Program-made: the position numbers and the translations under genes
In this document: piece by piece, positions 1 through 64,000 of the stretch
Layout of the letters: each line of letters opens with the position of its first letter
Position numbering within the stretch: position 1 is the stretch's first letter
Origin: a virus
Length of the DNA stretch: 64,000 nt
Virus record (IMG/VR): IMGVR_UViG_3300046170_000162
Span: 62,001-126,000 of that record
Strand: one strand, 5' to 3'
Notes under the pieces: generated by a model
What the model was told of the DNA's origin: nothing
Databases searched by the model: none
The model's input: the letters and a program-made list of their open reading frames with translations, nothing else

Positions 1-127
1 TCATAACCCAATCACAAAAATCATAATGTTTATTGGTAAGTTCTCCTTTCCAATTAACACATCTTTGCAATAGAGTTGCTCTGTACTCCATCATTTCATC
101 GGAGTATCTCCAGTCATTAGTTACCAT
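1..127 (-). CDS. hypothetical protein, 3' end outside window
   Basis: An open frame starts at 127 and runs off the left edge of the window, giving 42 codons (begins MVTNDWRYSDEMMEYRATLL). AGGA lies about nine bases before this ATG. An in-frame ATG at 163 would add a hydrophobic stretch and has no good ribosome binding site. It follows the lysozyme gene on the same strand. I do not recognise the family. Confidence 0.5.
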   Translation of the reverse strand, partial: MVTNDWRYSDEMMEYRATLLQRCVNWKGELTNKHYDFCDWVM

Positions 128-198
128 CGGGAACCATCCTAACGTTACAATAATATGGTACATAAGGTTTCGACATTTCGCAAACCTTTGTATAGAAA

Positions 199-753
199 TT
201 ACCCTTTAATTCCGATAAACCCGAGTAGTTTCTCAAAGTGACCCACTCGTCTTTGATTTGAACTTGAAGATTGAACTTTTTCATCAGCGGAGACTTTTGA
301 TAGTCGATCCAGGTAATTATATGTATAAGTGCTTCGTGGTCCTTCTACTCCCCAACCTAACCATCTGTATGCTGCACGATGGTATTCAGCGTAGGTACGA
401 CCAGGGATTTGCCACGTCAGTAGTGCCTGTTGAAATTGATATTCGTTCGACATATAACGCAACTGTCCCTCGAAAGACGATGGATTCAATCCATACTTAG
501 CACAGAACATTCCAAGTCCTGCATAGCGTGACTCAGATGTCCATTGGATTAGACCATACCCTCCCTTATGACAGTCTTGCCAGTCAACAAGGTCACCACC
601 TTCACAAACATTAGGAACAAACTTTGATTCCTGTTTGATGTTTGCCATAACAACAGAAAGCGCCAGAGGATCTCTGATCCCTTGACGCTGCTGTAGGTAC
701 TGCAGTGCTCTCGATTCATTGAAAGAGCACGTTGCACAGATCCATTCAATCAT
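199..753 (-). CDS. phage tail lysozyme-like protein
   Basis: 184 aa. The central part (about residues 25-135) has the layout of the phage tail lysozyme family: an N-terminal SxxMANIKQESKF helix with a Glu that could be the catalytic acid, then GGYGLIQWTSESRY, a substrate-groove motif typical of these goose-type-like muramidases, then a helical C-terminal part. The likely role is local peptidoglycan cleavage by the tail during entry, or lysis from within. No signal peptide or membrane segment is visible. The start overlaps the end of the upstream membrane protein gene by 8 bases, which supports ATG at 753. The last 30 residues are polar and Ser-rich, probably a linker. Family-level call from motif; whether it is tail-bound is inferred. 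Confidence 0.75.
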   Translation of the reverse strand: MIEWICATCSFNESRALQYLQQRQGIRDPLALSVVMANIKQESKFVPNVCEGGDLVDWQDCHKGGYGLIQWTSESRYAGLGMFCAKYGLNPSSFEGQLRYMSNEYQFQQALLTWQIPGRTYAEYHRAAYRWLGWGVEGPRSTYTYNYLDRLSKVSADEKVQSSSSNQRRVGHFEKLLGFIGIKG

Positions 754-958
754 TTGATAGAACTAGATAAAACTTCGTTTGATCAACTGGTGCGTTCTCG
801 TAAAATGAGATGTCGCCATAAGTTTTGTGGTCTTTGTATCCAACCATACGACCTTTCGTATTTTGGATAGCACCCATCATAGCAATGATGAGAAAGACTG
901 CAGGTGGTCCAATAATGAGAGCACCACCGATAACATAATACGTGAGAAGTTCAATCAT
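746..958 (-). CDS. small membrane protein
   Basis: 70 aa. Residues 5-30 form one strong transmembrane helix (YYVIGGALIIGPPAVFLIIA), followed by a polar tail with GRMVGYKDHKTYGD. It overlaps both neighbours by 8 bases (the gene at 951 upstream, the lysozyme downstream), so the three are translationally coupled. A one-helix protein next to a lysozyme could assist lysis or sit in the thylakoid like the Hli proteins upstream; the sequence does not decide. Family not recognised. Confidence 0.65.
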   Translation of the reverse strand: MIELLTYYVIGGALIIGPPAVFLIIAMMGAIQNTKGRMVGYKDHKTYGDISFYENAPVDQTKFYLVLSND

Positions 959-1103
959 TTCGTTTTTTAATAACGATTACATTTTCAGAGTTGACTACAT
1001 CCAGACCGAACTCCAGATGGTCGTCGGGTTCCCAACACAATTCTTGATAGAGTGCATTGAGTTTTTCCATATCCTCCCATAACTGGTCTGGGTTCGGTGT
1101 CAT
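951..1103 (-). CDS. small acidic hypothetical protein
   Basis: 50 aa, acidic (begins MTPNPDQLWEDMEKLNALY), with no cysteine pair or membrane segment. The stop overlaps the start of the downstream membrane protein gene by 8 bases. A late-promoter-like AATAAATA lies at 1125-1132, just upstream. Unknown function. Confidence 0.6.
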   Translation of the reverse strand: MTPNPDQLWEDMEKLNALYQELCWEPDDHLEFGLDVVNSENVIVIKKRND

Positions 1104-1124
1104 AGTTATACGTTTCGTTGAACG

Positions 1125-1132
1125 TATTTATT
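1125..1132 (-). promoter_or_regulatory. T4-type late promoter motif
   Basis: Reads AATAAATAC on the minus strand, matching the NATAAATA form of the T4 late -10 element, 22 bases before the ATG of the 50-aa gene. It lies between the hli cluster and the lysozyme group and could switch that group on late via gp55. Confidence 0.45.
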
Positions 1133-1135
1133 CTA

Positions 1136-1318
1136 TCAGAATAATCCGAAGAACATATGCCCAGTTAACAAATCAGAACAAGCAGCAGCGACCAAACCGA
1201 TCATTGCTATTCTACCGTTCCAAGTTTCTGCCCAAACCTTTTGTGGTTCGATGGCGATTGCCTTGGCAGAGGTCTGTGTGCTCTGCTCAGGGACTGAGAA
1301 TTGTGTGTTGGTTCTCAT
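1136..1318 (-). CDS. hli: high-light-inducible protein (Hli)
   Basis: 60 aa. It carries the chlorophyll-binding signature AETWNGRIAMIGLVAAA (Glu, Asn, Arg and Gly in ExxNGRxAMxG) in a single transmembrane helix, residues 31-55. Hli proteins dissipate excess light energy and protect photosystems; in cyanophages they help keep host photosynthesis running during infection. The stop of the 35-aa Hli gene upstream is one base from this ATG, so the two are co-translated. The roughly 28 polar N-terminal residues face the stroma in this family. Confidence 0.93.
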   Translation of the reverse strand: MRTNTQFSVPEQSTQTSAKAIAIEPQKVWAETWNGRIAMIGLVAAACSDLLTGHMFFGLF

Positions 1319-1319
1319 C

Positions 1320-1427
1320 CTAGAAAATTCCAGGGATGATTTGTCCAGTTGTAACGTAAGCGCCTACTGCTGCTACGAAACCGAGCATTGCTGCCCATCC
1401 ATTAAATCTTTCTGCTTCAGGTGTCAT
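1320..1427 (-). CDS. hli: minimal high-light-inducible protein, 35 aa
   Basis: 35 aa (MTPEAERFNGWAAMLGFVAA then VGAYVTTGQIIPGIF). It has the Hli helix motif ExxNGWxAMxGFxAAxxAY, almost without an N-terminal extension, so it is essentially one chlorophyll-binding helix. Trp stands where most Hli proteins have Arg after NG. GGAG lies upstream within GTCGGAGACTCACA. It sits between two other small thylakoid-type genes in the same transcript. Confidence 0.9.
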   Translation of the reverse strand: MTPEAERFNGWAAMLGFVAAVGAYVTTGQIIPGIF

Positions 1428-1448
1428 TGTGAGTCTCCGATAGGGTGT

Positions 1449-1535
1449 TTAAGAAAATACGAACGGTAGTCCGTTAGTTGCTGTGTAACCTAGTACACAG
1501 AGGAATGCGATGTTAGGAAAAATTGATTTGATCAT
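1449..1535 (-). CDS. 28-aa membrane peptide in hli cluster
   Basis: 28 aa (MIKSIFPNIAFLCVLGYTAT then NGLPFVFS), one hydrophobic helix. The ATG is four bases after the stop of the upstream Hli gene, and the frame ends 21 bases before the next Hli start, so it occupies the gap exactly. The size and TM/NGLP tail resemble small photosystem or cytochrome subunits, but I cannot assign it to one. Confidence 0.55.
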   Translation of the reverse strand: MIKSIFPNIAFLCVLGYTATNGLPFVFS

Positions 1536-1539
1536 TAGA

Positions 1540-1737
1540 CTAACCAAGGATTCCAAAGAAAAAGAAGTTTCCTGTTGCGATATAGGAAATCAAACCTGTG
1601 GTAAAACCAAGCATTGCTAGTCTACCATTCAGTTTTTCAGCAATCTCGTTATGAGTAACTGAAACATCCATAACCTGCATTTCAGGTTCTTTAGCGAAAA
1701 TGTTTTGTCTTCCGCCTTGTTCGGTGATAGTTGTCAT
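1540..1737 (-). CDS. hli: high-light-inducible protein (Hli)
   Basis: 65 aa. Residues 30-60 hold the Hli helix with AEKLNGRLAMLGFTTG, including Glu, Asn and Arg for chlorophyll binding. The N-terminus (MTTITEQGGRQNIFAKEPE) is a polar stromal extension. It is the first gene after the consensus sigma70 promoter at 1763-1791, about 25 bases downstream of the -10, so it heads the cluster of four tiny thylakoid-type genes. Confidence 0.93.
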   Translation of the reverse strand: MTTITEQGGRQNIFAKEPEMQVMDVSVTHNEIAEKLNGRLAMLGFTTGLISYIATGNFFFFGILG

Positions 1738-1762
1738 TGATCAAGTATTAAGAACTGTTACA

Positions 1763-1791
1763 ATTATATAGGGATTGTAAACTTTTGTCAA
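1763..1791 (-). promoter_or_regulatory. consensus sigma70 promoter of hli cluster
   Basis: On the minus strand TTGACA, a 17-base spacer and TATAAT: a perfect match to the bacterial housekeeping consensus. It lies 26 bases before the first Hli ATG. This predicts early transcription by unmodified host RNA polymerase. Confidence 0.85.
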
Positions 1792-1813
1792 CCCCTAAGT
1801 CAGAATACCTTGA

Positions 1814-2053
1814 TTACTGTGTCGAAACTGTATCACGTTCGTAGCAAGGGACACCTGCAGGGTCCAACCACTTGGTGTAATCGAAGTCTTCGATAGCAGT
1901 CATCATCTGATCCATATTGTCACAGTAGTACATCGTCTGGTAACGTTCTGTGTACTCATTGAACTTAAGGATCCTGCAATCTGGTTTGCCATTGATCTCT
2001 AGTTTTCCACAGGTAACATACTTGTAAGGATAGCGTTCGTGGATAAGGTCCAT
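1814..2053 (-). CDS. hypothetical protein
   Basis: 79 aa, soluble and aromatic-rich (MDLIHERYPYKYVTCGKLEI at the N-terminus), with three scattered cysteines that do not form a zinc motif. It is separated from the next gene upstream by a terminator (2086-2109) and a TATAGT -10-like site near 2073-2078, so it probably starts a transcript. Family not recognised. Confidence 0.6.
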   Translation of the reverse strand: MDLIHERYPYKYVTCGKLEINGKPDCRILKFNEYTERYQTMYYCDNMDQMMTAIEDFDYTKWLDPAGVPCYERDTVSTQ

Positions 2054-2085
2054 AGAATTTGTTTAACTGTTATCACTATACACAT

Positions 2086-2109
2086 AAAAAGACCCTCTTG
2101 TCGAGGGTC
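2086..2109 (-). terminator. rho-independent terminator
   Basis: Stem GACCCTC / GAGGGTC (7 bp) with loop GACAA, followed by TTTTT. It lies just after the stop of the gene at 2121-2321 and directly abuts a promoter-like TATAGT for the next gene. A second small stem (2116-2131) and the sequence TGGCACAC precede it. Confidence 0.85.
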
Positions 2110-2120
2110 GGTGTGCCACT

Positions 2121-2321
2121 TTAAAAAGTGGGTCCAATGTCTAGAGCAAGATTGTCTACAAAGAGTTCGTAATCCTCGTCTGGATCTCCAAAGAATTGGA
2201 CACCAACAGACTCGTAATATTTGAACAAACGTTTGAATAGAGATGGGTTCTCGTAATCAAGCGCGATGTCTCCGTTAACAACATCCCTCAAATAATTGAG
2301 GTCTCTCTTACTGATAGGCAT
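2121..2321 (-). CDS. hypothetical protein
   Basis: 66 aa starting at MPISKRDLNYLRDVV; GAGGTAG is placed as a ribosome binding site before ATG 2321. The frame extends further upstream but would then run into the tRNA gene, so the internal ATG is preferred. Acidic C-terminal half with EDYELFVDNLALDIG. Short, soluble, unknown function; the last gene before a terminator. Confidence 0.6.
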   Translation of the reverse strand: MPISKRDLNYLRDVVNGDIALDYENPSLFKRLFKYYESVGVQFFGDPDEDYELFVDNLALDIGPTF

Positions 2322-2350
2322 AATGCTACCTCGTACTACTAGACTATAAA

Positions 2351-2362
2351 TCCCCGAAGGGA
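2351..2362 (-). terminator. UUCG hairpin after tRNA
   Basis: TCCC-TTCG-GGGA with a stable UUCG tetraloop, directly after the tRNA 3' end and followed by TTTAT. The U-tract is short, so it could be a weak terminator or a 3'-end processing block. Confidence 0.5.
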
Positions 2363-2363
2363 A

Positions 2364-2437
2364 CGATCCAGGATGGATTCGAACCATCGACCGACTGCTT
2401 AGAAGGCAGTTGCTCTATTCCACTGAGCTACTGGACC
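2364..2437 (-). tRNA. tRNA-Arg (anticodon UCU)
   Basis: A 74-nt cloverleaf. Acceptor GGTCCAG pairs with CTGGATC (one G-U), discriminator G. The D arm is AGCTC..GAGC. Anticodon stem ACTGC/GCAGT has loop CTTCTAA, giving anticodon UCU. The T arm contains GGTTCGAATCC. The 3' CCA is not encoded. It reads AGA codons, which are common in these AT-rich phage genes and less favoured by many hosts; a tRNA-Arg(UCU) is typical of T4-like cyanophages. Confidence 0.95.
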
Positions 2438-2445
2438 TCAAGCAT

Positions 2446-2604
2446 CTACTGTTTTTGTAGTTGAGCAATACGCTCTGCGATAACCTTCGCCCTATTAAAT
2501 TCTTTCTCTGCTAGATGTTCGTGCATCTTGTCAATCAAAACCTCTATTGTAGATGTGAGAAATTGATTTTTAGAATCGTAATCATCCGTTTTAAAGGAGG
2601 ACAT
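2446..2604 (-). CDS. hypothetical helical protein
   Basis: 52 aa from MSSFKTDDYDSKNQ; GAAGG precedes the ATG at 2604. A second ATG 27 bases upstream overlaps an AT-rich promoter-like TATATAGTATG, so the shorter form is preferred. Residues 15-50 look like one or two amphipathic helices (EVLIDKMHEHLAEKEFNRAK). Unknown function. Confidence 0.55.
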   Translation of the reverse strand: MSSFKTDDYDSKNQFLTSTIEVLIDKMHEHLAEKEFNRAKVIAERIAQLQKQ

Positions 2605-2645
2605 TGTTCTTGCCTTCGAACTACAGAGCATACTATATATCAGGT

Positions 2646-3137
2646 TTACTCTGAAGTCAAGGGGTGTGGGAAGTAATCTTTTCTGTAGTACCTACCTAGA
2701 ATGTTGGAGTTGTAGAAGGCAGGTTTTTTTGATCCGTCACACTCTGTGAGGACACCGTTGATGAAGAGTTGTTTTGTCTCTTCATAATTTGTTTTACCTC
2801 CCGTAAGGTGTAGGGAGAGTATCTCTCGTTTGAATGCTCCACGTCCGAGGAGTTTAATATCTTGAGTAAGTTCAGGACAACTGCCGTAGTATTTTTTCCA
2901 GTCGCTTTCAGTTGTAACTCTCCTAGTCTTACCTCTAGGTTTTCTTTTTGACCAGAAATACTTCCGTCCGATATATTGCTTGCCACTTTGAAGGTTTGTA
3001 ATCCGATAGACAAAACCGAAATAAGGGTCAATGTTCTCAGATAGAAAAGGGGTTCCTTCAAATATCCAGGGGTTCTCATAGTCAATCGCAGATCCCGTCT
3101 TCGTCGTTGATGTCACGATAGGTTGTTTGTCTGTCAT
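2646..3137 (-). CDS. GIY-YIG nuclease, SegE-like
   Basis: 163 aa. The core begins FGFVYRITNLQSGKQYIGRK (about residues 41-60), a variant GIY-YIG motif (FVY...YIG) with the following Arg. Further on come YYGS (residue 89 region), KREIL and a conserved NEE-like YEETKQLF. T4 Seg proteins of this family are free-standing homing endonucleases that nick or cut related phage DNA. The N-terminus overlaps the upstream 55-aa gene by 56 bases. It may be a selfish element near talC or a domesticated nuclease; no cleavage site can be inferred here. Confidence 0.72.
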   Translation of the reverse strand: MTDKQPIVTSTTKTGSAIDYENPWIFEGTPFLSENIDPYFGFVYRITNLQSGKQYIGRKYFWSKRKPRGKTRRVTTESDWKKYYGSCPELTQDIKLLGRGAFKREILSLHLTGGKTNYEETKQLFINGVLTECDGSKKPAFYNSNILGRYYRKDYFPHPLTSE

Positions 3138-3249
3138 TATCCGAACTACTTATACGGTATGCATATGTATCGGAATAGACTTCGGACTTGAGTTCTGCTA
3201 GTGCTATCTCAATGTCGTGGATGAGTGTCTTTAGATTTTTCTTTTGCAT
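3082..3249 (-). CDS. hypothetical protein
   Basis: 55 aa beginning MQKKNLKTLIHDIEIALAEL, a predicted helix followed by an acidic tail (DNDRQTTYRDINDEDGICD). The ATG at 3249 overlaps the stop of the 27-aa peptide upstream as TAATG, which decides the start over a TTG 36 bases earlier. It overlaps the GIY-YIG gene downstream by 56 bases. Unknown. Confidence 0.55.
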   Translation of the reverse strand: MQKKNLKTLIHDIEIALAELKSEVYSDTYAYRISSSDNDRQTTYRDINDEDGICD

Positions 3250-3332
3250 TAGGTAGGTCCTGCATTGGTAATCCCCCAGTAACAAAACAAGGAGATGGAT
3301 GAGAATAACATAAGTGCCTTGAGGTAAATCAT
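3249..3332 (-). CDS. 27-aa membrane peptide
   Basis: MIYLKALMLFSSISLFCYWG then ITNAGPT: one hydrophobic helix. Start and stop both overlap neighbours (ATGA at 3329-3332, TAATG at 3247-3251), which is the main evidence that it is a real gene. Function unknown. Confidence 0.6.
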   Translation of the reverse strand: MIYLKALMLFSSISLFCYWGITNAGPT

Positions 3333-3499
3333 TTGTTCACTTCTTCGGGGGCACCTATCATATCAAACTTTGAAATTCCGTGGTCCATTTTGAGGATACG
3401 CTCAATATGTCCCTTCACTTCCCAAGGAAATTTGGTCTCCGCTTCCACGAAGACCTCGCCAACATCAGGGATGTTTACTTTTTGTTTCCAGAGTTTCAT
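3329..3499 (-). CDS. hypothetical protein
   Basis: 56 aa (MKLWKQKVNIPDVGEVFVEA at the start), soluble, beta-rich in appearance. The ATG at 3499 overlaps the talC stop (ATGA) and its own TGA overlaps the next ATG, so it is a coupled member of the talC operon. Unknown function. Confidence 0.65.
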   Translation of the reverse strand: MKLWKQKVNIPDVGEVFVEAETKFPWEVKGHIERILKMDHGISKFDMIGAPEEVNK

Positions 3500-4164
3500 T
3501 CGTCAATATGTAATTGGTTCTGTAGTTCTGCCCAGTCTTTCTCAAATCTCTCTAGACCATTGTCTGTCAAGATATGGTTGTACATTTTATTGAACACTTG
3601 ATATGGCATAGTCACAATGTCTGCTCCTGCATCAAAACAACGTGCGACTTGGTGCACTTCGCGTACAGATGCAGCAAGGATCTCTGTATCTACATCGTGC
3701 ATACGATAGACTCTAGAGATTGCTTGAACTAGTGATATACCTGAGAAAGAATTGTCATTCAGTCTACCAACAAAAGGAGACATCATAGATGCTCCTGCTT
3801 TTGCAGCGAGGATTGCTTGTGAGACTGAGAAAATTAAGGTTACGTTTGTACTGATACCATCGGATGAGAGATCACTACAGGCAATCAGTCCCTCCCTTGT
3901 ACAGGGAAGTTTAACTGTGACGTTGGGGGCAATACTATAGTATTCATTTGCTGCTTCAATCATTTCTTCTGCTGTATCGCCCATAACTTCTGCAGAGATT
4001 GAAGCATCCCAAGAAAAAAGATCACTGATTTCTTGGATCACGTCTCTAGGTTTCCTACCTGCCTTCAACATAAGAGAAGGGTTAGTAGTTACACCATCAA
4101 TGAGACAAGTTTCCATTGCGTGATGGATAAGTTCGGGGTCCGAACAATCTAGGAAGATTTTCAT
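3496..4164 (-). CDS. talC: transaldolase (TalC / fructose-6-phosphate aldolase type)
   Basis: 222 aa, the length of the short TalC/FSA family. Key segments are the start MKIFLDCSD, DGVTTNPSLM (residues 24-33), VTVKLPCTREGL with the Schiff-base lysine, GISTNVTLIFSVSQAILAAKAGA, and SPFVGRLND. It transfers three-carbon dihydroxyacetone units in the pentose phosphate pathway. In cyanophages TalC is thought to push host carbon away from the Calvin cycle towards pentoses and NADPH for nucleotide synthesis, which fits NrdA/NrdB 2-5 kb away. It is the first gene after a terminator and promoter-like -10 (TATAAT at 4190-4195). Confidence 0.95.
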   Translation of the reverse strand: MKIFLDCSDPELIHHAMETCLIDGVTTNPSLMLKAGRKPRDVIQEISDLFSWDASISAEVMGDTAEEMIEAANEYYSIAPNVTVKLPCTREGLIACSDLSSDGISTNVTLIFSVSQAILAAKAGASMMSPFVGRLNDNSFSGISLVQAISRVYRMHDVDTEILAASVREVHQVARCFDAGADIVTMPYQVFNKMYNHILTDNGLERFEKDWAELQNQLHIDE

Positions 4165-4184
4165 TCGGGTAGTACCTTATTATA

Positions 4185-4213
4185 TTAATATTATATATCC
4201 TAGCATAAAAAAA
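4185..4213 (-). promoter_or_regulatory. promoter-like element before talC
   Basis: AT-rich stretch with TATAAT (4190-4195) directly downstream of a terminator U-run. It shares TTTTTTTATGCTA-GATATAT with the element at 20.12-20.15 kb. No good -35 is visible, so the call rests on the -10 and the repeat of the motif. Confidence 0.45.
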
Positions 4214-4230
4214 CACCCTTGAAAAGGGTG
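4206..4230 (-). terminator. rho-independent terminator
   Basis: CACCCTT / AAGGGTG stem (7 bp) followed by eight U. It closes the transcript of the tiny genes at 4245-4660 and is immediately followed by the talC promoter region. CGCACACC precedes the stem, similar to three other intergenic sites in the window. Confidence 0.92.
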
Positions 4231-4244
4231 TGCGTTTCACGAAG

Positions 4245-4403
4245 TTATTTGACCGAAGTGTTTTGATTGAATGACAAGTTTATTTTACACCATTTGGCAT
4301 AGTACACTCCCCGATAGCAAAGAAAGGCGAAGACCTTTTCGGGATTGTGTTTATTCTCGTCATACTCTGGCAACCCATAATCTATTGAGATCTTGAGTCG
4401 CAC
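4245..4403 (-). CDS. small YRGxxY (DUF4278-like) protein
   Basis: 52 aa with a GTG start at 4403, five bases after the stop of the 35-aa gene upstream. It contains FLCYRGVYYAKWCK, the YRG-x-x-Y pattern also seen in the gene at 4517. No in-frame ATG is available near the N-terminus. Soluble, unknown function. The GTG start lowers certainty. Confidence 0.5.
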   Translation of the reverse strand: MRLKISIDYGLPEYDENKHNPEKVFAFLCYRGVYYAKWCKINLSFNQNTSVK

Positions 4404-4407
4404 GGTC

Positions 4408-4515
4408 CTAACCCCACTGGTGCAAGAATTTTACTTCTGCATAGATTAAGGTTAGGAACGTGGCAGATCCCAATGTTATGAGTCCCACCACCATTAGCGG
4501 TGATGATAGATCCAT
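4408..4515 (-). CDS. 35-aa membrane peptide
   Basis: MDLSSPLMVVGLITLGSATF then LTLIYAEVKFLHQWG: one transmembrane helix. The ATG is one base after the stop of the YRG-motif gene upstream (TAA-G-ATG). Too short for the usual prediction cut-off, but positioned exactly between two neighbours. Confidence 0.58.
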   Translation of the reverse strand: MDLSSPLMVVGLITLGSATFLTLIYAEVKFLHQWG

Positions 4516-4516
4516 C

Positions 4517-4660
4517 TTAACTCTTTGATGCGAACTTGCGTTCAACTTTGACGCCTCTGTACATCAAATCGTGGTTGCGGTTTGATGATGCTTCGGCAAG
4601 TACCTTTGCTTTGTACTCTTTGGCGTTATACTTAACGCCTCTATACGTGATAAGTTCCAT
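4517..4660 (-). CDS. small YRGxxY (DUF4278-like) protein
   Basis: 47 aa (MELITYRGVKYNAKEYKAKV at the start) with a second YRGV at LMYRGVKVERKF. The ITYRGxxY signature is that of the DUF4278 group, common in cyanobacteria and their phages and without known function. AGGAG (in TAGGAGTAACCAA) is the ribosome binding site. Confidence 0.7.
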   Translation of the reverse strand: MELITYRGVKYNAKEYKAKVLAEASSNRNHDLMYRGVKVERKFASKS

Positions 4661-4701
4661 TTGGTTACTCCTAAAGTAGTTGGATTTTTAGGTCCGTTCC
4701 T

Positions 4702-4872
4702 TTAGTCGTTTGCGTCCCACGGACACTCAGGAGTTGATTCCTGAATGGTTTGAACGATCTCAACCTTTACCTGTCTAGATAACTGTTCGTGCTTAGCAAC
4801 TCTACCTATCAGTACAGCAGCATCGACACAATGGAGATCTGAATACGCTAAAATCATTAGATGCATTAACAT
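4702..4872 (-). CDS. hypothetical small protein
   Basis: 56 aa (MLMHLMILAYSDLHCVDAAV at the start), with a hydrophobic N-terminus and two cysteines. Several ATGs exist; the one at 4866 overlaps the stop of a possible 30-aa frame upstream as TAATG. A long-range stem GTCCGT/ACGGAC brackets the stop codon. Function unknown. Confidence 0.45.
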   Translation of the reverse strand: MLMHLMILAYSDLHCVDAAVLIGRVAKHEQLSRQVKVEIVQTIQESTPECPWDAND

Positions 4873-4958
4873 AATAATGGTCCAAACATAGGGATGAACG
4901 CTCCGTTCCGCGACTTACTTGCGTCTCTTGCGAGATGAACGTATGGATATGATAACAT
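4866..4958 (-). CDS. possible 30-aa peptide
   Basis: MLSYPYVHLARDASKSRNGA then FIPMFGPLLC. The only support is position: its TAA overlaps an ATG of the next gene. The DNA contains a small TCTC-GCAA-GAGA hairpin, so the region could instead be leader RNA. Confidence 0.25.
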   Translation of the reverse strand: MLSYPYVHLARDASKSRNGAFIPMFGPLLC

Positions 4959-4966
4959 ATCCTGTA

Positions 4967-5104
4967 TTATTTAGCAATCTTTTTCTTTTTGTTACGCTTC
5001 CTGTTGGTACGGTACTGCGTCTGCGTGCCTATGCCCTTATCTCGTTTAAGATCCCGCTTAAGTTGCCCGAGGAACTTGAGATGTAATTTAAATTGATTAT
5101 GCAT
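4967..5104 (-). CDS. possible basic peptide overlapping the oxygenase gene
   Basis: 45 aa, rich in Lys and Arg towards the end (DLKRDKGIGTQTQYRTNRKR followed by NKKKKIAK). It overlaps the last 76 bases of the 2OG oxygenase in another frame and extends 62 bases past its stop. No Shine-Dalgarno sequence is visible. The strongly basic composition suggests nucleic-acid binding if it is expressed. Confidence 0.3.
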   Translation of the reverse strand: MHNQFKLHLKFLGQLKRDLKRDKGIGTQTQYRTNRKRNKKKKIAK

Positions 5105-5658
5105 CGATAGTCATTGTATTGCGGATTACTGCTCGCGTGAAAATTATGACCGTCAAAGATAACAAACCTCCCTTGACGTGGTTCGATCTTAGTTTTCATC
5201 GTCAGTTTTTTACGTGATCCATCATACGTTTCATTGAAGAAGAACGTAGGACCATCCGAGTCATTCACATAATACAACAACGTCATATGTGGAAAATCAT
5301 AATCCACGTGTGGTGTATGGTATAAATGCTTTGACTCTTTCCTAGTTAATAGATTGATTTTGATACGTCTGAACTTTTCAAAGTCTCCAAGTTCATCGGA
5401 AAAGTTTTCAGATATATGTTTCCACAAAGGTTCGACAACAATATCCCAAGCGTGTTGGGAAGAGATCTCTCCTTGATTGTTTACTACTGTGTGTTGAAAC
5501 TGAGGATCCTCCCCCGACATTTCATCGGGGATAGAATCATTGAACTTAGGATCATACCCAGTTGTTTCAGTAATCATATACCAAGGCCAATAAGGACTAT
5601 TCAATAGTCTTGCCTTGATGGGTTCCGACACAGAGGTCGGGACTTCACCAATAAACAT
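5029..5658 (-). CDS. 2OG-Fe(II) oxygenase
   Basis: 209 aa. The double-stranded beta-helix fold is shown by the iron-binding HVD in TPHVDYDFPHMTLLYYVND (residues 116-118), distal His in DGHNFHASSNP and Arg in YRCIINLNYI, which would bind 2-oxoglutarate. These enzymes hydroxylate or demethylate using O2 and 2-oxoglutarate; the substrate is unknown. It begins two bases after nrdB ends and so belongs to the nrd operon. One of six oxygenase-like genes in the window. Confidence 0.82.
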   Translation of the reverse strand: MFIGEVPTSVSEPIKARLLNSPYWPWYMITETTGYDPKFNDSIPDEMSGEDPQFQHTVVNNQGEISSQHAWDIVVEPLWKHISENFSDELGDFEKFRRIKINLLTRKESKHLYHTPHVDYDFPHMTLLYYVNDSDGPTFFFNETYDGSRKKLTMKTKIEPRQGRFVIFDGHNFHASSNPQYNDYRCIINLNYISSSSGNLSGILNEIRA

Positions 5659-5660
5659 AA

Positions 5661-6854
5661 TTAAAGTTTGAATCCAGAGAATGTATCTTTTTTGATGTCT
5701 TGTTTAATTGCTCCTACAACATAGGATTCAATCTCAGTTTCCTGTGGTGCATTCTGTTGACCTTTAGAGTTCAACCAATGATTTGTCCAAGGAAGTGGAT
5801 TGTTTCTAGCAGGAATATCGTAGATAGGATCGATACCGATTGCCTTCATCCTACGATTAGCAGTCCACTCAACATATTGTCCGAGAAGTTTAGCATTGAG
5901 TCCGATCATAGAACCATCTTTGAACAGATACTCTGCCCAATCTTTCTCCTCTTCTACACAACGTTGGAACATTTCCAAGACGTTCTGCTTTTCTTCTTTG
6001 ATGATGTCGATCATATCAGGATCGTCACCTTCCTTCCACTTGTTCAAAATATTCTGAGTAAGTACAAGGTGCTGTGACTCATCGCGTGCGATAAGTGAAA
6101 TGATCTTAGCAGATCCTTCCATCTTTTTAAGTTCACCAAATCCAAAAGAGCAAGCGAATGAAACATAGAAGCGAATACCCTCAAGGATATTCACATTCAT
6201 AACTGCTCTATAGAGTCTACGCTTGAGTTCTTTCTTCTCCCAGAATGCAGAAGGAGAATCTTTCCAATCTGACTTCCACCAGTTGCCTTGTCCCCATTCC
6301 TGTGCGTAGTTGATGAACTCATCATATGCTTCAGTCACAGACTTAGCACGTGCGACGATCTTCTCGTCATCAAGAATAGTATCAAAGATCTCTTCAGGGT
6401 TTGCATAAACATTTTTGATGATGTATGTGTAAGAGCGACTATGAATCATCTCCATAAACTCCCACGCAATCATCGCAGACTCAAGTTCAGGTAGTGAGCA
6501 ATATGGAATGAATGCCATTCCAGGACCACGACCTTGTACAGAGTCCAAGAGGATCTGGTACCTTAGATTGCTAGTAAAGATGTGCTTCTGTGCATCAGAT
6601 AAGTCTTGAAAGTCAGAGCGATCCTTCTGGAGAGATACCTCTTCGGGTCTCCAAAAGAATCCTAATTGTGAATTGGTTAGTCTATCAAACACAGGATACT
6701 TAAACGCATCATATCTCTGGACACCAAGAGGTTGTCCGAAGAACATTGGTTGCTTTTTTGTATCGTGTTTCGTTTTATTAAATACTGTAATTTTGTCGAT
6801 GCCTTTCTTGGGTCGTTGATCTCCTTCGGAGATTTTAAACTTTGCAACTGTCAC
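5661..6854 (-). CDS. nrdB: ribonucleotide reductase class Ia, beta subunit
   Basis: 397 aa. Iron-ligand helices are visible: EVSLQKDRSDF, MIAWEFMEMIHSRSYTYII (Glu and the ExxH pair), ILEGIRFYVSFACSFGF and LIARDESQHLVLTQNIL (ExxH). Together they form the di-iron site that generates the tyrosyl radical for NrdA. The C-terminal tail (DIKKDTFSGFKL) would dock on NrdA. A GTG start at 6854 overlaps the end of nrdA by 20 bases; a shorter start is possible because the first ~30 residues are weakly conserved in type. It makes dNTPs for phage DNA. Confidence 0.95.
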   Translation of the reverse strand: MTVAKFKISEGDQRPKKGIDKITVFNKTKHDTKKQPMFFGQPLGVQRYDAFKYPVFDRLTNSQLGFFWRPEEVSLQKDRSDFQDLSDAQKHIFTSNLRYQILLDSVQGRGPGMAFIPYCSLPELESAMIAWEFMEMIHSRSYTYIIKNVYANPEEIFDTILDDEKIVARAKSVTEAYDEFINYAQEWGQGNWWKSDWKDSPSAFWEKKELKRRLYRAVMNVNILEGIRFYVSFACSFGFGELKKMEGSAKIISLIARDESQHLVLTQNILNKWKEGDDPDMIDIIKEEKQNVLEMFQRCVEEEKDWAEYLFKDGSMIGLNAKLLGQYVEWTANRRMKAIGIDPIYDIPARNNPLPWTNHWLNSKGQQNAPQETEIESYVVGAIKQDIKKDTFSGFKL

Positions 6855-9138
6855 AGTCTTCCTCTGCCTCCAATAGTTCGTTTACTAGTTGATCTACGTT
6901 GTTTGTGATTTGCACTGTTGGTTCTTCCTCACCATCTTTCTTATTGTCATAAGTGTTCTGGTAGTAGGATGTTTTCCAACCGTATTTGTATGTGTTCAAT
7001 AGGTCCATTGCCATAACGGAAGAGGGTACTTCGTTATCGGGATAATTTCCTGGATTATAACTCCAGTTGCCACTGATTGCTTGGTCAAAAAACTTTTGCA
7101 TCACAGCGACGATTTTAATATAACCTTCATTGGAAGGCATTTCCCATAGTAGAGTGTACTTATTTTTTAAGTACGGGAAACCTGGAACAATCTGCTTAAG
7201 AGGTCCTTTCTTTGATTTTTTAATGGACAGGTAGTCTCTAGGTGGTTCGATTCCATTGGTTGCGTTTGACACAACGGAACTACTCTCCGAAGGCATTTGT
7301 GCGGACAGAGTGCTGTGCCTGAGTCCGAACTGTTTGATAGATTCCCTAAGACTATCCCAATCATATGCAAGTTCTACGTTAGAAATTTCATCTACCTCGC
7401 TCTTATATGTATCGATGGGAAGAATTCCATCGGCATACTTTGTATGTTGGAAACCTTCACACGCACCCTTCTCCATAGCGATAGCATTGGATGCCTTAAG
7501 TAGATTGAATTGGAAGGACTCAGTTAGTCTATGAACTAGATCCCAAGCACCTTGATCAGCATAATTAAAACCATTCTTAGCAAGGTAATGTGCTAGTCCA
7601 ATGTAACCAACACCAAGTGATCTACGTGCAAGAGTAGAACGTTCTGCTGCCTTAACAGGATAATTTTGATATTCAATTAGTTCTTCAAGACCACGTACTG
7701 CAAGGTCACATAGTTCCTCCATCTCATTGAGGTTACGAAGTTTACCCACGTTGATAGCAGAGAGGATGCACAATGCAATCTCACCACCGTCATCATCAAT
7801 GTGAGAGATAGGATCTGTAGGAAGAGTGATCTCCTGACAGAGGTTAGACATACTAACCTTATCTTTGAATGAAGAGTGACTATTGCAGTGGTCAATATTC
7901 ATAATGTAAATACGACCAGTCTCTGCTCTCTCTTTCAATAGTGAGAGAACAATTTGCGATGCATCAATGGTGCGTCTAGTAATCGTTTCGTCCTGCTCGT
8001 ACTTCTCATAGAGAGCATCGAAATCATCAGTCCCAAAAGCATCATATAGACCAGGGACATCGTGAGGACTGAATAAAGAGATCGTCGCATTCTGAATGAA
8101 TCTTTCATAGAACAGTTTACTGATCTGAATAGAGTAGTCAAGTTTCCTGACTCTGTTATCTTCAGTTCCTTTGTTGTTCTTGAGAACAAGAATATCTTCT
8201 ATTTCTTGGTGCCAGATAGGAAAATGAACTGTAGCAGAACCACCTCTGATACCGTTTTGCGTGCAGCAACGTACAGTTGATTCAAACTTTTTGAGGAAGG
8301 GGATAACACCTGTGTGCTGTACCTCTCCACCTCTGATTTTAGCGTTGATGCCACGGATTCTGCCTGCGTTGATACCGATACCAGCACGTTGTGCGACGTA
8401 TTTACCAATAGCCATATCACTGCTAAAGATACCATCGAGGGTGTCATCAACATCAACGAGAACACAAGATGCAAATTGACGAAGTGTTGTCCGAACTCCT
8501 GCGAGCACTGGCGTTGGGAGGTTGATTTTCCCTTTGGAGGTTGCTGTGTAGTATCGTTGTACATATTCAAGTCTAGAATTTTTTGGATAGTCTTGAAAGA
8601 GTGTTGCCGCAACCATAATGTACATATACTGAGGTGTCTCATAAAGAATCCCAGTGCTTCTATCCTGTACTAGATACTTATCTACAATTTGTCTCAACCC
8701 TGCAAAGGTAAAACCCATACAACGTTCGTGGTCAATATAACTATTCAGACAATCCCACTCTATAGGACTATATTTATTTAGGATGCTGCCATCATATACT
8801 CCTGCGTCTACACAACGCTGTACGTGGTCTTGGAGATGTGGATAACCAACCTCGTCTGCCCACTCTGGAAAGACCTGCTTGCGTACGTTAAACAGAAGGA
8901 GACGTGCTGCTACATACTGATAATTTGGAGCGTCTAAATCGATTAGATCACTCGCTGAGCGAATAAGAATATCTTGGATTTCGGATGTCTTGATGCCATC
9001 AAAGAACTGTAGATTGGCATTCATCTCAACTTGTGATTCACTTACACCAGTGAGACCATCACACGCTAACTCAACCATCTTGTGTACCTTGTCAAGGTTG
9101 AGAGGGACGGCGATACCGTCTCTTTTAATTACGTTCAT
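6835..9138 (-). CDS. nrdA: ribonucleotide reductase class Ia, alpha subunit
   Basis: 767 aa from MNVIKRDGIAVPLNLDK. The start at 9138 overlaps the primase stop as ATGA and is preferred to an ATG 12 bases earlier. An N-terminal ATP-cone-like stretch is followed by the ten-stranded barrel. Redox cysteines appear in FASCVLVDV and ALCILSAINVG, the thiyl-radical cysteine with Asn/Glu in SNLCQEITLPT, the tyrosine pair in TSYYQNTYD, and a C-terminal CDSC shuttle. It reduces ribonucleoside diphosphates together with NrdB. A full set of catalytic residues suggests it is active. Confidence 0.96.
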   Translation of the reverse strand: MNVIKRDGIAVPLNLDKVHKMVELACDGLTGVSESQVEMNANLQFFDGIKTSEIQDILIRSASDLIDLDAPNYQYVAARLLLFNVRKQVFPEWADEVGYPHLQDHVQRCVDAGVYDGSILNKYSPIEWDCLNSYIDHERCMGFTFAGLRQIVDKYLVQDRSTGILYETPQYMYIMVAATLFQDYPKNSRLEYVQRYYTATSKGKINLPTPVLAGVRTTLRQFASCVLVDVDDTLDGIFSSDMAIGKYVAQRAGIGINAGRIRGINAKIRGGEVQHTGVIPFLKKFESTVRCCTQNGIRGGSATVHFPIWHQEIEDILVLKNNKGTEDNRVRKLDYSIQISKLFYERFIQNATISLFSPHDVPGLYDAFGTDDFDALYEKYEQDETITRRTIDASQIVLSLLKERAETGRIYIMNIDHCNSHSSFKDKVSMSNLCQEITLPTDPISHIDDDGGEIALCILSAINVGKLRNLNEMEELCDLAVRGLEELIEYQNYPVKAAERSTLARRSLGVGYIGLAHYLAKNGFNYADQGAWDLVHRLTESFQFNLLKASNAIAMEKGACEGFQHTKYADGILPIDTYKSEVDEISNVELAYDWDSLRESIKQFGLRHSTLSAQMPSESSSVVSNATNGIEPPRDYLSIKKSKKGPLKQIVPGFPYLKNKYTLLWEMPSNEGYIKIVAVMQKFFDQAISGNWSYNPGNYPDNEVPSSVMAMDLLNTYKYGWKTSYYQNTYDNKKDGEEEPTVQITNNVDQLVNELLEAEEDCDSCKV

Positions 9139-10133
9139 ACTTTCTTCCATTGAGATAATTTTAATTTTGCTTGTAATCCTTGATAGGTATTTGATTCTAC
9201 CAGGGTTTGTACGTTGTGTCCAGCAAGAACCATATCATTAAGGTCCTTTTGTTGGATACCTGACGGGAAGATTACTACTTTGTAACCTCTGTCGATGGTC
9301 CCTGAGATCCTGTCGGTGATTTGTTTGTTACGTGGTTCGTTATCAAAAACATAAACACAATCGCTCCAACCAAGCGACCTAGGATCAAGATCGGACCCAC
9401 ACATAGCAGCACCGTTTTCCAAGAAGAGGGAATCAAACGGTCCTTCCACGAGGTAGACTGGTTTGTTTGGATCAAGTCTGTCTTGTCCAAAGACCTTTGG
9501 TTTGTTTTCATTATAAAGAATGGTTATATAACGGAGTCTGGAATTGGGCATTAGGGATCTACCCTGTACACCAAACCATTGTCCGTCTTTATCGATTAAC
9601 GGAATGATGATACGGGGTCTATCATTCTGGAGATTGTCAAATGTATGCTTCTGCGAGTTGATGTACTCTTTGAACTTATCTGCATAGTAGATGAGGTCGA
9701 GTTTCGACCCTGTAATGCCTCTTTGTTCAAGGTACTTTCTTGCGGGATGTTCATTATTTAGACTAGAAATATTTGGAAGGTTAGTCCCTGTTTTAAATAC
9801 TGGTTTTGCTTTGAAGACATCTGGATTTGGATTGGCAACCCGTGTTCTTCTACCTGTCAATCCATCCTTGTATCGTTCTAAAATATAGGATTCGTATATG
9901 TCTCTCGCTTGTTCTTTTAAGAAGTTGCCAAGAGTTCTTCCTACCCCACAGTTATGACACTTAAAGATAATGTCATTCTGTTTGGTAAAGAAATACCCTC
10001 TCGCTTTAGATGCCTGCTTCTGGGAGTCTCCACAGTAGGGGCATCTGAAATTATAGAGGGTTGATTTTTTCTCTTTGAACTTATCAAGTCTTGACCCGAC
10101 AATGCGAGCGTACTTGATGTCAATGAAACTCAT
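9135..10133 (-). CDS. gp61: DNA primase, T4 gp61-like
   Basis: 332 aa. The N-terminal zinc-binding domain has CPYCGDS (residues 31-37) and CHNCGVG (59-65). The TOPRIM core has VYLVEGPFDSLFLE and CVYVFDNEPRNKQ, the Glu and Asp-x-Glu metal sites. It synthesises RNA primers for the lagging strand with helicase gp41, which is encoded 11 kb upstream. A 12-base gap follows the coiled-coil gene, and its stop overlaps nrdA. Confidence 0.92.
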   Translation of the reverse strand: MSFIDIKYARIVGSRLDKFKEKKSTLYNFRCPYCGDSQKQASKARGYFFTKQNDIIFKCHNCGVGRTLGNFLKEQARDIYESYILERYKDGLTGRRTRVANPNPDVFKAKPVFKTGTNLPNISSLNNEHPARKYLEQRGITGSKLDLIYYADKFKEYINSQKHTFDNLQNDRPRIIIPLIDKDGQWFGVQGRSLMPNSRLRYITILYNENKPKVFGQDRLDPNKPVYLVEGPFDSLFLENGAAMCGSDLDPRSLGWSDCVYVFDNEPRNKQITDRISGTIDRGYKVVIFPSGIQQKDLNDMVLAGHNVQTLVESNTYQGLQAKLKLSQWKKV

Positions 10134-10145
10134 TCCAACTTAAAA

Positions 10146-10529
10146 TTATTGATCGACGCTTCTAATGATACTTGATTGATCGGTTTGTGTCAACACAGGT
10201 CTTATAAATGCCTGCCCTATAGGACTGACAAGGAAACTTATGATACTAAGAGCACCAAATATAGACCACATCTTCTTCTCCATAAGTCTAAGTCTATCAT
10301 CTACCTTTCTTATATCTCTTTCGCATCCTTTCTTTATAGCATCTGTCTCTCTATTGAAATCAGTAGATAGTCTATCTAACTTCTCAAATAATACTTCGTC
10401 TACTTTATCTTGCTTGCTGAGTTTTTCATTATGCACAGCAAGAAGTTGACCCATTCGTACAGAATTTTCCTGTAACGAATCGACCACCCGTTCTAGGCGT
10501 TCAATTATAGCGCTATTGATGTCTGACAT
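10146..10529 (-). CDS. coiled-coil membrane protein
   Basis: 127 aa. Residues 1-85 are a long heptad-like coiled coil (ERLERVVDSLQENSVRMGQL and onwards), followed by one transmembrane helix (MWSIFGALSIISFLVSPIGQ) and a short polar tail. This layout resembles hemolysin XhlA-type phage membrane proteins, but with no sequence signature beyond topology. It ends one base from the next gene's stop/start region and precedes primase. Confidence 0.65.
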   Translation of the reverse strand: MSDINSAIIERLERVVDSLQENSVRMGQLLAVHNEKLSKQDKVDEVLFEKLDRLSTDFNRETDAIKKGCERDIRKVDDRLRLMEKKMWSIFGALSIISFLVSPIGQAFIRPVLTQTDQSSIIRSVDQ

Positions 10530-11795
10530 TTACATTGATGCTTGTCGTTTTTCCCAATAATAATGCAGGACTTGAGCAGGAAGCATACGTGTAATTTTTA
10601 CACCCTTCAACTTCTCAGGTCTATAGATTTTACGAAGTCTAATCTTAACATCAGCAGGTGACTTGCCCTGGAATATAAACTCAACGTCCTCCATCTGTAC
10701 TAGGAAAGATAAGTATCTTGCCTCAGTGGACTCACAAATCTTATTTATACCATCTGGAGATTTCTTACACTTTGCTTTCTTCTTTGTCAGACCACCGTGT
10801 CCTTTCATCTTCTTCATAGTACCACCCAACGGTTGATCCATACCTGCGGTAGGTCCATTCTCATCAGCATCAGAGGAGAATCCTGCTCCATCTGCTCCTG
10901 ATCCTGTACCATTTGTAGGTGCATCTTCGTGCACGAACTTCATACCCTTGGTTGCTTTGTCCTTAAGTGCTTGACGCTTCTTAGGATCCATATTCTTTTC
11001 GTAGTCTGCTAGTTTCGCAGCATACTTTTTGTTATCCATTTTCTTGATAACCTTTCTCTCGTCCTTGTTAGGTCCTGTGTATGCAATCTCGTGCAGGATT
11101 GCATCCATCTCTTCCTTTGTGACGTACCTATTCTTTTTATATTCATCACTAGGTGCACCATCAACAGTTGGTTTATATCTATCAGGAGAACCATACTTGT
11201 TTCCCTTCTTTACATTCCTTCTTGCTTTGTGCTCATCAGTCCTTCTTGTCATAGCAGCGCTTCTTTCTGCAGGAGGTTTAGCATTGCCACCATATCCAAA
11301 TGCTCTCTTGTTTCTAATAGATGCTTTGCCATAAGTTGAAGCACCTGTCTCATACTTTGCTTCAACAACAGATCGAATTTCTTCTTTAACTGAACGATAA
11401 GATTTCTTATTCGCTTTTTTCAATCTCTCATCTGCTGCTTTCTTTTGCTCTGGTGTTTGCATATGACTAAGATCAGCAGTTCCTTTGTATCCTTCTTCAA
11501 CTTCCTTAGTTTTCTTCTTCTTGGTATCTTTCTTATTGATACTACCCACTCTAGTATTACTATGAGATGATCCACCTGGGGTTCCAGAGAACATCAGAGT
11601 ACCACCAACACCATAACCTTCCCCAACCTTCTGAGGTAAATTCTTTTCTTTTGTTTTAGCAAACTTATTAACTGCCTTCGCTCCCATATCTTTTGCAGCA
11701 CGCTCTAACTCAGGCGATGGATTATCCATCTCTCCCTTTTGGGTGGCACGTACCATCCCCATAAATTTGCGTTGTGCTACAGACTTGGCAGGCAT
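10530..11795 (-). CDS. basic virion-type protein with DUF3008-like N-terminus
   Basis: 421 aa, very rich in Lys and Gly. It begins MPAKSVAQRKFMGMVRATQK, the pattern of DUF3008-like small proteins, followed by long low-complexity basic segments, a Gly/Asp-rich stretch (GTGSGADGAGFSSDADENG) and a folded-looking C-terminus (about residues 355-421). Such basic, disordered proteins in T4-like phages are often internal head or DNA-associated proteins; that role is inferred. It lies in a run of similar genes (10.5-17.3 kb). Confidence 0.65.
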   Translation of the reverse strand: MPAKSVAQRKFMGMVRATQKGEMDNPSPELERAAKDMGAKAVNKFAKTKEKNLPQKVGEGYGVGGTLMFSGTPGGSSHSNTRVGSINKKDTKKKKTKEVEEGYKGTADLSHMQTPEQKKAADERLKKANKKSYRSVKEEIRSVVEAKYETGASTYGKASIRNKRAFGYGGNAKPPAERSAAMTRRTDEHKARRNVKKGNKYGSPDRYKPTVDGAPSDEYKKNRYVTKEEMDAILHEIAYTGPNKDERKVIKKMDNKKYAAKLADYEKNMDPKKRQALKDKATKGMKFVHEDAPTNGTGSGADGAGFSSDADENGPTAGMDQPLGGTMKKMKGHGGLTKKKAKCKKSPDGINKICESTEARYLSFLVQMEDVEFIFQGKSPADVKIRLRKIYRPEKLKGVKITRMLPAQVLHYYWEKRQASM

Positions 11796-12166
11796 CAGAG
11801 GTCACTCAATTGTTTACTTACGGATGGATCAACTTCCACATAATCTAGCGTCCCACATCCAGTTTCGGGGTATCTATTTAAGTACACCAAATATGTTTTA
11901 AGGATGTCCCAATATTGTTTGTCAACCTTATAGACTAACAAAGGTATTGCGGCATCACCAAACACATTGAATAATACGATCAAATGATTCAGTATTAAAT
12001 GGTTACGAAGAACCCCAGTCTTAATATATCTCCCGAAGAGACGCTTCAAGTACTTGAAGCGCATCATATCTTCTAGGAAATCATCGTATGTTACTGACTG
12101 GGGATTATCGTAGTGTTTCATAGCGAACATCATAAAGTTGTCCGCTGTGAGAGTATTCAAATTCAT
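11795..12166 (-). CDS. conserved-type hypothetical protein
   Basis: 123 aa, mostly helical (DDFLEDMMRFKYLKRLFGRY in the middle, then LILNHLIVLFNVFGDAAIPL). Its stop overlaps the start of the 421-aa gene by one base. Hydrophobic stretches are amphipathic rather than clearly transmembrane. I recall similar proteins near cyanophage primase regions but no function. Confidence 0.65.
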   Translation of the reverse strand: MNLNTLTADNFMMFAMKHYDNPQSVTYDDFLEDMMRFKYLKRLFGRYIKTGVLRNHLILNHLIVLFNVFGDAAIPLLVYKVDKQYWDILKTYLVYLNRYPETGCGTLDYVEVDPSVSKQLSDL

Positions 12167-12184
12167 TACAAAGAGGGTTTATTA

Positions 12185-13006
12185 TTATGAACTGAAGGTC
12201 AATGTACCTGCGCCATTAGAAATAACTTCCTCTGTACCACCTGCTGAGGTGATTTTAACGCGATAGTTGTAACCGTCAAGTGTATCACCAGCAAGTCCAC
12301 TGTAAGCAAGAGTTGCTGTAGTGAAGTCAGCGTATGTAATACCTGTGTCAAGAGATGCAGTGATCTTAGTCCATCTAGTAGATCCAGTTTTCTGTCTCTG
12401 CCAGGTGTAGACCAATGCTCCTGGGGTACCAGTTGTGCTTGTAGTAACTGCGAATGTTCCTGCACCTGAAGATGAGGAAGAGTTAGCGGGTTGACCTGTG
12501 ATAGTCACAGCAGAAGCAACGTCTGCTACCACTGTATCATCAGCGTCGTCACCAGCAGCGGCAGCAGTCGCGTGAACGAATGCAAGACACTCTGCCTTGT
12601 GACGTGTGTCACCTGCTGCAGTTGTGTATGTGTTATACAACCACCAACCAGGACCTGAGATACCACGAGACTTGTTCTCTGCTAGTACCATCTCTGTAGT
12701 GTCAACAAACACTAGGTCATATGCCACGGTGTCTCCACCTTTGATGACATACTCGGCGACTGCTTTAGGAGGTGTTCTCCTTACAGCACCTGCCAAACCT
12801 GAGTTTGTGCTACCTGCATATACTTTATGCAATTCAACTGCAGTTGTGCTTGTAACCTGTTTAACGATGTAAGCAACACTTGCCAATTCCAGAACATCGC
12901 CGACAACAACGGTGTCGGCGGCATTCTTAGTAACTGTTGCGTCACCGTTTGTGACCGCGACATTATTGGAAAACGTTGCTGCGTCGATTTTTCCGAAAAC
13001 GGACAT
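12185..13006 (-). CDS. virion protein with Ig-like domain
   Basis: 273 aa. Residues 1-85 are a beta-rich decoration-type domain (TVVVGDVLELASVAYIVKQV). Residues 165-273 look like an immunoglobulin-like domain: VTITGQPANSSSSSG, then ALVYTWQRQKTG with the central Trp, and YNYRVKITSAGG. The protein is rich in Ala, Thr, Ser and Val with no Cys pair. A TATAAATA late promoter lies 31 bases upstream of the ATG and a terminator behind that, so it is a late structural gene, possibly a Hoc-like outer decoration that sticks to surfaces. Confidence 0.72.
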   Translation of the reverse strand: MSVFGKIDAATFSNNVAVTNGDATVTKNAADTVVVGDVLELASVAYIVKQVTSTTAVELHKVYAGSTNSGLAGAVRRTPPKAVAEYVIKGGDTVAYDLVFVDTTEMVLAENKSRGISGPGWWLYNTYTTAAGDTRHKAECLAFVHATAAAAGDDADDTVVADVASAVTITGQPANSSSSSGAGTFAVTTSTTGTPGALVYTWQRQKTGSTRWTKITASLDTGITYADFTTATLAYSGLAGDTLDGYNYRVKITSAGGTEEVISNGAGTLTFSS

Positions 13007-13036
13007 CTTAATTTACTCCGAATGTTTCCTATATTT

Positions 13037-13044
13037 TATTTATA
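13037..13044 (-). promoter_or_regulatory. T4-type late promoter TATAAATA
   Basis: Exact TATAAATA, 31 bases upstream of the Ig-like gene start and just after a terminator. This is the -10 element recognised by gp55-containing polymerase in T4. Confidence 0.75.
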
Positions 13045-13052
13045 CAAACACG

Positions 13053-13071
13053 AAAGGGACCCGTAGGTCCC
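13053..13071 (-). terminator. rho-independent terminator-like hairpin
   Basis: GGGACC-TACG-GGTCCC (6 bp, tetraloop) followed by TTTCG. The U-run is short. It ends the 13.1-16 kb transcript just before the late promoter at 13037. Confidence 0.7.
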
Positions 13072-13085
13072 TAGTGTCTGAGAGA

Positions 13086-13280
13086 CTAACCCTCTGTAGG
13101 GAATAGCGCTTTCTCAAGTGCCTCAACTAGTTGATCATCAACTTTATTGTCGGTTCTTGATACTGCTTTCTTTGCTAATGAGATGATCAATTTCTTAATC
13201 AAGTCATCAATATTATCTGGAATTTTATCAACTGCTGCGTCGATAATTTTAATTGCGAAAGGTAGAAGGAATTTTGTCAT
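13086..13280 (-). CDS. small helical protein
   Basis: 64 aa, nearly all helix (MTKFLLPFAIKIIDAAVDKI at the start, DNKVDDQLVEALEKALFP at the end). The first 18 residues are amphipathic and might touch a membrane. Function unknown; between a terminator and the 129-aa head-type gene. Confidence 0.6.
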   Translation of the reverse strand: MTKFLLPFAIKIIDAAVDKIPDNIDDLIKKLIISLAKKAVSRTDNKVDDQLVEALEKALFPTEG

Positions 13281-13316
13281 AATTAATAGAGAGAAACCTA
13301 CTCTATATATGTGCCA

Positions 13317-13706
13317 TCAGGACCCTAGTCCGCGACCCTTGTCATAGTTATCTTTTCCACCATAACGTGCCACAGTATTAGTATAATCTTTAGTGGTTTT
13401 GAACCCACGTTTCTTAGCATCAGAGGCAGTCTCTTTCTTTTTGTCTGCCATTGCTTTGTACTTACCAGTACCAGCATCAGACTTAACACCTTTTGCTTGC
13501 TTCTGCTGACCTGTAGGTTTACCGTGCATCTTACGGATCATCTGCTTGACGTTAGATACAGCAGACTTACCCGACCCACCTTTTTGAGTGGGGGTTCCTG
13601 CAGCAGGAGTATTGAGACCAGTACGACCAGGGACACGTCCAGTGGACTTGCCAGTTTCTTTCTCGTAACGATTCAATTCACTGATGAAATCTTTAAAGCG
13701 TTGCAT
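13317..13706 (-). CDS. basic protein with capsid-targeting-like N-terminus
   Basis: 129 aa, Lys/Gly-rich and probably disordered. It starts [20 protein letters not shown]; the MxxFxxFIxE pattern resembles the T4 capsid-targeting leader MKTYQEFIAE, whose Glu is cut by protease gp21. This suggests an internal head protein, by inference. Its start overlaps the stop of the 148-aa gene by one base. Confidence 0.65.
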   Translation of the reverse strand: MQRFKDFISELNRYEKETGKSTGRVPGRTGLNTPAAGTPTQKGGSGKSAVSNVKQMIRKMHGKPTGQQKQAKGVKSDAGTGKYKAMADKKKETASDAKKRGFKTTKDYTNTVARYGGKDNYDKGRGLGS

Positions 13707-14152
13707 TAGTGTTTATGCGATTCAACAATAACCAAATCTAGGTCAGTGACAGGAACGTTACTATACATTTGCTCTGCCTCATCTACGATGTCGTAGTGGG
13801 TAACAGCGTGAGTATGTCCATACTCGTCAGGTTCTGCCATCTCTGCCAAGGTATGTGCCTCAGGAATTGTATAGCATAGACCATATTCAGCGTGCTCAAC
13901 ATACTTAGCACAGATATGGGTTTTCTTTCCCATTGCTTTACTAACAGTCTTCCTACGATTCAACAGATACTTATCTGATTTATCGTGGTCACCATCGTTG
14001 TCAATATCCTTGTCTTCTTTTCCGACAGGATCGAGTTTCTTTTTAGATGCTTCTTTCAGGTCAGCGAGTTCTGCCTGAAGAAGGGCGCGGATTGACTCTT
14101 TCATCAGTAATTCCTTCTGGGGGTTGATAATAATTTTTGATTTTTTACCCAT
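13706..14152 (-). CDS. hypothetical protein with calcium-loop-like motif
   Basis: 148 aa. Residues 45-60 read [16 protein letters not shown], with Asp at spacings expected of an EF-hand or dockerin-type calcium loop. An internal ATG at residue 17 ([13 protein letters not shown]) could be the true start. The C-terminal half is acidic with several His ([16 protein letters not shown]). It sits in the basic head-protein cluster; role unknown. Confidence 0.6.
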
Positions 14153-14154
14153 TG

Positions 14155-16116
14155 CTACTTTCCGAAGTTAGGGAAGTTCTTCTTGAATAATTCAGATGCT
14201 TCCTTGTGCTTACCTTTGTTGGTAAGATCCTTAGTTTGTTTAAGGACTGCTCTCTTCTTGAGTTGTTCGGGTGTTGGTTCTTCCATAATCTGTTTGTTGT
14301 AAGCAAGTCTGTCTCTCCAAGACGCAGCATCAGGAATACGTGCCTGTGCGTTGTCGTGATCGACAGTTTCTTGTTGCATTTGCATAAGGCGACGTACCTT
14401 ATCTGTTCTTGATTCGTCCATAGTAGACTCTTCTCCTAGTTTTCTTGCGAGTTTATCAGACCCTTTAGAGATTGCTCTTGAGGTTTTACCAATAACTTTT
14501 TTACCAAGATTACCTGCCGCTTTACCAGTTGCTTTAGCAGCGCCTACGCCAGCGCCGACTGCTTTCTTAAGACCTCTGCCGACTGCACCTGCAGCACGAC
14601 TGAGAAGAGATCTCTTTTTGGTACCAGTCTCTGCTGAACCACCTGTTGAGGTAGGTGCAGATCCTGAAGAGGATGGAGAAGATGATCCAGAAGATGATCC
14701 ACCTGAGGATCCAGATGAACTTCCAGATGATGAACTAGAAGCAGAACTTCCTTTGAGACCACGCTCTCTGCCTTTCTGAAATTCAGATTTAGCAGAGGAC
14801 GCTGCACGTTGTGCTACACCAGTAGCATAACCTGCTCCTCTTACTGCTCCTTTTGCTGCTCCCTTAGCACCTGCTTTAGCAGCAGATCCTGCCTTAGCAA
14901 GTCCTTTCTTTACGATAGAACCTGCCTTGGAAGCAGCATTTTTCATACGCTCTACACGCTTGCCTCTAGAGATACGCTTTGCACTATCTTTAGATGCTTT
15001 TACAGCAGAGTCGTAATAATCTTCGGTGAGCAATTCGAATCCGTCCAAGATGTCGAGTGCTTCTGTTAGATTCTGTTCTGTATCGAAATCTAACAGTGCC
15101 TCTACAACAACATCTTGTAGGTCCTGCTCTGTAAGGATGTCAAACTCGTCACCGAGTTCATCTACAACATCCCATACCCATTCCTCGTTAGCGGGTACAC
15201 AGTTAGGAACGTCTTTACCGTTCTTCTTCTTGGTACCTTTAGCAACGTAACCGTCCCAACACGTACTAGCGCCGACGTTTTTACGTGCTTGCTTAAGTCC
15301 TTCCCCAACCACAGTTTTAGGAGTCGCACCTTTTGCTTTGATAGATCTTTGATTCTCACACTGAGGATCAACGGTGGACTGCTTTTCTTTGGGGGTGTCG
15401 ATCTTACTTGATGCAGCACTTGGTTTGTTGTTAAGTGTTGCTGCATTAGCAGACTCCTTGAACTTCACAGGCATTGATACTGTACCTTTGCCTGGAACAT
15501 ACTTAGTAGTTCTTGGATTCTTAGGATCGTCAGACTTAAAATCTTTGTGAATTTTATCATAATCTTTTTTAGACATCTCTAACGCTTCGTTTTTACTCTT
15601 AGCATTAGAATGATGTGATGGATCACCAAACGCAGGGTTGTTTCTGTACTCTGGTTTCTGTTTCTTTTGTGCTGCTTCTAATTTCTTTGCTTTTTTATCA
15701 AGGAAATCTTTCATAGCACCACCTGCCTTACCAGATCCTTTGGTAATACCATATGCACTACCTTCTTCTACTGAAGATGGAGTTCCATCTGCTTCGATTT
15801 CGTGCTCAATCACTTTACCGTCAGCATCCTTCTCGTGATGCTCAACGTTTAGGGTCTTAGGATAATCCTTGTCACCCTTCTTAGCAGGTGCTTCACCACG
15901 CTTGCGTTTAGCGTGAATATTTGACCAAAGACCTGCCTTTCCTTCGATAATAACTTCAGCGATTGCCTTCTCAGTTGGTGTGACAAGACGCTTCTCTAGA
16001 TAGGCATCACGTGCCTCTCCAGTGTAGTTATGCTCTGCGTATTCAACAACGTAAGTTACTGATTGTACGTCTGCTGGTGAATACTTCAGCAGTTTCGAAG
16101 TTAATTTTAAATCCAT
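14155..16116 (-). CDS. large low-complexity virion-type protein
   Basis: 653 aa. N-terminal ordered part (1-90), a basic disordered middle, an acidic helical segment ([20 protein letters not shown], about residues 315-365), Ala/Lys-rich repeats resembling histone H1 ([20 protein letters not shown]), a long Ser/Gly tract around residues 465-500, and a C-terminal helical part. The motif [20 protein letters not shown] recurs in head proteins of cyanophages as I recall them. DNA-binding packaging role inferred. CTAAATA lies 23 bases before its ATG. Confidence 0.65.
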
Positions 16117-16137
16117 CTGTCGAAAATTTGCGTAATA

Positions 16138-17289
16138 CTATTTAGTCTTTCTAAAATCACTGAACTTCTTGACTCCCTGCCCAGGTGTCATTGCCTGAAC
16201 TGCTTGTCTGTATGTGTCAGTGCCTATCTTCCAGTCGTTTCCACTACCATCGTCTGCTGACTTGTGTAGTTCTTTGACTTCCATAATAGAAGACAACCAA
16301 ACGTTGAATCGATAGTTTTGTGGAGTCTCAAAGATTACATAATTAGTTCCTTTCTTTACGATTGTTCCTCTTACACCTGTATCTAAGTGCTCCACTATAG
16401 AACCAACTGTAAAGATTTTTTCTTCGAAGAACGCTTCACGAAGATTTTCCTGATCCAACTTAGGAGCGATGTCCCAGAGTTCAGAAACCTCTTCTTCCTG
16501 TTCTTGTTCTTGAATACCCATACCTGCACGAACTTCCATCATTAGTTGTTCAGCAAGTTTCTTTGCATTGCTAGGTACACCCTGAGCAAAACCTTCGAGG
16601 TCTCCTGATGCTGCAAACGCTCGCATCTTAGAAGCACTCATACCTTCTACACCCTCTGCGTCAGGATCTCTTTCTCCTGCAGACATTACATTCAGTGTCT
16701 CGAATTCATATGCCTGACCGTTGTACTTCTCAAGCAATGCTTTGAATTCTGATACTCTATCAGAACCAACAACCATCGTTACTTCTGAGTAACCCTCTTG
16801 ATTGAGGTTAGAAAGTACATTGAAGATGTTAGACATATCGCCATCATTAACGATAGCATCCGAATGATTCGGGAACATCTTTGACATAAAATCGATCTTA
16901 ACATCAGGTTCCAATGGATTCTTTTTAGGATCCACAGTACGTGATGGATAGATTCTATAACTATCAGCACCTTGTTCAGCAACAGTGTTCAATAATTTCT
17001 CGTGACCAACAGTAGGAGGATTGAAACGTCCAAAGGTTAGAGCAATATGTCCAAGACCTTCTCCGCTTTCAATATGCTCATCTTCTGCTGCACCTTGACT
17101 TGCTCCACTCTGTGCTTGTTCTGCTTCTTTACCTGATACAGGTACAAGACGATTCCCTCCTTCAGACTTAGCAACAATGTTACCTTGCCTATCAGCATAG
17201 TAACCGTGCCCTGCGTGTTGGAGTCCTCTCTTAGCAGCAACTTCACCTGCAGCGGTGCGTGCCTCAGTTATAAACTGACTGAACTTCAT
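16138..17289 (-). CDS. HxGH nucleotidyltransferase with capsid-targeting-like leader
   Basis: 383 aa from MKFSQFITEARTAAG; a longer frame starts 21 bases upstream. The leader aligns with the T4 internal-protein capsid-targeting sequence (MKTYQEFIAEARVGAG): MK, FI, EAR and AG are shared, with Glu at the expected gp21 cut. Residues 80-250 form a Rossmann nucleotidyltransferase: LTFGRFNPPTVGHEKLL (T-x-G-H), MVVGSDRVSEF and GMSASKMRAFAASG (the S-x-x-x-x-R motif). The family transfers CMP or AMP to phosphate-containing substrates. The C-terminal region (about 295-345) looks like a small beta-barrel. Packaged enzyme is inferred; substrate unknown. Confidence 0.75.
   Translation of the reverse strand: MKFSQFITEARTAAGEVAAKRGLQHAGHGYYADRQGNIVAKSEGGNRLVPVSGKEAEQAQSGASQGAAEDEHIESGEGLGHIALTFGRFNPPTVGHEKLLNTVAEQGADSYRIYPSRTVDPKKNPLEPDVKIDFMSKMFPNHSDAIVNDGDMSNIFNVLSNLNQEGYSEVTMVVGSDRVSEFKALLEKYNGQAYEFETLNVMSAGERDPDAEGVEGMSASKMRAFAASGDLEGFAQGVPSNAKKLAEQLMMEVRAGMGIQEQEQEEEVSELWDIAPKLDQENLREAFFEEKIFTVGSIVEHLDTGVRGTIVKKGTNYVIFETPQNYRFNVWLSSIMEVKELHKSADDGSGNDWKIGTDTYRQAVQAMTPGQGVKKFSDFRKTK
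16139..16145 (-). promoter_or_regulatory. late promoter-like CTAAATA
   Basis: CTAAATAGTATTACG overlaps the last codons of the nucleotidyltransferase gene, 23 bases before the 653-aa gene. It is the CTAAATA variant of the late motif seen before gp18 and the prohead core gene. Confidence 0.5.
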
Positions 17290-17319
17290 TGATATGTTAG
17301 TGTTTTCCATTTCTATTTA

Positions 17320-18513
17320 TCACCCCCAATTTTTTTCTACTGTGAAGTTCGCTCTAGAGAACTCCAAACGGTCTACAATTTTAAGTGCAGAACCTGATTT
17401 GATTGCTACAAAACCCTCTGGTGCAGTGACTCTGTATCCATTATCAGTCTTAATATATGTACCAATATCTTTGACTTTGTTGAGTTGTTTGATGATAACC
17501 GCCTTGGCAGCAGTGATATTCATATAAGATGCAACAGTCATATACACAGCACGTCCATTTTGATTCAAGAATTTCATACCATTCTCTTTAATAGTGGCAT
17601 ACTTTTTCTTGGTTGTCTCTTGCTTCTTCAGACTGATCTCTTTATCAAGTGCTGCTGCATAGAATGCAGAGAATCCTAGTGCAACTTGCTGTGCATTTGT
17701 GATAGGTTTACCAGTCCTAATAAATGAGTTGAAATATACCTTGAACATAGCAGCAAGCATAAACTTACCCTCACCACTAGTCTGTAGGATGTCTAAGAAT
17801 CTAGATGCTTGCTTGAGAGAACCCTCTGCACGGTTAACTAACAGATCATACTTACTTCTCTCTGTAGGTTTGAATGTAGAAGCACCTGTAGCGTCAGTAA
17901 AGTTTGAAGAGAATACTGCAACGTTAGGTGTGCCCTGCATTCTTCTTGCATCTACACCAAATCCAGGTTTCATATCCCTGAGTGTAGGACCACCAGTGTA
18001 TGTGGTATGAAATACAATACCAAGTTGACTTGTTGCTACCTTCTTACCCATAGGTGTGTTAACAGGTACAGCATATGTGATGGTATTTGGCATAAAAGTA
18101 TGACACTTCTGACCATTCATCGTCTTTGTTGACACATCACCTTTCGTGAACAATAAATCACCCTGTAATACACCATTCATAGGTACCTGAGGGAGGAGAC
18201 GCAAGCACATCTTTAATTTCTTTGCCAGTTCTCCACTGTAATAACTATCAACATCCTCATCATTCATACAAAGTTTTGGCATCTTAGCGAAGACACCCTT
18301 AGTACCAACAAAAAACCTACCAGTTGAGGGATGTTTACCACAAATAACAGCAGGAGCACCGTCCCACTTAGTAGTAACACCGACACCTGATGCAGGTTCA
18401 GTCAGCATCTTGCCCAGTTCCCTGAGAAATGCAATGGCATTGTGTCCACCTTTGGATCCTTGGTTCAAGATGTCATCCTCGATGTGTTCGAGGTGAGTAT
18501 TCTGCTTTGCCAT
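17320..18513 (-). CDS. KxDG ligase/capping-like nucleotidyltransferase candidate
   Basis: 397 aa. Residues about 43-70 contain TTKWDGAPAVICGKHPSTGR followed by FFVGTKG. KWDG fits motif I (K-x-D-G, lysine adenylylation) of DNA/RNA ligases and capping enzymes, and FFVGTKG could be motif III. VLQGDLLF (about 112-119) resembles motif IV and the C-terminal PEGFVAIKSGSALKIV resembles motif V (EGxVxK...K). No OB-fold is obvious. It lies between a nuclease-like gene and the HxGH nucleotidyltransferase, spaced by 7 and 30 bases. I know relatives only as proteins of unknown function. Confidence 0.6.
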   Translation of the reverse strand: MAKQNTHLEHIEDDILNQGSKGGHNAIAFLRELGKMLTEPASGVGVTTKWDGAPAVICGKHPSTGRFFVGTKGVFAKMPKLCMNDEDVDSYYSGELAKKLKMCLRLLPQVPMNGVLQGDLLFTKGDVSTKTMNGQKCHTFMPNTITYAVPVNTPMGKKVATSQLGIVFHTTYTGGPTLRDMKPGFGVDARRMQGTPNVAVFSSNFTDATGASTFKPTERSKYDLLVNRAEGSLKQASRFLDILQTSGEGKFMLAAMFKVYFNSFIRTGKPITNAQQVALGFSAFYAAALDKEISLKKQETTKKKYATIKENGMKFLNQNGRAVYMTVASYMNITAAKAVIIKQLNKVKDIGTYIKTDNGYRVTAPEGFVAIKSGSALKIVDRLEFSRANFTVEKNWG

Positions 18514-18520
18514 ACCTATA

Positions 18521-19351
18521 TTATACCTCGTATCGGATCACAATGGCATTCTGACGGACACCTGTAACTTTGTCCTTACCCCTGCCCTTCAGTGACATTC
18601 TGACACCTGCCACTTTCATCACATCTCGGACTGCCTTCTCGTCAATAGGTTTGACACCTGCTTCAGTGAGTAAATGGGTTGCTGCTCTGTCGTCATTGTT
18701 GAATAACATAGCACCTGTCATACACTCGTGTGTCAGATTATATTTGAAGCAATCATATGCCTTAGCACCATCAGGTTTTGACTTTGAACCTAGCACTTCT
18801 TGTAACTGTTCGTTCAATCCACCTGACTTTTTAATATCGGATAACACCTTTTTAGCAGTAGGTTGATCAACTGTACCCTTTGCGTTCTCACATTTGTTAT
18901 TAATCCTTTCCAAGATCAACTGTAAGTAACCAAGTGTCTGTGCATCTTGCTGTCCACCACCACATTGTTTAGCAGTCTTTGCTAATACTTTTTGAAATAC
19001 TTGAACTGACTTATCGATACCTGCTGAGGTCAACTGATAAGATTTACCCCACTTCATAGAGCATCGGTATATCGTACCCGCTGACTTAAACATAATGTCA
19101 GTCTTTGGTTCTTCTCCACCACCAGACATTTTTTGAAACGATTGATAATATTTTTGCCGTGCTTCAACGTTATTACTAGGTGCCATTGATTCGACAATTC
19201 GATCAGCAGTAGACCGAATGTCATTGGGGATGCTGTTTATACGACCTGCTGCATCTTCATAGTCCTTTTGATTATCCGCATTCTTATTGATGATCTTACT
19301 CGTTGCCGAGTACATCACTGCGTGTTCAAATTGTAACCCTTTGTTTGCCAT
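18521..19351 (-). CDS. PD-(D/E)XK nuclease-like candidate
   Basis: 276 aa. The N-terminal half has GLQFEHAVMYSATS (Glu in helix 1), KTDIMFKSAGTIYRCSMKWG (Asp then, after about 12 residues, S-x-K) and a following helix. This E...D...xxK order is that of the restriction-endonuclease-like fold, with Ser-Met-Lys in place of the usual E-x-K. The rest is helical with several Cys. It starts 20 bases after a CATAAATA late motif. Family not otherwise recognised; nuclease activity is a hypothesis. Confidence 0.55.
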   Translation of the reverse strand: MANKGLQFEHAVMYSATSKIINKNADNQKDYEDAAGRINSIPNDIRSTADRIVESMAPSNNVEARQKYYQSFQKMSGGGEEPKTDIMFKSAGTIYRCSMKWGKSYQLTSAGIDKSVQVFQKVLAKTAKQCGGGQQDAQTLGYLQLILERINNKCENAKGTVDQPTAKKVLSDIKKSGGLNEQLQEVLGSKSKPDGAKAYDCFKYNLTHECMTGAMLFNNDDRAATHLLTEAGVKPIDEKAVRDVMKVAGVRMSLKGRGKDKVTGVRQNAIVIRYEV

Positions 19352-19370
19352 CGTGGGAATACTTTTTAAG

Positions 19371-19378
19371 TATTTATG
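19371..19378 (-). promoter_or_regulatory. late promoter-like CATAAATA
   Basis: NATAAATA-type site 20 bases upstream of the 276-aa gene. It overlaps the end of the 176-aa gene upstream. It would make the three-gene enzyme cassette late-expressed. Confidence 0.45.
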
Positions 19379-19904
19379 AAACCCAATTAGGTTTACGTTC
19401 TGGCAAACGTAGATAGTTATCTTTGACCCAAGGTTTTGCAGCGATATACCTTCTATATGCAGTGAAGGTATCTATTGATTGATCTTGTTTGAACTCGTCG
19501 AACATTGCTCTGACGAATGGAGTAGGATGTTTCCCACTACGACCCGTAGGATCACCTGTAGGAAAGATTTTACTAGCGTGTTCAATGGTGGATTGACAAG
19601 AGTGGATTTTGCCATAGCGTAATGTGTATTCATTGCACAGTGCGAGACCGTGTGTGATTAACCATCGCCAGTTGAGTACAAAACTGTTTGCCCATACTGT
19701 ACAGGGATGATTACGAAAGGCACCCTTCTCTGTTTTGTAAGGTGTACCGTCAAGTTTTGGTAGGTCACCGAAACCGTGACCCCACTTTTCTGATCCGACA
19801 ATAGAAAGCATCTGACAGGTTTCTAGTGGCATCTTGACAATATGTTTGTCAGGAAGCACTCTGGCAGATGCTATTGGATCAGGGTCTGTTACGAAGATAT
19901 TCAT
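19374..19904 (-). CDS. conserved phage protein, MNIFVxDxDP family
   Basis: 176 aa starting MNIFVTDPDPIASARVLPDK. The run DKHIVKMPLETCQMLS, with its His, Lys and Glu, is a conserved feature of a phage family I have seen but cannot link to a function. Other likely key residues are NHPCTVWANS and FVRAMFDEF. The longer frame upstream is rejected because it translates the structured leader RNA. The leader (19936-20050) suggests translational or riboswitch-type control. Confidence 0.72.
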   Translation of the reverse strand: MNIFVTDPDPIASARVLPDKHIVKMPLETCQMLSIVGSEKWGHGFGDLPKLDGTPYKTEKGAFRNHPCTVWANSFVLNWRWLITHGLALCNEYTLRYGKIHSCQSTIEHASKIFPTGDPTGRSGKHPTPFVRAMFDEFKQDQSIDTFTAYRRYIAAKPWVKDNYLRLPERKPNWVS

Positions 19905-19935
19905 AGACCTGATTATGTGTGGTGTGTGGAGGGAG

Positions 19936-20050
19936 GTTGGATTACTGTGTACCAACAAAAGATGGGCATTACTACAGAGTAAATACATCTTTGCCTGAGA
20001 CCCGACTGGTAAGTCGATTCTGCTTTCGCAGCAGCACCACCTGTGTCTCA
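19936..20050 (-). ncRNA. candidate structured leader RNA (possible riboswitch)
   Basis: Three structural units in the 5' leader of the 176-aa gene. Unit A (20050-19996): a TGAGAC/GTCTCA outer stem closing two hairpins, CTGC-GAAA-GCAG and CGACT-TACC-AGTCG, with a 13-nt single strand. Unit B (19992-19958): AAAGATG/CATCTTT around TTACT-CTGT-AGTAA. Unit C (19956-19936): GTTGG/CCAAC with an 11-nt loop. The CTGT loop of B can pair with ACAG in the loop of C, a possible kissing contact. A sigma70-type promoter precedes it. No known Rfam class was recognised; the hairpins are seen directly, the role is inferred. Confidence 0.6.
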
Positions 20051-20126
20051 TCACCTTAACCAGCAGTATGCCAGTAAGTTTGTTCAGTCACTCCCAGTAA
20101 AAGAAGCGTCCCTCTCTTACAAATAT

Positions 20127-20154
20127 ATCATAGCATAAAAAAAGAGAGTGTCAA
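20127..20154 (-). promoter_or_regulatory. sigma70-type promoter overlapping terminator
   Basis: TTGACA, 16-base spacer, TATGAT. The -35 lies in the loop and descending arm of the terminator hairpin at 20144-20162. It would start the transcript with the structured leader and the 176-aa gene. Confidence 0.7.
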
Positions 20155-20162
20155 GCACTCTC
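20137..20162 (-). terminator. rho-independent terminator
   Basis: GAGAGTG-CTTGA-CACTCTC (7 bp) followed by seven U. It ends the long replication operon (gp43 to the 93-aa membrane protein). Confidence 0.93.
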
Positions 20163-20188
20163 CACGATCCATCTCGAACCAATTTTAT

Positions 20189-20470
20189 TTATCTCTTCTT
20201 CCACCTTGGTAGGTAGAATATTGAGAAAGAACTCACCCAAAAGACTGCTAATGCTGACAAATGGATGAGTCTATTTGGATTAACAATAAGACCAATAGTC
20301 ACGAGTGCAATCCAAGTGTAATCTAAAGTACCGTGAAGTCGATACCAAACATTCGATCCTAGTTTGTTGATGATAGCATCTCTTCGTCTGCCGAACCACG
20401 GTGATACGTGGCGCATCATAACAAAACCCTCATTAAAAAACATAAGGGTGAAACCAATCCAGAAAATCAT
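20189..20470 (-). CDS. membrane protein
   Basis: 93 aa with three hydrophobic segments (IFWIGFTLMFFNEGFVMM; YTWIALVTIGLIV; LSALAVFWVSSFSIFYL) separated by an Arg-rich loop. The start overlaps the stop of the 73-aa gene by 4 bases. Last gene before the terminator. Function unknown; not a recognisable holin. Confidence 0.68.
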   Translation of the reverse strand: MIFWIGFTLMFFNEGFVMMRHVSPWFGRRRDAIINKLGSNVWYRLHGTLDYTWIALVTIGLIVNPNRLIHLSALAVFWVSSFSIFYLPRWKKR

Positions 20471-20688
20471 TTAGTTTCTTCTATTGCCTCCTTAATAATA
20501 TTCTTAAGTTGTCTTCCTTTTTTCTTACTGAGTCCAACTGATGAATCAATCTTTACTTTGACCCAGTAGAGACCGATAAGAACAATTAGGAATGGAATAG
20601 ATTCTTCCCAAGAGATTGCGTTCCAGGCATTTGCTGCTTGACCAAGCATTGCAACTGTGTCTGGTGCTGCAAGCATTTCTGCTCCCAT
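20467..20688 (-). CDS. small membrane protein
   Basis: 73 aa: an Ala-rich N-terminus, one transmembrane helix (ESIPFLIVLIGLYWVKVKI) and a basic cytoplasmic tail (SKKKGRQLKNIIKEA). It starts on the TAATG shared with the mazG stop. Unknown function. Confidence 0.65.
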   Translation of the reverse strand: MGAEMLAAPDTVAMLGQAANAWNAISWEESIPFLIVLIGLYWVKVKIDSSVGLSKKKGRQLKNIIKEAIEETK

Positions 20689-21254
20689 TACCTGTCCCCC
20701 TTCTTACGGTTTTCAGAACGAACAACAGTAAACTCACCCTCAGGATAACGTGTTGCAAGTTTAACTGAGTTACGGAAGGTAACCTCATCAAGAGTTACAC
20801 CGAGTGCCATACAAGCATTCGCGACATACCACATAATATCACCGAGTTCGAGGATAAGATGTTCTTTGTTGTCATCATTCCAGGGTTTACCTTGGAACTT
20901 AAGTTTCTTAACGATCTCCATAAATTCACCACCCTCAGCAACAAGACCAGAGGCAGCAGTATCAAGACGCTCAATGTCACAACCCTCACCTTTGAGAGTT
21001 TCATAACGTTCCATCAGTGCATCAAAATCTTTTGACTCTTTACTGGTGGTCAAGTTTACAAACTTAAAATACTCTTCGTAATCAACTTCAAAGGGTTCGT
21101 TTGTTTCATTTTGATTCTTACGTTTAGCAGCAACCTTTTTACCTGCCACTCCTTGAGGTTCTTGGAATCCTTTAGGGATACGCTCAGCAGGATTGGAGAA
21201 ATCCTTCTCCGTTACCTGTGGTTCTTCACGAAATTCTGCTGTGTTTTCAGTCAT
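20688..21254 (-). CDS. mazG: MazG-like nucleotide pyrophosphohydrolase
   Basis: 188 aa. A disordered N-terminal ~85 residues is followed by the MazG helical core: AASGLVAEGGEFMEIVKKLK (Glu residues of the ExxE motif) and HLILELGDIMWYVANACMAL (ExxD). Four acidic residues coordinate Mg. Cyanophage MazG proteins are reported to hydrolyse (d)GTP and (d)CTP, or were proposed to act on ppGpp; the first fits recycling nucleotides alongside NrdAB. Its start overlaps the gp41 stop by 4 bases. Confidence 0.88.
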   Translation of the reverse strand: MTENTAEFREEPQVTEKDFSNPAERIPKGFQEPQGVAGKKVAAKRKNQNETNEPFEVDYEEYFKFVNLTTSKESKDFDALMERYETLKGEGCDIERLDTAASGLVAEGGEFMEIVKKLKFQGKPWNDDNKEHLILELGDIMWYVANACMALGVTLDEVTFRNSVKLATRYPEGEFTVVRSENRKKGDR

Positions 21255-22627
21255 ACTTTGAAATCATTAAAGTTTTGTTTAGAGAAGGATAGGATGTCAG
21301 ATGCATCAACCGTTTCCTCTTGTCCAGAGTCAACGATCTTCTTTTGTTCTTCACAATCATACAGACGCATCTTCGCCCTGTCAACTCCTACAACGAATCT
21401 CTTGTTCACTGTAGGATCATTATATCTATTCTTAAGTTGTTTCACCATAATCTGATTCAACTCTTCCATCTCTTCAGTAGAGATCAGAGCAATCATAAAG
21501 TCTGCAGTAGCAGGGAGTCCAAATGACTCCGAAGTATCTGTCAGGTCAACATCAGAATTGCCATACCCACTACGAGTAGTTTGAGTAGCGGATACGATAG
21601 GGACATTATGTTCACCTGCAAGTCCACGTAGTTCTTCAGCAATAGATTTAACAAATGTGTACGAGTTAACTATAGCACCTTTGTATCTTGATGAGTTGCA
21701 AATGTTAAGGTAATCAACATAAATGATGTCTGGTACAAACGATTTCTTGATAGCAAGTTCTTGTAACAGTGCCTTGAAGTGTCCTACGTGTGCAGATGCA
21801 GTAGGGTATTCTTTGATAATAAGACGACCATTTGTTTTGTTGTTGACCTTTTCAATTTTAGAATCGAACATTGGTTTAGGCAATGTCTCCAATGATTGAA
21901 TTGGAATGTTCATCAAGTTAGCATCAATACGTTCAGCAATCTTCTCCTCTGCCATTTCCAACGTGATGTATAACACGTTTAGTCCTGCAGAAAGATTAGC
22001 AGCAGCGCAGTGACACATAAACAAAGACTTACCAACACCTGTACCTGCAAGTGCAATGTTCAATGTCTTCTTAGATAGACCACCTTTAGTAATCTTATTG
22101 AGTAACTCAATATCAAAAGGAACCTTTTCTTCTACTCTATGATAGAACTGATAACGTTGATCAGCATCATCGATGTAGTCGTGCCCAACAGAATTATCAA
22201 AAGAAACTGATAGTGCATTAGATAAGATGCTTGGGATAGCATCACGTCCCATTGTTTCAGAGTTGCCATCAGCAATCTGAATAGACTCAAGGAGTGCGTT
22301 GTAGATAGCACGATCACGACACCACTTCTCTGAAGTGTTTACTAACCAATCAATCTCGTGTGGTTCTTCAACCATATTTACAAGAGATGTCTTTAGTTCA
22401 GAGAACGTAGTCTCGTTTAGATCTTCTCTTGATTCAATTTCAATACTCAATGCTTCCTTTGAAGGGAGAGCATCGTATTCCATAAAATATTTTGCAAGTT
22501 CATCGAAGATAATTTTGTTGTTGTAATCTTCGAAGTATTCTTGCTTGATGTGTGGAAGTGTCTTACGTGTAAAATCTTGATTATGAATCAAGTTTGTTAC
22601 TACGAGTCCTTCTACAGAATTAGACAT
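21251..22627 (-). CDS. gp41: replicative DNA helicase, T4 gp41-like
   Basis: 458 aa. RecA-fold hexameric helicase: Walker A GTGVGKSLFMCHC (residues about 195-207), Walker B/H2 DIIYVDYLNI, VPIVSATQTTRSG (motif H3 with Gln) and a C-terminal arginine-finger region. The N-terminal helical domain (1-150) contacts primase. It unwinds the fork on the lagging strand. It lies between UvsX/oxygenase and MazG in one coupled operon. Confidence 0.95.
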   Translation of the reverse strand: MSNSVEGLVVTNLIHNQDFTRKTLPHIKQEYFEDYNNKIIFDELAKYFMEYDALPSKEALSIEIESREDLNETTFSELKTSLVNMVEEPHEIDWLVNTSEKWCRDRAIYNALLESIQIADGNSETMGRDAIPSILSNALSVSFDNSVGHDYIDDADQRYQFYHRVEEKVPFDIELLNKITKGGLSKKTLNIALAGTGVGKSLFMCHCAAANLSAGLNVLYITLEMAEEKIAERIDANLMNIPIQSLETLPKPMFDSKIEKVNNKTNGRLIIKEYPTASAHVGHFKALLQELAIKKSFVPDIIYVDYLNICNSSRYKGAIVNSYTFVKSIAEELRGLAGEHNVPIVSATQTTRSGYGNSDVDLTDTSESFGLPATADFMIALISTEEMEELNQIMVKQLKNRYNDPTVNKRFVVGVDRAKMRLYDCEEQKKIVDSGQEETVDASDILSFSKQNFNDFKV

Positions 22628-23177
22628 AGTGGATGTACGTTCCCGCGATGTATTTTGCGTTAGAGATTGCAGGTAGTCCTGCGTGAGGATATGTCCACGT
22701 GGGTGGGAACACTAACATTCTACCACGTTTAGGAGTAACTTTCATATGTTTGAATTCAGTCTCTCCACCCTCTTGAACATCATTGAGGTACCAGAATATC
22801 ACAAGCATTCTTTTAGCAGACTCGTGGTCACCCACATCGACGTGCCATTTGAATTGATCTTCTGAATCTGGATTGTATCTCTTGATCCTAAATTGTTCAA
22901 GTGATGTCTTCATAGGAAAGTATTTCCTACAGTCACACTCATCCATATATCGTTGGATGAAATCGTGAGCAGACTGAATCAATGTTGATTGGATTATGTC
23001 CCAATCTTTATGTGCTCCCTTTTCAACGTGCTCGGTGATATTAAATTGTGCGAAGGTAGGACGACCATCTCTATCCCAAACTTCGTGCTCTTCTTTTTCA
23101 AAGAGACGAATTGCATTCTCACATACTTCTTTAGAGATGGTATCATCATAAACCTTGATGAAAGATTCAAGATCCAT
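22620..23177 (-). CDS. 2OG-Fe(II) oxygenase, prolyl-4-hydroxylase type
   Basis: 185 aa from [12 protein letters not shown]; a TTG two codons earlier is less likely. Iron ligands HVD in [16 protein letters not shown], a jelly-roll core [15 protein letters not shown], and YPHAGLP with the distal His, then Lys in NAKYIAGTY for 2-oxoglutarate. P4H-type enzymes hydroxylate peptidyl proline; the phage substrate is unknown. It overlaps the uvsX 3' end by 11 bases and gp41 by 8. Confidence 0.88.
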
Positions 23178-24186
23178 ATGCAAATTCCTTCTTCGCTGCT
23201 TCTTCCAACTTATCCATTATTTCACTGGTGAAGTATTTCTCAGGATCCTTGAGAATAACAGAAGGGAAGACGCTAGACTCCCCGACAACAACACGATTAC
23301 CCTTACGTTCAAATACCCCATACTTCTCACCCAATTCCAATAGTCCGTAATACTTGTCAAGTCCCCTTGAGTCATAGAATAACCTCGTTTCTACTTTTAC
23401 ATTTTCTTTAGTGAAGCGTGACTTAGCAGTCAAACATTTGATAATGTTACCAACGATCTCTTTGTTAGAGTCGCGTTCTTTAGATTTACTCAGGAAAATA
23501 ATTGTACTGGCAGCATACTTAAGACCAGATCCTCCACCCATTTCTTTAGTTGGGACGTATGCACCTACCACGTCATATGTATGGTTAGTAACGATGAGTG
23601 GTACATTGCAACGACCTAGTTCAAGAGTTAGAACACGGAAGATTGCTTTCACAACCTGTGCTCTAGTCATATCCCTAGTCTCTTTACCTTCCTCACTATC
23701 AGATACTTCCTTAGAAGTGGAAAGCATACCAAGTGAGTCAAGACAGAACATCATAGGTTTCCTGTCCTCCTCCTTCATCTTGGAGTAGTTCTTCAGTGTC
23801 TTAAGTGCCTGTGTTCTAAACTCTTGTACAGTAGTAACAGGAACAACAGCGACACGATTAGGATCAATACCACGACTGGTCAGCATATTCTGGGAGACAG
23901 CAGACTCAGATTCGAAATATAATACAATAGCGTCAGGATTAGAATCCAGGAAACTACGAACGACACTAAGAGTAAAAAAAGTTTTTCCAGTGCTTGATTC
24001 TCCTGCAATAGCGGTGATCTTGTTTGAAGGCAAACCTCCATAAATCGAACCACTAACAAGGGCATTGAATATATGAGACCCAGTGTCAACGAAAGAAGTA
24101 ACGTCGCCTGCAGCAACCCCGTCACTAACGACTGAAGCATAGTCATTGCCAATGTCGCTGATAATGTCTTTTAAAAATGATGTCAT
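23167..24186 (-). CDS. uvsX: recombinase UvsX (RecA-like)
   Basis: 339 aa. Walker [15 protein letters not shown] (residues 64-77), Walker [12 protein letters not shown], and the L2-type [11 protein letters not shown] after VPTKEM. It forms filaments on ssDNA for recombination-dependent replication and repair, working with UvsY, UvsW and gp46/47 at 42-49 kb. It overlaps gp43 by 4 bases. Confidence 0.95.
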
Positions 24187-26660
24187 AGGAAAAATTCGTC
24201 TAGGTTAGCAATCTTCTCTGCCTTCCAATTAATAGTATCCATAATAACCTGTAATGGATCAAGGAAACTCTTCTGGAATTGTAGGTCATAATCTATGTAC
24301 TTGTCAAGACCAAATTCTTTCGGCAGAGTCTGAAAGAAACTTACAACGTTCTCTTGGATTTTGTTTGGGGTCTTTAAATAGAGGAACTTTACCTTCTCCC
24401 CCTCTTGAATTAGAGGATACTTGTGAGTCAATTTGTTCTTCTTGTTATAGAAATTGTATAGGAGTGCTCCTCTCACGTGGATAGGAGTACCCTTTGAATA
24501 TATTGTAGCAGGGTTTGAGAACTTTGACAGACCATTACACCCACGTGGGAATGCAACATCCTCTGCGTTTAGTTTCTCAAACTTCTCCCTGAATTTTGCT
24601 ATGAAATCTTGGGTATCCTGTTCGGTACCATTCATAATAACTTTCATAGCATCCTTAATTGCTGTCCTACAGGCAGCAGGTGTGGATGATTTGACTGCCT
24701 CAATGCCCATCATCTTGATCTTAGGTTCAGTAAACCTGACTCCTTCGATGTCATAAGCGTTGAGAATATATCTTTTCTTGGCAGTCCATATACCTTTGTT
24801 GGCAATGGTCTCCCTCTTCATCTTCATTTTTTGGTCATACGCCGAAACGTACGTCGCGAGTTCCGAGTAACTTTGATCAATGTAGGGTTCAATCTTTTCT
24901 TGACAGATCTTGTCAAGTATCCCCACAACTGCGTCTTTATCACCACACTTACTACCAAAAAATTTATCAACAAGAGGTCCAAGGTTAAGATAGATTGAGT
25001 CAGTGTCAGATGCAATGACATAATCCTTCTTTTCTGTGTTGAGTAAGTTATTTAGGTAATCATTCATACGATTCTCAATCCAACGGATTGAAACCTGACC
25101 AGAAAGAGTGATTGCTTCAGCATTCGCTAGGTTAAAATACCTAAAGTATTGGTTACCAATAGCACCATATGCAGAGTTCAATTGAATCTTTCTCGCCATC
25201 TGTATGTTATTGAAGGCAGAAATATCATCCTGTAACTTTTTGTTACCTGTCTTCTCAAATTCTTTCTTCGCTTGAATCATCTTCTTCTTAAAGATCACAC
25301 GTTCATCGTAGATCTTCTGCATCATCTTGGGTAGAAATCCTTGGATGTCTTTCCTGTACTGTGCTCGGTTGGCACACACACAGTAATCTCCACTGATTTG
25401 TACTTCTCTGTTGAGCAGTCCATCAACACTGGCGGTGGGGTGTCTTGTATCGATGAGGGTCTCAGGCGAAATATTATACTGCATAATGAGATGAGGATAC
25501 AGAGAGTTAAGGTCAAACGAAACAACCCAATCGTAGAGTCCTGGTTTGGGTTCTTTGACGTATGCTCCTGCGTACTTATCGTTCTTGGTGCTCTCTTGTC
25601 TTGGGGGGACACAGATTTTACGCTCCTTCAGATAGTTGTAGATGAGTGTATCCCACATACGAACCTGAGAATAAACATCCTCGAAGTTTACCTTGGCATC
25701 GTATGCCATCACGACAGCAAGTTCCAGTAGTTTCATCTTGTGTTCAAGACGATCTACTAGTTCAACGTCAATGATGTTGTATTCAACGAACTTCTGCCAG
25801 TCATCAGTATAGAATGCTTTGAAGTTCTCAAACTCACTGTGATCTAACTTACGTTGATCTAGTTCGACAAACGCAATATGATCCAGACGATATGATTCCT
25901 GATTGGTATATGTAAACTTTCGGTATAGATCAAGGTAATCCAGAATGCTTACTCCAAGAATGTTGTAGGACAAATTCCTACGACCCTTGATGTAAACCTC
26001 ACGCATATTAACTTTGTTCCAAGGTGATAATGATTTTTGCCACTTCTCACCTAGCACACGTTCAATGCGACGACAGATATAAGGGATGTCGTACAGATTA
26101 CAATTCCAACCAGTAACCACATCAGGAGTGTTCTCTACCCACCAAGAATGGAAATCAGATAACATCTCCTGTTCAGTCCAGAAGCAACGATACTCAGTAT
26201 CAATCTTTGCTTCACGGGTTCCCCAAGTGATGAACTTACCACTAGAAAGATCTTTAATAGTAATAAGAAGCATCTCCTCTTGACACGCTTCGGTATCAGG
26301 GAAACCATTCTCGCAAGCAACCTCGATGTCAATCGTATAGATCTTCATCTGCTCAAGGTTTGCCCTCATATCCTGAGGGTATTTTTCTGAGATCCATTGA
26401 TATACAAATCTTTCGTAACCGTGCACCTCAAAACCTTCAACACCTTTATACTTCTCGATGAACTCACGAGCACGTTTAGCACCGTCTTGTTTGACTGGTG
26501 CCATCTTCTCGCCATCAAGAGTCTTCCATTTACCTTTCGGTGATGGAACATACAGTGTTGGTTTGATGATTTCCTTATACGAAATAGGGACACCATCCTC
26601 ATACCCTCGGCAGAGAATAGCGTCACCTAGTAGTGTTACGTTTGTATAGACTGAACTCAA
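24183..26660 (-). CDS. gp43: DNA polymerase, family B (T4 gp43-like)
   Basis: 825 aa. Exonuclease domain: [10 protein letters not shown] (Exo I D-x-E), [15 protein letters not shown] (Exo II), [14 protein letters not shown] (Exo III). Polymerase domain: [20 protein letters not shown] (motif A; His where T4 has Ser), [14 protein letters not shown] (motif B), [14 protein letters not shown] (motif C). The C-terminal tail ends LDEFFL, which fits a sliding-clamp binding peptide. Slightly shorter than T4 gp43 (898 aa), normal for cyanophages. Confidence 0.97.
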
Positions 26661-26893
26661 AGCGCCTTCTTGTAGTTGGTTACGGTCTCTTCAGACGGTT
26701 CAACTATAGTCAAAACAACGTCAGTTGTCAAGAACATATCACGTTGATCTGAGTAGTAGGGATACTTTTCAAATTTCCCATCAGTGATCTTCATACAATC
26801 AGAGATAAGGTATGATGGTTCCTCATCTAGTTCTGTGACTGCACCCATTAGGTGCGTGTGGTCCTTAAGAAGGATTAGTTTCAGTGGTTGCAT
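26657..26893 (-). CDS. small Sm-like conserved protein
   Basis: 78 aa. Beta-rich small protein beginning MQPLKLILLKDHTHLMGAV, with HLMGAVTELDEEPSYLISDC resembling an Sm1 strand pattern and VVLTIVEPSEE at the C-terminal side. It overlaps the next such gene by 29 bases and gp43 by 4. The Sm/LSm resemblance is weak and inferred from pattern. Confidence 0.6.
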   Translation of the reverse strand: MQPLKLILLKDHTHLMGAVTELDEEPSYLISDCMKITDGKFEKYPYYSDQRDMFLTTDVVLTIVEPSEETVTNYKKAL

Positions 26894-27215
26894 TTCCTTT
26901 GATACAGGTTTTCCATTTAGATTCCACCTCAGGGTGTGGATTGTAGATTGTAGCGACGTTGCTCAATACTACTAGTGTAGCATTATTTTTAGAAAGTGGG
27001 ATCCAAGGGAATAGTTCCAAGTTCAGGTCGTTAATTTTTTGTGGTGTTTCTTGAGTACCCTCAAACAACATTTCTGCTGAAGCGTGTAGATTCACTTGAT
27101 AAGGATCCTTCATAAGGTATCCAATTGGGGAATAGGATTTCTCCTCAGGGTACGCTTCTTGAACATCAGCGATTACGTCCTCGCCATTGATCATTCTTAC
27201 GATTTTTACGGTCAT
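26865..27215 (-). CDS. Sm-like conserved protein
   Basis: 116 aa. The start MTVKIVRMINGEDVIADVQE has the I-x-x-x-x-G-E-x-[VLI]-x-[AG]-x-[VW] Sm1-like pattern also seen in the protein at 46988 (IKLTSGEELLGRVVV). The C-terminal NATLVVLSNVATIYNPH would be the second Sm strand pair. Possible RNA or ssDNA binding; unproven. It overlaps the gene upstream by 50 bases. Confidence 0.62.
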   Translation of the reverse strand: MTVKIVRMINGEDVIADVQEAYPEEKSYSPIGYLMKDPYQVNLHASAEMLFEGTQETPQKINDLNLELFPWIPLSKNNATLVVLSNVATIYNPHPEVESKWKTCIKGNATTETNPS

Positions 27216-27405
27216 AATTTTCAGTTAGGGTATTGTAAACACCACGAACAATATGTGCGAATGACTTATGTACATCCACATTATGTTCATCGTTAATCAT
27301 TCTAGCATATCCTAGAACCTCGTCAACATATCTGGTTGGAACATCGAGTGTGATCGATTCATAATCGTCGCTCCCCCTCGGAGCGCAGTTCACATAGTGA
27401 TTCAT
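27166..27405 (-). CDS. hypothetical protein
   Basis: 79 aa (begins MNHYVNCAPRGSDDYESITL), helical middle, strongly basic end (NYDRKNRKNDQWRGRNR). The last 50 bases overlap the next gene. It starts shortly after the terminator at 27421-27442. Unknown function. Confidence 0.58.
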   Translation of the reverse strand: MNHYVNCAPRGSDDYESITLDVPTRYVDEVLGYARMINDEHNVDVHKSFAHIVRGVYNTLTENYDRKNRKNDQWRGRNR

Positions 27406-27420
27406 AAAAAAACTCCATAG

Positions 27421-27442
27421 AAAAAGAGACCCGAAGGTCTCT
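27421..27442 (-). terminator. rho-independent terminator
   Basis: AGAGACC-TTCG-GGTCTCT (7 bp, tetraloop) then TTTTTC. It separates the hsp20 transcript from the polymerase operon. Confidence 0.88.
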
Positions 27443-27468
27443 TCTGTTGTACATTATGTATGCTACTT

Positions 27469-27642
27469 TCAGTCGTTGCCAAATTGTGAGCAATCATTTC
27501 TCCTGCAGTATTGTTTCACGTAACCGTGAATATCAACTTCATAAGTATGGTGTGCTCTTGTATGAACAAACTCAATGAATCCTAAGGATCCACCGATGAT
27601 CAGAATCATATGGACTACTGGGTTCGATAGCAATTTTTTCAT
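27469..27642 (-). CDS. 57-aa membrane protein
   Basis: MKKLLSNPVVHMILIIGGSL at the start gives one transmembrane helix (residues 8-25); the polar C-terminus has two Cys (QYCRRNDCSQ) and several His. It follows hsp20 by 12 bases and ends 27 bases before the terminator stem, so the two form one late transcript. Function unknown. Confidence 0.6.
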   Translation of the reverse strand: MKKLLSNPVVHMILIIGGSLGFIEFVHTRAHHTYEVDIHGYVKQYCRRNDCSQFGND

Positions 27643-27654
27643 TCGTCATAGTGA

Positions 27655-28095
27655 CTACTCAATATTATATACCTTTCTTTTGTGACTGTCAGGTACGATT
27701 TTATTAAGTTCTATGGTCAAAAGACCATCTTGGTAATCGATGCTGCCAAGTTTCACATCATCAGAGAGTGTGAATGTCCTTGCAAAGGTACGTTTCGCTA
27801 CACCTTTGTGTAGGTATCCTCTGTGGTCATCGTTCTTCTCTTTGACTGTCCTGATTGATAGGACGTTAGTTTCTGTTGCGACCTCGAACTCATCCTTTCT
27901 GAATCCTGCTAGTGCTACTTCGATCTTCCATTTAGTTTCTGACTCTTTGATCAGGTTGTATGGAGGGTAAGATTTTGTCTCGTGATCTGCTAGTGCTCTT
28001 GACTCTAGTCTGTGAAAGATATTGTCGAGTCCGACTGAGTATGACCTAGATGCCTGTAAGATTTTATCTAGATCACTAGATGTGAATTGATTCAT
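27655..28095 (-). CDS. hsp20: small heat-shock protein (Hsp20)
   Basis: 146 aa. Alpha-crystallin domain from about residue 40 to 135: YNLIKESETKWKIEVALAGF, then FEVATETNVLSIRT, RTFARTFTLSDDV and the closing YQDGLLTIELNK. Holdase chaperone; common in T4-like cyanophages, where it may assist capsid folding. GGAG ribosome binding site and a TATAAATA late promoter 55 bases upstream. Confidence 0.94.
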   Translation of the reverse strand: MNQFTSSDLDKILQASRSYSVGLDNIFHRLESRALADHETKSYPPYNLIKESETKWKIEVALAGFRKDEFEVATETNVLSIRTVKEKNDDHRGYLHKGVAKRTFARTFTLSDDVKLGSIDYQDGLLTIELNKIVPDSHKRKVYNIE

Positions 28096-28149
28096 TTGTA
28101 CTGCTCCTTAAAGCGAGAGTTTTGGTGTTGTCCCCGAAGGCGACACAAT

Positions 28150-28157
28150 TATTTATA
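28150..28157 (-). promoter_or_regulatory. T4-type late promoter TATAAATA (hsp20)
   Basis: Exact TATAAATA on the minus strand, 55 bases before hsp20. A GTCGCCTTCGGGGAC hairpin lies between the promoter and the ATG. Confidence 0.7.
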
Positions 28158-28217
28158 GTCATAGCAGTGGATCACAGGTACGGTTAAAACGGTATCATCT
28201 GTACAGTTTTCTCGACG

Positions 28218-28224
28218 CTAAATA
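28218..28224 (+). promoter_or_regulatory. late promoter-like CTAAATA (plus strand)
   Basis: GCTAAATAGG about 32 bases before the first gene of the plus-strand island, divergent from the hsp20 promoter. It matches the CTAAATA late variant found elsewhere in the window. Confidence 0.5.
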
Positions 28225-28255
28225 GGCTAGATGTATTAATTACCCATTTAAAAAG

Positions 28256-28756
28256 ATGAAAAGAGCAGCGATGCTTTTCGTAATGACTTTGATGACGGCA
28301 CCTGCATATGCCGATGTTACACATAAACTATCTTCTTCAGTGCAACTCACAGTTGATGCAGCGGCAACCAATGTTCAACGTGTTGGTTCCACTTATAGTG
28401 TTAGTGGAAACAATGTGACCACACAGTACACACCTTCTGGTGGTAGTGCTACAGCATCTATTGGTAGTCTTACAGTCGCATCAGGAGTTGGAGCGATTCC
28501 TACGTTGTCAGCAACTCAGGCAACTGCAGGAGAATCCTTCAGCTTCACTCAGTCATTCTATCAAGGTGACGCTTTAGGTTCTGGTGCACCTTCTACTGGT
28601 GCAGTACATAACTTCAGTAACCAGACATCAACTGCTGCTGGTACTGCAGGATCCCTTGCTGGTACTATTGATTCCAGTTCAACTGTCGGATTGACAGCGG
28701 GCGGGGCAGGTACGAATGCTGTGGGACAATTTGTCAGCGAAGTCACCATCCGATAA
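28256..28756 (+). CDS. exported Ser/Thr-rich protein
   Basis: 166 aa. A clear signal peptide: MKRAAMLFVMTLMTAPAYAD, cleavage expected after AYA. The mature part is rich in Ser, Thr, Gly and Ala, without Cys, with beta-type alternation (SLTVASGVGAIPTLS). It starts a three-gene plus-strand island; the stop TAA is followed one base later by the ATG of the next gene. It may be an exported or virion-surface protein; family unknown. Confidence 0.72.
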   Translation: MKRAAMLFVMTLMTAPAYADVTHKLSSSVQLTVDAAATNVQRVGSTYSVSGNNVTTQYTPSGGSATASIGSLTVASGVGAIPTLSATQATAGESFSFTQSFYQGDALGSGAPSTGAVHNFSNQTSTAAGTAGSLAGTIDSSSTVGLTAGGAGTNAVGQFVSEVTIR

Positions 28757-29191
28757 ATGAAAAGACTAGTTGCTACAATGGTACTACTATCATTCGCTGG
28801 AACTCCAGTGATAGCAGTACCTGTGGTGCCTAATTTCACTCAAGGATCGATGACCTCCCACACGGAAACGACTTCTAAGGTAACTGAGACCATAAATTCT
28901 ATGGACTACGCTACTGGTTGGGTTTATTCGGTAAATGGCACAAACGTAAAACACGATGGTGGATCTATGACACCAGGCGTAAGTGAACAATCTCAAACTA
29001 TTGATGGTGTGACTTCAAAATGGACAGGATTAAACGTAAATCAAAAACCAAACTGGACCCAAAATCAAGTGGGCAATGCATTCCAGTTCACAGAAACTTA
29101 CTCTGGACCAGGACTCCAAAATCAGACAATTATTCAAAGGGTGACGGAGGTTACAAGCGTCACAGACACAACAAGTATCTTCCAACAATAG
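28757..29191 (+). CDS. exported protein
   Basis: 144 aa. Signal peptide MKRLVATMVLLSFAGTPVIA with likely cleavage after VIA. The mature part is Thr/Ser/Asn-rich with repeated short beta-like stretches (TSKVTETINSMDYATGWVYS). No Cys. The same composition as the gene before it suggests they act together. The third island gene begins inside it in the -1 frame. Confidence 0.7.
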   Translation: MKRLVATMVLLSFAGTPVIAVPVVPNFTQGSMTSHTETTSKVTETINSMDYATGWVYSVNGTNVKHDGGSMTPGVSEQSQTIDGVTSKWTGLNVNQKPNWTQNQVGNAFQFTETYSGPGLQNQTIIQRVTEVTSVTDTTSIFQQ

Positions 29192-30078
29192 GTCTTGCCT
29201 TTGCACTACTTGCACCACAGATAGCACACGCATCTGATATTGGTGGTGTGTCTGCTACTGCATCTCCAATCGCGAATAGTTCAGGCTCAGTGACCAATCA
29301 GGCAATTCAGGTTTTACAAGGACCATATATTACTAATACTTATGGGGGTGGTATTCAATGTCAAGGTAGTACACTTAACATAACACCGTTTGCTACAGGT
29401 AGTGCATCTGGACAGAAACCTTGGGAAGATCAATGGTGGGATAATGTATATGATATGCGTGATCAAGAAGGTGCTACTGATGTAAATGGTGCAGTTACAG
29501 GAGACGGAGTGCCCGATAATCCAGGAAATATTTTATATAAAGTTCCAGTAAGAACTGGACAGAAGGATACATATAACCTATCACTAGGTGTAAGTGCCAC
29601 TTGGTCTATACCATTAGATAAGAAAGCACAAAAGCAATGTAAGGAAGCAGCAGCAACACAAATATCATTGCAGCAACAACTCACTGCCAATAAAAGATTA
29701 GACTTTGAGATCGCGAGATTAAAAAATTGTGGTGAATTGATTCAGAAGGGAATCACCTTCCACCCTAAGTCACCTTATTATGCCATATGTGCCGACGTTA
29801 TGGTGAACAACGTGTCATATATCAAACCACACGTACATCAAGTAGAACAAAAATCTACCTCTTCTTCATCTTCCGAAGTTCGCGAAGTGCCCGTGTCCTC
29901 ATCCGCTGATGATCTTGGCGGTCCCTTTGAGATTGGAGACGTGGAGTCTTTCCGAGAGCAACCGAAATCTTCGTTATCGTCTTCTTCACAACAGGTTTCA
30001 CCACTTTCAAAAGAAGATCGACAATCGGTTTTGCGAGCAGTGCAGACGTGGCAGCAACAGCGGCAATTGAACCAGTAG
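29020..30078 (+). CDS. exported protein overlapping both neighbours
   Basis: 352 aa as the open frame. The first 52 residues overlap the previous gene in another frame; a signal-like segment YLPTIGLAFALLAPQIAHAS sits at residues 54-73, so the true N-terminus is probably near there, although no ATG/GTG/TTG is in frame close by. The mature part has GGVSATASPIANSSGSVTNQ, conserved-looking Cys residues (GGGIQCQG, KNCGELI, YAICAD) and a Ser-rich C-terminus that overlaps the convergent gene by 224 bases. Function unknown. Confidence 0.65.
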   Translation: MDRIKRKSKTKLDPKSSGQCIPVHRNLLWTRTPKSDNYSKGDGGYKRHRHNKYLPTIGLAFALLAPQIAHASDIGGVSATASPIANSSGSVTNQAIQVLQGPYITNTYGGGIQCQGSTLNITPFATGSASGQKPWEDQWWDNVYDMRDQEGATDVNGAVTGDGVPDNPGNILYKVPVRTGQKDTYNLSLGVSATWSIPLDKKAQKQCKEAAATQISLQQQLTANKRLDFEIARLKNCGELIQKGITFHPKSPYYAICADVMVNNVSYIKPHVHQVEQKSTSSSSSEVREVPVSSSADDLGGPFEIGDVESFREQPKSSLSSSSQQVSPLSKEDRQSVLRAVQTWQQQRQLNQ

Positions 30079-30625
30079 TAACTATTAGTCCTGCATTGGG
30101 AATGTTCTCTGTTATCTGCTGAGTCACAGTCAAAGGTTCAGTAACCTCAATACATTCTTTACCAACAAGTTCGTACGAAACTATCTTCTTATTACCCTGT
30201 AGGATCTTTCCTATGGGGTTTTTTAATTCTTGTGTCCTAGTAGGACATTCTGTACTAGGGATGTCTGGTACCTTTGTATCTGGTACAGTCAGATCTGGTT
30301 GTTCATTCTCAAACTTAGGTGGCACTATAGGAGGTGCCTCAAACTTTAGATCATCCTTGTTGTAGTCCATCGCATTAAAGGATGGCATACCTGCATCACA
30401 ATATATTCTTGCTCCGCTATCATCGTCAGCAACTAAGTTACTATTCTTACCATCATCAGATGGATGTGCCTCTACACACCCAGGCATATCAACAATCGGT
30501 ACTCCCACCTGTGTAGTAACGGGTGGGTAGATAGGGATTGCTTGAGGCATACTATTGATCCAGTCGTAAGTCTGAACCTCAGGTATCTCTAGTTTCCGTA
30601 CTCCGATCTGTGGAATCTCTGTCAT
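29855..30625 (-). CDS. Pro-rich protein with C-terminal membrane segment
   Basis: 256 aa. Pro-rich N-terminal two thirds with paired Cys (DMPGCVEAH; RIYCDAG; TECPTRTQ; GKECIEV), a hydrophobic stretch (AGLIVTTGSIAAVAATSALL, about residues 180-199) and a very basic tail (QRDRQDHQRMRTRALRELRK). The basic tail is encoded opposite the Ser-rich tail of the plus-strand gene (224-base overlap). It overlaps the upstream gene by 47 bases. Unknown. Confidence 0.62.
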   Translation of the reverse strand: MTEIPQIGVRKLEIPEVQTYDWINSMPQAIPIYPPVTTQVGVPIVDMPGCVEAHPSDDGKNSNLVADDDSGARIYCDAGMPSFNAMDYNKDDLKFEAPPIVPPKFENEQPDLTVPDTKVPDIPSTECPTRTQELKNPIGKILQGNKKIVSYELVGKECIEVTEPLTVTQQITENIPNAGLIVTTGSIAAVAATSALLAKPIVDLLLKVVKPVVKKTITKISVALGKTPRLQSQRDRQDHQRMRTRALRELRKMKKR

Positions 30626-30839
30626 AATCTGAACTTATAGAAATAGACCAACCGTCTTCACCGAAGACTCCTTCTTCGATTACTCTAGGTAAGTTACGTT
30701 CTTCATCTCTTTTATCTAGTGCTTTGTGATACTCATCGATCTCTGAGTCGAGTTCGAGATTAAATTTTAGCAGTCTCAACCACATCAAAAGTTTCTCAAG
30801 GTAATACTTAATTAACTTTTTGAGGAAAGGACCGATCAT
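30579..30839 (-). CDS. hypothetical protein with amphipathic N-terminus
   Basis: 86 aa. The N-terminus MIGPFLKKLIKYYLEKLLMW is strongly amphipathic and basic, followed by acidic sequence (DSEIDEYHKALDKRDEERNL). Start overlaps the 184-aa gene by 4 bases. Membrane-surface association possible; function unknown. Confidence 0.6.
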   Translation of the reverse strand: MIGPFLKKLIKYYLEKLLMWLRLLKFNLELDSEIDEYHKALDKRDEERNLPRVIEEGVFGEDGWSISISSDYDRDSTDRSTETRDT

Positions 30840-31390
30840 TCAGTCATTTCCTCTTCGCAGTCATTCATACTGAGAGCAATCTCTCCACCAATGTCTGCAC
30901 CTTTATTACCACCAAATAGAGCAACACCACCTGCTAGGATTGGACCAATAAACGGTACACCTGATAGGGCAGGAGCAGCAGCGGCACCGACACTAGCGCC
31001 TACCACGGCACCTGTCTGTTCTCCACCACCTTCCGCCTTGATACACTCTAGTTTCTTGGCAGATAACTTTCCCATTCCGTCAGCGGAACCACCTCCTAAA
31101 TGGAGATTACCATCCATAGTATATTGATTTGACTTTCTAATATTAGTGTTACCACCAATACCAAAGAATCCATTCTCTTTGTCAATGTATGTATCTTTAC
31201 TCATCACTTTTGGATCATTACCTTTGTAGATAATCCGATAACCATCTTCTGATACAGATGCATCATAAGAACTATAGGGTCCTACTGGAGGATTCAATGT
31301 TGGAAGTGTTTGTTTGTTTGCAATCAGACCGATCATTCCGATGTGTGCTACACCGAATAATACACCTGCACTAACAGCGAACCATTTCAT
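30836..31390 (-). CDS. membrane protein with glycine-zipper
   Basis: 184 aa. N-terminal helix WFAVSAGVLFGVAHIGMIGL and a C-terminal Gly/Ala-rich hydrophobic hairpin (GAVVGASVGAAAAPALSGVP then FIGPILAGGVALFGG) of glycine-zipper type, as in proteins that insert into membranes. The middle is polar. It is one of four small membrane genes in a row downstream of regA. Confidence 0.65.
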   Translation of the reverse strand: MKWFAVSAGVLFGVAHIGMIGLIANKQTLPTLNPPVGPYSSYDASVSEDGYRIIYKGNDPKVMSKDTYIDKENGFFGIGGNTNIRKSNQYTMDGNLHLGGGSADGMGKLSAKKLECIKAEGGGEQTGAVVGASVGAAAAPALSGVPFIGPILAGGVALFGGNKGADIGGEIALSMNDCEEEMTE

Positions 31391-31629
31391 TACATTCCTG
31401 GGATAGTTGGTTTAATTGGGGGCATCGCAGGACCACTAACATCAGGAATCATATCGTCCATCATTCCAGGAACGATACCACCTACTGCTTCGACAACCAA
31501 ATTGGTTAGTCTTTCTCTTGCCTGTTCTGCAACTTTATCTCTGTTGACGTAACCATAAACGAAAACGCCAGTAAGAACACCAGCGAAAACAAAGTTAACT
31601 ACAACAAGTCCGTTAATTACTTTTTGCAT
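31390..31629 (-). CDS. small membrane protein
   Basis: 79 aa. One transmembrane helix (VINGLVVVNFVFAGVLTGVF) then a Lys/Arg/Glu segment and a Pro/Met-rich tail (MMDDMIPDVSGPAMPPIKPT). Start shared with the stop of the 184-aa gene (one-base overlap). Unknown; holin-like only in size. Confidence 0.62.
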   Translation of the reverse strand: MQKVINGLVVVNFVFAGVLTGVFVYGYVNRDKVAEQARERLTNLVVEAVGGIVPGMMDDMIPDVSGPAMPPIKPTIPGM

Positions 31630-31631
31630 AA

Positions 31632-32078
31632 TTACATCTCATACTTTTTAGGATCAGTTTCGGTAGTTATTTTCAAAGGTGCTTGTTCGACACGGATGAC
31701 TTGTGCAGGAGCAGTCTGTGACGCTGCCTCAATTAGTCTTTCCATATCTGCCTTTGTTATCCCACTGCCACCACCAGTAGCAGCACCGTTATTCTTCTTG
31801 GCAGTCTGAACGCCAAAAGTAGCTAAAACTCCAGTGAAGACCGAAGCTATGAAAGTTGGATCGAGATCTTGCTCGGGGAAGTTGAGTGCCTTTGGCAAGT
31901 CAACGTACGCTAACGTCAGAATTCCACCAGACCAAACCAGAATCCCAAGTCTCACGAACGTTGATAGTATCGCGAGTTGTTCTTCCTTATCTTCTGATGC
32001 TTCCTTTAAGCGACCGAAGAAACCTTTTGGTTTCTCTTCGGATTTAGGAGGTTGTTTCTTTTCGTCTGCCATAGTCAC
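31632..32078 (-). CDS. membrane protein, possible holin-like
   Basis: 148 aa. Polar Lys-rich N-terminus, two hydrophobic segments (FVRLGILVWSGGILTLAYVD and ASVFTGVLATFGVQ), then a polar C-terminus. Two helices with charged ends resemble a class II holin, but no family signature is seen. ATG two codons downstream (MADEKKQPP) is an alternative start. First gene after regA, with an AT-rich promoter-like stretch between. Confidence 0.62.
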   Translation of the reverse strand: MTMADEKKQPPKSEEKPKGFFGRLKEASEDKEEQLAILSTFVRLGILVWSGGILTLAYVDLPKALNFPEQDLDPTFIASVFTGVLATFGVQTAKKNNGAATGGGSGITKADMERLIEAASQTAPAQVIRVEQAPLKITTETDPKKYEM

Positions 32079-32100
32079 TGTGAAGGACTACTATATATAT

Positions 32101-32523
32101 CTACTCTGCGACCTGACGTTTCTTACCGATATTATATTTCGACTCTAAAATCCATTCACCCTTGTCCTTGTAAGAGATAACCTTAATCTGATTTAACGGT
32201 GCAAGTTCACCAAGTTCTTCATCAACAACATCTACAAGTCCCCAGTCGGATAGTAGTTTAGTAATTCTATTGCGACGTTCTACATCGTTAGAAGTTAGGT
32301 TCGCGTGCTTTCCATCCAACGCAAACAACTCTTTAAAGTGTACGATATAATACTTGCCCTTCTTATGAAGAATATGACAACTCTGAAATAATTTCTTTTC
32401 CTTTCTCGATGCTACACCGATTCTGGTAAGCGTCTCTCTAACTTTCAGAAAATCATCTGGTTGCTTGAGACTAACTTCGACCATAATATCGGGTGACCAA
32501 GAGATCTCGATCTCACCTGCCAT
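32101..32523 (-). CDS. regA: translational repressor RegA
   Basis: 140 aa. Clearly RegA: VSLKQPDDFLKVRETLTRIG, FQSCHILHKKGKYYIVHFKE and the Trp/Lys-rich end (KGEWILESKYNIGKK) follow T4 RegA closely (T4: 122 aa). It binds initiator regions of early mRNAs and blocks ribosomes. About 13 extra N-terminal residues precede the T4-like start. It overlaps gp62 by 11 bases, the T4 order 44-62-regA. Confidence 0.93.
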   Translation of the reverse strand: MAGEIEISWSPDIMVEVSLKQPDDFLKVRETLTRIGVASRKEKKLFQSCHILHKKGKYYIVHFKELFALDGKHANLTSNDVERRNRITKLLSDWGLVDVVDEELGELAPLNQIKVISYKDKGEWILESKYNIGKKRQVAE

Positions 32524-32923
32524 TGGTTTTACCTCCAGTATTCATTTTTAATTTAATCAATTCAATCTGATCGTTGGTCAGAATACGAAGCGCATCCCGT
32601 GCTTTTTCATCTGAATACTTGAAGTATTTTTTGATGAGGTCAAGATTATCAATCTTGTCCTTACGCTGCCAAGGAGAGAAACGACGTTTCTTTCTCAGAC
32701 TATTTAGATAAAATGAATATTGAAGATCATTATCAAGTTGGTGAAACTCATTGAGAGCATTGGCATATAGCACAGTCTCTTTGAATCCACTAAAACATTT
32801 GTTGACAATGTATGGAGGATACTTCCTCATCCAGTCTTCACCACGTTCACGAAGATCTTCTTTAGTGAAATTAATACTGTTTAAGTAATCAGTTAAAGGG
32901 TAATCCTTGTGGTGCTTTGACAT
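32513..32923 (-). CDS. gp62: clamp loader small subunit gp62
   Basis: 136 aa. DYLNSINFTKED near the start and KYPPYIVNKCFSGFKETVLY (residues 34-53) are the conserved core of gp62; the C-terminal part is basic and helical. It works with four gp44 subunits to load gp45. The start lies 35 bases inside the dam gene. Confidence 0.9.
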   Translation of the reverse strand: MSKHHKDYPLTDYLNSINFTKEDLRERGEDWMRKYPPYIVNKCFSGFKETVLYANALNEFHQLDNDLQYSFYLNSLRKKRRFSPWQRKDKIDNLDLIKKYFKYSDEKARDALRILTNDQIELIKLKMNTGGKTNGR

Positions 32924-33728
32924 AGTTGGTGATGAGAAGTTCTTTACGTTTTGATTGTGCAGCGTTGTAACCGCCTGTAGATCTCATTGTATATGTGAGA
33001 TCCCATTCTGCCTGTGTGTGATCTGGAAACAGACCACGAGTATTTTCATTTGAATTATAGGTGATCATCCATTTGCAGGTAGACTCATTACATACACGTG
33101 CAAACCTTTGATGATCAAATCCTTTGTGCATAGAACCCTTGGTTCCGTACAAGAAATCTTTGATGTCATATGGAGGATCTAGGAAACAAAATATATCCTG
33201 ATCATCCGTCATCAGATCTTCATAGTCATTGTTAGTGATCTCCCAGTGCTCAATGATATGACTATAGTGTGCAAGTTTCCTGATTCCTTTCTTGCTGAAG
33301 TTTGATACAGATGCCTGCTTAGAAAATGAACTGTTCTCTGTCAGTCCAGAGAATGAACACTTATTAAGCACGTAGAAATAAACTGCCTGTTGAAACTCAT
33401 CCACATTTCCAATGTCTGCTTTACATTTCTGAAAGAGTTCTCTTGCTTTCTGCTCATTGTCGTGATGATTCTTGACTGACATCAGAGTATCACTCAATTC
33501 GTATCCACGATCTTGAAGTTGTACCCAGAAGTTATACAAGTAAAAGTAAGTATCATTCACCCAGACAGGGGTGTCAGGATTCTCCTTTGAGAAATAGATT
33601 GCCATAGAACCACCACCCAGGAATGGTTCACGAAACTCTTTCACGTAATCAGGAAACTGTGGATACAGTTTTGCAGCAGCACGTGACTTCCCACCTGGAT
33701 AGCGGAGCGGAGTTTTGTACGATTTCAT
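32889..33728 (-). CDS. dam: DNA adenine methyltransferase (Dam, D12 class)
   Basis: 279 aa from MKSYKTPLRYPGGKSRA. The AdoMet motif FxGxG-type region is LRYPGGKSRAA and EPFLGGGSMAIYFS; the catalytic motif is FCFLDPPYDIKDF (DPPY). Methylates adenine N6, probably in GATC-like sites, for restriction protection. The start at 33728 is one base after the previous stop (TGA-G-ATG), preferred to an upstream alternative. Confidence 0.92.
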   Translation of the reverse strand: MKSYKTPLRYPGGKSRAAAKLYPQFPDYVKEFREPFLGGGSMAIYFSKENPDTPVWVNDTYFYLYNFWVQLQDRGYELSDTLMSVKNHHDNEQKARELFQKCKADIGNVDEFQQAVYFYVLNKCSFSGLTENSSFSKQASVSNFSKKGIRKLAHYSHIIEHWEITNNDYEDLMTDDQDIFCFLDPPYDIKDFLYGTKGSMHKGFDHQRFARVCNESTCKWMITYNSNENTRGLFPDHTQAEWDLTYTMRSTGGYNAAQSKRKELLITNYVKAPQGLPFN

Positions 33729-33729
33729 C

Positions 33730-33903
33730 TCACTGTACTTTAAAGTCATACTCAATAGTAATTACCTTACACTGCTCACCAGTGTGACTCACTTTGATAT
33801 GTGTATTCATTATACCACCAATTCTTTCTGAAGCATACTTGATGTCATCAAGAATTTCGTTCTCTAGGTCCTTGTAAGGATCGTAGTGCTTGTCAATTTT
33901 CAT
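33730..33903 (-). CDS. hypothetical protein
   Basis: 57 aa from MKIDKHYDPYKDLENEILDD; ATG at 33903 lies inside the 3' end of the oxygenase gene (11-base overlap). Helix followed by beta (HTGEQCKVITIEYDFKV). Unknown. Confidence 0.6.
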   Translation of the reverse strand: MKIDKHYDPYKDLENEILDDIKYASERIGGIMNTHIKVSHTGEQCKVITIEYDFKVQ

Positions 33904-34567
33904 TAGGGTTTGGTTGCATAACAGGGTCATCTTGAACCAACTTGATGTTGGTCATATTTTGTCCGAAGGGTCCGAAGTTAATAGGACCAGTTGGAAGTGC
34001 ATTCCACGCAATATTTGCACGGAACATATCACCCACGTGAGGTGTTGAAAAATGAATTAACCAACTTGGCCAGACTACCAGTGTCCCAGGACGCCACTCA
34101 GGGGCGCTACAAGCGTTCTTATATGCTGAGGAGACTACTTCCATCTGATTGTAAGAACGGACCCAACAGGGGTCTTGGAACTGCGTTGGGTGACCTTCAG
34201 TTAGATTGAAGATACCTGACCAGTATGAAAGAGGGTGTCTGTGTGGTTGATGCATCCCTTCAGAATGTGGCATCGATACGTTTCCCCACATCATAGAGAC
34301 TTCAAACTTACCCCACATCTCAAACTCTTGATCAACCTTAATCTCTTCCAGACATTCTTCGATCCAAGTTGTAAGTGGTTGAAATGCAGGAAGGTTTTGA
34401 AGATTACCTTTAGTAGACTGTACAGGATGTGGGAAGTTAAACATACCACGTTCAATAGGATCAAGAGCATCCAAGATAGGATCTACAAGATCGGGTCTTT
34501 CAAAGGTAAAGATCTCGATAGGAAAGATCTCGTGCTTTTTCATTGCTTTCGGGTAATTCAATTTCAT
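33893..34567 (-). CDS. 2OG-Fe(II) oxygenase-like protein
   Basis: 224 aa. HQPHRHPLSYWSGIFNLTEG (metal-site region) and the closing GTLVVWPSWLIHFSTPH with FRANIAWN match the putative 2OG oxygenase family common in cyanophages (Pfam 2OG-FeII_Oxy_5 type). First motif is H-x-H rather than H-x-D. N-terminus MKLNYPKAMKK nearly repeats that of the methyltransferase gene upstream. Start overlaps the 27-aa peptide stop. Confidence 0.75.
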   Translation of the reverse strand: MKLNYPKAMKKHEIFPIEIFTFERPDLVDPILDALDPIERGMFNFPHPVQSTKGNLQNLPAFQPLTTWIEECLEEIKVDQEFEMWGKFEVSMMWGNVSMPHSEGMHQPHRHPLSYWSGIFNLTEGHPTQFQDPCWVRSYNQMEVVSSAYKNACSAPEWRPGTLVVWPSWLIHFSTPHVGDMFRANIAWNALPTGPINFGPFGQNMTNIKLVQDDPVMQPNPNEN

Positions 34568-34647
34568 TTCTTGAATACTCCTAGTCTAACTAAAATATAA
34601 AATGTAAGAGTTGTCCAGAAGACAATTTCTAATCCAATGTGATTCAT
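34564..34647 (-). CDS. 27-aa membrane peptide
   Basis: MNHIGLEIVFWTTLTFYILV then RLGVFKK: one helix with a basic end. Both ends overlap neighbours as ATGA (34644-34647 and 34564-34567), strong evidence of a real coupled gene. Function unknown. Confidence 0.62.
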   Translation of the reverse strand: MNHIGLEIVFWTTLTFYILVRLGVFKK

Positions 34648-35231
34648 TTTTTCCAAGTAAACATAGAATCATATGTTGCCATATGACTATTGATGTCATT
34701 TATATCTCTAAACTCTGCCACACCAACATTAACTGGTTCAGCATTGTAATCGTGCCCAATGATTAGACCACCCTTTTTAATTTTAGGATACCAATCATTT
34801 AGTTCACGCTTTACTTGTTCGTAATTTAACCAAGCATCAAAGAAAATAAAATCGAATGTCTCATCGTCACAGTCTTCGTGAAGGGTATCTGTATTACCTT
34901 TCCAAAGTTCAGAACGATGTTGCTCACCAGACCATTTGATATGATGCTTGGCGATCCATTCGTGTGTCTCCATCTGTGCAGGAGAAGTAGAGTTTAAAGG
35001 ACCATCACCTTCTGGGTTCATCCAGTCTGTGTATGGTTCCCAGTTATCAACACCGTACAACTTCTTTACGTTAGGACAGTTCTGTAAAATAGTTAGAAAA
35101 CTTTCTGCACGAAAGACTCCAAGTTCTAAACCAATAAGGTTTTCACCGTGGAGTCCAATCAGCAAGACTGCTGATCTAATATCTGTTAGAGCGTCTACAA
35201 AGTTATACGCTTTTGGGTATTTCAATTTCAT
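34644..35231 (-). CDS. class I SAM-dependent methyltransferase-like protein
   Basis: 195 aa from ATG 35231, which overlaps the gp44 stop (ATGA). IGLELGVFRAESFLTIL is motif I (E-x-G), LYGVDNWEPY holds the motif II acid, FDFIFFDAWLNYEQV is motif IV and GGLIIGHDY follows. Typical of the Methyltransf_24 group acting on sugars or small molecules. Substrate unknown. The first ten codons resemble those of the oxygenase gene downstream. Confidence 0.78.
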   Translation of the reverse strand: MKLKYPKAYNFVDALTDIRSAVLLIGLHGENLIGLELGVFRAESFLTILQNCPNVKKLYGVDNWEPYTDWMNPEGDGPLNSTSPAQMETHEWIAKHHIKWSGEQHRSELWKGNTDTLHEDCDDETFDFIFFDAWLNYEQVKRELNDWYPKIKKGGLIIGHDYNAEPVNVGVAEFRDINDINSHMATYDSMFTWKK

Positions 35232-36169
35232 TTGAACTCGCACCTCATCATAAGTTCAGTAAGGAAAGCAACCAAGTTAATCTCTTGGTCAGCAACAAAC
35301 GCTGCCTTGTATTGGTACTCACCAATAAGAAGAACTGCCTCAGGAATAGATCGTGGTGACATATATGTATAGAGACTGTCGTACACATTCCTGATGATCT
35401 GTGTAGGTTCATTGTCCAGATTCTGAACAACCCACTTCTTCATCTTAGTAAACTCTTTGTCCTTGAGAAACTTTACTAGGTCGTCAAGTTTAGTATCAGA
35501 TACAGCAGCAAGAACACCAGTGTCAATCTTACCGATAGAAGAATAACGTTGGAGTTCATTTAGTGTACGTCTGAAGTCAGGGAAATATTTCTGTACTAGC
35601 GCCGCCAGAACACGAGGTTCCGAAGAGACCTTTTGCTCTTCAAGGATGGACTGGACACGCTTGAAAAACTCTGCTGCGAGTTGTTGCTTTTGTTTGCCTG
35701 TGATTCCGAAGTCAACAACTGAGCAGCGAGAATGGAGGGGGGCAATGATTTTGTTTTTGTAGTTGCAGGTGAAGATGAATCTGCAGTTGCCACTAAACTC
35801 CTCAATACTTGCCCGTAGGAGGAGTTGAACATCATTGGTTGTGTTATCTGCTTCGTCAATGATGATGACTTTGTGTTTAGAAGTTGAAGTAAGCGATACG
35901 GTCGAAGCGAAATTCTTCGCATTGTTTCTGACTGTATCGAGAAACCGTCCTTCGTCTGATCCGTTGATGACATAGTAGTCTGCCTCTAGTTGTTCACATA
36001 ATGCTTTTGCTACTGTAGTCTTGCCAATACCAGGAGGTCCAGACAGTAGCAGGTTAGGGATCTCACCTTGCTCTACAAACTTGTTTAGTACACTCTTGAT
36101 ATTCTCGGGCAGAATACAATCGTCGATCTTACGAGGACGATATTGTTCACACCAAAGAAAATCACTCAT
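35228..36169 (-). CDS. gp44: clamp loader large subunit gp44
   Basis: 313 aa. AAA+ ATPase: LLLSGPPGIGKTTVAKAL (Walker A, about residues 41-57), VIIIDEADN (Walker B with Glu), FIFTCNYKNKI (sensor 1) and LHSRCSVVDF (SRC arginine finger). Loads the gp45 clamp. Overlaps both neighbours by 4 bases. Confidence 0.95.
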   Translation of the reverse strand: MSDFLWCEQYRPRKIDDCILPENIKSVLNKFVEQGEIPNLLLSGPPGIGKTTVAKALCEQLEADYYVINGSDEGRFLDTVRNNAKNFASTVSLTSTSKHKVIIIDEADNTTNDVQLLLRASIEEFSGNCRFIFTCNYKNKIIAPLHSRCSVVDFGITGKQKQQLAAEFFKRVQSILEEQKVSSEPRVLAALVQKYFPDFRRTLNELQRYSSIGKIDTGVLAAVSDTKLDDLVKFLKDKEFTKMKKWVVQNLDNEPTQIIRNVYDSLYTYMSPRSIPEAVLLIGEYQYKAAFVADQEINLVAFLTELMMRCEFK

Positions 36170-36738
36170 AATGAAATAGTCTCTCCTGAGAGATGTAAGT
36201 TGAAAGAAAATATAATCTTATCTTCAGCAGCACGATGTGGTTGTGACTGATGGATAAGATAGGATGGGAAGAAAATTATATCACCTTCCCTACATTCTGG
36301 TTCAATCGATTCGATTTGTCCAGTCCACGGATCAATCAACGGTGAGAAGAATGATGTGGGTTTATGTGCTCTGCCTAGTTGTGCATAGAATACCGAAGAG
36401 TATCCAATTGCACCGTGATTGTGTGCAGCGTGACAAGTGTTAGCGGGATACTTTTGGCACCACGCATTTGACACAAATGCTCCAGGGTTCATACTAGCAA
36501 ACACTTGGAGCGGTTCGTGCAAGATTGTCATTAACTCATCATAGTATTCTGGGTTGCGTCCTGCAGCGTAATACTTATGGAAATCGCTATACCCCCCATT
36601 GAGATAATCATCTTGCATCAAATCCTGACACTCTGGATCGTTCCAGTTAATCTCGTTCAAGAAATTCATCTTGATTGTTTCCCAGTCTTTTACTGAGTGG
36701 ATATAAACTGGAACTGAGAAGAGGTCAGATTTAATCAT
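36166..36738 (-). CDS. 2OG-Fe(II) oxygenase-like protein
   Basis: 190 aa. TCHAAHNHGAIGYSSVFYAQ (H-x-H) and GDIIFFPSYLIHQSQPH with FSFNLHL follow the cyanophage putative 2OG oxygenase family. Embedded with 4-base overlaps between gp44 and gp45, so it is co-expressed with the replisome. Substrate unknown. Confidence 0.72.
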   Translation of the reverse strand: MIKSDLFSVPVYIHSVKDWETIKMNFLNEINWNDPECQDLMQDDYLNGGYSDFHKYYAAGRNPEYYDELMTILHEPLQVFASMNPGAFVSNAWCQKYPANTCHAAHNHGAIGYSSVFYAQLGRAHKPTSFFSPLIDPWTGQIESIEPECREGDIIFFPSYLIHQSQPHRAAEDKIIFSFNLHLSGETISL

Positions 36739-37418
36739 TTGCCTTTAGGTTCTAGAGCGATGTAGTATTCAAGATCTGTACTGGTTGATTGGAAGTGACC
36801 GATCTTGTTCTTAGCAATACGAACTTTGTAATCACCAGGGAGAAGACGAAGGTTCTCTACTTTAAAACAATAGCAGAACTCATCCTCAGGAGAATCAAGA
36901 ACACCAACTGGAACACTGAATGTGTTACTAGTTTCATTCTTCTTATCACAAACCATCAAGTTGATGTTACCACCACCATTGTACAGACATAGGTCAGGTA
37001 CTTGGTAAACGGATGCAGCACGTTGAAGGTCAGCAAGAGTATCAGTGCGAAGATTAAATTCTACATCTACCCCAGGGATGTCCAACTCTTTGGACGGTGG
37101 TTTCGTGATGATGTCTGGGTCACTGTAGTAGTATTGTGTCTTTGCTTGGTGGACTTCATCTTTGATCTCAAGTTTCTGAGGATCACTGAAGTCAAAAATT
37201 GGATTCTCAAACAACGAGAGACCAGAGAGGAAAAGACCCAAGTCATAAATCGGGACTTGCTGAGGGAACTTTTCAGCAACTTCGACAGAAGCATAAATGT
37301 TGCGGTTGACAGAGATCGTACGGATCCTACTGCCAGGATCAATAACGATCGACTTATTGATGGTAGCAAAGTTTTTTAGGATTGATTGTGTTTTTTTAGA
37401 AATCTTGACTGTGCTCAT
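36735..37418 (-). CDS. gp45: sliding clamp gp45
   Basis: 227 aa, matching T4 gp45 (228 aa). KISKKTQSILKNFATINKSI at the start, IYDLGLFLSGLSLFENPIFD (the hydrophobic interdomain part) and the acidic inner beta sheets are recognisable. Processivity factor for gp43 and, in T4, activator of late transcription with gp55. Confidence 0.93.
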   Translation of the reverse strand: MSTVKISKKTQSILKNFATINKSIVIDPGSRIRTISVNRNIYASVEVAEKFPQQVPIYDLGLFLSGLSLFENPIFDFSDPQKLEIKDEVHQAKTQYYYSDPDIITKPPSKELDIPGVDVEFNLRTDTLADLQRAASVYQVPDLCLYNGGGNINLMVCDKKNETSNTFSVPVGVLDSPEDEFCYCFKVENLRLLPGDYKVRIAKNKIGHFQSTSTDLEYYIALEPKGK

Positions 37419-37702
37419 TGAGGATAGGATTCAGTAATTTGGTTCTTGTTAGAGAAATGGAATAGAAGGACTGCGTAATGCATCACCTTAAAGAGGTCCA
37501 CTTTAGCACATCCCTTCTTATCATAGCGAGAGGCATACTTTAGAATGTTACTTCTACAGAATGCCTCAGCGTCACCACACGCTTCAATTAGATCTAGAGT
37601 TTGAATCTGATCATTGCCTGCTGAATAGTGACCTCGATATGTTCCAGTGATGTACTCTTTCAATTTTTGAAGAGTTTCCTCTTCTTCATACTTACACGAC
37701 AT
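37415..37702 (-). CDS. DUF3310-like protein
   Basis: 95 aa. The middle, LDLIEACGDAEAFCRSNILK and YASRYDKKG, matches the DUF3310 pattern (helix pair with ...F..GN.iKY..RyxxK), found in many phages near nucleotide genes; function unknown. It overlaps the clamp gene by 4 bases and the 54-aa gene upstream by 11. Confidence 0.78.
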   Translation of the reverse strand: MSCKYEEEETLQKLKEYITGTYRGHYSAGNDQIQTLDLIEACGDAEAFCRSNILKYASRYDKKGCAKVDLFKVMHYAVLLFHFSNKNQITESYPQ

Positions 37703-37856
37703 AACCGTATTGTTCTCGAAGGATTTTTTTGTAAGGTTTCCCTAGTGCCTTTAGTTCAGTAACAAGTTTGAGTTTGTTGTGAAGGGCAGTGTCGCCACCC
37801 AGTTTAAGGGCAGCGACAATAGTGAGGAGTTCCTCGTCGTTAATAGGGAGATCCAT
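37692..37856 (-). CDS. hypothetical helical protein
   Basis: 54 aa: MDLPINDEELLTIVAALKLG at the start, helical throughout, basic towards the end (GKPYKKILREQYGYVV). Ends inside the DUF3310-like gene (11-base overlap). Unknown. Confidence 0.6.
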   Translation of the reverse strand: MDLPINDEELLTIVAALKLGGDTALHNKLKLVTELKALGKPYKKILREQYGYVV

Positions 37857-37882
37857 AGGATGCTTTTAGTTTATCAGAGTTA

Positions 37883-38974
37883 TCACCCTAAGTCAACATC
37901 GTTTCCATTTAAAGGAACAACTTTGTCACCTTCGGGTGCGAAGTCCGCGTCAATCTTGTCGTACAGTTCAAAGAATGCTTGCTTAGTCTCATCATCAAAC
38001 CTGTTGATGCTGTACTTGATTGCATCTTCTTTGGAACCGAAGATATTGAATGCCTTGGCAATGTGAACCAACCGACGAGTAGAGATTAACTCATCGATTC
38101 CACCTTCAGCAAATGTTCTACGGATGATAGATGCCCAGTCAGCAAGACGCTTACAGAAGTCATCATCAGAGCAGATTGCTTTGAGGATTTTGGTTTCAGT
38201 TACCACTGTTGGGTAATCTTGTTCGAGGGTAATAGCAAAACGCTCTAGGAATGCTTCATTGAGAACATTTGTTCCAACAAAGCGACCGTCATCGCTGCCT
38301 TTACCTTTAGTATTTGCAGTTGCAATAACATTGAATCCTGGGGATGGTTGTACATAACGTCCAATCTTCTTAAGGAATACACCTTTACCTTCCAGTACAG
38401 ATTGAAGACATAGGATCTTGTTCGATGCAAGATCAACTTCATCTAGAAGAAGGACAGTTCCTTTCTCCAGAGCATCGACGACTGGTCCGTTGTGCCAAAC
38501 AGTATTACCATCAACAAGACGAAACCCACCAATAAGATCATCTTCGTCTGTTTCAATAGTGATATTTACGCGAATCAACTCTCTATTTAGAGATGCACAC
38601 GCTTGCTCTACACCTAGAGTCTTACCGTTTCCTGACAAACCTTGAATGTAAGTAGGATAGAATGCTTTACTCTTGATAACTTTCTTGACTGTAGAGTAGT
38701 TACCGAAAGGAATGAAGTTGGGATCTGTTGTAGGAACAAGAGATACTGATGGGGCAACTGCTGCTTCGAGTTGCTTACGTGCTTCAGTAACTGTGAGTTG
38801 CCACTTGTTGTAACCTGCTTTGTACTGCTTCATACGTTTCTTGACAGTGGCAAGAGAACATCCGAAGTGGTCAGATGCAGAGAGAAGATTAGGAACAGAA
38901 ACTTCTGGTCCGAAGTTCTCTACAAGATAGTTGAAGAAGTCTTCGGTTGTGTGTGGGATAGGATCGAAAGGCAT
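37883..38974 (-). CDS. cobS: CobS-like MoxR-type AAA+ ATPase
   Basis: 363 aa. N-terminal helix-turn-helix-like part (residues 1-70), then a AAA+ core: TYIQGLSGNGKTLGVEQ (Walker A), LLLDEVDLAS (Walker B), IATANTKGKG (sensor 1), EAFLERFAI (Arg finger). Annotated as cobaltochelatase subunit CobS in cyanophages. MoxR/CobS ATPases work with a vWA partner, and the next gene upstream (39055-41220) encodes one. The real role may be protein remodelling rather than cobalt insertion. Confidence 0.85.
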   Translation of the reverse strand: MPFDPIPHTTEDFFNYLVENFGPEVSVPNLLSASDHFGCSLATVKKRMKQYKAGYNKWQLTVTEARKQLEAAVAPSVSLVPTTDPNFIPFGNYSTVKKVIKSKAFYPTYIQGLSGNGKTLGVEQACASLNRELIRVNITIETDEDDLIGGFRLVDGNTVWHNGPVVDALEKGTVLLLDEVDLASNKILCLQSVLEGKGVFLKKIGRYVQPSPGFNVIATANTKGKGSDDGRFVGTNVLNEAFLERFAITLEQDYPTVVTETKILKAICSDDDFCKRLADWASIIRRTFAEGGIDELISTRRLVHIAKAFNIFGSKEDAIKYSINRFDDETKQAFFELYDKIDADFAPEGDKVVPLNGNDVDLG

Positions 38975-39020
38975 TTGTTTAATGTGTGTTTGATTTGTTT
39001 GCTATGAATTAAGTATAGTG

Positions 39021-39053
39021 CATCTGTGGCACAGATGGTATGGCAGTGTGCCA
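39021..39053 (-). promoter_or_regulatory. two inverted repeats between vWA gene and cobS
   Basis: CATCTGTG-G-CACAGATG (39021-39037) is an 8+8 perfect inverted repeat; TGGCA-CAC-TGCCA (39041-39053) adjoins it and follows the vWA stop by one base. No U-run follows, so an operator or RNA processing signal is as likely as a terminator. Confidence 0.45.
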
Positions 39054-39054
39054 C

Positions 39055-41220
39055 TTATGCGATTGTCTTACTTAGGGATGAGAGCATCTTCTTATTGCTC
39101 CCCTTACCTTTGTAAAGTTTCTTGAAGGCAGCACGGATCTCTTTGATTTCAGCACCGTCCTCGACTTCGATTGACTCACTATCTTCTAGTGTGTTTGTAG
39201 GCATAACGTAGAGTACATCATACTCAGACTCTGTGATCTCTACAAACTTGTCCTTACGGAACTTAGCGTGAGCAAGGTCAACTCTCTTGAGGGCATTCAT
39301 ATACCCAAGTTGACGGAGGTAACCTGCTGCATCACGTGAGTTAACCAGACGGAATCCGATAGTTGTTACCTCAGGGAACTTCTCCTTAAGATTCTGAAGG
39401 AAGATGTTTACTTGGTATGAAGGATTATCTTCTTTCTGATAGATCTTACCAAGTTTACGATCGCGAAGTTGGCACCTACGTCCGTATGCATTCTCAAACA
39501 ACCTACCTGAGAAGAGACCGCTACGCTCACAGAAGTAGGATGCAGGACCAGACTCACCGTCAGTCAAGATTGAAAGAGATACTTTCTGAGCACCAGTCTC
39601 TTTCTTGAACTGAGGGATGATGGAGTGCATAGCAGAGATAGACTCAAGAAGAGGTGTACCACTGAGACCTAGACCTGGAGCGTGGTTGAAACCGTAGTGA
39701 CGACCATACCAGTGTCCTCTGTCGCTGCAGTTAGATGCAACGTTTCTCCAGAATGTCAAGCAAGAACGATCGAAGTCTTTCTTTTTCTTTGCTTCAGAAG
39801 AAAGCATTTCTACAAGACAGAATCCGTTAGAGAATGAGATGTTACCGTACTTTGGTTCAAAACGTTCATCTTCGGGTTGTTCCTGATTGTAGAATGCATT
39901 CCAAGCGTAGGTGAATGCATAGCAACGGAATGGGATGTTGATCTTTCTGCAGAAGTGTGCAAGTTGTAGGACTTGCTTGGCAGTATCAAACAGGCAGTTT
40001 GACATAGAACCTGACCAGTCAAGAAGGAAGATCATACCGTGGTTCTTACCATCAGGTATAACTGTTACTCTCTTGAAGATGTCATCGTTGTACTTGTACT
40101 GGTGTAATACAGTTGTGTTTAGAACACCAGTCTTAGATGTAAGTGAACGTGCATAGGAGTCTGCTGCTTTTCTGCACTCAAACTCTTTGATAAGATAGTT
40201 GATTTCTTTCTGAGACTTTTTGATGAACTCATTGTACTCAACTACAGACTTGTCAAGTTCTTCTTTCTCGTGCTCACTATTGGCACCTGCCCAGAAGGAC
40301 TCAGAGTGGTTTACAAGTTTCTCCCAACCGATAACTAATTTTTTAGTATCGACAGTAGGGATCTCAATGTACTCGGAGTCATATGTATTCTCAACAAGAT
40401 CCTTGACTGCATCTTGGAACTGTTGATCGGTGATTGACTCTAGAGGATCTTTAGTATCTGTACCTTCTTGTCCGTTGGATTGCTGATCATCAGTTGGTTC
40501 TGGTTGACCTTGCTCAAAGGATGGATTGTCAATGTCTGCATCAGGGTTTACGTCCTCTTGGAACTTTTCCTGATCAGCAGGACCATCAGTCTTTTCATCA
40601 GATGGAATCATCTCACCTTGTCCACCACCTTGAGGTGCACCCTTAGGAACTGGAACTTCCTGTGTCTGCTGCTCTTCAAGAGTCTCCTTCATATACTTGA
40701 ATACCTTAAGAGCAACGTCACACGCTTCTTGGAAAGTCTCTGCGTTACCAGTCTCATCTACAAATACTTGCTCTTCAGCAGAGAAAGGAATGTTTCTGAA
40801 GTTACCGATCTTGAAGTGAAGGTTGATACGATCGATAAGGTTTAGTTTGTATGCTTCAGATGCTTGGAAGAAGTCTTGAGCATCTAGATCTCTGTATCCT
40901 CTGTAGAAAGTTTTTGGTAGACCTTGATAGCGTCTCTTCATCATCTTCTCGATACGTGCATCTTCTGTCACGTTGACGTATGACTGAGGACATTTGAACT
41001 GATCTGCATTCCAATCAGCAGGAGTGTAAAGTGCGTGTCCTACTTCGTGTGCTACAAGTAGATCATAAACCTGCTCAGTTGCTTTCTCCCACTGAGGAAG
41101 AGTTAGAACTCTACGCTTGACATCAAATGATGCTGTCTCACATTTCTTGTGCTCGATTATAAGGTCTTCAGTTGCGAGCAACTTAGCAAGTGTACCTTTG
41201 ACTCCTGTGTTTACTGTCAT
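39055..41220 (-). CDS. zinc metallopeptidase-like / vWA domain protein (CobT-like)
   Basis: 721 aa. The N-terminal domain has LLVAHEVGHALYTP (HExxH, residues 54-58) and NVTEDARIEKMMK with the downstream Glu/Asp expected of a gluzincin. The acidic middle (about 200-270: GGGQGEMIPSDEKTDGPADQ) is CobT-like. The C-terminal vWA domain has FLLDWSGSMSN (D-x-S-x-S, MIDAS), SGTPL (MIDAS Thr) and LTDGESG. Partner of the CobS-like ATPase next to it by family analogy. Often annotated as a peptidase in cyanophages. Confidence 0.85.
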   Translation of the reverse strand: MTVNTGVKGTLAKLLATEDLIIEHKKCETASFDVKRRVLTLPQWEKATEQVYDLLVAHEVGHALYTPADWNADQFKCPQSYVNVTEDARIEKMMKRRYQGLPKTFYRGYRDLDAQDFFQASEAYKLNLIDRINLHFKIGNFRNIPFSAEEQVFVDETGNAETFQEACDVALKVFKYMKETLEEQQTQEVPVPKGAPQGGGQGEMIPSDEKTDGPADQEKFQEDVNPDADIDNPSFEQGQPEPTDDQQSNGQEGTDTKDPLESITDQQFQDAVKDLVENTYDSEYIEIPTVDTKKLVIGWEKLVNHSESFWAGANSEHEKEELDKSVVEYNEFIKKSQKEINYLIKEFECRKAADSYARSLTSKTGVLNTTVLHQYKYNDDIFKRVTVIPDGKNHGMIFLLDWSGSMSNCLFDTAKQVLQLAHFCRKINIPFRCYAFTYAWNAFYNQEQPEDERFEPKYGNISFSNGFCLVEMLSSEAKKKKDFDRSCLTFWRNVASNCSDRGHWYGRHYGFNHAPGLGLSGTPLLESISAMHSIIPQFKKETGAQKVSLSILTDGESGPASYFCERSGLFSGRLFENAYGRRCQLRDRKLGKIYQKEDNPSYQVNIFLQNLKEKFPEVTTIGFRLVNSRDAAGYLRQLGYMNALKRVDLAHAKFRKDKFVEITESEYDVLYVMPTNTLEDSESIEVEDGAEIKEIRAAFKKLYKGKGSNKKMLSSLSKTIA

Positions 41221-41244
41221 TTGTTTCCGTGTCTATGTACATAT

Positions 41245-41275
41245 TATAAAACCCCTCCAAGCGAATGGAAGGGTT
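41245..41275 (-). terminator. terminator-like hairpin with adjoining -10
   Basis: AACCCTTCC/GGAGGGGTT (one bulge) followed by TTTAT. TATAATATG follows directly, which may be the -10 for the vWA gene. TGGCACAC precedes the stem. Confidence 0.7.
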
Positions 41276-41297
41276 AGTGTGCCAGTTTGTCAACTGT

Positions 41298-41933
41298 CTA
41301 CTTTGCGTTGAATGCTATCGATACTCGTGGATGATCTGATCGGTTCTCTGATGTTTTGTGCTCCAACCAAGATGGGAATAATACTAGTGTGTTAGGTGTA
41401 CAGGGGAAAAATCTACCTTCTTCTGTACCCCACATTGCCATCTTAGAGTATGGATTTGGATTCATAAAAACGATTCCACCCATATTTGCTGTGGTCTCGT
41501 GATAATATACTCCAGATACAACAGAGTTAGCGTGAGTATGAACTGCCTGACTGCTACCCTTAGGTAATTTATTTATCCAACTTTGAAAAATTTGTGCCTC
41601 AGTATAAACTTGTTCTAAGGAATGCATAATAAATCTTTCAAACTCTGGCATATCATATCGTTTGAATAACTGTAGACCGTACATACCATTGTGCGATCCT
41701 TCAACGATAGAACGTTTTGCACCTGGGGATAAGTGAGATAGGATCTCGGGGTCGTCTGGTAGTGAGTTTATTTCATCTGTAATCATAGAGTTATTATGAT
41801 TAAACACATAGATTGTGGTAGGAAATAATTCAACCCTAGAAGTTTTCAATGGGTCTAAGAAGTCCTGGGTAAATTGGGAAATCTTACTTCTCGGACTTTC
41901 TGAGGTATCTTTAGAGTAAAACTGATGCTCCAT
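41298..41933 (-). CDS. 2OG-Fe(II) oxygenase-like protein
   Basis: 211 aa. QAVHTHANSVVSGVYYHETT and NTLVLFPSWLEHKTSENRSD followed by RVSIAFNAK are the family landmarks (H-x-H and distal His). The N-terminal 26 codons overlap the upstream gene by 79 bases, so a later start such as the ATG around residue 50 cannot be excluded. Confidence 0.75.
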   Translation of the reverse strand: MEHQFYSKDTSESPRSKISQFTQDFLDPLKTSRVELFPTTIYVFNHNNSMITDEINSLPDDPEILSHLSPGAKRSIVEGSHNGMYGLQLFKRYDMPEFERFIMHSLEQVYTEAQIFQSWINKLPKGSSQAVHTHANSVVSGVYYHETTANMGGIVFMNPNPYSKMAMWGTEEGRFFPCTPNTLVLFPSWLEHKTSENRSDHPRVSIAFNAK

Positions 41934-42433
41934 CGTTCTTGGTTTTCATAATTTTGTCGGACTTCGTGATCATTATAACCTGGCCAGAAGTATAAGTCAC
42001 GCTCTCTTGGGATTTGACAATGTGTGTATGCCCAATAAGGTTGTATTCTATTTAACGTTTCGACAGAGTGTGAGGGATGATAGAAATATATGTCCCCAGT
42101 GTCACCTGGTGGGACCTTGACATAGTAAGTCCCTGCCATATCGCAATCTGCGTGGTTGTGACGCATTTGGAACCCACCTTTCGGATTGACGTTGACCCAC
42201 ATCTTGTCAATCTGGAGTTCTTCATCAAAAGGTTCGATGTTCGAGAGAACCCAATCTGCAAACTTTGGATACACCAAATGATATTCAAAGTTAGAATGAA
42301 TAGTTGAGTACCCAGTGCCATAAAAAATATTGGTATCTACACAGATGTCATCACGGTGATCCAGAAGATCAAACTTAAATTCATCGTGCTTACTGTACCC
42401 ATTGTTACTAGTAAAAAAAGGATGACTAAACAT
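41855..42433 (-). CDS. 2OG-Fe(II) oxygenase-like protein
   Basis: 192 aa. FQMRHNHADCDMAGTYYVKV and RDLYFWPGYNDHEVRQN with RWSISFTLKI are the same double-stranded beta-helix pattern. Directly adjoins gp46 (one-base overlap). A likely paralogue of the next gene. Confidence 0.72.
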   Translation of the reverse strand: MFSHPFFTSNNGYSKHDEFKFDLLDHRDDICVDTNIFYGTGYSTIHSNFEYHLVYPKFADWVLSNIEPFDEELQIDKMWVNVNPKGGFQMRHNHADCDMAGTYYVKVPPGDTGDIYFYHPSHSVETLNRIQPYWAYTHCQIPRERDLYFWPGYNDHEVRQNYENQERWSISFTLKIPQKVREVRFPNLPRTS

Positions 42434-44151
42434 TACTCATAAATGAATGATTTACTAAACCCGTTTACTTTTTCAAAACGAATTTGCTTCTCAAACTTAT
42501 CTGCAAGCACCTCACCTTTATGTGAGATCACAAAGAAGTTCGTGTCGCTACCTAGACTCTTAAGAATTTTTAAGAGTTCATCTGTTGCTTGGTTATCTAG
42601 CGATGAATCAAACACTTCGTCAAGGATGAGAAGGTTTGTCGCTACAGAGTTTTTGAGTTTCGCAACGTGTCTCCAAGTAAATAATAATGACAGATCAATC
42701 TTCTGCTTTTCGCCTTCAGAAAATGAGGCATAGGAGAACTTGTCGCGATGGCGAGATTTTATCACCTCGCTAAACTCTTCGTCAAGGGTAAAATTAACGA
42801 AGGTATCCATCTCACCCAGATACTTATTGATTCTCTGGTTGATGATAGGGATATACTTAGCAATAATTTTAGACTTGATACCACCATCCTTAAGGAGGTT
42901 ACCAACTAGTTTGTAATCTAATGTTTCTCTAGAAACTTTAGAACAAGACTCTTCCTTCTCGTCGTAAGTTTGTTGGAAGACAACTAGTTGTTCTCTCTCT
43001 TTCTTGATGTCAGGTAATGTATTTAGACGCTGAACGTGAGATAAGATCTCACTATTCTCTTTCATTAAATTCTTTTCTTCATTGTACAGACGGCGAATCT
43101 CAAATTGATCTTCCGTAAGTTGATTTGTATCTTTCTTAATGCTCGTACAAAGTTCTATAGTATCTGCAATCTGTGTGTCAAGTTCAGATACTGCAACACG
43201 CATCTCTTCGTACTTCTTCGAATAGATAGAAACCTTCATATTTCTAAACGATTCTTCAATATCCTGAGAGCAGGTAGGACAGGTTGAGTTCTTCTCAAAG
43301 AATTCTTTATCCTTGATAGACTTCTTACCTTTGTCTTGTAATTTAGATTTGATCTTATTTTGCTTCATCAAAATACTCTCGTGCTTCATCAACTCTTCTT
43401 GCATAGACTTGAGTCCGATGACACGAGAGTTCACAATGGAGATCTCTTCTTTGATCACCAACATTCTATCTTCATTGTCTTTAAATTTATCTTGCTGTCT
43501 ATTGATACGCTCATCATTTACTGCTGATAACTTATCAACAGTTCTCTTCTGAGAATTAATTGCTTGTTCTGCAAGTTGTAACTGATGCTCACACTCTTTG
43601 AGTTGTTCTCTGTTATCTTTCATACGCTCCTTGAGGAGCATATTCATTTGCGAAAAGATCTGAATGTCCAGTAGATCTTCGATAACCTCTCTTCGATGCG
43701 GAGCAGATAACTGCATAAAAGGAACAAAAGTAGAACTTCCAAGTATAACCACTTGAGTGAAAGACTTGAAGTTAAGTTTAAGTATCGATTGTTCCAAGTA
43801 TTTTTGATAGTCTCGATTCGCAGCGTCTTGATCAACGAGTTCGCCATTCCTCCAAATTTCAAATACATTGGGTTTCATCCCTCGTACTACTTTGTATGAA
43901 ACAGAACCAATACTAAAATCAATTTCAACGAGGGTATCTCTTTCATTAATAGTATTTACCAACTGAGACTTGGACACCTTTCGGAAAGGTCTATTGAATA
44001 ATCCAAAGCACAAAGCATCCAACATTGTGGACTTGCCTGCACCATTGTTACCTACAACAAGAGTTGATCCAGTATCAATTAGATCCAGTTCGGTAAAGTT
44101 GTTGCCAGTTGATAAAAAATTTCGCCATCTAAGTTTCTCAAAAATAATCAT
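42433..44151 (-). CDS. gp46: recombination nuclease subunit gp46 (Rad50/SbcC-like)
   Basis: 572 aa. Walker A LVVGNNGAGKSTMLDALCFG (residues 32-51), two coiled-coil arms, a zinc hook CPTC in ENSTCPTCSQDI (about residue 290), and the C-terminal ABC signature SFSEGEKQKIDLSL with LLILDEVFDSS (Walker B). With gp47 it resects ends for recombination-dependent replication and degrades host DNA. Confidence 0.95.
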   Translation of the reverse strand: MIIFEKLRWRNFLSTGNNFTELDLIDTGSTLVVGNNGAGKSTMLDALCFGLFNRPFRKVSKSQLVNTINERDTLVEIDFSIGSVSYKVVRGMKPNVFEIWRNGELVDQDAANRDYQKYLEQSILKLNFKSFTQVVILGSSTFVPFMQLSAPHRREVIEDLLDIQIFSQMNMLLKERMKDNREQLKECEHQLQLAEQAINSQKRTVDKLSAVNDERINRQQDKFKDNEDRMLVIKEEISIVNSRVIGLKSMQEELMKHESILMKQNKIKSKLQDKGKKSIKDKEFFEKNSTCPTCSQDIEESFRNMKVSIYSKKYEEMRVAVSELDTQIADTIELCTSIKKDTNQLTEDQFEIRRLYNEEKNLMKENSEILSHVQRLNTLPDIKKEREQLVVFQQTYDEKEESCSKVSRETLDYKLVGNLLKDGGIKSKIIAKYIPIINQRINKYLGEMDTFVNFTLDEEFSEVIKSRHRDKFSYASFSEGEKQKIDLSLLFTWRHVAKLKNSVATNLLILDEVFDSSLDNQATDELLKILKSLGSDTNFFVISHKGEVLADKFEKQIRFEKVNGFSKSFIYE

Positions 44152-44432
44152 TGAAAATCTGGAGGTACCACCACTTGATCAGGTTTTACTACAACATAGT
44201 CGTAGCGATGCGCTAGGCAATTATGTACTACGAGATCGAAATCGACCTCAAGGACATCTAGTTTACGTTTGTAATCGTTTGCCTCTAGCATTAAATTATA
44301 GCGCACAGCATCATCCTTGTCAATGAAAATCTGTACTGCTTTGGTAAGTGGTTCCTTAGCATCTGGATTATCGGGATCTGCTTTGTTTACAGCATACACC
44401 CCTCCGTTAGAATTATCAACAAGGATATACAT
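44148..44432 (-). CDS. hypothetical protein between gp46 and gp47
   Basis: 94 aa, alpha/beta in appearance (MYILVDNSNGGVYAVNKADP at the start; FDLVVHNCLAHRYDYVVVKP). It overlaps gp46 by 4 bases and gp47 by one. Position between the two nuclease subunits suggests a link, as with the small ORFs in T4 between 46 and 47. Unknown. Confidence 0.65.
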   Translation of the reverse strand: MYILVDNSNGGVYAVNKADPDNPDAKEPLTKAVQIFIDKDDAVRYNLMLEANDYKRKLDVLEVDFDLVVHNCLAHRYDYVVVKPDQVVVPPDFQ

Positions 44433-45478
44433 TATAGGTTTAGACTCTCCACGTATAAGGACTTCAGAATGTTAACGACATTTTTCTTGTCAACAGATTC
44501 CTCCAAGTCCATAACGTAAGTCTCAAGGATACTCATTGTATCTTCCATCTTCACGTCTTCTTTAATCTCGGGTGCATCTAGTGTAAGATCCTCAATGATT
44601 TTTAGATCTGCCACATCTGCCTGTTGAATTGCTTTAATCATACGATCAAACCATTTCTGATTAGATCTGTTCTGAACGATTAGTTTGACGAATGCTCCTT
44701 TGAGTTCGGAGAGGTCAGGAATATCATCGTAATCGTTTCTAGAATCATCGTAGTATAATTTGCAGAATATATCGTATGGATTTTTAACGAATGTTAAGTT
44801 TAATGTATCAGTATTTAGTACGTGGAATCCACGATCCTGACCGTAATCATTCCAGTAAAGATGGTACGGGTTTCCGAGATATTGAATATTGTTTTGTCTA
44901 GATTTCATATGGTAATGACCAGTACACACTAGTGGGAACTTACCATACCTCTCAGGATTTTCTCCGTGCTCCATTATGTGACCTGGAACTGCTTCAAACC
45001 CAGATAGTTCTAGGTGTCCAAGGAGAATGTCAGCAGTGGACTTATCAATAACGTCATCAACAGTATCTTTATTGTCAGGACAAATCCAAGGCAAAAATAG
45101 AATTTTCTTCTCACCAAATTTTAATTCTGTTGGTGACTCAATGATAGTAATATTATCGTACTCGCCTAGTAGATGATCAGGCGCATTCACACGTAGAGTA
45201 TTCTTATAATAGATGTCGTGATTACCGATAAGCATAATCATCTTGACACCCATCTCTTGAAGCGGATCAAACCACATTTCCTTTGCAGCATCTAGAGATG
45301 CAAAGTTGATTGACTTACGCTTATCAAAGGTATCACCTAAACAAAATACTGTTTTGATTTTATGCTTCTTAATATAAGGGATCACAGTATTCGTATAGAA
45401 CTCTCTGTACTTCTCAATGAAGACAGGGTGGTCATTACGAACACCGAAGTGTTGATCAGTTATCAGAAGAACTTTCAT
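44432..45478 (-). CDS. gp47: recombination nuclease subunit gp47 (Mre11/SbcD-like)
   Basis: 348 aa. Calcineurin-like phosphoesterase motifs in order: ITDQHFGV (D-x-H), FCLGDTFDKR (GDxxD), LIGNHDIYY (GNHD), LGHLELSG and CTGHYHMKS (GHxH). Catalytic subunit of the gp46/47 nuclease. Confidence 0.95.
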   Translation of the reverse strand: MKVLLITDQHFGVRNDHPVFIEKYREFYTNTVIPYIKKHKIKTVFCLGDTFDKRKSINFASLDAAKEMWFDPLQEMGVKMIMLIGNHDIYYKNTLRVNAPDHLLGEYDNITIIESPTELKFGEKKILFLPWICPDNKDTVDDVIDKSTADILLGHLELSGFEAVPGHIMEHGENPERYGKFPLVCTGHYHMKSRQNNIQYLGNPYHLYWNDYGQDRGFHVLNTDTLNLTFVKNPYDIFCKLYYDDSRNDYDDIPDLSELKGAFVKLIVQNRSNQKWFDRMIKAIQQADVADLKIIEDLTLDAPEIKEDVKMEDTMSILETYVMDLEESVDKKNVVNILKSLYVESLNL

Positions 45479-45710
45479 CTTTGGTTGGTTTAATAAATTC
45501 CTTTTTTTCGTAGTCGTAGTAAGGGTGTGGTTCTGAAGGTACCCAAGGTTTTTTAGATTCGTTTCCGATAACGATAAATCTATCAGCAGCGAACGTTCCT
45601 GCTAAACTGATCGTGATGTCATCACCGTCAACCCAGTTCATTGTACCATCCTTTTTGGTGTGGTTCAATAAGTCTTGGATCTTGTCGATCATTTCTTGTG
45701 TCAGTTTCAT
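45456..45710 (-). CDS. hypothetical protein
   Basis: 84 aa (MKLTQEMIDKIQDLLNHTKK at the start), then DGDDITISLAGTFAADRFIV, acidic and Ser-rich end. Overlaps gp47 by 23 bases and pcyA by 4. Unknown. Confidence 0.62.
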   Translation of the reverse strand: MKLTQEMIDKIQDLLNHTKKDGTMNWVDGDDITISLAGTFAADRFIVIGNESKKPWVPSEPHPYYDYEKKEFIKPTKDESSSDN

Positions 45711-46378
45711 TTAAGTTTTGGAATGTCGAAGAGCATTTCGTTTATGTATTTCTCTGCAAACTCTCTGTCAAACCATTGACTTAGAACTGCGAGAGTCTTC
45801 TTATTTTGTTTCTGGGATTTACAGTACCAAGTCTGGTCATCTAATCTTAACATATTATTGACCCAGTTGTCATCCTTCTTTGAATTCCTAACGTGATCAC
45901 AATATATCATAAGGATGTTGTTGACCAAGTTGATGAAATCCTTCTGCTCACTTGCTAGATGTAGTCTTTGAAACTTACACCAAGGAGAGAAGATCTCACC
46001 CCATAGTGGTAATGGTCTTTTATGTGTGAAATTATATGAGTTACACAACGGTTCTATACTAGCGTAGATGTTACCACATTCGTTTACAGGTGATACATCT
46101 ACAATCGCAGCAGTTACTGTCTGAGGTGTTGCAATAATATCTGCACCAAAGATAGGTATCGGGTACTCAAAGTCTGGAAAGAATACACAGTGGAGTACAT
46201 CTAGTTTATCTGTCTTTGCTACTTCGAGGTGTAACTTACGAAGACCTTCGCATTTGTATATCTCATTTTTTATGATAAGATTACCATTAACTATTTCTTC
46301 TTGATCACATTCAACTCGTTCAGCATCCAACCCTTCAATCGCTAAGCGAATGACAGTTGCAAGTTGTTCGATTAACAT
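45707..46378 (-). CDS. pcyA: phycocyanobilin:ferredoxin oxidoreductase
   Basis: 223 aa, ferredoxin-dependent bilin reductase family. The segment LRKLHLEVAKTDKLDVLHCV followed by FFPDFEYPIPIFGADIIA matches PcyA, with equivalents of the catalytic Glu76, His88 and Asp105 of Synechocystis PcyA at E52, H63 and D80. RPLPLWGEIFSPWC is also conserved. It reduces biliverdin to phycocyanobilin, feeding phycobilisome or phytochrome pigment during infection. The features favour PcyA over the cyanophage PebS. It overlaps gp55 by one base, so an auxiliary gene rides with the late sigma factor. Confidence 0.92.
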   Translation of the reverse strand: MLIEQLATVIRLAIEGLDAERVECDQEEIVNGNLIIKNEIYKCEGLRKLHLEVAKTDKLDVLHCVFFPDFEYPIPIFGADIIATPQTVTAAIVDVSPVNECGNIYASIEPLCNSYNFTHKRPLPLWGEIFSPWCKFQRLHLASEQKDFINLVNNILMIYCDHVRNSKKDDNWVNNMLRLDDQTWYCKSQKQNKKTLAVLSQWFDREFAEKYINEMLFDIPKLK

Positions 46379-46860
46379 TAGTAACGATTGTTCATTTCAA
46401 TACGAGACTTGATACTATTAAGTTGTGCAGTATCTCCGTCTCCATCAGAATGGAATACTTGATCGAATCCACTCTTCTCAATAATTTTATCTTTAATATC
46501 CATCTGTCTTTTCTCTTTAGCAATCCTTCTTAAGAATGCATAGTAAACGATTTGAGTAAAATATGCAAAAGGATTCCTGCTTTTAGCAGGATCAAAGTTG
46601 TCAATATACTGAACACAATTCTCGATACCATCTGAGATCATATCCTCCTTGTACATATAGTTAATAAAGTTTGGTCTATATGAAAGGTGAGTAGCAATCT
46701 TTAGGAAGCACTCTCCAATGTACTCATCAATTCTAGGTTTGGGTTTAGATTTGATTTTAGAAATTTCCACCAGGTCTCTGTATTTAACGATAGCAGCAAG
46801 AAATTTCTGGTTATCTACATAGTGCTGGTTTTTGGTTCGCCGTGCTGCCATTAACGCCAT
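46378..46860 (-). CDS. gp55: late transcription sigma factor gp55
   Basis: 160 aa. Short sigma factor: region 2-like EDMISDGIENCVQYIDNFDP and RNPFAYFTQIVYYAFLRRIA (core binding and -10 recognition), basic C-terminus. T4 gp55 is 185 aa. It directs host polymerase to TATAAATA late promoters, many of which are seen here. An ATG at 46851 is an alternative start. Confidence 0.93.
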   Translation of the reverse strand: MALMAARRTKNQHYVDNQKFLAAIVKYRDLVEISKIKSKPKPRIDEYIGECFLKIATHLSYRPNFINYMYKEDMISDGIENCVQYIDNFDPAKSRNPFAYFTQIVYYAFLRRIAKEKRQMDIKDKIIEKSGFDQVFHSDGDGDTAQLNSIKSRIEMNNRY

Positions 46861-46883
46861 TGTGTTGGTTACTTCATAATGTA

Positions 46884-46912
46884 ATTGTAGCAGAGAACTG
46901 GGATCTGGTCAA
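46884..46912 (-). promoter_or_regulatory. sigma70-type promoter of gp55
   Basis: TTGACC, 17-base spacer, TACAAT, ending 24 bases before the gp55 ATG. Predicts that the late sigma factor is made by host polymerase before late genes. Confidence 0.8.
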
Positions 46913-46987
46913 TGGTTATTGATGCCCTTGACATCCTTCTCTAAAACAATTATGATCAACACTGTCGGGGTTGCAAAGGATAAGCTC

Positions 46988-47425
46988 TTAGCTATTACCG
47001 TTAAACAGTTGTTCTAATTTCTTTCTCATCTTTTCTACTTCACCGATGAGACCCATTTCCTGAGTCAGTTCAATACTCGAATCAGGGACATCATCGGGAT
47101 GTTTTTTGAACTCTTGTTTACAAAAGAATTTGTACATCAGAACCGCGTCCGACGACATCGGCGCGATCGTAATAATCCTCTCTTCAGGAATAATAAAGAA
47201 GTCTTCATCAGAGAAGACCATCCACCTCTTGAGTCCTACTGCTACTGCTCTCTTATCTTCAATCATCTTCTCAGTGCTGTGCACTTTGCCAGGGTCTTGA
47301 ATGAATGCACAATAGAAACCTTTATGCTCTTCTACTACAACAACTCTGCCAAGAAGTTCCTCTCCAGATGTAAGTTTAATACATCCGTAGAATTCTTCGT
47401 CGGGTTTGATGTAATTTAGAGACAT
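46988..47425 (-). CDS. Sm-like conserved protein
   Basis: 145 aa. YGCIKLTSGEELLGRVVVVE (residues 13-32) has the Sm1-like I-x-L-x-x-G-E-x-[IVL]-x-G pattern, and ERIITIAPMSSD a second strand pair. A C-terminal helix (EVEKMRKKLEQLF) follows. Similar in pattern to the proteins at 26657 and 26865. RNA binding possible. It is the last gene after uvsW, spaced by one base. Confidence 0.65.
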   Translation of the reverse strand: MSLNYIKPDEEFYGCIKLTSGEELLGRVVVVEEHKGFYCAFIQDPGKVHSTEKMIEDKRAVAVGLKRWMVFSDEDFFIIPEERIITIAPMSSDAVLMYKFFCKQEFKKHPDDVPDSSIELTQEMGLIGEVEKMRKKLEQLFNGNS

Positions 47426-47426
47426 A

Positions 47427-48887
47427 CTAGTTTCCTAATTTGATTTTAGTAATTGAGTATTCAAACTTTTCATCCTTGTACTGACGGATGCGTTCAACTA
47501 AATGGTTCAACGTTGCATTCATACGAAAACCATTGCTAATATCATCGGCAAAATCATATAGTGTTGCCTGACTCTTTGAGTCGTGCTTCCGTAGTGCCCT
47601 ACCAATAGACTGGAGATTGCGAATCTTAGACTTGGATGGGGAAGCAAATATCACATTGTGTAAGTTTTTTATATTGATACCAGTTGAGAACGTCCCATAC
47701 GATGCAAGAATAATTGCATTGTCCGTGTCCTCACAGATCTGGCGTGCCTCTTCTCGTTCCTCAGTGGGAACTTTGCCGTGGATAAAAAATATATGTTTAT
47801 CCCCTGCTTTACTATTTATCATTTCGTAAAGAGGTTCTCCGTGCTTCTCCACGTAGTTGAATAGAATTAGAGTGTTACCAACCAAGTCTCTAGCAAGACC
47901 AGTAATAATATTATTCCTTTTCTCGTGGGATATGATATAATCTATTTCATCAAAGTAAGAATCGAAACCAATATAATCGTGTTTACACAGCAGTACATTA
48001 ATCTTGAGTTCAGTCAGATGTCCTTTCTTCTGCAAATCTTTTGTGCGTATAGCATTATTAACTTTACCGAACAGACCTTCCAGTTGAAGTTGATGGCATT
48101 GCATACCATCCAACGTACCAGTCAGACCATATCTGTACTTGGCATTGTGGCACTTATTAAGAATACCTGTCAGCGACTTCGCTTTGTACTGGTGCGCTTC
48201 ATCGCCGATAACAACATCAAACCTATTAAAGTAATCCTTAGACTCCTTGTAGATAGATTGCCACGTAGAAATGACGACAGGACTCCTGTCATAACGGTCT
48301 CTTCCCCCGTAGATTTTGTGTATTGTGTTTCGAGCGTAGAATCCATATTGTTCAATGTCCTTGTAAAGTTGTTCAACCAAAGAGGTTGTAGGTACAATAA
48401 TCAAGATCTCTCTATTATATTGTAGGTGCCATCTGAGAAGGCAGTAGATTATGAATGATTTCCCAGATCCAGTGGGAGAGAGTAATAATCTACGGTTGTG
48501 CCGAAGTGCTGAATAAATGCTTTGGAGTTGGTAATCTCTCGCCTTGAAAGGAGTACCCAGAGATCGAACAAAACCATTAACTGCCTCGGGTGTGATAAGT
48601 GTGTTTTCTTCACCAGGGGTACCTGAGTATTTGTTGTCTACTATTGTATATTCATATTCCTTTTTCTGTAACCATTCCTCAAGATAATGAAACAACCCCA
48701 CAGGTAGTTCACCTGTCCCAGGAGAATACAGTCTGATCAATCCATCCCAATACTTGTAGCGTTTCTGTTGTTTCAGAAATTTTGCTTCTGGTACTGCAAA
48801 TGTAAAGTAATCACTTAACTCTCTATGCTGAGATAACTCAGCACCGATCCTTAGAGAAACTTCATTCTTCTTTTCAATGGTAACCAT
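47427..48887 (-). CDS. uvsW: recombination helicase UvsW
   Basis: 486 aa. Superfamily 2: LLLSPTGSGKSFIIYCLL (motif I), VIGDEAHQYK (motif II DEAH), YGLTGTLDG (motif III), SIGRALRKHDS (motif VI). N-terminal ~90 residues resemble the UvsW DNA-binding domain. Branch migration, R-loop removal and switch from origin to recombination replication. Confidence 0.95.
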   Translation of the reverse strand: MVTIEKKNEVSLRIGAELSQHRELSDYFTFAVPEAKFLKQQKRYKYWDGLIRLYSPGTGELPVGLFHYLEEWLQKKEYEYTIVDNKYSGTPGEENTLITPEAVNGFVRSLGTPFKARDYQLQSIYSALRHNRRLLLSPTGSGKSFIIYCLLRWHLQYNREILIIVPTTSLVEQLYKDIEQYGFYARNTIHKIYGGRDRYDRSPVVISTWQSIYKESKDYFNRFDVVIGDEAHQYKAKSLTGILNKCHNAKYRYGLTGTLDGMQCHQLQLEGLFGKVNNAIRTKDLQKKGHLTELKINVLLCKHDYIGFDSYFDEIDYIISHEKRNNIITGLARDLVGNTLILFNYVEKHGEPLYEMINSKAGDKHIFFIHGKVPTEEREEARQICEDTDNAIILASYGTFSTGINIKNLHNVIFASPSKSKIRNLQSIGRALRKHDSKSQATLYDFADDISNGFRMNATLNHLVERIRQYKDEKFEYSITKIKLGN

Positions 48888-49309
48888 TAGATAGGGAATT
48901 CAAACCGCTTTGCATCAATCGCGTTCTTCACTTGGAATCCACGATTGTTGATCATCTTTAAGATGTTCTCAATATAATTTATACAAGTTTCGAAATAAGT
49001 TACTCTCAAACCTTGCTTCTGAATATCTTCATCAGAATCTAGGAAGGTACTTAGATCACCCTTAAGCACTTTGAGATCAAAGACTTGATTGTTCTCGTCT
49101 GTTTTCTTTCCGCTATACCATAACCACTTCTCACGGTAACATCTCTTGAGTTTACATTTCTCATCCTCAAGAATTAATTTGTATTTGTTGTAATAGATGT
49201 GGTACTTCTGATGTAAACTTGCTATTTGCAAGGACTCGTTGCCCAAATCTGCTTCATTAAAAATAGAGTCCTTAGACCAGGACTCCTGCAACTCTTCAAG
49301 TAATGCCAT
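48887..49309 (-). CDS. uvsY: recombination mediator UvsY
   Basis: 140 aa, as in T4 (137 aa). ESLQIASLHQKYHIYYNKYK and RCYREKWLWYSGK are typical of UvsY. Loads UvsX onto gp32-covered ssDNA. Start shared with the uvsW stop by one base; follows the gp3-like gene by three bases. Confidence 0.88.
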   Translation of the reverse strand: MALLEELQESWSKDSIFNEADLGNESLQIASLHQKYHIYYNKYKLILEDEKCKLKRCYREKWLWYSGKKTDENNQVFDLKVLKGDLSTFLDSDEDIQKQGLRVTYFETCINYIENILKMINNRGFQVKNAIDAKRFEFPI

Positions 49310-49312
49310 AAA

Positions 49313-49873
49313 TTAAGATAAATTTTTCTTTCTACCACCGTCGATTGCTTGGATCTCGTATGATAGGTAATCGAATGATACGATTGATTGGAAATATTCT
49401 TGGTCACTAAGTGTACCGTCAAACTCTAGTGTACTAAGTTCCACTGGTTTCAAGTTCGTGAAGACGACATTGTATAGAGGTTGGAAGTTAGAGTTGAGGA
49501 TAGTCAGTGTACCGTCAGCAAAGATAAGATCATCACCTAAACCTTTGACGTTGTTCTCAGGAGTTGCGTCGATCATCTGCTGACGTTCTTCGAACCTCTC
49601 TGGAACTGCTAGACCACGCATCCAGTTATGGAGGATCAAATAGTTCTCCATACTTTCATCTACAAGAAACTGTAGATTGAAACGACCATAGTCGAGAGTA
49701 CCTTCAAGGTAGGTGCTTCTGAATGGTGTAGGTTGCTCAACCAAACTCATAGAGATGTTTGGTACGTTTGCCATCTGTGCGAAGTATGCGACCTTAGGAT
49801 ACTTTGCCAGAGTGAAGCGAAACCCACCTGGACTGAGGAAATTCCTATTGCTTATTTGCGTTTGAAAAGACAT
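49313..49873 (-). CDS. gp3: tail completion/sheath stabiliser gp3-like
   Basis: 186 aa. Tail-tube-like fold: NFLSPGGFRFTLAKYPKVAY, then YLEGTLDYGRFNLQFLVDES and SDQEYFQSIVSFDYLSYEIQ parallel the strands seen in gp19. Position between gp23 and uvsY is where gp3 lies in T4-like cyanophages I recall. GATAAATA late motif upstream. gp3 closes the head-proximal end of the tube. Confidence 0.6.
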   Translation of the reverse strand: MSFQTQISNRNFLSPGGFRFTLAKYPKVAYFAQMANVPNISMSLVEQPTPFRSTYLEGTLDYGRFNLQFLVDESMENYLILHNWMRGLAVPERFEERQQMIDATPENNVKGLGDDLIFADGTLTILNSNFQPLYNVVFTNLKPVELSTLEFDGTLSDQEYFQSIVSFDYLSYEIQAIDGGRKKNLS

Positions 49874-49901
49874 TATCTAAATGATTGGGTTCCGCCAATT
49901 C

Positions 49902-49909
49902 TATTTATC
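49902..49909 (-). promoter_or_regulatory. late promoter-like GATAAATA
   Basis: NATAAATA form, 29 bases before the gp3-like gene; overlaps the end of the 54-aa gene. Confidence 0.5.
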
Positions 49910-50069
49910 CACGATACTCTTGCAGTATATCGATAACACTATTGAGCATAAAATGTGCACCCTCCTCCCATTCTTCCGATTCCTCTTTATACTTCTTATC
50001 GATAATTTCAGTTTTTAGTTTTAGAACTCGGACATTTATGTCTTCTTTAGTGACGAAGTTCCTAGACAT
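49905..50069 (-). CDS. 54-aa acidic hypothetical protein
   Basis: MSRNFVTKEDINVRVLKLKT at the start, then EIIDKKYKEESEEWEEGAHF; helical, acidic. Start chosen at 50069 because longer frames run through the terminator and gp23. Late motif CTAAATATATC 17 bases upstream. Confidence 0.62.
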   Translation of the reverse strand: MSRNFVTKEDINVRVLKLKTEIIDKKYKEESEEWEEGAHFMLNSVIDILQEYRG

Positions 50070-50085
50070 TGTTCTTACTCGTACT

Positions 50086-50096
50086 GATATATTTAG
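50086..50096 (-). promoter_or_regulatory. late promoter-like CTAAATA
   Basis: CTAAATATATC between the gp23 terminator and the 54-aa gene. Confidence 0.5.
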
Positions 50097-50106
50097 GTGT
50101 GGACAC

Positions 50107-50132
50107 AAAAAAAAGGACCCCGTAGGGTCCTT
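50107..50132 (-). terminator. rho-independent terminator after gp23
   Basis: AAGGACCC-TACG-GGGTCCTT (8 bp) with eight U. Ends the capsid transcript. Confidence 0.94.
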
Positions 50133-50157
50133 TGAGTAAACAAATATAAGCGATCGC

Positions 50158-51525
50158 TTACATAAGGTTGTCAACCAAACTACGTCTGTAGTAACGGTTA
50201 GCGTTAGCAGTAAGAGCACCGCTACCTTGAGTTGTACCTTCAGCAAATGGGTTTGCAACAAGACCGTATCTTGTCTTAAATCCAATTTTTGGTTGGAAGG
50301 TGTCCTGACCAACCGCACGAACCATCTGAAGAGGAACGTATGGGCAGTAGAACAGTCCAGCATCATATGCAGAACTACCTTTGTATCCAGCAACGTAGAA
50401 GTGTCTGTCACTTACGTTTGCAGAATATGGGTCAACATAAACCTTGATTCTACCGTTCAACGTACCAGCAAGAGTGCTGCTATTGTCGTCAGGAAGTAGT
50501 CCACTGTTGCCAGCAAGAGCAGGAGTATAATCAAGAACGCCTGCCATTGACAATGCAGATGCAACGTCAGCAGAACAGATCAAGATGTTACCCTTCCCGC
50601 GTCTAGTCTCGTGACCAATCGCGTTCATATCTCTTTCGATGTTGAAAAGAAGACCTTTGAACTTCTCTACAGACCATCTACCGTTGGAGTCAACGTCAAG
50701 ATCGAATACACCAGCAGTTGCAGTGTTTGACTGAGAACCAGGTCTTGCAACCTTGTACACAGTACGAACAACTTCACGGTTGATTTCAGCAAGAACCTCA
50801 GTAGACAAGATGTTTGCCAACTCAGATTCAGCGTCCAATCCGTGAACTGCCTTAAGATCTTGAGCAAGTTCCAAACTGTACTCTGCCTTGAGTGCTCTGG
50901 ACTTCGCAGTCACAGTAACTTTCTCAATGCTGAAGTTCATTTCAGCGAAGGCATTAGAACCAGTACCTAGAGTCTCTGACTCATCGGTTCTCATTCCTGT
51001 ACCGTTGGTATATGTACCAGAGTCGTTAAGAAGACCTGGGTTTGAACCTGCTTGTGCAGATCCTTGTGATCCGAAACCAGAAGTCTGTGCTGCGTCAGTT
51101 CCAGAGAACTGTGAATCTGATTCGTTGAAGAACGCTTCAGAACCAGATGCTCTGTTAGTACCGTATCTAGATCTCATTGCGAAGATCAGACCAGTAGGAC
51201 CAGTCATAGGTTGAACACCAGCAATGTCATAAGCAATAAGCTTAGGCATTGAACGTCTAATCAATGAGATTAGAACTGGGTCGAAACCTGCAACAGGACC
51301 AGTTGCTGTAGCACCTGCAGAGAAACCTGCAGCGCCTGAAGTGGATCCAGAAGAGTTTGTAGGAGCAGCTTCGTTAAGGATGCCTGCTTCTTCTCTTAAA
51401 AATGATTCTTGGTTTTCGAGCAGAATTGCGGTGACCGCTTTCTTGTAGTTGTCCTTGATGGAATCAAGACCCTCACAATTAAGAACGGGTGACCACTTCT
51501 CCTGCAGATGTTCGGATTTGAACAT
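50158..51525 (-). CDS. gp23: major capsid protein gp23
   Basis: 455 aa. N-terminal propeptide with EEAGILNEAAPTN, where LNE-A fits the gp21 cleavage rule (L/I-x-E) near residue 53. Core features: FDPVLISLIRRSMPKLIAYD, GVQPMTGPTGLIFAMRSRYG and NREVVRTVYKVARPG. HK97-fold, builds the head lattice. AGAGG ribosome binding site. Confidence 0.97.
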   Translation of the reverse strand: MFKSEHLQEKWSPVLNCEGLDSIKDNYKKAVTAILLENQESFLREEAGILNEAAPTNSSGSTSGAAGFSAGATATGPVAGFDPVLISLIRRSMPKLIAYDIAGVQPMTGPTGLIFAMRSRYGTNRASGSEAFFNESDSQFSGTDAAQTSGFGSQGSAQAGSNPGLLNDSGTYTNGTGMRTDESETLGTGSNAFAEMNFSIEKVTVTAKSRALKAEYSLELAQDLKAVHGLDAESELANILSTEVLAEINREVVRTVYKVARPGSQSNTATAGVFDLDVDSNGRWSVEKFKGLLFNIERDMNAIGHETRRGKGNILICSADVASALSMAGVLDYTPALAGNSGLLPDDNSSTLAGTLNGRIKVYVDPYSANVSDRHFYVAGYKGSSAYDAGLFYCPYVPLQMVRAVGQDTFQPKIGFKTRYGLVANPFAEGTTQGSGALTANANRYYRRSLVDNLM

Positions 51526-51574
51526 TGCTTTTTACCTCTTTGGGGTTATAGAAAAAATAGTTTAATGACTAAAA

Positions 51575-52564
51575 TCACTTAGTCCAGCGTCTGATAGCGT
51601 CAACGTACTTGGACATTGAATCAGACATATCTGTTTCCACAACTGGTTGAACATCTTCGGCAATCGTTTCAGATGCAGTTTGTGGTTTGCTGCTAAAATA
51701 TGACTCCTTGAGAGTTTCAATTTTGCTGCGGAATGACTCTTCATCTTTAAACTCAACACCTTCTGAGAGACTTCCAAGTTTCTCTTTCTCGGTTTGGGCG
51801 AGACCTTCTGCGATCTCAGTCACGATTCCATTCTTACGAAAACCTGCCACTTGGTGTGTAAGGTCAACGTTCTTATCAATTTGTTCGTTGAGTTTTGCTT
51901 CCATCTGATCAAGTTCAGTCACCATATCAGTAATGATGTCTGCCTTCTCCTCGGGAACCTCAATGTGGTTCTCGACGAAAACTTTTTTGAGACCTGCAAC
52001 CACGCTCTCAGCGATCTCTGCTTTGAGACCAGTTTCAACTGCGAGTTGGTTGGCGTCGATCCACTGCTGAGTAGCGTAAGTTAGATACTCGTCTACTTGC
52101 TCAGCAAGTGTGGTCTTAACTGCTTCGACTTCCTCAGAAAGTGTACCTGCGTATTCCTTATGAACACGGTCAAGTTCCTCGTTGAGGCGTGATACAACAG
52201 CGGCTTCGAAGATAGTCGCTGCTTTTTCTTTGAACTCTTCAGAAAGATCTTCGCCTTCTGTAAGAGCGGCAACGTCAGCAGAAAGGTCGATCTCAATAAG
52301 ATCTTCGCCTTCAGCGTTTTCTGCTTCCACTGATTCTGCCTTCTGAGGTGATGCTGCAGAAGGTTTTGTCTTAGGTGATGCTGCCTGTGTTTGTGATGGA
52401 GTCTTCAGTTTGTTAGACTCATCATCAGGTTTTGAGTTCTGAGGTGTAGGACCTCCGAGATTCTCAACGCCACCCAAAGAAGAACCATCAGCAACAGCAC
52501 CGTCGAATTTTGCTTCGGTGACTTGCTTTTCTTCGGATGCCATTACTTCATTCTCTTGTGACAT
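51575..52564 (-). CDS. gp22: prohead scaffold protein gp22
   Basis: 329 aa, acidic and helical: Pro/Ser-rich N-terminal part, then long coiled-coil (VVSRLNEELDRVHKEYAGTL; VTELDQMEAKLNEQIDKNVD). Forms the inner core of the prohead and is degraded by gp21. TATAAATA late promoter 40 bases upstream; 49 bases before gp23. Confidence 0.88.
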   Translation of the reverse strand: MSQENEVMASEEKQVTEAKFDGAVADGSSLGGVENLGGPTPQNSKPDDESNKLKTPSQTQAASPKTKPSAASPQKAESVEAENAEGEDLIEIDLSADVAALTEGEDLSEEFKEKAATIFEAAVVSRLNEELDRVHKEYAGTLSEEVEAVKTTLAEQVDEYLTYATQQWIDANQLAVETGLKAEIAESVVAGLKKVFVENHIEVPEEKADIITDMVTELDQMEAKLNEQIDKNVDLTHQVAGFRKNGIVTEIAEGLAQTEKEKLGSLSEGVEFKDEESFRSKIETLKESYFSSKPQTASETIAEDVQPVVETDMSDSMSKYVDAIRRWTK

Positions 52565-52603
52565 TAGAGTTGTCTCCTTAGTAGTCTTTGCTATTCGTAA
52601 AAA

Positions 52604-52611
52604 TATTTATA
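52604..52611 (-). promoter_or_regulatory. T4-type late promoter TATAAATA (gp22-gp23)
   Basis: Exact TATAAATA just after the gp21 stop; reads into gp22 and gp23. Confidence 0.78.
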
Positions 52612-52612
52612 A

Positions 52613-53263
52613 TCACAGGGTATTTAGAAAATTTGAAAACGCGGAAATTTTCCGCTCTTCAAGTACCTTGAGATTAGCAGCGTTGTCGATTTGCTTCTTC
52701 ATAGTGGCAATTTCAGACTCTTGCATAAGTCCGTTGTTCCAGACCCATTCTTTGCCTTCCATAATTCCATTAACAAAAGCATCTGGTGCTGAGGGATCAG
52801 CAACAATATCTGCTGCAGTTGCTAACATAAAATCATCAGCAACGACTTTCGATCCATCTCTTGTTTCTTGGAGTGATCCAATACCACGAGATGAAACGCC
52901 TAGTTTCACACCTTCATCTAAAAGTGAACGTGTAATGTTCCCCATAGGGGTATCTAGGATTCTTGCTCTGCCCTTAAAGTTATTACCTTCTTGAACTAGA
53001 GAGGTGATCAAATGTGAAACTCGATCAAGGTTCACAGTAGGACCATCGGGATGACCCAACTCTCCTAGTGCGCGACCGCTTTTAACGTATGACTCGTTAT
53101 ATTTAGCAACTTCGCGTACCAGAGTATTAATAGGGTACATTCTTCCGTTGCGATTTTTGATCTCGCCTTGTAGGAATGTTCCTTCTATGTATAGGTTTTT
53201 CTTACCGTTCTTTTCCTCAGTAAGGATCTGAACGTCTTCAATCTGTTCCGTGATCAGTTTCAT
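52613..53263 (-). CDS. gp21: prohead core protease gp21
   Basis: 216 aa. Herpes-assemblin-like serine protease: GTFLQGEIKNRNGRMYPINT, LGELGHPDGPTVN (catalytic His) and LGVSSRGIGSL (catalytic Ser). Cuts core, internal and capsid proteins after L/I-x-E during maturation. Overlaps the core gene by 26 bases. Confidence 0.94.
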   Translation of the reverse strand: MKLITEQIEDVQILTEEKNGKKNLYIEGTFLQGEIKNRNGRMYPINTLVREVAKYNESYVKSGRALGELGHPDGPTVNLDRVSHLITSLVQEGNNFKGRARILDTPMGNITRSLLDEGVKLGVSSRGIGSLQETRDGSKVVADDFMLATAADIVADPSAPDAFVNGIMEGKEWVWNNGLMQESEIATMKKQIDNAANLKVLEERKISAFSNFLNTL

Positions 53264-53435
53264 CTGTGGGTTCCTCTTGAGTTTCGGGTTTCATCCAATC
53301 ACCTGCAATTTCTTTCTTCTTTGCTTCTAGAGCATTAGCAGTCATTGCTTTCATTGCGTCATCAACCTCTCCACTGAGATCTTTGTTCCCAGAAAAAAGT
53401 TTGTTGACAATTTCTTTCGCTTGGATGGATGGCAT
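53238..53435 (-). CDS. small prohead core protein
   Basis: 65 aa from MPSIQAKEIVNKLFSGNKDL; acidic tail (PETQEEPTDETDHGTD). Size, charge and position between gp20 and gp21 match T4 core proteins gp67/gp68; likely degraded on maturation. Start chosen because the upstream part lies in gp20. Confidence 0.65.
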   Translation of the reverse strand: MPSIQAKEIVNKLFSGNKDLSGEVDDAMKAMTANALEAKKKEIAGDWMKPETQEEPTDETDHGTD

Positions 53436-53454
53436 AATAAATGTCCTCGTATAA

Positions 53455-53464
53455 TAATATTTAG
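53455..53464 (-). promoter_or_regulatory. late promoter-like CTAAATA
   Basis: CTAAATATTA overlapping the gp20 stop, 20 bases before the core protein gene. Confidence 0.5.
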
Positions 53465-55083
53465 AATTCTCCGCGTTTATAGTCTGCTGGAGCGACTGAT
53501 TCGACACCGCTTGGACCTTCTTCTTCCTCGACTTCACCTTCCATTCCCATTCCACCTGCCATCGGTTCACCTGTCATAGGATCAATCGAAGCGGGGTCAG
53601 GAATCTTACCTTCTTCAATTTCTTTTTCAATCTGTTCGTCGATCTCAGTGATCTCCGCTTCAGTATGTCTTAGAATTTGACGACGGATATAGTCAGCAGA
53701 GAAGTATCTACCAACGAAAGGATCCATTGATTGAACAAGATTCAAACGCTCTGTTAGAATCTCTTTCTCTTTTAGTTCAGAGAAATAGTTGTCAGCAATA
53801 AAATCATATTGAATATGCTCTGACATCTCATCCCACTCTTCAATGCTGATAACACCTTTTAGAATGAGTTGAGTTTTAAGTAGATCGTGAAGTAGTTCAG
53901 AGAACTTCTTACGCAAACGAGTTACGAACTTTTGGAACTTAATCTCGTCACGTGTGATCTCTGCTGCGCGACCTAGGTTAAAGGTTGACTCTGATTCCAG
54001 TCTTGATTCTGGAACGTTGAGTGCACGGTAAAGTTTCTTCTGGAAGTATTTGACATCCTCAAGTTCTCCAAGGTTTTGTCCACCTGGGAGAGTAGTGATC
54101 TCAGTTCCTCTTCCACCTTCTCTACGTGGCAACCAGAAATCTTCGAGCATTGACATAAATTTTCTGTCATCTCTGATCTCTCCTGTGTCTGCGTTATAGA
54201 CCAATTTGTTTCTATAACGAGACATTACCTCACGGAGATATTGTTCTGCTTTTTGCTTAGGGAGATTACCAACATCAATGTAGAAAATTCTACGTTCTGG
54301 TGCTCTCGATAGTCTGTAGATAACAAGACTATCTTCGATCATCCTTAGTTGGTTGAGCGCTTTGATTGACTTGTGCAAATGTGACATAATCACATTCTTG
54401 TTCATATCTTTCAAACCACTGTGGGCGAAAGCAATTGCATCAGGAGCAACCTTGATACCAGAGGTTTCCATTGCTCTGAGACCTTTGGGATTATAAACAT
54501 AATACTCTGCAGACTTGCCAGCAAGTTGCGCTTCCATTGTCCTTGGATCTTGGAACTGTTTATCCTTAGGACGCTCCATCTCCACGACCTTACGGATTTT
54601 TCGTGGATCAATATATCTTAGTTCTGTGATACCACCTCTAGGGTTCTTGGTATCAATCATCTTGTGATAGTAGATCTTCCCGTCAATATACCAGCGACGG
54701 AAAATATCATATGCTTTCTTGTCAAAGTCAAGCAGACGGAGGATGTTAAAGAACTCCTCTCTAATTCTTTTCTTGATAGTACCACTGACTTTAAGATTAG
54801 ATAACTCCACGTCTACGGGACTATCATCTAACTCACCAGCGATTGCTTCGTTTACTACATCGTCAATAGCGCGATCACATTCAGGATGAATTGACATTGC
54901 GCGATAACGACGAATTAAATCGTTTTCATCTTTGTATGTTCCATCAAGATCGATTGCAGTACCGAAATACCCACCACCCGAGACTGGTGTCGCTGCATCA
55001 TCTGACTCTTTACGCACGAAAGAAGGACCCTTCGCAGAGTCCTTCTTAGCACGTTCAAGAGAATAACCAAAAAGTTGGGACAT
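53461..55083 (-). CDS. gp20: portal vertex protein gp20
   Basis: 540 aa (T4 524). LIRRYRAMSIHPECDRAIDD, RRWYIDGKIYYHKMID, RLSRAPERRIFYIDVGNLPK, and VPESRLESESTFNLGRAAEI are classic gp20 segments used for phage typing. Dodecamer at the packaging vertex. TATAAATA promoter 27 bases upstream. Confidence 0.97.
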   Translation of the reverse strand: MSQLFGYSLERAKKDSAKGPSFVRKESDDAATPVSGGGYFGTAIDLDGTYKDENDLIRRYRAMSIHPECDRAIDDVVNEAIAGELDDSPVDVELSNLKVSGTIKKRIREEFFNILRLLDFDKKAYDIFRRWYIDGKIYYHKMIDTKNPRGGITELRYIDPRKIRKVVEMERPKDKQFQDPRTMEAQLAGKSAEYYVYNPKGLRAMETSGIKVAPDAIAFAHSGLKDMNKNVIMSHLHKSIKALNQLRMIEDSLVIYRLSRAPERRIFYIDVGNLPKQKAEQYLREVMSRYRNKLVYNADTGEIRDDRKFMSMLEDFWLPRREGGRGTEITTLPGGQNLGELEDVKYFQKKLYRALNVPESRLESESTFNLGRAAEITRDEIKFQKFVTRLRKKFSELLHDLLKTQLILKGVISIEEWDEMSEHIQYDFIADNYFSELKEKEILTERLNLVQSMDPFVGRYFSADYIRRQILRHTEAEITEIDEQIEKEIEEGKIPDPASIDPMTGEPMAGGMGMEGEVEEEEGPSGVESVAPADYKRGEF

Positions 55084-55109
55084 CTAATTATTAGAATTTT
55101 CTTCCCAAC

Positions 55110-55117
55110 TATTTATA
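55110..55117 (-). promoter_or_regulatory. T4-type late promoter TATAAATA (gp20)
   Basis: Exact TATAAATA between gp19 and gp20. Confidence 0.75.
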
Positions 55118-55146
55118 AGGTTTCAAATTAACTTTATTTGACCTGA

Positions 55147-55821
55147 TTAACTGCCTGAGTTTCCAGTGTTGACATCGTTGTCATAAGTCCAGTATTGAAC
55201 TTGGAATTCAACGGTGTATTCCTCTGGAGTATCTGTGGTTCCCCAGTCAAGATCGATCGCAGAAATGTTAGATGGCCAGATACCTTCGAACTTGTATGTA
55301 CGAATGATCTTACCTTTTCTATCCATCTGTCTAACTTTTGCCATCGCTTGATAATCAGCGATAGTGTTAGCATTTTGGAAGTTCTGCTGTAGTGCTTGAA
55401 TGTTGGTTGACCAAGATTCAAAGAACGCTCTCATCTTGAATGACTGATCGTTTAGAACAGTAACGGTCCAAGGTTCGAATGTTCTGTCGCCAGCAACCTT
55501 GAGGATTCTTCCTCTATAAGGAACTTCCACAACACCAACTGTTGATGCAGGAATGTTTGCTGCCTTCACGAGGAAGGTACCGAATGCGGATGCTTCGGAA
55601 GCGTTTAGTTGTGACTCACCAGCGGAGTTTTCAGATGCTTCTGCTGAAGAACCTGCTACTCCACCTGACTGAGGTGATACCCCATCCTGAAGGATTGGGG
55701 GTGCATAGATTTCGCATTGAAATAGATTCGGGCGGGCGAAATCTTTGACTTGATCTCGGAAGGAGAAGATCGGAGCTCTTACCGAGCTCTGCTCCACCTG
55801 TCCTGGTTGTTGTTCTGCCAT
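55147..55821 (-). CDS. gp19: tail tube protein gp19
   Basis: 224 aa (T4 163); N-terminal insert rich in Ser/Ala/Gly (QSGGVAGSSAEASENSAGES). KDFARPNLFQCEIYAPP, NIPASTVGVVEVPYRGRILK and FEPWTVTVLNDQSFKMRAFF match gp19. Stacks into the inner tail tube. AGGAG upstream. Confidence 0.92.
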   Translation of the reverse strand: MAEQQPGQVEQSSVRAPIFSFRDQVKDFARPNLFQCEIYAPPILQDGVSPQSGGVAGSSAEASENSAGESQLNASEASAFGTFLVKAANIPASTVGVVEVPYRGRILKVAGDRTFEPWTVTVLNDQSFKMRAFFESWSTNIQALQQNFQNANTIADYQAMAKVRQMDRKGKIIRTYKFEGIWPSNISAIDLDWGTTDTPEEYTVEFQVQYWTYDNDVNTGNSGS

Positions 55822-55849
55822 TGTTTTAACTCCTAGTTAGACTCTTGAA

Positions 55850-58111
55850 TCAGGATGTTACTTCAGCGAAACTAGAACCAGTTCTAGTTGCCGTGAAGGT
55901 TAGGGTGATGAAGTTGATAGAGCGAGTAGGTTTCACGAAGATCTCCGCGAAGAATTCTCCTCTGTCAATACTTTCAGGTGGGTTGTTGCTGCTGTCGCAA
56001 ACAACTAAGAAATCGATGATGCCTCTGCGAGACTGAACCGATCTGAGGAAAGGTTCCACAATGTTCTTGAATGAAGCACGAGTAAACTCGTCATTCAATT
56101 CAAAGAGTTGTGTCTTTGCTGCTACTGAGATTGCATCTTCAAGAACCAAGAACAAGCGACGAACGTTGATTCTGTCGAATGCAGATTGGTAAGAAAGTGC
56201 AGTCTTATCTCCGAAAAGGACGATGCCTTGTCCAGGGAATGCAACCACAGGGTTTACACGTGCAGCATATAGTCTGTCCCTGTGATCCTTAAGAGGTGAG
56301 TAAGCAAGTTTAATTGCATTTCTCAATTGTCCTCTGTTGAATCCAGCAGGTGAGAACCACGCTTCTGAATTAAGAGTTGCGCTAAGTGTTAGACCTGCAA
56401 GGTCAGCGTTACAAGGAATGTAACGGTACTTATCGTTGTACTTATCGTAAATGTACTTATAGTTGTTATCGAAGACAGCGTATGATGTGCTAGAGAGTTT
56501 ATTGAAATAATCAATACATCTGTTAACAATCACGTTGGTATCGCTAAGACCGATCACGTCGTTACGTGAAGGTGAAACGTATGCCAAGCAATCCTTACGG
56601 GTTGCAGCGATGTCGATGATCTTCTGTGCTTTAGCAATTGTATCGCTAGTGTCTGCCATTGAAGGACCCATCAAGATGTAATCTACATCGATGGTTTCTT
56701 TGTCAGCAACTAGATCGTATGAACCAAGGATCTCAGATCTTGAAAGTGTGTAACCGTCAGTACCACCTTGAAGTGAGTATCTGAGAGTTGAACCCTTTGC
56801 AGTACCGATGATCTCACGACCAAGGGCAGTTTCTGTAGTCTTGATTGCAGCAACTTGCTTGATCAAGTCGAAGTGTCTTGAAACACCAGATCCACCAAAG
56901 TCACCGTTAGCACCAGAGTCAATATCATAGATGCTGCCAGTCTCGTGTGATCCCCAATAAACGTAGGATGAGATGTTTTTAATAACGTCTCTGTAGAACA
57001 CAGTCTCGCCCTGAACGCCTTTTGCGTCAGATGACTTAGACACGAAGAGGAACTTCTCTAGAACCGCACCAGGTGTACCAGTGAGTTTGCCATCTCCATC
57101 AAGGACAAGGATGTGCATTTGGTCTTTAGAACCACCACGATCCGCAACCCAAGGTGAAGTGCTTGGTCTAGGAGCAACGTTTGACCACTTCTGTGAACCA
57201 CCGAAATATCTTTCGTCGTATTCTGATCTTACAGAAGCAACGTTCACATTAGGTGAACCTGCAACGTTGTCGTCAGATACAGTATAGTTTGCTTCGAATG
57301 CTTCGCTAGATGCATTAGTAATAGTAAGAAGTTGTCTTTCGACTGCATCTACTTTACCTTTGTCACCAGTTCTGGATCCACCAGACTCAGCACTCCAAAG
57401 AGCGATTACGTCACCAACTTCAAGAACGTCAGATGAGAGTGAGTAGTTAACATCAATCTCGACCTTTCTTGTAAGAGGATCGTAAGCAACAATTTGACCT
57501 TGAACAGGAATACTTACAGGTGAGGCAGCATCAGTTTCTGCTCTCCAGTATTGTCCGTTTTCAAAGTCGCCTGCGATGGATGCAGAATCCAATGTGACTA
57601 CGACTCTGTAACCGTAAATCTTAGCACCTGCGTTAGCACCAGTGTAAGTTACGCTAGTTGTAGTTTGGAATTCCCATTCAGCAGTAGTAGGTTGTGCAAG
57701 AGAAAGGATCTGGTCAGGACCAGCGTCAGTCATTACAACTCTTACAGAGTTACCGTAAAGACCAGGGTGTCTAGCAGCGAACTTCCAGTTATTAGAAGCG
57801 CCTTCAACATTACCTTCATACTCTTCAAGATTTCTAACCAAAGGAGCAGACACACCAGTTGAGGTCTGTTCGTTGATTGTAGTCTTACCTGCTGTAACAA
57901 CAAGTCTCTTAACTGTTTGTCCGTCTGTCTGTGCAGCAGCAGTTGTTTCCAACTTACCACGCTCAACAGTTAGATCGTTACCAACAATCGCTGTAACCTT
58001 GACAATCTCGTCAGAGACCAAAAGGTGATCGTTGATAGAAACAGCAAGTGATGCTGATGAAGTAATAGTCAGTGTAGTACCACCAGCAGCAAGGGTTCCA
58101 CCTTGGTTCAT
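55850..58111 (-). CDS. gp18: tail sheath gp18, C-terminal part (second frame)
   Basis: 753 aa from the first ATG, but the frame continues upstream to a TGA near 58139 without a credible ribosome site at 58111. It starts in the second copy of a ~60-aa beta repeat (SLAVSINDHLLVSDEIVKVT) and contains the conserved sheath core and C-terminus (VNPVVAFPGQGIVLFGDKTA; INVRRLFLVLEDAISVAAKT). The N-terminal ~170 residues of the sheath lie in the +1-related frame at 58122-58631. One protein through frameshift or a base error is likely. Confidence 0.85.
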   Translation of the reverse strand: MNQGGTLAAGGTTLTITSSASLAVSINDHLLVSDEIVKVTAIVGNDLTVERGKLETTAAAQTDGQTVKRLVVTAGKTTINEQTSTGVSAPLVRNLEEYEGNVEGASNNWKFAARHPGLYGNSVRVVMTDAGPDQILSLAQPTTAEWEFQTTTSVTYTGANAGAKIYGYRVVVTLDSASIAGDFENGQYWRAETDAASPVSIPVQGQIVAYDPLTRKVEIDVNYSLSSDVLEVGDVIALWSAESGGSRTGDKGKVDAVERQLLTITNASSEAFEANYTVSDDNVAGSPNVNVASVRSEYDERYFGGSQKWSNVAPRPSTSPWVADRGGSKDQMHILVLDGDGKLTGTPGAVLEKFLFVSKSSDAKGVQGETVFYRDVIKNISSYVYWGSHETGSIYDIDSGANGDFGGSGVSRHFDLIKQVAAIKTTETALGREIIGTAKGSTLRYSLQGGTDGYTLSRSEILGSYDLVADKETIDVDYILMGPSMADTSDTIAKAQKIIDIAATRKDCLAYVSPSRNDVIGLSDTNVIVNRCIDYFNKLSSTSYAVFDNNYKYIYDKYNDKYRYIPCNADLAGLTLSATLNSEAWFSPAGFNRGQLRNAIKLAYSPLKDHRDRLYAARVNPVVAFPGQGIVLFGDKTALSYQSAFDRINVRRLFLVLEDAISVAAKTQLFELNDEFTRASFKNIVEPFLRSVQSRRGIIDFLVVCDSSNNPPESIDRGEFFAEIFVKPTRSINFITLTFTATRTGSSFAEVTS

Positions 58112-58121
58112 TGTGGTGCTG

Positions 58122-58631
58122 TTACCCTGACTCTTCGATCAAGGTGATGCTTGCGCCAGCAGCGTGTGAAGTTGCTGCAGTTGCAAGTTGACCACGCTGT
58201 ACAGTAAGGTCATTACCTGAAACGTTAGTCACTCTAAGAACTTCAGCGTCGATCAACAGAAGATCGCTTGTCGCGAAGTCTGTCGCTGCTGTTACTGTAA
58301 GAGTAGTATCTGCACCAGAGAAAGTAGTGACAACAGTTTGTGCTGTGTCAATAGCGTTCTTAAGTGAAGAACTGTTCGCACGAATAACCTTAAGTGTACC
58401 ACCGTACAGTAAGAATTGTGCTGCTGAATACCAGTATTCGTAGTTGTAGTCGTTAGGACGACCGAAGACTGCTAGGAGTTCCTTCTCGCTAGTTACGTCT
58501 ACAATCTTATTAACGGGACCCTTTTCAAAGGAACCGACTATCACTGCCACATTATCTAGAGTTGCGTTAGCAACCGTAGTCAGATCCTTTTCAAGTACCA
58601 CGACCCCTGGCGAAAGTTGGGTAGATGCCAT
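58122..58631 (-). CDS. gp18: tail sheath gp18, N-terminal part (first frame)
   Basis: 169 aa. Begins MASTQLSPGVVVLEKDLTTV, the standard gp18 N-terminus, with VAVIVGSFEKGPVNKIVDVT and WYSAAQFLLYGGTLKVIRAN; then one copy of a beta repeat (TDFATSDLLLIDAEVLRVTN) and stops at TAA 11 bases before the next ATG. Ends in mid-domain, so it is not a natural end. GGAG ribosome site and CTAAATA late motif upstream. Confidence 0.85.
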   Translation of the reverse strand: MASTQLSPGVVVLEKDLTTVANATLDNVAVIVGSFEKGPVNKIVDVTSEKELLAVFGRPNDYNYEYWYSAAQFLLYGGTLKVIRANSSSLKNAIDTAQTVVTTFSGADTTLTVTAATDFATSDLLLIDAEVLRVTNVSGNDLTVQRGQLATAATSHAAGASITLIEESG

Positions 58632-58666
58632 TGGTTAGCTCCTGAAAAAATCTCAATCTATGCTGA

Positions 58667-58676
58667 TATTATTTAG
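58667..58676 (-). promoter_or_regulatory. late promoter-like CTAAATAATA (gp18)
   Basis: CTAAATAATATC 36 bases before gp18; the only late motif before the sheath/tube pair. Confidence 0.55.
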
Positions 58677-58715
58677 TAAAAGGTACTGTTCAAGCGGGGA
58701 AACGGAACGTGAACA

Positions 58716-58949
58716 TTACCAGTCGGGATAGTCAAACTCCTTACGCTGCTTTGGTTTTGAATTTCTAGTCTTACTTATTCTTTTCTTTGTACAGTATTTG
58801 CATTCATACGAATATGCAGAGGGGTTTTGTCCTCTGTCTTTTCTAGTCTTATAAAAATTATCAGTGAGCGAGAGAGTTCTCAGGCATTTTCTACATTGCC
58901 TATCAACAAAGAGGAACTGCTCTAGACCCAGTTCGTCTTCTATACTCAC
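58716..58949 (-). CDS. small zinc-binding protein
   Basis: 77 aa, GTG start overlapping the upstream TGA. CRKCLRTLSLTDNFYKTRKD and YECKYCTKKR: two CxxC knuckles, a zinc ribbon like those in HNH/endonuclease VII-type proteins, but without a visible catalytic His-Asn-His. Followed by a basic tail. Between gp17 and gp18. Confidence 0.7.
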   Translation of the reverse strand: MSIEDELGLEQFLFVDRQCRKCLRTLSLTDNFYKTRKDRGQNPSAYSYECKYCTKKRISKTRNSKPKQRKEFDYPDW

Positions 58950-59056
58950 TGTTCCTCACTCTTCCTTGCTGCGTAACCTAGTACGAATCCAAAAGAAAAC
59001 AACACTAAGGTTATTAGTGCTGTTGCTAGGTTAAGTAAAATGCCTTCCGTACTCAT
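58946..59056 (-). CDS. 36-aa membrane peptide
   Basis: MSTEGILLNLATALITLVLF then SFGFVLGYAARKSEEQ: one transmembrane helix, charged C-terminus. ATG overlaps the gp17 stop (ATGA) and its TGA overlaps the GTG of the zinc protein. Function unknown. Confidence 0.68.
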   Translation of the reverse strand: MSTEGILLNLATALITLVLFSFGFVLGYAARKSEEQ

Positions 59057-60699
59057 TTGTAATCCCACATATAGGAGCGATCGCCATATTCATCGGTATG
59101 CCAGACTTGTCCTTCGGGGTCTACGAATGATTCGTTAGTGAGACCATCATCCATAAATCCAAAGGGTGCCATATCCGCTTCAATTGCTTCGCGTTGTTCT
59201 TGATACATTCTAGCACGAATGTCGTTATCGTGGAGTTCTTTAAAATAATCCTGTACTGCCAACCAAGAGAACATCACAAGACACATAGCAAGGTCATCGT
59301 TGCAACCTTCTTCTGCTGCCCACGACTGCCCTTTTTGAATGAAGGTAGTTAGTTCAGAGATAATATCATAATCACATAGAACTAACTTATCATCTTCTAG
59401 CAACTGCTTCAGGTTAGAACAACCAATCTTTTTAACAGAGGTTGACATCTTGACACCCAGTTGTACCTTACCACCAGAGAATCCTTGACCGACAACTTGT
59501 CCTGCTCTACCACGCATTGCTGCCATTAGTAGATTGTCATACTCAAGATCATACTGTATAATATCTGCAACCTGACCACCAATGTCATTTATTTCTACAA
59601 GAATGTAAGCGTGGTTATATGCTCTTGCAACCTGACAAATAATATCAGGGAATAACATAGGTTTAACTTCATTATTTCTATACTTAGCAACTAACTTATA
59701 TGGAACGGTAGTTGTATCGAACAGTGTGAATGCACTGTAGTCTCCATCAATACCTCTTGCTACGTCCACTGTCATCGTATAATTATGTTCCGCTTCTGGT
59801 TTACTGAATACATCAAGACCATTTTGTTTTTCTATTGGTTCGTCATATGTCATCACTCTCAACTTACTGGGAGAGATCAGAGTATCTACAGATCCAAGGA
59901 ACTCACATTCAAACTCAACACGGAACTGTTGTTCACTTGTGTTACGGATTGTTTGTGCTTTCCAATCAGCATCTCTTCCTGGTACCTGAGACCAGTGAAC
60001 TTCTGTAGGGATATATTCATTAGTACCACGCTCTGCATCGTGCCAGAGTTTGTAGTACATATTCATCCCGTGAGGGGTAGAGATGATAATAACCTTAGTG
60101 GATTTACCAGAAGAAATAGTAGGATAGACAGAACTAAAAAACTGATCTGCAATGTTATTCGGAACGAACGCGAATTCGTCCAGAAATATGACGTTAAAAG
60201 ACATACCCCTGACGGCACTAGCGCTAGTAGATGCAGCAAGGAGTTTACTTCCGTTCTCCAATTCCACTGACCCTTTGTTCCAACCAATAATACCTTGCTG
60301 CATCCATTTAGGAAGATTCTCATAACTGAGTTGTAAACGTCCAAGCATTTCTCGTGCAGTTGCTGCTTTGTTTGCGAGGATTGCGACATTGACGTTATCG
60401 TTAAAGATTACATACCATAATAGATATGCGGTAACAACCGTTGACTTACCACTTTGTCTTGGTAACTTAGCAATATTAAATCTATTCTCGTGGAATCTAT
60501 CTACCATCTCCTCTTGGAAATCGTACAGATTAAATGGGATGACACCCTCATCCAGCGACACAATTTTAATGTATGTCTTAATAAAGTAAATAGGATCACC
60601 CGCACATTTAATAAACTCCTTCACCTGTTTGGGTGTGAAGTTAGTATGTACGTTTGCCTTCTTTAAATTGGGGTTGCCTAGATATGCATCAAGACCCAT
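59053..60699 (-). CDS. gp17: terminase large subunit gp17
   Basis: 548 aa. ATPase: KLPRQSGKSTVVTAYLL (Walker A), NVIFLDEFAFV (Walker B with Glu), IISTPHG (motif III). Nuclease: TMTVDVARGIDGDYSAF (Asp), LVEINDIGGQVADI (Glu), GCNDDLAMCLVMFSW (Asp-Asp). Packages DNA through gp20. The small terminase gp16 is not in this window as far as I can see. Confidence 0.96.
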   Translation of the reverse strand: MGLDAYLGNPNLKKANVHTNFTPKQVKEFIKCAGDPIYFIKTYIKIVSLDEGVIPFNLYDFQEEMVDRFHENRFNIAKLPRQSGKSTVVTAYLLWYVIFNDNVNVAILANKAATAREMLGRLQLSYENLPKWMQQGIIGWNKGSVELENGSKLLAASTSASAVRGMSFNVIFLDEFAFVPNNIADQFFSSVYPTISSGKSTKVIIISTPHGMNMYYKLWHDAERGTNEYIPTEVHWSQVPGRDADWKAQTIRNTSEQQFRVEFECEFLGSVDTLISPSKLRVMTYDEPIEKQNGLDVFSKPEAEHNYTMTVDVARGIDGDYSAFTLFDTTTVPYKLVAKYRNNEVKPMLFPDIICQVARAYNHAYILVEINDIGGQVADIIQYDLEYDNLLMAAMRGRAGQVVGQGFSGGKVQLGVKMSTSVKKIGCSNLKQLLEDDKLVLCDYDIISELTTFIQKGQSWAAEEGCNDDLAMCLVMFSWLAVQDYFKELHDNDIRARMYQEQREAIEADMAPFGFMDDGLTNESFVDPEGQVWHTDEYGDRSYMWDYK

Positions 60700-60958
60700 C
60701 TTCTTCCTTCTCTTTCAAACTATCTATACGCTTCTTCAGTTCTTGATACCCGTCGTACTCTTCCTCAGAAACCTCGATCTCTCTAAACCTTACAGACATT
60801 AGTTCTTCACCTGGTTGGGGTGCTTCAGGATGCTTTGGTGTGGGAGGTTTACTCATCTCTATATTAATAGATTGAATATTACTCCACATCATTGCAAACG
60901 CAGCACCACCAATAGCGACTAAACATCCAAGATAAAGAAATGCTTCAAAGTTGTTCAT
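60689..60958 (-). CDS. membrane-anchored small protein
   Basis: 89 aa. One N-terminal helix (FLYLGCLVAIGGAAFAMMWS), Pro-rich linker (SKPPTPKHPEAPQPGEE), acidic coiled C-terminus. Overlaps gp17 by 11 bases. Unknown. Confidence 0.65.
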   Translation of the reverse strand: MNNFEAFLYLGCLVAIGGAAFAMMWSNIQSINIEMSKPPTPKHPEAPQPGEELMSVRFREIEVSEEEYDGYQELKKRIDSLKEKEEDGS

Positions 60959-61162
60959 TTAGTTTTCGATATACTTTTCTAGTACCTCTAGTTGATCGTG
61001 ATAATGTGAGATTTGATCTAGTTCACTTTCAATCGCTGCCATAATATCTGGATGCTCTCCGATACCAACAGGATTGGTAAGATAAACTTCGACGTTCATC
61101 TTATGCTTTTCAATGTTCCCTAGGGCGTGCAGTTTAACTGCTTCAATTAGTTTCTGTTTCAT
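60959..61162 (-). CDS. hypothetical helical protein
   Basis: 67 aa: MKQKLIEAVKLHALGNIEKH, then HPDIMAAIESELDQISHYHD; helical, His-rich. Abuts both neighbours (0 and 4 bases). Same pattern of small proteins precedes gp17 in other cyanophages as I recall. Unknown function. Confidence 0.65.
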   Translation of the reverse strand: MKQKLIEAVKLHALGNIEKHKMNVEVYLTNPVGIGEHPDIMAAIESELDQISHYHDQLEVLEKYIEN

Positions 61163-61166
61163 TAGA

Positions 61167-61628
61167 TTATTCAGTAAGTGTGCCTCGTGCTCTACGAAGT
61201 TGTCTTAATTCTTCAAAGTCTTTTTGTTTTGTGCCGCCATCATATGGCCAAGCATAACCCTCACCAATCATTTCTTCGTTGATTGACACTGACTCGTCCC
61301 CAATATATAACCATCCAAGAAGACGCCCATACTTACCGACACCACCAACAAGTTCAGTCCTAATAAACAACTGATCATCACCAGCAATGGTTGATTCAAG
61401 TTTACCTTTGAGCCAATTTGTTGCATCGATACCAAGTGCTTTCTCTTCTAGATTACGGGTTCTTTTCTCAGGAGTATCGACTCCTGCAATTCTTACCCGT
61501 TCTTTTTTATATAGTTCGAAACCAAGATCGATTGTTACGTCAATAGTGTCCCCGTCAAGGACTCTGTTGATCTCCGTCACTCGGAAGTTGTAACAACTCT
61601 TCCTGCTCGGGGGCACCATTTCTGCCAT
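61167..61628 (-). CDS. staphylococcal-nuclease-like protein (SNase)
   Basis: 153 aa. EINRVLDGDTIDVTIDLGFE, then RVRIAGVDTPEKRT (catalytic Arg, Asp, Glu) and KYGRLLGWLYIGD (second catalytic Arg). Ca-dependent OB-fold nuclease with a full residue set. No signal peptide, so it acts in the infected cell, perhaps in host DNA breakdown. The N-terminus overlaps the membrane protein upstream by 74 bases. Confidence 0.9.
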   Translation of the reverse strand: MAEMVPPSRKSCYNFRVTEINRVLDGDTIDVTIDLGFELYKKERVRIAGVDTPEKRTRNLEEKALGIDATNWLKGKLESTIAGDDQLFIRTELVGGVGKYGRLLGWLYIGDESVSINEEMIGEGYAWPYDGGTKQKDFEELRQLRRARGTLTE

Positions 61629-61764
61629 CGTTCATCTCCTTGAATGATCCTTTCAATATGTAGTAGATATACCAACTTACTATTATGAGAAGGATTGCAA
61701 CCATCCAGATAACACCCCATACGGGGTCACCGTAATTTTCGTGAGTCCTAAGAACTAGTTCCAT
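61555..61764 (-). CDS. small membrane protein
   Basis: 69 aa. One transmembrane helix (VWGVIWMVAILLIIVSWYIY) and a polar tail. The last 25 codons overlap the SNase gene in another frame. Start follows the 114-aa gene directly. Unknown. Confidence 0.6.
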   Translation of the reverse strand: MELVLRTHENYGDPVWGVIWMVAILLIIVSWYIYYILKGSFKEMNDGRNGAPEQEELLQLPSDGDQQSP

Positions 61765-62109
61765 CTAACCCATTATGTTTACATCTATTCCTAAGAATGG
61801 TGCGATCTTTCCAATGACTCTCAGAAAACCATCGACAAACGCACCAAGGAATGCGAATCCAAGCAACATACTAATAAGTGAAGCATTACGATTATGCCTA
61901 CGAATCTTATCTTCAATCATTTCATCCACTTCATCACGTGTTGGATGGTTGGGTAGAATTTCTTTAAAACGATTTGTCATTGGTTCGTCTCCAAGTTCGG
62001 GTAGATGGAAATCGAAGTCTATAATATCTTCGGATGCCCAAAAATCTTCCCAATCTTTTGGTGAATCGGTTACGTCTTTTATCTCTGGTTTTTCTGGTGT
62101 TTGAGTCAT
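61765..62109 (-). CDS. acidic protein with C-terminal membrane segment
   Basis: 114 aa. Acidic N-terminal 70 residues (DWEDFWASEDIIDFDFHLPE), then a helix hairpin (ASLISMLLGFAFLGAFVDGF). One base after petE ends. Unknown. Confidence 0.65.
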   Translation of the reverse strand: MTQTPEKPEIKDVTDSPKDWEDFWASEDIIDFDFHLPELGDEPMTNRFKEILPNHPTRDEVDEMIEDKIRRHNRNASLISMLLGFAFLGAFVDGFLRVIGKIAPFLGIDVNIMG

Positions 62110-62110
62110 T

Positions 62111-62434
62111 TTAGTTTACGTGAATTGTTCCAGTCATTCCTGCTCCTTGATGTGGACCACAAAAGAATTCGTAGTCTCCAGCATCAGCAAAAAGGATGTC
62201 TTGAGATTCACCAGGGGAGAACATAAGAGACTCTCTGGATAAATCTGCTCGACCTTCTACAATGATATTATGTGGAGGCAACATATTATTCACAAAGTGA
62301 ACAGTATCACCTGCAGATATGGTAATATCGTTAGGTTCGAAAACTAGGTTTCCATTGCTTCCCATAGTTACATCAACAGCATACACAGGGAATGCAAAGA
62401 ACAACGTAGCAACGAATGCTAAAATGAACTTCAT
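62111..62434 (-). CDS. petE: plastocyanin
   Basis: 107 aa from MKFILAFVATLFF; signal peptide cut after VYA, as needed for the thylakoid lumen. Mature part VDVTMGSNGNLVFEPNDITI, copper ligands His in MLPPHNIIVE and Cys, His, Met in FFCGPHQGAGMTG. Carries electrons from cytochrome b6f to photosystem I; probably sustains photosynthetic electron flow during infection. An upstream TTG is not used. Confidence 0.94.
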   Translation of the reverse strand: MKFILAFVATLFFAFPVYAVDVTMGSNGNLVFEPNDITISAGDTVHFVNNMLPPHNIIVEGRADLSRESLMFSPGESQDILFADAGDYEFFCGPHQGAGMTGTIHVN

Positions 62435-62491
62435 ACTTAAGTTTATCAACTAGAAGTATTTAACTGTGTACAAAAATGAGTTTATGGTTAG

Positions 62492-62749
62492 TCAGGAATC
62501 CCTGTTTTTACCAAACACACTGATTGCACCGTCAACAAAACCACGTCGATAATCCCAAGTATCACCACCTATTTGCCCTCTCTTAGGGTTGATGCACTTG
62601 TCGTAATCTGGATCGGTATCACTAATATTATTGCATACTAATCCTGCTAAGTCTAGTTCGTTACCTTTAGCGCCAGTACCAGTCCAACGGTGTTCACCGT
62701 TTAACCAAGTAGCACCACATTTGTCACAAACCTTTTGCTCAAATTGCAT
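62492..62749 (-). CDS. hypothetical zinc-binding protein
   Basis: 85 aa. CDKCGATWLNGEHRWTGTGA with CxxC, later NNISD and DKCINP: four Cys could hold one zinc. Start MQFEQKV at 62749 after GGAG. Unknown function. Confidence 0.65.
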   Translation of the reverse strand: MQFEQKVCDKCGATWLNGEHRWTGTGAKGNELDLAGLVCNNISDTDPDYDKCINPKRGQIGGDTWDYRRGFVDGAISVFGKNRDS

Positions 62750-62870
62750 TGGTGGTCTCCCACAGGTTACTAGAAGAATTTAGGATAATAAATGATATAT
62801 GTCAAGAAACTCTTTGCGAAGAGATCCGTTACCGCAAGGTGAAACTTTGCTCTACCAATATTTTTATCCA

Positions 62871-63407
62871 TTAGCACTTCCACTTGCGTAATGCTAATGC
62901 TTTACGAGTGGGTTTACCTTTCTCATCTTTCATCGGTCCTTTGACTCCACCCATTCTAGCGCAGAAAGATCTTTTCCTAGGACCCCCTTCAGGTTGAGGT
63001 GCTTTAAGATCAGACCCAGGATTTTCTCTCTCATAAGATTTTCTGCCCTTTTCGTTGAGTCCACCTTCTTTATTCTTTCCTTCCTTTCTTTGCCAAGCAC
63101 TTTCATTTACGTCCTTGTCCTGTAGGAAGGAGACAGGAGATTTTTCTGGTTTCTTTTTCTTCTTACTATCCTTACCACCAAGTGCTGCCTTAGCAACTTT
63201 ACCTGCTGAGTATGGATTATCTTTCTCTTTATTTCTCTTCGTATCATTACGAATCTCTCTCATCTTTAATGCGTGAGAGATCTTTCTTCTGGCAGAAGGT
63301 CTACCAATAGGAGGATTAGTTTTATCAATTGCTCGCGCTACAGAGAGTCCCACACCTTCTTCGATGGGGTCATCTTTAGTGTCTTGGAATTCTCTGAACG
63401 ATTTCAT
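62871..63407 (-). CDS. basic protein with conserved C-terminal Cys-rich domain
   Basis: 178 aa, Lys/Arg-rich. N-terminus MKSFREFQDTKDDPIEEG has the MKxFxxF capsid-leader look. The C-terminal ~75 residues (SAWQRKEGKNKEGGLNEKGR; KRSFCARMGGVKGPMKDEKG) form a domain found in several phage proteins of unknown function. Possibly DNA-associated. Overlaps the zinc gene by 4 bases. Confidence 0.68.
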   Translation of the reverse strand: MKSFREFQDTKDDPIEEGVGLSVARAIDKTNPPIGRPSARRKISHALKMREIRNDTKRNKEKDNPYSAGKVAKAALGGKDSKKKKKPEKSPVSFLQDKDVNESAWQRKEGKNKEGGLNEKGRKSYERENPGSDLKAPQPEGGPRKRSFCARMGGVKGPMKDEKGKPTRKALALRKWKC

Positions 63408-63547
63408 TTTTCCTTGTTGTTTTTAGGGTTGGATGCACAATTTGCTTCGTGCTTTTCGATCCAGGTTTTAGGACGCCAATGTCCTTGGGGTGAAGTTAAT
63501 CCACAATACTGGCATACCCACTGTGCGTTGTCGTTTTGATCAGCCAT
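63404..63547 (-). CDS. 47-aa zinc-finger protein
   Basis: MADQNDNAQWVCQYCGLTSP, then HWRPKTWIEKHEANC: C-x2-C...H-x3-C zinc finger. ATG 63547 overlaps the upstream stop by 8 bases; a longer frame lies in that gene. May bind nucleic acid. Confidence 0.72.
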   Translation of the reverse strand: MADQNDNAQWVCQYCGLTSPQGHWRPKTWIEKHEANCASNPKNNKEK

Positions 63548-63998
63548 AATGAAACTTTCTGTCCTTAGATTTAGATGGTAGTTTGCCTGAACGCACCTTA
63601 GTGGATGATGTTTCACCATATCCTGCAGGGTGCTTTCCTGCTTTTGTTTTGCCAACGCTGTCAGACTTTGCCTTACTTCCCTTATCTGTGTAGTGAAGTT
63701 TAGCAGACTTGTCCTTGTCTTTAGTAATCACAGATTCTTGTCCGTGCTTACGACCCAGACGGCGCATCACTTTGCCGAATCTACGTTTCGACATTTTATC
63801 GGGTTTGGTAGTGTGGTACGAAACCTCACGACCTGTCTCACCTGAATCATATTTATATTCTCCAACACCTTTCTTGTGACCAATACCGTGCTTCTTCAGA
63901 CCTTTCTCAAGATCTTTTCTTTTACCACGGTTCTTCTTTTCATCAGAACCACGGTCAGCACTGATATGTCCAGTCACTTTGGTTTTGGATTTATCCAT
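63540..63998 (-). CDS. basic hypothetical protein
   Basis: 152 aa, Lys/Gly/Ser-rich, basic, probably disordered (GKRKDLEKGLKKHGIGHKKG near the start; KTKAGKHPAGYGETSSTKVR near the end). Its ATG is two bases from the window edge, so a longer N-terminus cannot be excluded. Unknown. Confidence 0.62.
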   Translation of the reverse strand: MDKSKTKVTGHISADRGSDEKKNRGKRKDLEKGLKKHGIGHKKGVGEYKYDSGETGREVSYHTTKPDKMSKRRFGKVMRRLGRKHGQESVITKDKDKSAKLHYTDKGSKAKSDSVGKTKAGKHPAGYGETSSTKVRSGKLPSKSKDRKFHYG

Positions 63999-64000
63999 AG

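What the first reader, a model, noticed from the sequence alone, without database searches (positions are those of the whole stretch)
17320..18513. Ligase/capping-like protein with KxDG motif and unknown family
KWDG (motif I), FFVGTKG (III), QGDLLF (IV) and EGFVAIKS...K (V) appear in the right order and spacing for a covalent lysyl-AMP nucleotidyltransferase. To my knowledge this family is annotated only as unknown.
Basis: partly seen in the sequence, partly recalled or inferred. Interest (0 to 1): 0.75.

Follow-up and report, generated by a model that had tools for sequence, protein, structure and literature searches.

The report
Hidden ligase-like enzyme of marine phages
A gene of unknown function (DUF6267) that nearly every T4-like cyanobacterial phage carries looks like a nucleic-acid-joining (ligase-type) enzyme, and could be the ligase these phages were thought to lack; the activity itself has not been tested.

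Summary
The ORF is real: minus strand, 18513 to 17320, 397 aa, a full-length member of PF19782 (DUF6267, function unknown). No sequence or profile search connects it to known ligases. The full-length AlphaFold2 model also matches nothing in the PDB, probably because of a helical insert. The short natural form (296 aa, pLDDT 90) puts ligase-superfamily chains in its first 26 PDB places, though no single hit is significant (best E = 0.008). The gene is single-copy and near-universal in T4-like cyanophages, sits with gp43, UvsX and gp41, and all 10 marine records tested lack recognisable gp30, LigA, Rnl1, Rnl2 and PseT. Conclusion: a new branch of the ligase superfamily, most likely a polynucleotide ligase for replication or repair. 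DNA versus RNA substrate and the cofactor are open.

The parts
17320..18513 (-). DUF6267 protein, 397 aa: predicted lysyl-NMP nucleotidyltransferase (ligase-like)
18358..18369 (-). Motif I, K49-W-D-G52 (predicted nucleotide-accepting lysine K49)
   Evidence: K49, D51, G52 identical in 105/105 and 40/40 relatives
18298..18300 (-). K72 of FVGTK, position of the motif Ia basic residue
   Evidence: invariant; position by analogy with T4 Rnl1 K117/K119 and RLIG1 Arg89
18157..18165 (-). Motif III, Q117-G-D119 (Asp in place of the usual Glu)
   Evidence: D119 invariant; G118 replaced by C, S or A in some members
18007..18009 (-). H169 in strand 164-173, candidate motif IIIa residue
   Evidence: invariant; RLIG1 uses His in motif IIIa
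17482..17868 (-). Helical insert, residues 216-344, between the IIIa and IV strands; shorter in the 296-aa form
   Evidence: AF2 secondary structure; alignment
17407..17418 (-). Motif IV, E366-G-F-V369
   Evidence: invariant E, G, V; best local profile match to T4 Rnl1 is this motif in register (not significant)
17368..17382 (-). Motif V, K378-I-V-D-R382
   Evidence: K378 invariant; R382 104/105 and 40/40
16138..17310 (-). Downstream NMNAT/cytidylyltransferase-like protein, fused to DUF6267 in some cyanophages
   Evidence: co-directional downstream in 107/114 long-form loci with enough flank
21251..22627 (-). gp41/DnaB-like replicative helicase, conserved upstream neighbour
   Evidence: 85/96 long-form loci with enough flank
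23167..26660 (-). UvsX recombinase and gp43 DNA polymerase: same replication module
20688..21254 (-). MazG pyrophosphohydrolase
19374..20054 (-). Pyrimidine-dimer glycosylase-like (Pyr_excise) protein
   Evidence: E = 1.6e-13

Best explanation
DUF6267 is an unrecognised branch of the covalent lysyl-nucleotidyltransferase (polynucleotide ligase / capping) superfamily. K49 attacks a nucleotide cofactor (probably ATP) to give a lysyl-AMP; D51, D119, E366 and K378 bind metal and phosphates, and K72 and H169 hold the nucleotide. The AMP is then passed to a 5'-phosphate end and the end is sealed. Because the gene is a near-universal, single-copy part of the replication module of T4-like marine phages that lack every recognisable ligase, the likeliest job is sealing nicks or ends during phage DNA replication or repair. 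Shown: gene, family, residue conservation, context, absence of other ligase families in the records tested. Inferred: fold assignment (computed model plus unanimous but individually marginal structure matches), cofactor, chemistry, nucleic-acid substrate.
For: Motif set in the right order with invariant catalytic residues. Confident AF2 models (pLDDT 89.6 and 90.3). Foldseek of the short form against the PDB: ranks 1-26 are all ligase-superfamily chains (Thermococcus DNA ligase, LigIV, LIG1, yeast tRNA ligase, REL1, Naegleria RNA ligase and others), with T4 Rnl2 at ranks 30 and 43. The predicted order of strands (K49 ends strand 45-49, D119 in strand 115-123, E366/K378 beside strands 367-372 and 375-379) fits the superfamily. 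The best local profile match to T4 Rnl1 puts motifs IV-V in register (not significant on its own). Context: gp43, UvsX, gp41, MazG, Pyr_excise upstream; gp61 and nrdAB downstream. 10 of 10 marine records tested lack gp30/PF01068, LigA/PF01653, Rnl1/PF09511, Rnl2/PF09414 and PseT, while T4 scores for gp30, Rnl1, Rnl2 and PseT; 9 further DUF6267 records lack PF01068. Near-universality: 368 Synechococcus + 61 Cyanophage records against 375 + 61 with UvsX. The literature states that cyanomyoviruses have no g30 homologue and leaves an unidentified distant homologue possible (PMC2984593).
Against: No sequence-based link to any ligase family: Pfam scan of 105 members, PDB profile search, hhalign against Rnl1 and Rnl2, though Rnl1 and Rnl2 do not find each other either in the same test. 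The full-length model gives no PDB match, and the short-form matches have E of 8e-3 or worse and TM 0.2-0.33. Motif III has Asp where the superfamily usually has Glu, and motif V has one Lys rather than K-x-K. No OB domain follows motif V, unlike DNA ligases. Vibrio phage EniLVp02 has DUF6267 together with gp30, Rnl1, an Rnl2-family protein and PseT, so it is not a strict replacement. Host cells have LigA, so phages may not need their own ligase. In the divergent short-form group the gene sits in accessory regions.
Confidence: 0.66

Rival explanations
1. It is an RNA ligase of the Rnl1/RLIG1 style that repairs tRNA or other RNA cut during infection.
For: Like RNA ligases it has no OB domain after motif V; spacing of motif IV to V (12) is like T4 Rnl1 (13) and RLIG1 (13); candidate His in motif IIIa as in RLIG1; motifs IV-V are the best local match to the Rnl1 profile.
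Against: Neighbours are DNA replication genes; no polynucleotide kinase-phosphatase (PseT) in the 10 marine records tested; top structural ranks are mostly DNA ligases.
Confidence: 0.22
2. It is a covalent nucleotidyltransferase with a non-ligase job (protein AMPylation, 5'-end capping, or activation of a small molecule), working with the NMNAT/cytidylyltransferase-like partner encoded next to it.
For: Tight link and fusion with the CTP_transf_like protein; cytidylyltransferases are reported in cyanophage virions (PMC10665884); Asp in motif III and the missing second motif V lysine are unusual.
Against: Fusion can reflect co-regulation only; the short-form group mostly lacks the partner (4 of 49); structural neighbours are ligases, and a capping enzyme appears only as a weak hit of the full-length model.
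Confidence: 0.15
3. The fold resemblance is spurious: KxDG and EGxV are coincidental and the protein has another function.
For: No significant sequence, profile or single structural match; a loose motif pattern arises in 0.27% of shuffles.
Against: The first 26 places of an unbiased PDB search are all one superfamily, and the invariant residues include the expected catalytic set in the expected order.
Confidence: 0.07

Closest known systems
PF19782 DUF6267 / PHROG 455
   Same: The protein is a full-length DUF6267 member (E = 1e-127) and matches the N-terminal half of PHROG 455 (E = 9e-119).
   Different: Nothing: it is this family; the family has no assigned function.
T4 RNA ligase 1 (Rnl1, PF09511) and RLIG1
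   Same: KxDG, a basic residue about 20 after it, motif IV EG[FY]V, motif V Lys 12-13 later; RLIG1 also uses His in motif IIIa.
   Different: No profile match; motif III Asp; no C-terminal specificity domain after motif V; helical insert between IIIa and IV.
T4 RNA ligase 2 / RNA editing ligases (PF09414)
   Same: Fold neighbours in the structure search (2hvr, 1s68, 1xdn); no OB domain.
   Different: No profile match.
ATP-dependent DNA ligases including T4 gp30 (PF01068)
   Same: Best-ranked structures (6wbo, 3rr5, LigIV, LIG1); replication-module location.
   Different: No sequence match; no OB fold or motif VI after motif V.
NAD+-dependent DNA ligase LigA (PF01653)
   Same: KxDG motif I (general knowledge); one weak hit to a DnlJ model with the full-length model.
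   Different: No PF01653 match in the records; LigA's additional domains not seen.

Membership tests
DUF6267 (PF19782) | Full-length match over the curated cut-off (27 bits) | tested here: met
   426.9 bits, profile 1-376 of 376
Covalent lysyl-nucleotidyltransferase superfamily | Motif I K-x-D-G, invariant Lys | tested here: met
   K49, D51, G52 in 145/145 relatives
Covalent lysyl-nucleotidyltransferase superfamily | Motifs III, IV, V in order with acidic residue, EG, Lys | tested here: met
   D119, E366-G367, K378 invariant; Asp rather than Glu in motif III is atypical
Covalent lysyl-nucleotidyltransferase superfamily | Nucleotidyltransferase fold | tested here: inconclusive
   Ranks 1-26 of the PDB search are the superfamily, but best E = 8e-3 and TM 0.2-0.33; full-length model no match
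Covalent lysyl-nucleotidyltransferase superfamily | Enzyme-lysyl-NMP intermediate | not testable with these tools
   Needs biochemistry
T4 gp30-type DNA ligase (PF01068) | Sequence profile match | tested here: not met
   No PF01068 or gp30 match in own record or 9 other marine records; T4 control positive
ATP-dependent DNA ligase | OB domain with motif VI after motif V | tested here: not met
   Only 19 residues follow K378; predicted as one helix
T4 Rnl1 (PF09511) | Sequence profile match | tested here: not met
   No match in own record; hhalign not significant
Rnl2 / RNA_ligase (PF09414) | Sequence profile match | tested here: not met
LigA (PF01653) | Sequence profile match | tested here: not met
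Polynucleotide ligase (by function) | Seals DNA or RNA ends | not testable with these tools
   Needs an in vitro assay

The most novel reading that the evidence does not exclude
DUF6267 is the missing replicative DNA ligase of T4-like marine phages: a family with an insert-bearing nucleotidyltransferase core and no OB domain that replaced gp30, and that in some lineages is fused to an NMNAT-like enzyme.
Probability: 0.35. Interest if true: 0.8.

Novelty: new variant of a known kind. Interest (0 to 1): 0.62.

Why it matters
T4-like cyanophages are among the most abundant ocean viruses, and a review records that they have no gp30 ligase, leaving open whether the host enzyme does the work or a distant homologue was missed (PMC2984593). 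This family is a concrete, single-copy, near-universal candidate that one autoadenylylation assay can test. It would also give a function to a DUF present in hundreds of phage genomes, and possibly a new ligase architecture.

Tried and rejected
Sequence routes to known ligases failed: phmmer and profile search of the PDB, Pfam scan of all 105 members at E up to 10, NCBIfam, hhalign against Rnl1 and Rnl2 profiles made here. The full-length model gave no useful PDB match, which I attribute to the helical insert; the short natural form was therefore modelled instead. A strict 'replaces gp30' claim was rejected because Vibrio phage EniLVp02 carries both. A T4-style kinase-plus-ligase RNA repair pathway was not supported (no PseT in the marine records). 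The S-CREM2 paper lists a ligase, but no PF01068 match was found in that genome.

Full report
What is there. The interval 17320-18513 is one open reading frame on the minus strand: ATG at 18513, TGA at 17322-17320, 397 aa. The plus strand is closed by stops. The protein is a complete DUF6267 (PF19782, 426.9 bits, profile 1-376) and matches PHROG 455, 'unknown function'. The window lies in a 181,945-base virus record with one DUF6267 gene. tblastn finds the family in 468 phage records, nearly all Synechococcus/Prochlorococcus T4-like phages, plus Methylophilales, Pelagibacter and a few Vibrio and other phages. No held paper names DUF6267.

Motifs. In T4 Rnl1 the corresponding stretches are KEDGSL, then FKSKGS, and EGYVAVMKDGSHFKIK, with E-to-K spacing of 13 against 12 here. 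In RLIG1, Asp75 (I), Arg89 (Ia), Glu174 (III), His195 (IIIa), Glu240 (IV) and Lys253 (V) were shown to matter (PMC11494293). The nine key residues are invariant in 105 long and 40 short relatives, and in a 12-member set of extreme diversity only 23 columns of the protein remain invariant, these nine among them. G118 of motif III is not invariant (C, S or A occur), D119 is. Shuffling shows the motif string alone is only moderately unlikely (0.27%), so conservation and fold carry the case.

Fold. AlphaFold2 models made from alignments of the window protein and viral-contig relatives are confident: 397-aa form pLDDT 89.6, pTM 0.86; 296-aa natural short form pLDDT 90.3, pTM 0.86. The long form has a helical block (residues 216-344) between the IIIa strand and motif IV and matches nothing in the PDB. 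The short form gives a clear ranking: places 1 to 26 are all ligase-superfamily chains, namely Thermococcus DNA ligase 6wbo (E = 8.3e-3, probability 0.82), 3rr5, the chain of an NHEJ complex that is presumably LigIV (7lsy_Y), LIG1, yeast tRNA ligase 6n0t, REL1 1xdn, Naegleria ligase 5cou and others, with T4 Rnl2 at 30 and 43; carbonic anhydrases start at 27. Each hit alone is marginal and TM-scores are low (0.2-0.33). The 26 chains are redundant (under a dozen distinct proteins), so they are not independent. Still, a chance run of this kind is very unlikely. The strand order (K49 ends the strand 45-49, D119 lies in 115-123, H169 in 164-173, E366 and K378 beside 367-372 and 375-379) fits.

No sequence bridge. 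Profiles do not connect DUF6267 with Rnl1 (E = 0.07, where the best local alignment is nevertheless motifs IV-V in register), Rnl2, Pfam or PDB sequences. Rnl1 and Rnl2, both accepted members of the superfamily, also fail to find each other with profiles of the same kind, so this negative has little weight.

Context. Reading along the minus strand: gp43 polymerase (24183-26660), UvsX, an endonuclease/2OG-oxygenase-like ORF, gp41 helicase (21251-22627), MazG, Pyr_excise, an unknown 276-aa protein, DUF6267, an NMNAT/cytidylyltransferase-like protein, further ORFs, then gp61 primase, NrdA and NrdB. In long-form loci with enough flank, gp41 lies upstream in 85 of 96 and the cytidylyltransferase downstream in 107 of 114 (loci not thinned for relatedness). 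In metaG-MbCM1 the two are one 728-aa protein (DUF6267 3-302, CTP_transf_like 388-494). A divergent short-form group mostly lacks the partner (4 of 49) and sits in accessory regions, sometimes near a helicase.

Missing ligases. A 2010 review states that homologues of g30 DNA ligase, and mostly of RNase H, are not found in cyanomyoviruses; it considers an unidentified distant homologue possible and use of the host enzymes more probable (PMC2984593). In 10 marine records with DUF6267 (own record, seven other viral contigs, S-RIM2, P-RSM6) no gp30/PF01068, LigA, Rnl1, Rnl2 or PseT was found; T4 scored for all of these but LigA. Nine more records lack PF01068. Some records are fragments. Near-universality: 368 Synechococcus and 61 'Cyanophage' records hold DUF6267, against 375 and 61 with UvsX. 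Against strict replacement: Vibrio phage EniLVp02 carries DUF6267 and also gp30, Rnl1, an Rnl2-family protein and PseT.

Mechanism. The best-supported reading is a lysyl-NMP-forming nucleotidyltransferase acting as a polynucleotide ligase, with the helical insert perhaps taking the place of the missing OB or C-terminal domain for substrate grip (inference). DNA nick sealing in replication or repair is favoured by gene neighbourhood and by the missing ligase; RNA ligation is favoured by the lack of an OB domain and the Rnl1/RLIG1-like spacing. I put about 0.9 on superfamily membership, 0.66 on the stated explanation (polynucleotide ligase, most likely for replication or repair) and 0.35 on a true replicative DNA ligase. 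The rivals overlap with it, so the figures do not sum to one. The NMNAT-like partner could supply NAD+ or another nucleotide; this is speculation.

Noticed in passing
L335:3995-6181 (metaG-MbCM1, NC_019443.1 145353-147539): The DUF6267-cytidylyltransferase fusion is annotated 'NrdB ribonucleotide reductase A subunit', which looks like a misannotation.
   Followed up: yes
window 13706-14152 (-): An acidic EF-hand-like segment ([31 protein letters not shown]) recurs at the C-terminus of the metaG-MbCM1 fusion and links several PHROGs (764, 4359, 38880, 22379); function unknown.
   Followed up: no
window 14155-16116 (-): 653-aa Ser/Gly/Ala/Lys-rich protein with patchy matches to eleven PHROGs, between the NMNAT-like gene and the EF-hand-like ORF.
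   Followed up: no
L184-L263: A roughly 295-325 aa short-form DUF6267 subfamily lies in accessory regions mostly without the NMNAT-like partner, some members with C or S for the motif III glycine.
   Followed up: partly
L183:5956-7038 (Vibrio phage EniLVp02): A divergent DUF6267 near the DnaB-like helicase in a Straboviridae phage that also has gp30, Rnl1, an Rnl2-family protein and PseT.
   Followed up: partly
L338:5977-6864 (S-CREM2 gp87): In S-CREM2 the DUF6267 gene lies just beyond the long tail fiber gene, not beside replication genes.
   Followed up: no

Follow-up and report, generated by a model that had tools for sequence, protein, structure and literature searches.

A full-length manA RNA in a marine cyanophage, its conserved fold, and a genomic setting that may point to an autonomous RNA

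The window analyzed here, 64,000 nucleotides of a virus record (IMGVR_UViG_3300046170_000162, positions 62,001 to 126,000), carries a full-length manA RNA on its minus strand. The covariance model of the family (Rfam RF01745) matches positions 19926-20119 with 180.3 bits (E 1.5e-48; gathering threshold 55.2) and is covered completely, from model position 1 to 192, which places the stretch within the family. An Rfam scan of the whole window returned this one manA and one tRNA, so that the density of structure relative to other leaders is gauged here by Rfam alone; the entire virus record, at 181,945 bases, also holds exactly one manA. DNA matches to the region came from 37 records, all of them Prochlorococcus, Synechococcus, cyanophage or marine virus, and judging by these the window derives from a cyanophage. 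Its manA is an ordinary member of a known but unexplained RNA family of cyanobacteria-infecting ocean viruses. The locus reads as follows.

20143..20163, minus strand: intrinsic terminator ending the upstream transcript, with the -35 box of the next promoter inside its hairpin (the same composite is found in 124 of 296 distinct upstream regions among the matches listed)
20127..20154, minus strand: sigma70 promoter TTGACA-16-TATGAT, 11/12, with -35 at 20154-20149 and -10 at 20132-20127; predicted +1 at about 20120
19926..20119, minus strand: manA RNA, model positions 1-192 (RF01745)
20098..20119, minus strand: 5' hairpin of the Rfam manA consensus, beginning at the predicted +1
20091..20095, minus strand: outer stem P1, 5' strand GGGAG, from the consensus and the alignment of relatives
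19996..20050, minus strand: TGAGAC/GTCTCA junction with three hairpins; strands 20050-20045 and 20001-19996; helices 4-8
19958..19992, minus strand: two-step hairpin, 19992-19986 with 19964-19958, inner stem 19982-19979 with 19972-19969; helices 9-11
19977-19974, minus strand: CTGT, likely kissing-loop half in the loop of the two-step hairpin
19936..19956, minus strand: GTTGG/CCAAC hairpin, 19956-19952 with 19940-19936; helices 11-12
19948-19945, minus strand: ACAG, the other likely half, in the loop of the GTTGG/CCAAC hairpin
19931..19935, minus strand: outer stem P1, 3' strand CTCCC; compensatory GGGTG/CACCC in other loci
19374..19904, minus strand: downstream ORF, pyrimidine dimer DNA glycosylase family (PF03013, by protein family match)

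The original prediction had placed a leader RNA of three compact structures at 19936-20050, between a sigma70-type promoter and an ATG at 19904. Both promoter and start codon are there, and the three structures are all present on the minus strand in agreement with the Rfam consensus of manA, one of the motifs that had been named for comparison. The two-step and GTTGG/CCAAC hairpins are there, as are the TGAGAC/GTCTCA strands and the GAAA loop, but the junction encloses three short hairpins and not two. Likewise, the predicted extent covers the 3' three-fifths of manA, but the element is larger and includes the 5' hairpin and the outer stem GGGAG/CTCCC. The term leader is on weaker ground: in other phages manA is flanked by tRNA genes, or makes up a unit together with a terminator of its own.

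Relatives were gathered with exact short patterns, and the samples therefore favor close relatives of the window's type. From 223 core matches listed, we excluded 46 (14 chance bacterial matches, the others truncated or unmatched by the 5' or 3' pattern), which left 177, or 165 that were non-identical. We considered whether bacterial hosts carry manA, as 16 bacterial genome contigs among the matches listed fit the core pattern; 14 have no 5' anchor and are chance matches, and the remaining two, L212 and L216, encode phage proteins. Ten loci showed a second 5' anchor; nine of these are chance, and the tenth belongs to a true second copy in contig L327.

Because the fold energy of the region is no better than that of shuffled sequences (z -0.17, with 81 of 200 shuffles as good), thermodynamics fails to show structure here, and it is the homologues that settle the question. 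We aligned 55 non-redundant relatives, among the matches listed, by sequence only (MAFFT) and imposed on them the Rfam structure together with the predicted kissing loop. Standard pairs filled 97.0% of cells in these 55 relatives among the matches listed, compared with 31.9-44.2% when the partners were slid. The compensatory changes that had been proposed as a check were found: in the same set, 24 of 51 pairs were altered on both sides, and none of 500 shuffles reached any of five measures. P1, for example, is GGGAG/CTCCC in some relatives and GGGTG/CACCC in others; the junction stem likewise varies between GAGAC/GTCTC and GAGTC/GACTC, and in place of GTTGG/CCAAC the last hairpin can have GTCGG/CCGAC or ATTGG/CCAAT. 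The alignment thus shows a manA fold that is conserved and covaries across homologues. Chance pairing with no conserved structure, for which the unremarkable fold energy speaks, is refuted by the bit score of the covariance-model match and by these two-sided changes, and we give it practically no credence.

The kissing loop is likely, though short of proven. The pairing that had been proposed between the last two hairpins is kept in 293 of 294 distinct sequences among the matches listed, but its covariation comes down to one C-G to A-U switch: the sole variable pair is C-G in 206 sequences, A-T in 87 and A-G in one. On a tree built from the remaining RNA, two parsimony changes fall at this pair, which corresponds to about one compensatory event and the one exception; a pattern search of viral contigs gave no variant with T or G at the loop base among the matches listed. 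In four divergent named phages the pairing is incomplete by eye: P-TIM40 and P-RSM1 can each form 4 bp, one of them G-U, whereas S-SSM7 can form 3 bp and S-SSM4 none. Collectively, these data support the first reading of the locus, that of a structured leader whose stems show compensatory changes and two of whose loops are likely to pair.

In the accessible part of Weinberg et al., 2010 (PMC2864571), manA is filed as cis-regulatory and as a riboswitch candidate; the window's RNA matches that motif over its full length and with the same stems. The pseudoknot that these authors marked with a question mark is probably the kissing loop described here, going by their text. What is new here is the genomic setting; relative to the accessible text of that study, the additions are the fused promoter, the number of copies, the turnover of sites and the bounding by tRNAs.

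Three readings of conserved short stretches were tried and rejected. An internal ORF starting from the conserved ATGAGACACAGG has variable lengths, extends beyond manA in 37 of 141 cases, and is not conserved in its coding. The mini-ORF GTG-ACT-GAA-TAA has its stop replaced by CAA in some loci, the window included. Finally, CCTCCC was considered as a mimic of the 16S 3' tail, but this strand becomes CACCC jointly with GGGTG.

Upstream of manA, a sigma70 promoter scoring at least 10/12 was found in 159 of 162 loci (non-identical, with at least 75 nt upstream, among the matches listed), compared with 35 of 750 control windows, and the 5' hairpin starts at -2 to 0 of the predicted +1 in 136 of 160 loci among the matches listed. 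The homologues' sigma70 promoter is thus strong by sequence, and the predicted +1 is shown to be manA's first base in most loci. One exception, L021, has by eye a tRNA-like sequence in front. Early promoters of T4 are sigma70 promoters, according to the accessible part of PMC3037559. In the window, terminator and promoter are fused over 20163-20127: the terminator hairpin contains the -35 box, and the T-run falls within the promoter spacer.

Downstream, the next gene is co-directional in 159 of 160 loci, at a median gap of 61 nt (among the matches listed); the exception, L191, involves an overlapping and doubtful gene call. Neighbors converge in 1 locus and diverge in 12, against a background of 47 and 23, so that converging neighbors are rarer than background. 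A 3'-UTR element of gp23 or pstS was rejected, as the upstream gene is on the opposite strand in 13 of 158 loci among the matches listed. Using a custom gene caller, we sorted the downstream genes among the matches listed into 41 protein clusters, among them gp32 (31), transaldolase (25), an unknown 111-aa protein (14) and Hsp20 (12); further genes encode a ManA-type cupin, a PMM-like protein, PurS, ThyX, glycine dehydrogenase, ferredoxin and 2OG oxygenases. These functions are unrelated, and no pathway or ligand is shared among them. In the light, P-HM2 expresses few genes as highly as transaldolase and cp12, according to the accessible part of PMC5082946.

The gap between manA and the next gene holds a terminator in 22 of 159 loci (1.0 expected from shuffles), a companion hairpin with a T-run in 22 of 159 and a late-promoter motif in 42 of 159; at least one of the three is present in 75 gaps and none in 84 (all among the matches listed). 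In the linker immediately after P1 there is almost no G over eight positions (299 loci, among the matches listed). Shine-Dalgarno motifs are scarcer ahead of genes within 100 nt of manA, at 22 of 115, than ahead of the others, at 185 of 577 (means by cluster 0.15 and 0.32, p 0.006), which suggests that genes just downstream are coupled to the leader.

The companion hairpin is an undescribed element of 40 nt, RACCUAAGAUGCAACU-loop-AGU(C)GGGCAGAUGGUY, present in 118 viral contigs (for example at L036:8391-8430). The 3' end of manA lies 11-23 nt upstream of it in 117 of the 118, the remaining contig being truncated. Its internal loop is invariant, standard pairing is kept in 97.6% of cells across 50 distinct sequences, and three pairs are changed on both sides. 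No credible match was found in Rfam, and the window has neither the exact 11-base core nor a near match beside manA.

One manA was found in every one of 22 records, which include 13 whole named phages. Among 49 further contigs, 46 have one copy, L327 has two full copies, G056 has two pieces of one truncated copy, and G041 has none, its copy being cut off by the end of the contig. The two copies of L327, a 4.8-kb contig, stand at 137-310 and 3657-3831 and differ in loop type (C-G and A-T). We also scanned 15 cyanomyoviruses drawn from gp23 and gp32 BLAST lists and not for manA, S-CREM1 being already known as positive. Five had one copy over the cut-off (P-TIM40, P-RSM1, S-SSM7, S-SSM4 and S-CREM1), S-RSM4 had a sub-threshold 12.5 bits, and nine were without a match. 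All 18 manA-bearing named genomes thus have a single copy. We had considered single copy as proof of action in trans, but the glutamine riboswitch (RF01739), likewise a structured RNA of cyanophages, is also present in 0-1 copy in those 22 records, and because of this control single copy alone proves little.

That one copy occupies unrelated sites: after gp23, pstS or regA, in the gap between ferredoxin and carbamoyltransferase, and before gp32 or talC. P-HM1 and P-HM2, which are listed as one species, show this most plainly. In P-HM2, manA sits at the start point of the gp32 promoter, and P-HM1 has the same promoter without manA (L225:2400-2830 compared with L425:2000-2235); conversely, P-HM1 has promoter, manA and terminator after gp23, where P-HM2 has only the gp23 terminator. 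The two copies are identical in 159 of 210 columns, compared with 185 of 191 between P-HM1 and MED4-213, and because they diverge to this degree the difference represents turnover and not a simple move.

Several copies are bounded by tRNAs. In the complete genome of S-CREM1 (L441), tRNA-Leu occupies 1418-1499, manA 1501-1715, and tRNA-Asn begins at 1714 (ARAGORN) or 1715 (Rfam); in S-SSM7, manA ends at 1701, the last model position, where tRNA-Gly begins. A tRNA-Thr ends right before the 5' hairpin in L002, L020, L042 and L071, and among 381 5'-anchor places listed, nine of which are false second anchors, a tRNA follows at 4-10 nt in 15 metagenomic loci and at 51 nt in one. In P-HM1 and P-RSM1, manA is followed by a terminator of its own.

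What, then, might manA do? Our preferred reading, to which we give an even chance, is that manA is a phage RNA in its own right, an autonomous one whose transcription reads through into neighbors, and not a cis-acting riboswitch or a general cis-acting leader. It would be made from its own host-type promoter (one with its +1 at the RNA's 5' end, as looked for in an autonomous gene, is predicted from sequence in 159 of 162 loci among the matches listed) and would fold into a domain closed by P1 and the loop-loop contact. RNase P and RNase Z process tRNAs, and their cuts at abutting tRNAs would free manA; elsewhere, the 3' end could be released by a terminator or by cleavage in the G-poor linker past P1. 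The RNA would then work in trans on some general component of host or phage, perhaps RNA polymerase, the ribosome, a nuclease or a defense protein. In the window, as in many loci, the transcript would continue into the next gene, here the pyrimidine dimer glycosylase, so that manA would be that gene's 5' leader by position without being its dedicated switch.

An autonomous RNA explains the unrelated targets, the tRNA punctuation and the site turnover. It needs read-through because half of the loci show no visible 3' end, and several results weaken it: the near-invariant strand of the next gene with converging neighbors below background, the 84 gaps without terminator, companion hairpin with T-run or late promoter, the scarcity of Shine-Dalgarno motifs downstream, the two full copies of L327, and the start of the window's glycosylase gene, which at 26 nt from P1 is at an ordinary leader distance.

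Following Rfam and Weinberg et al., 2010, manA could instead be a metabolite-sensing riboswitch or another cis-regulator of the downstream gene, which we consider improbable but the stronger of the two cis-acting alternatives. Such RNAs are handled as cis-regulatory in the accessible parts of PMC10665884 and PMC9602691, and the authors of the S-CREM1 genome list manA as cis-regulatory with a role still to be verified (PMC9964418). The co-directional gene at a short gap and the aptamer-like conservation would fit such a role, the terminator or companion hairpin that some loci have ahead of the gene could serve as expression platform, and some targets are sugar-related (talC, the ManA-type cupin and the PMM-like protein). 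Other targets, however, are unrelated to these, from gp32, Hsp20, PurS and ThyX to glycine dehydrogenase, ferredoxin, 2OG oxygenases, a DNA repair enzyme and tRNA genes. Furthermore, manA of S-CREM1 stands directly ahead of a tRNA and not a protein gene, gp32 has manA in P-HM2 but not in P-HM1, and by eye no expression platform recurs in the downstream sequences listed. A riboswitch explains the strand co-orientation but not the diversity of targets, the tRNA boundaries or the changes of site. Our search of the searchable literature found no ligand or function for manA. We know of no ligand for it; the glutamine riboswitch has a known one, given also in its Rfam name.

Somewhat more doubtful is a general cis-acting leader, either a 5'-terminal stabilizer against RNase E or an RNA that, like put and EAR, carries transcription through terminators. 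The put RNA of HK022 and the EAR/epsC RNA act by antitermination. Going by description, they resemble manA in being structured, near the start of a phage or operon transcript and indifferent to gene function; manA differs from them in its larger size and in beginning at the predicted +1. The exactly 5'-terminal position and the independence of gene function would suit a general leader, as would the terminator-like hairpins that stand just before start codons with no promoter between (L116 and L164), and the architecture of a few loci is compatible with antitermination. RNase E is induced during infection of Prochlorococcus by phage, according to the accessible part of PMC9692554. Yet the roughly 80 invariant positions probably exceed the needs of a simple stabilizer, it would be unusual for a general expression module to be present just once per genome, and some of the downstream terminators have a late or sigma70 promoter of their own after them.

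Returning to an autonomous manA, the wcaG RNA (RF01761) offers a comparison. It too is a cyanophage RNA with at most one over-cut-off copy per genome and with tRNA neighbors in S-CREM1, but it has a different fold, and six loci inspected by eye gave no sign of a sigma70 promoter abutting the 5' end of wcaG. Over the cut-off, wcaG was found in 1 of 5 manA-positive and 7 of 10 manA-negative genomes among the 15 cyanomyoviruses (p 0.12), and at E up to 0.001 in 1 of 5 and 9 of 10 (p 0.017), both tests ignoring shared ancestry; it was found in none of the 22 manA-selected records, nor in the window's own record. A bolder proposal, which we hold only tentatively and think may well be wrong, is that manA is not a riboswitch but a single-copy, trans-acting RNA gene of T4-like cyanophages which is repeatedly lost at one site and regained elsewhere, is driven by the fused terminator-promoter or excised from between tRNAs, often carries the undescribed companion hairpin as a second, 3' domain, and would be interchangeable in function with wcaG, one or the other occurring in nearly every such phage. 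If manA is autonomous, ligand hunts based on neighboring genes are misdirected, and a conserved non-coding RNA would join the takeover tools of abundant ocean viruses.

Across T4-like cyanophage genomes, wcaG is nearly complementary to manA in its distribution (L443-L448 and L454-L457). Glutamine riboswitch matches (RF01739 and RF01704) lie near manA at L145:1194-1242 and 1707-1803 and at L228:2028-2080. In S-CREM1, wcaG, tRNAs, manA, tRNA-Asn, abiF RNA and tRNA-Gly form an RNA cluster within 900 bases (L441:1031-1930).
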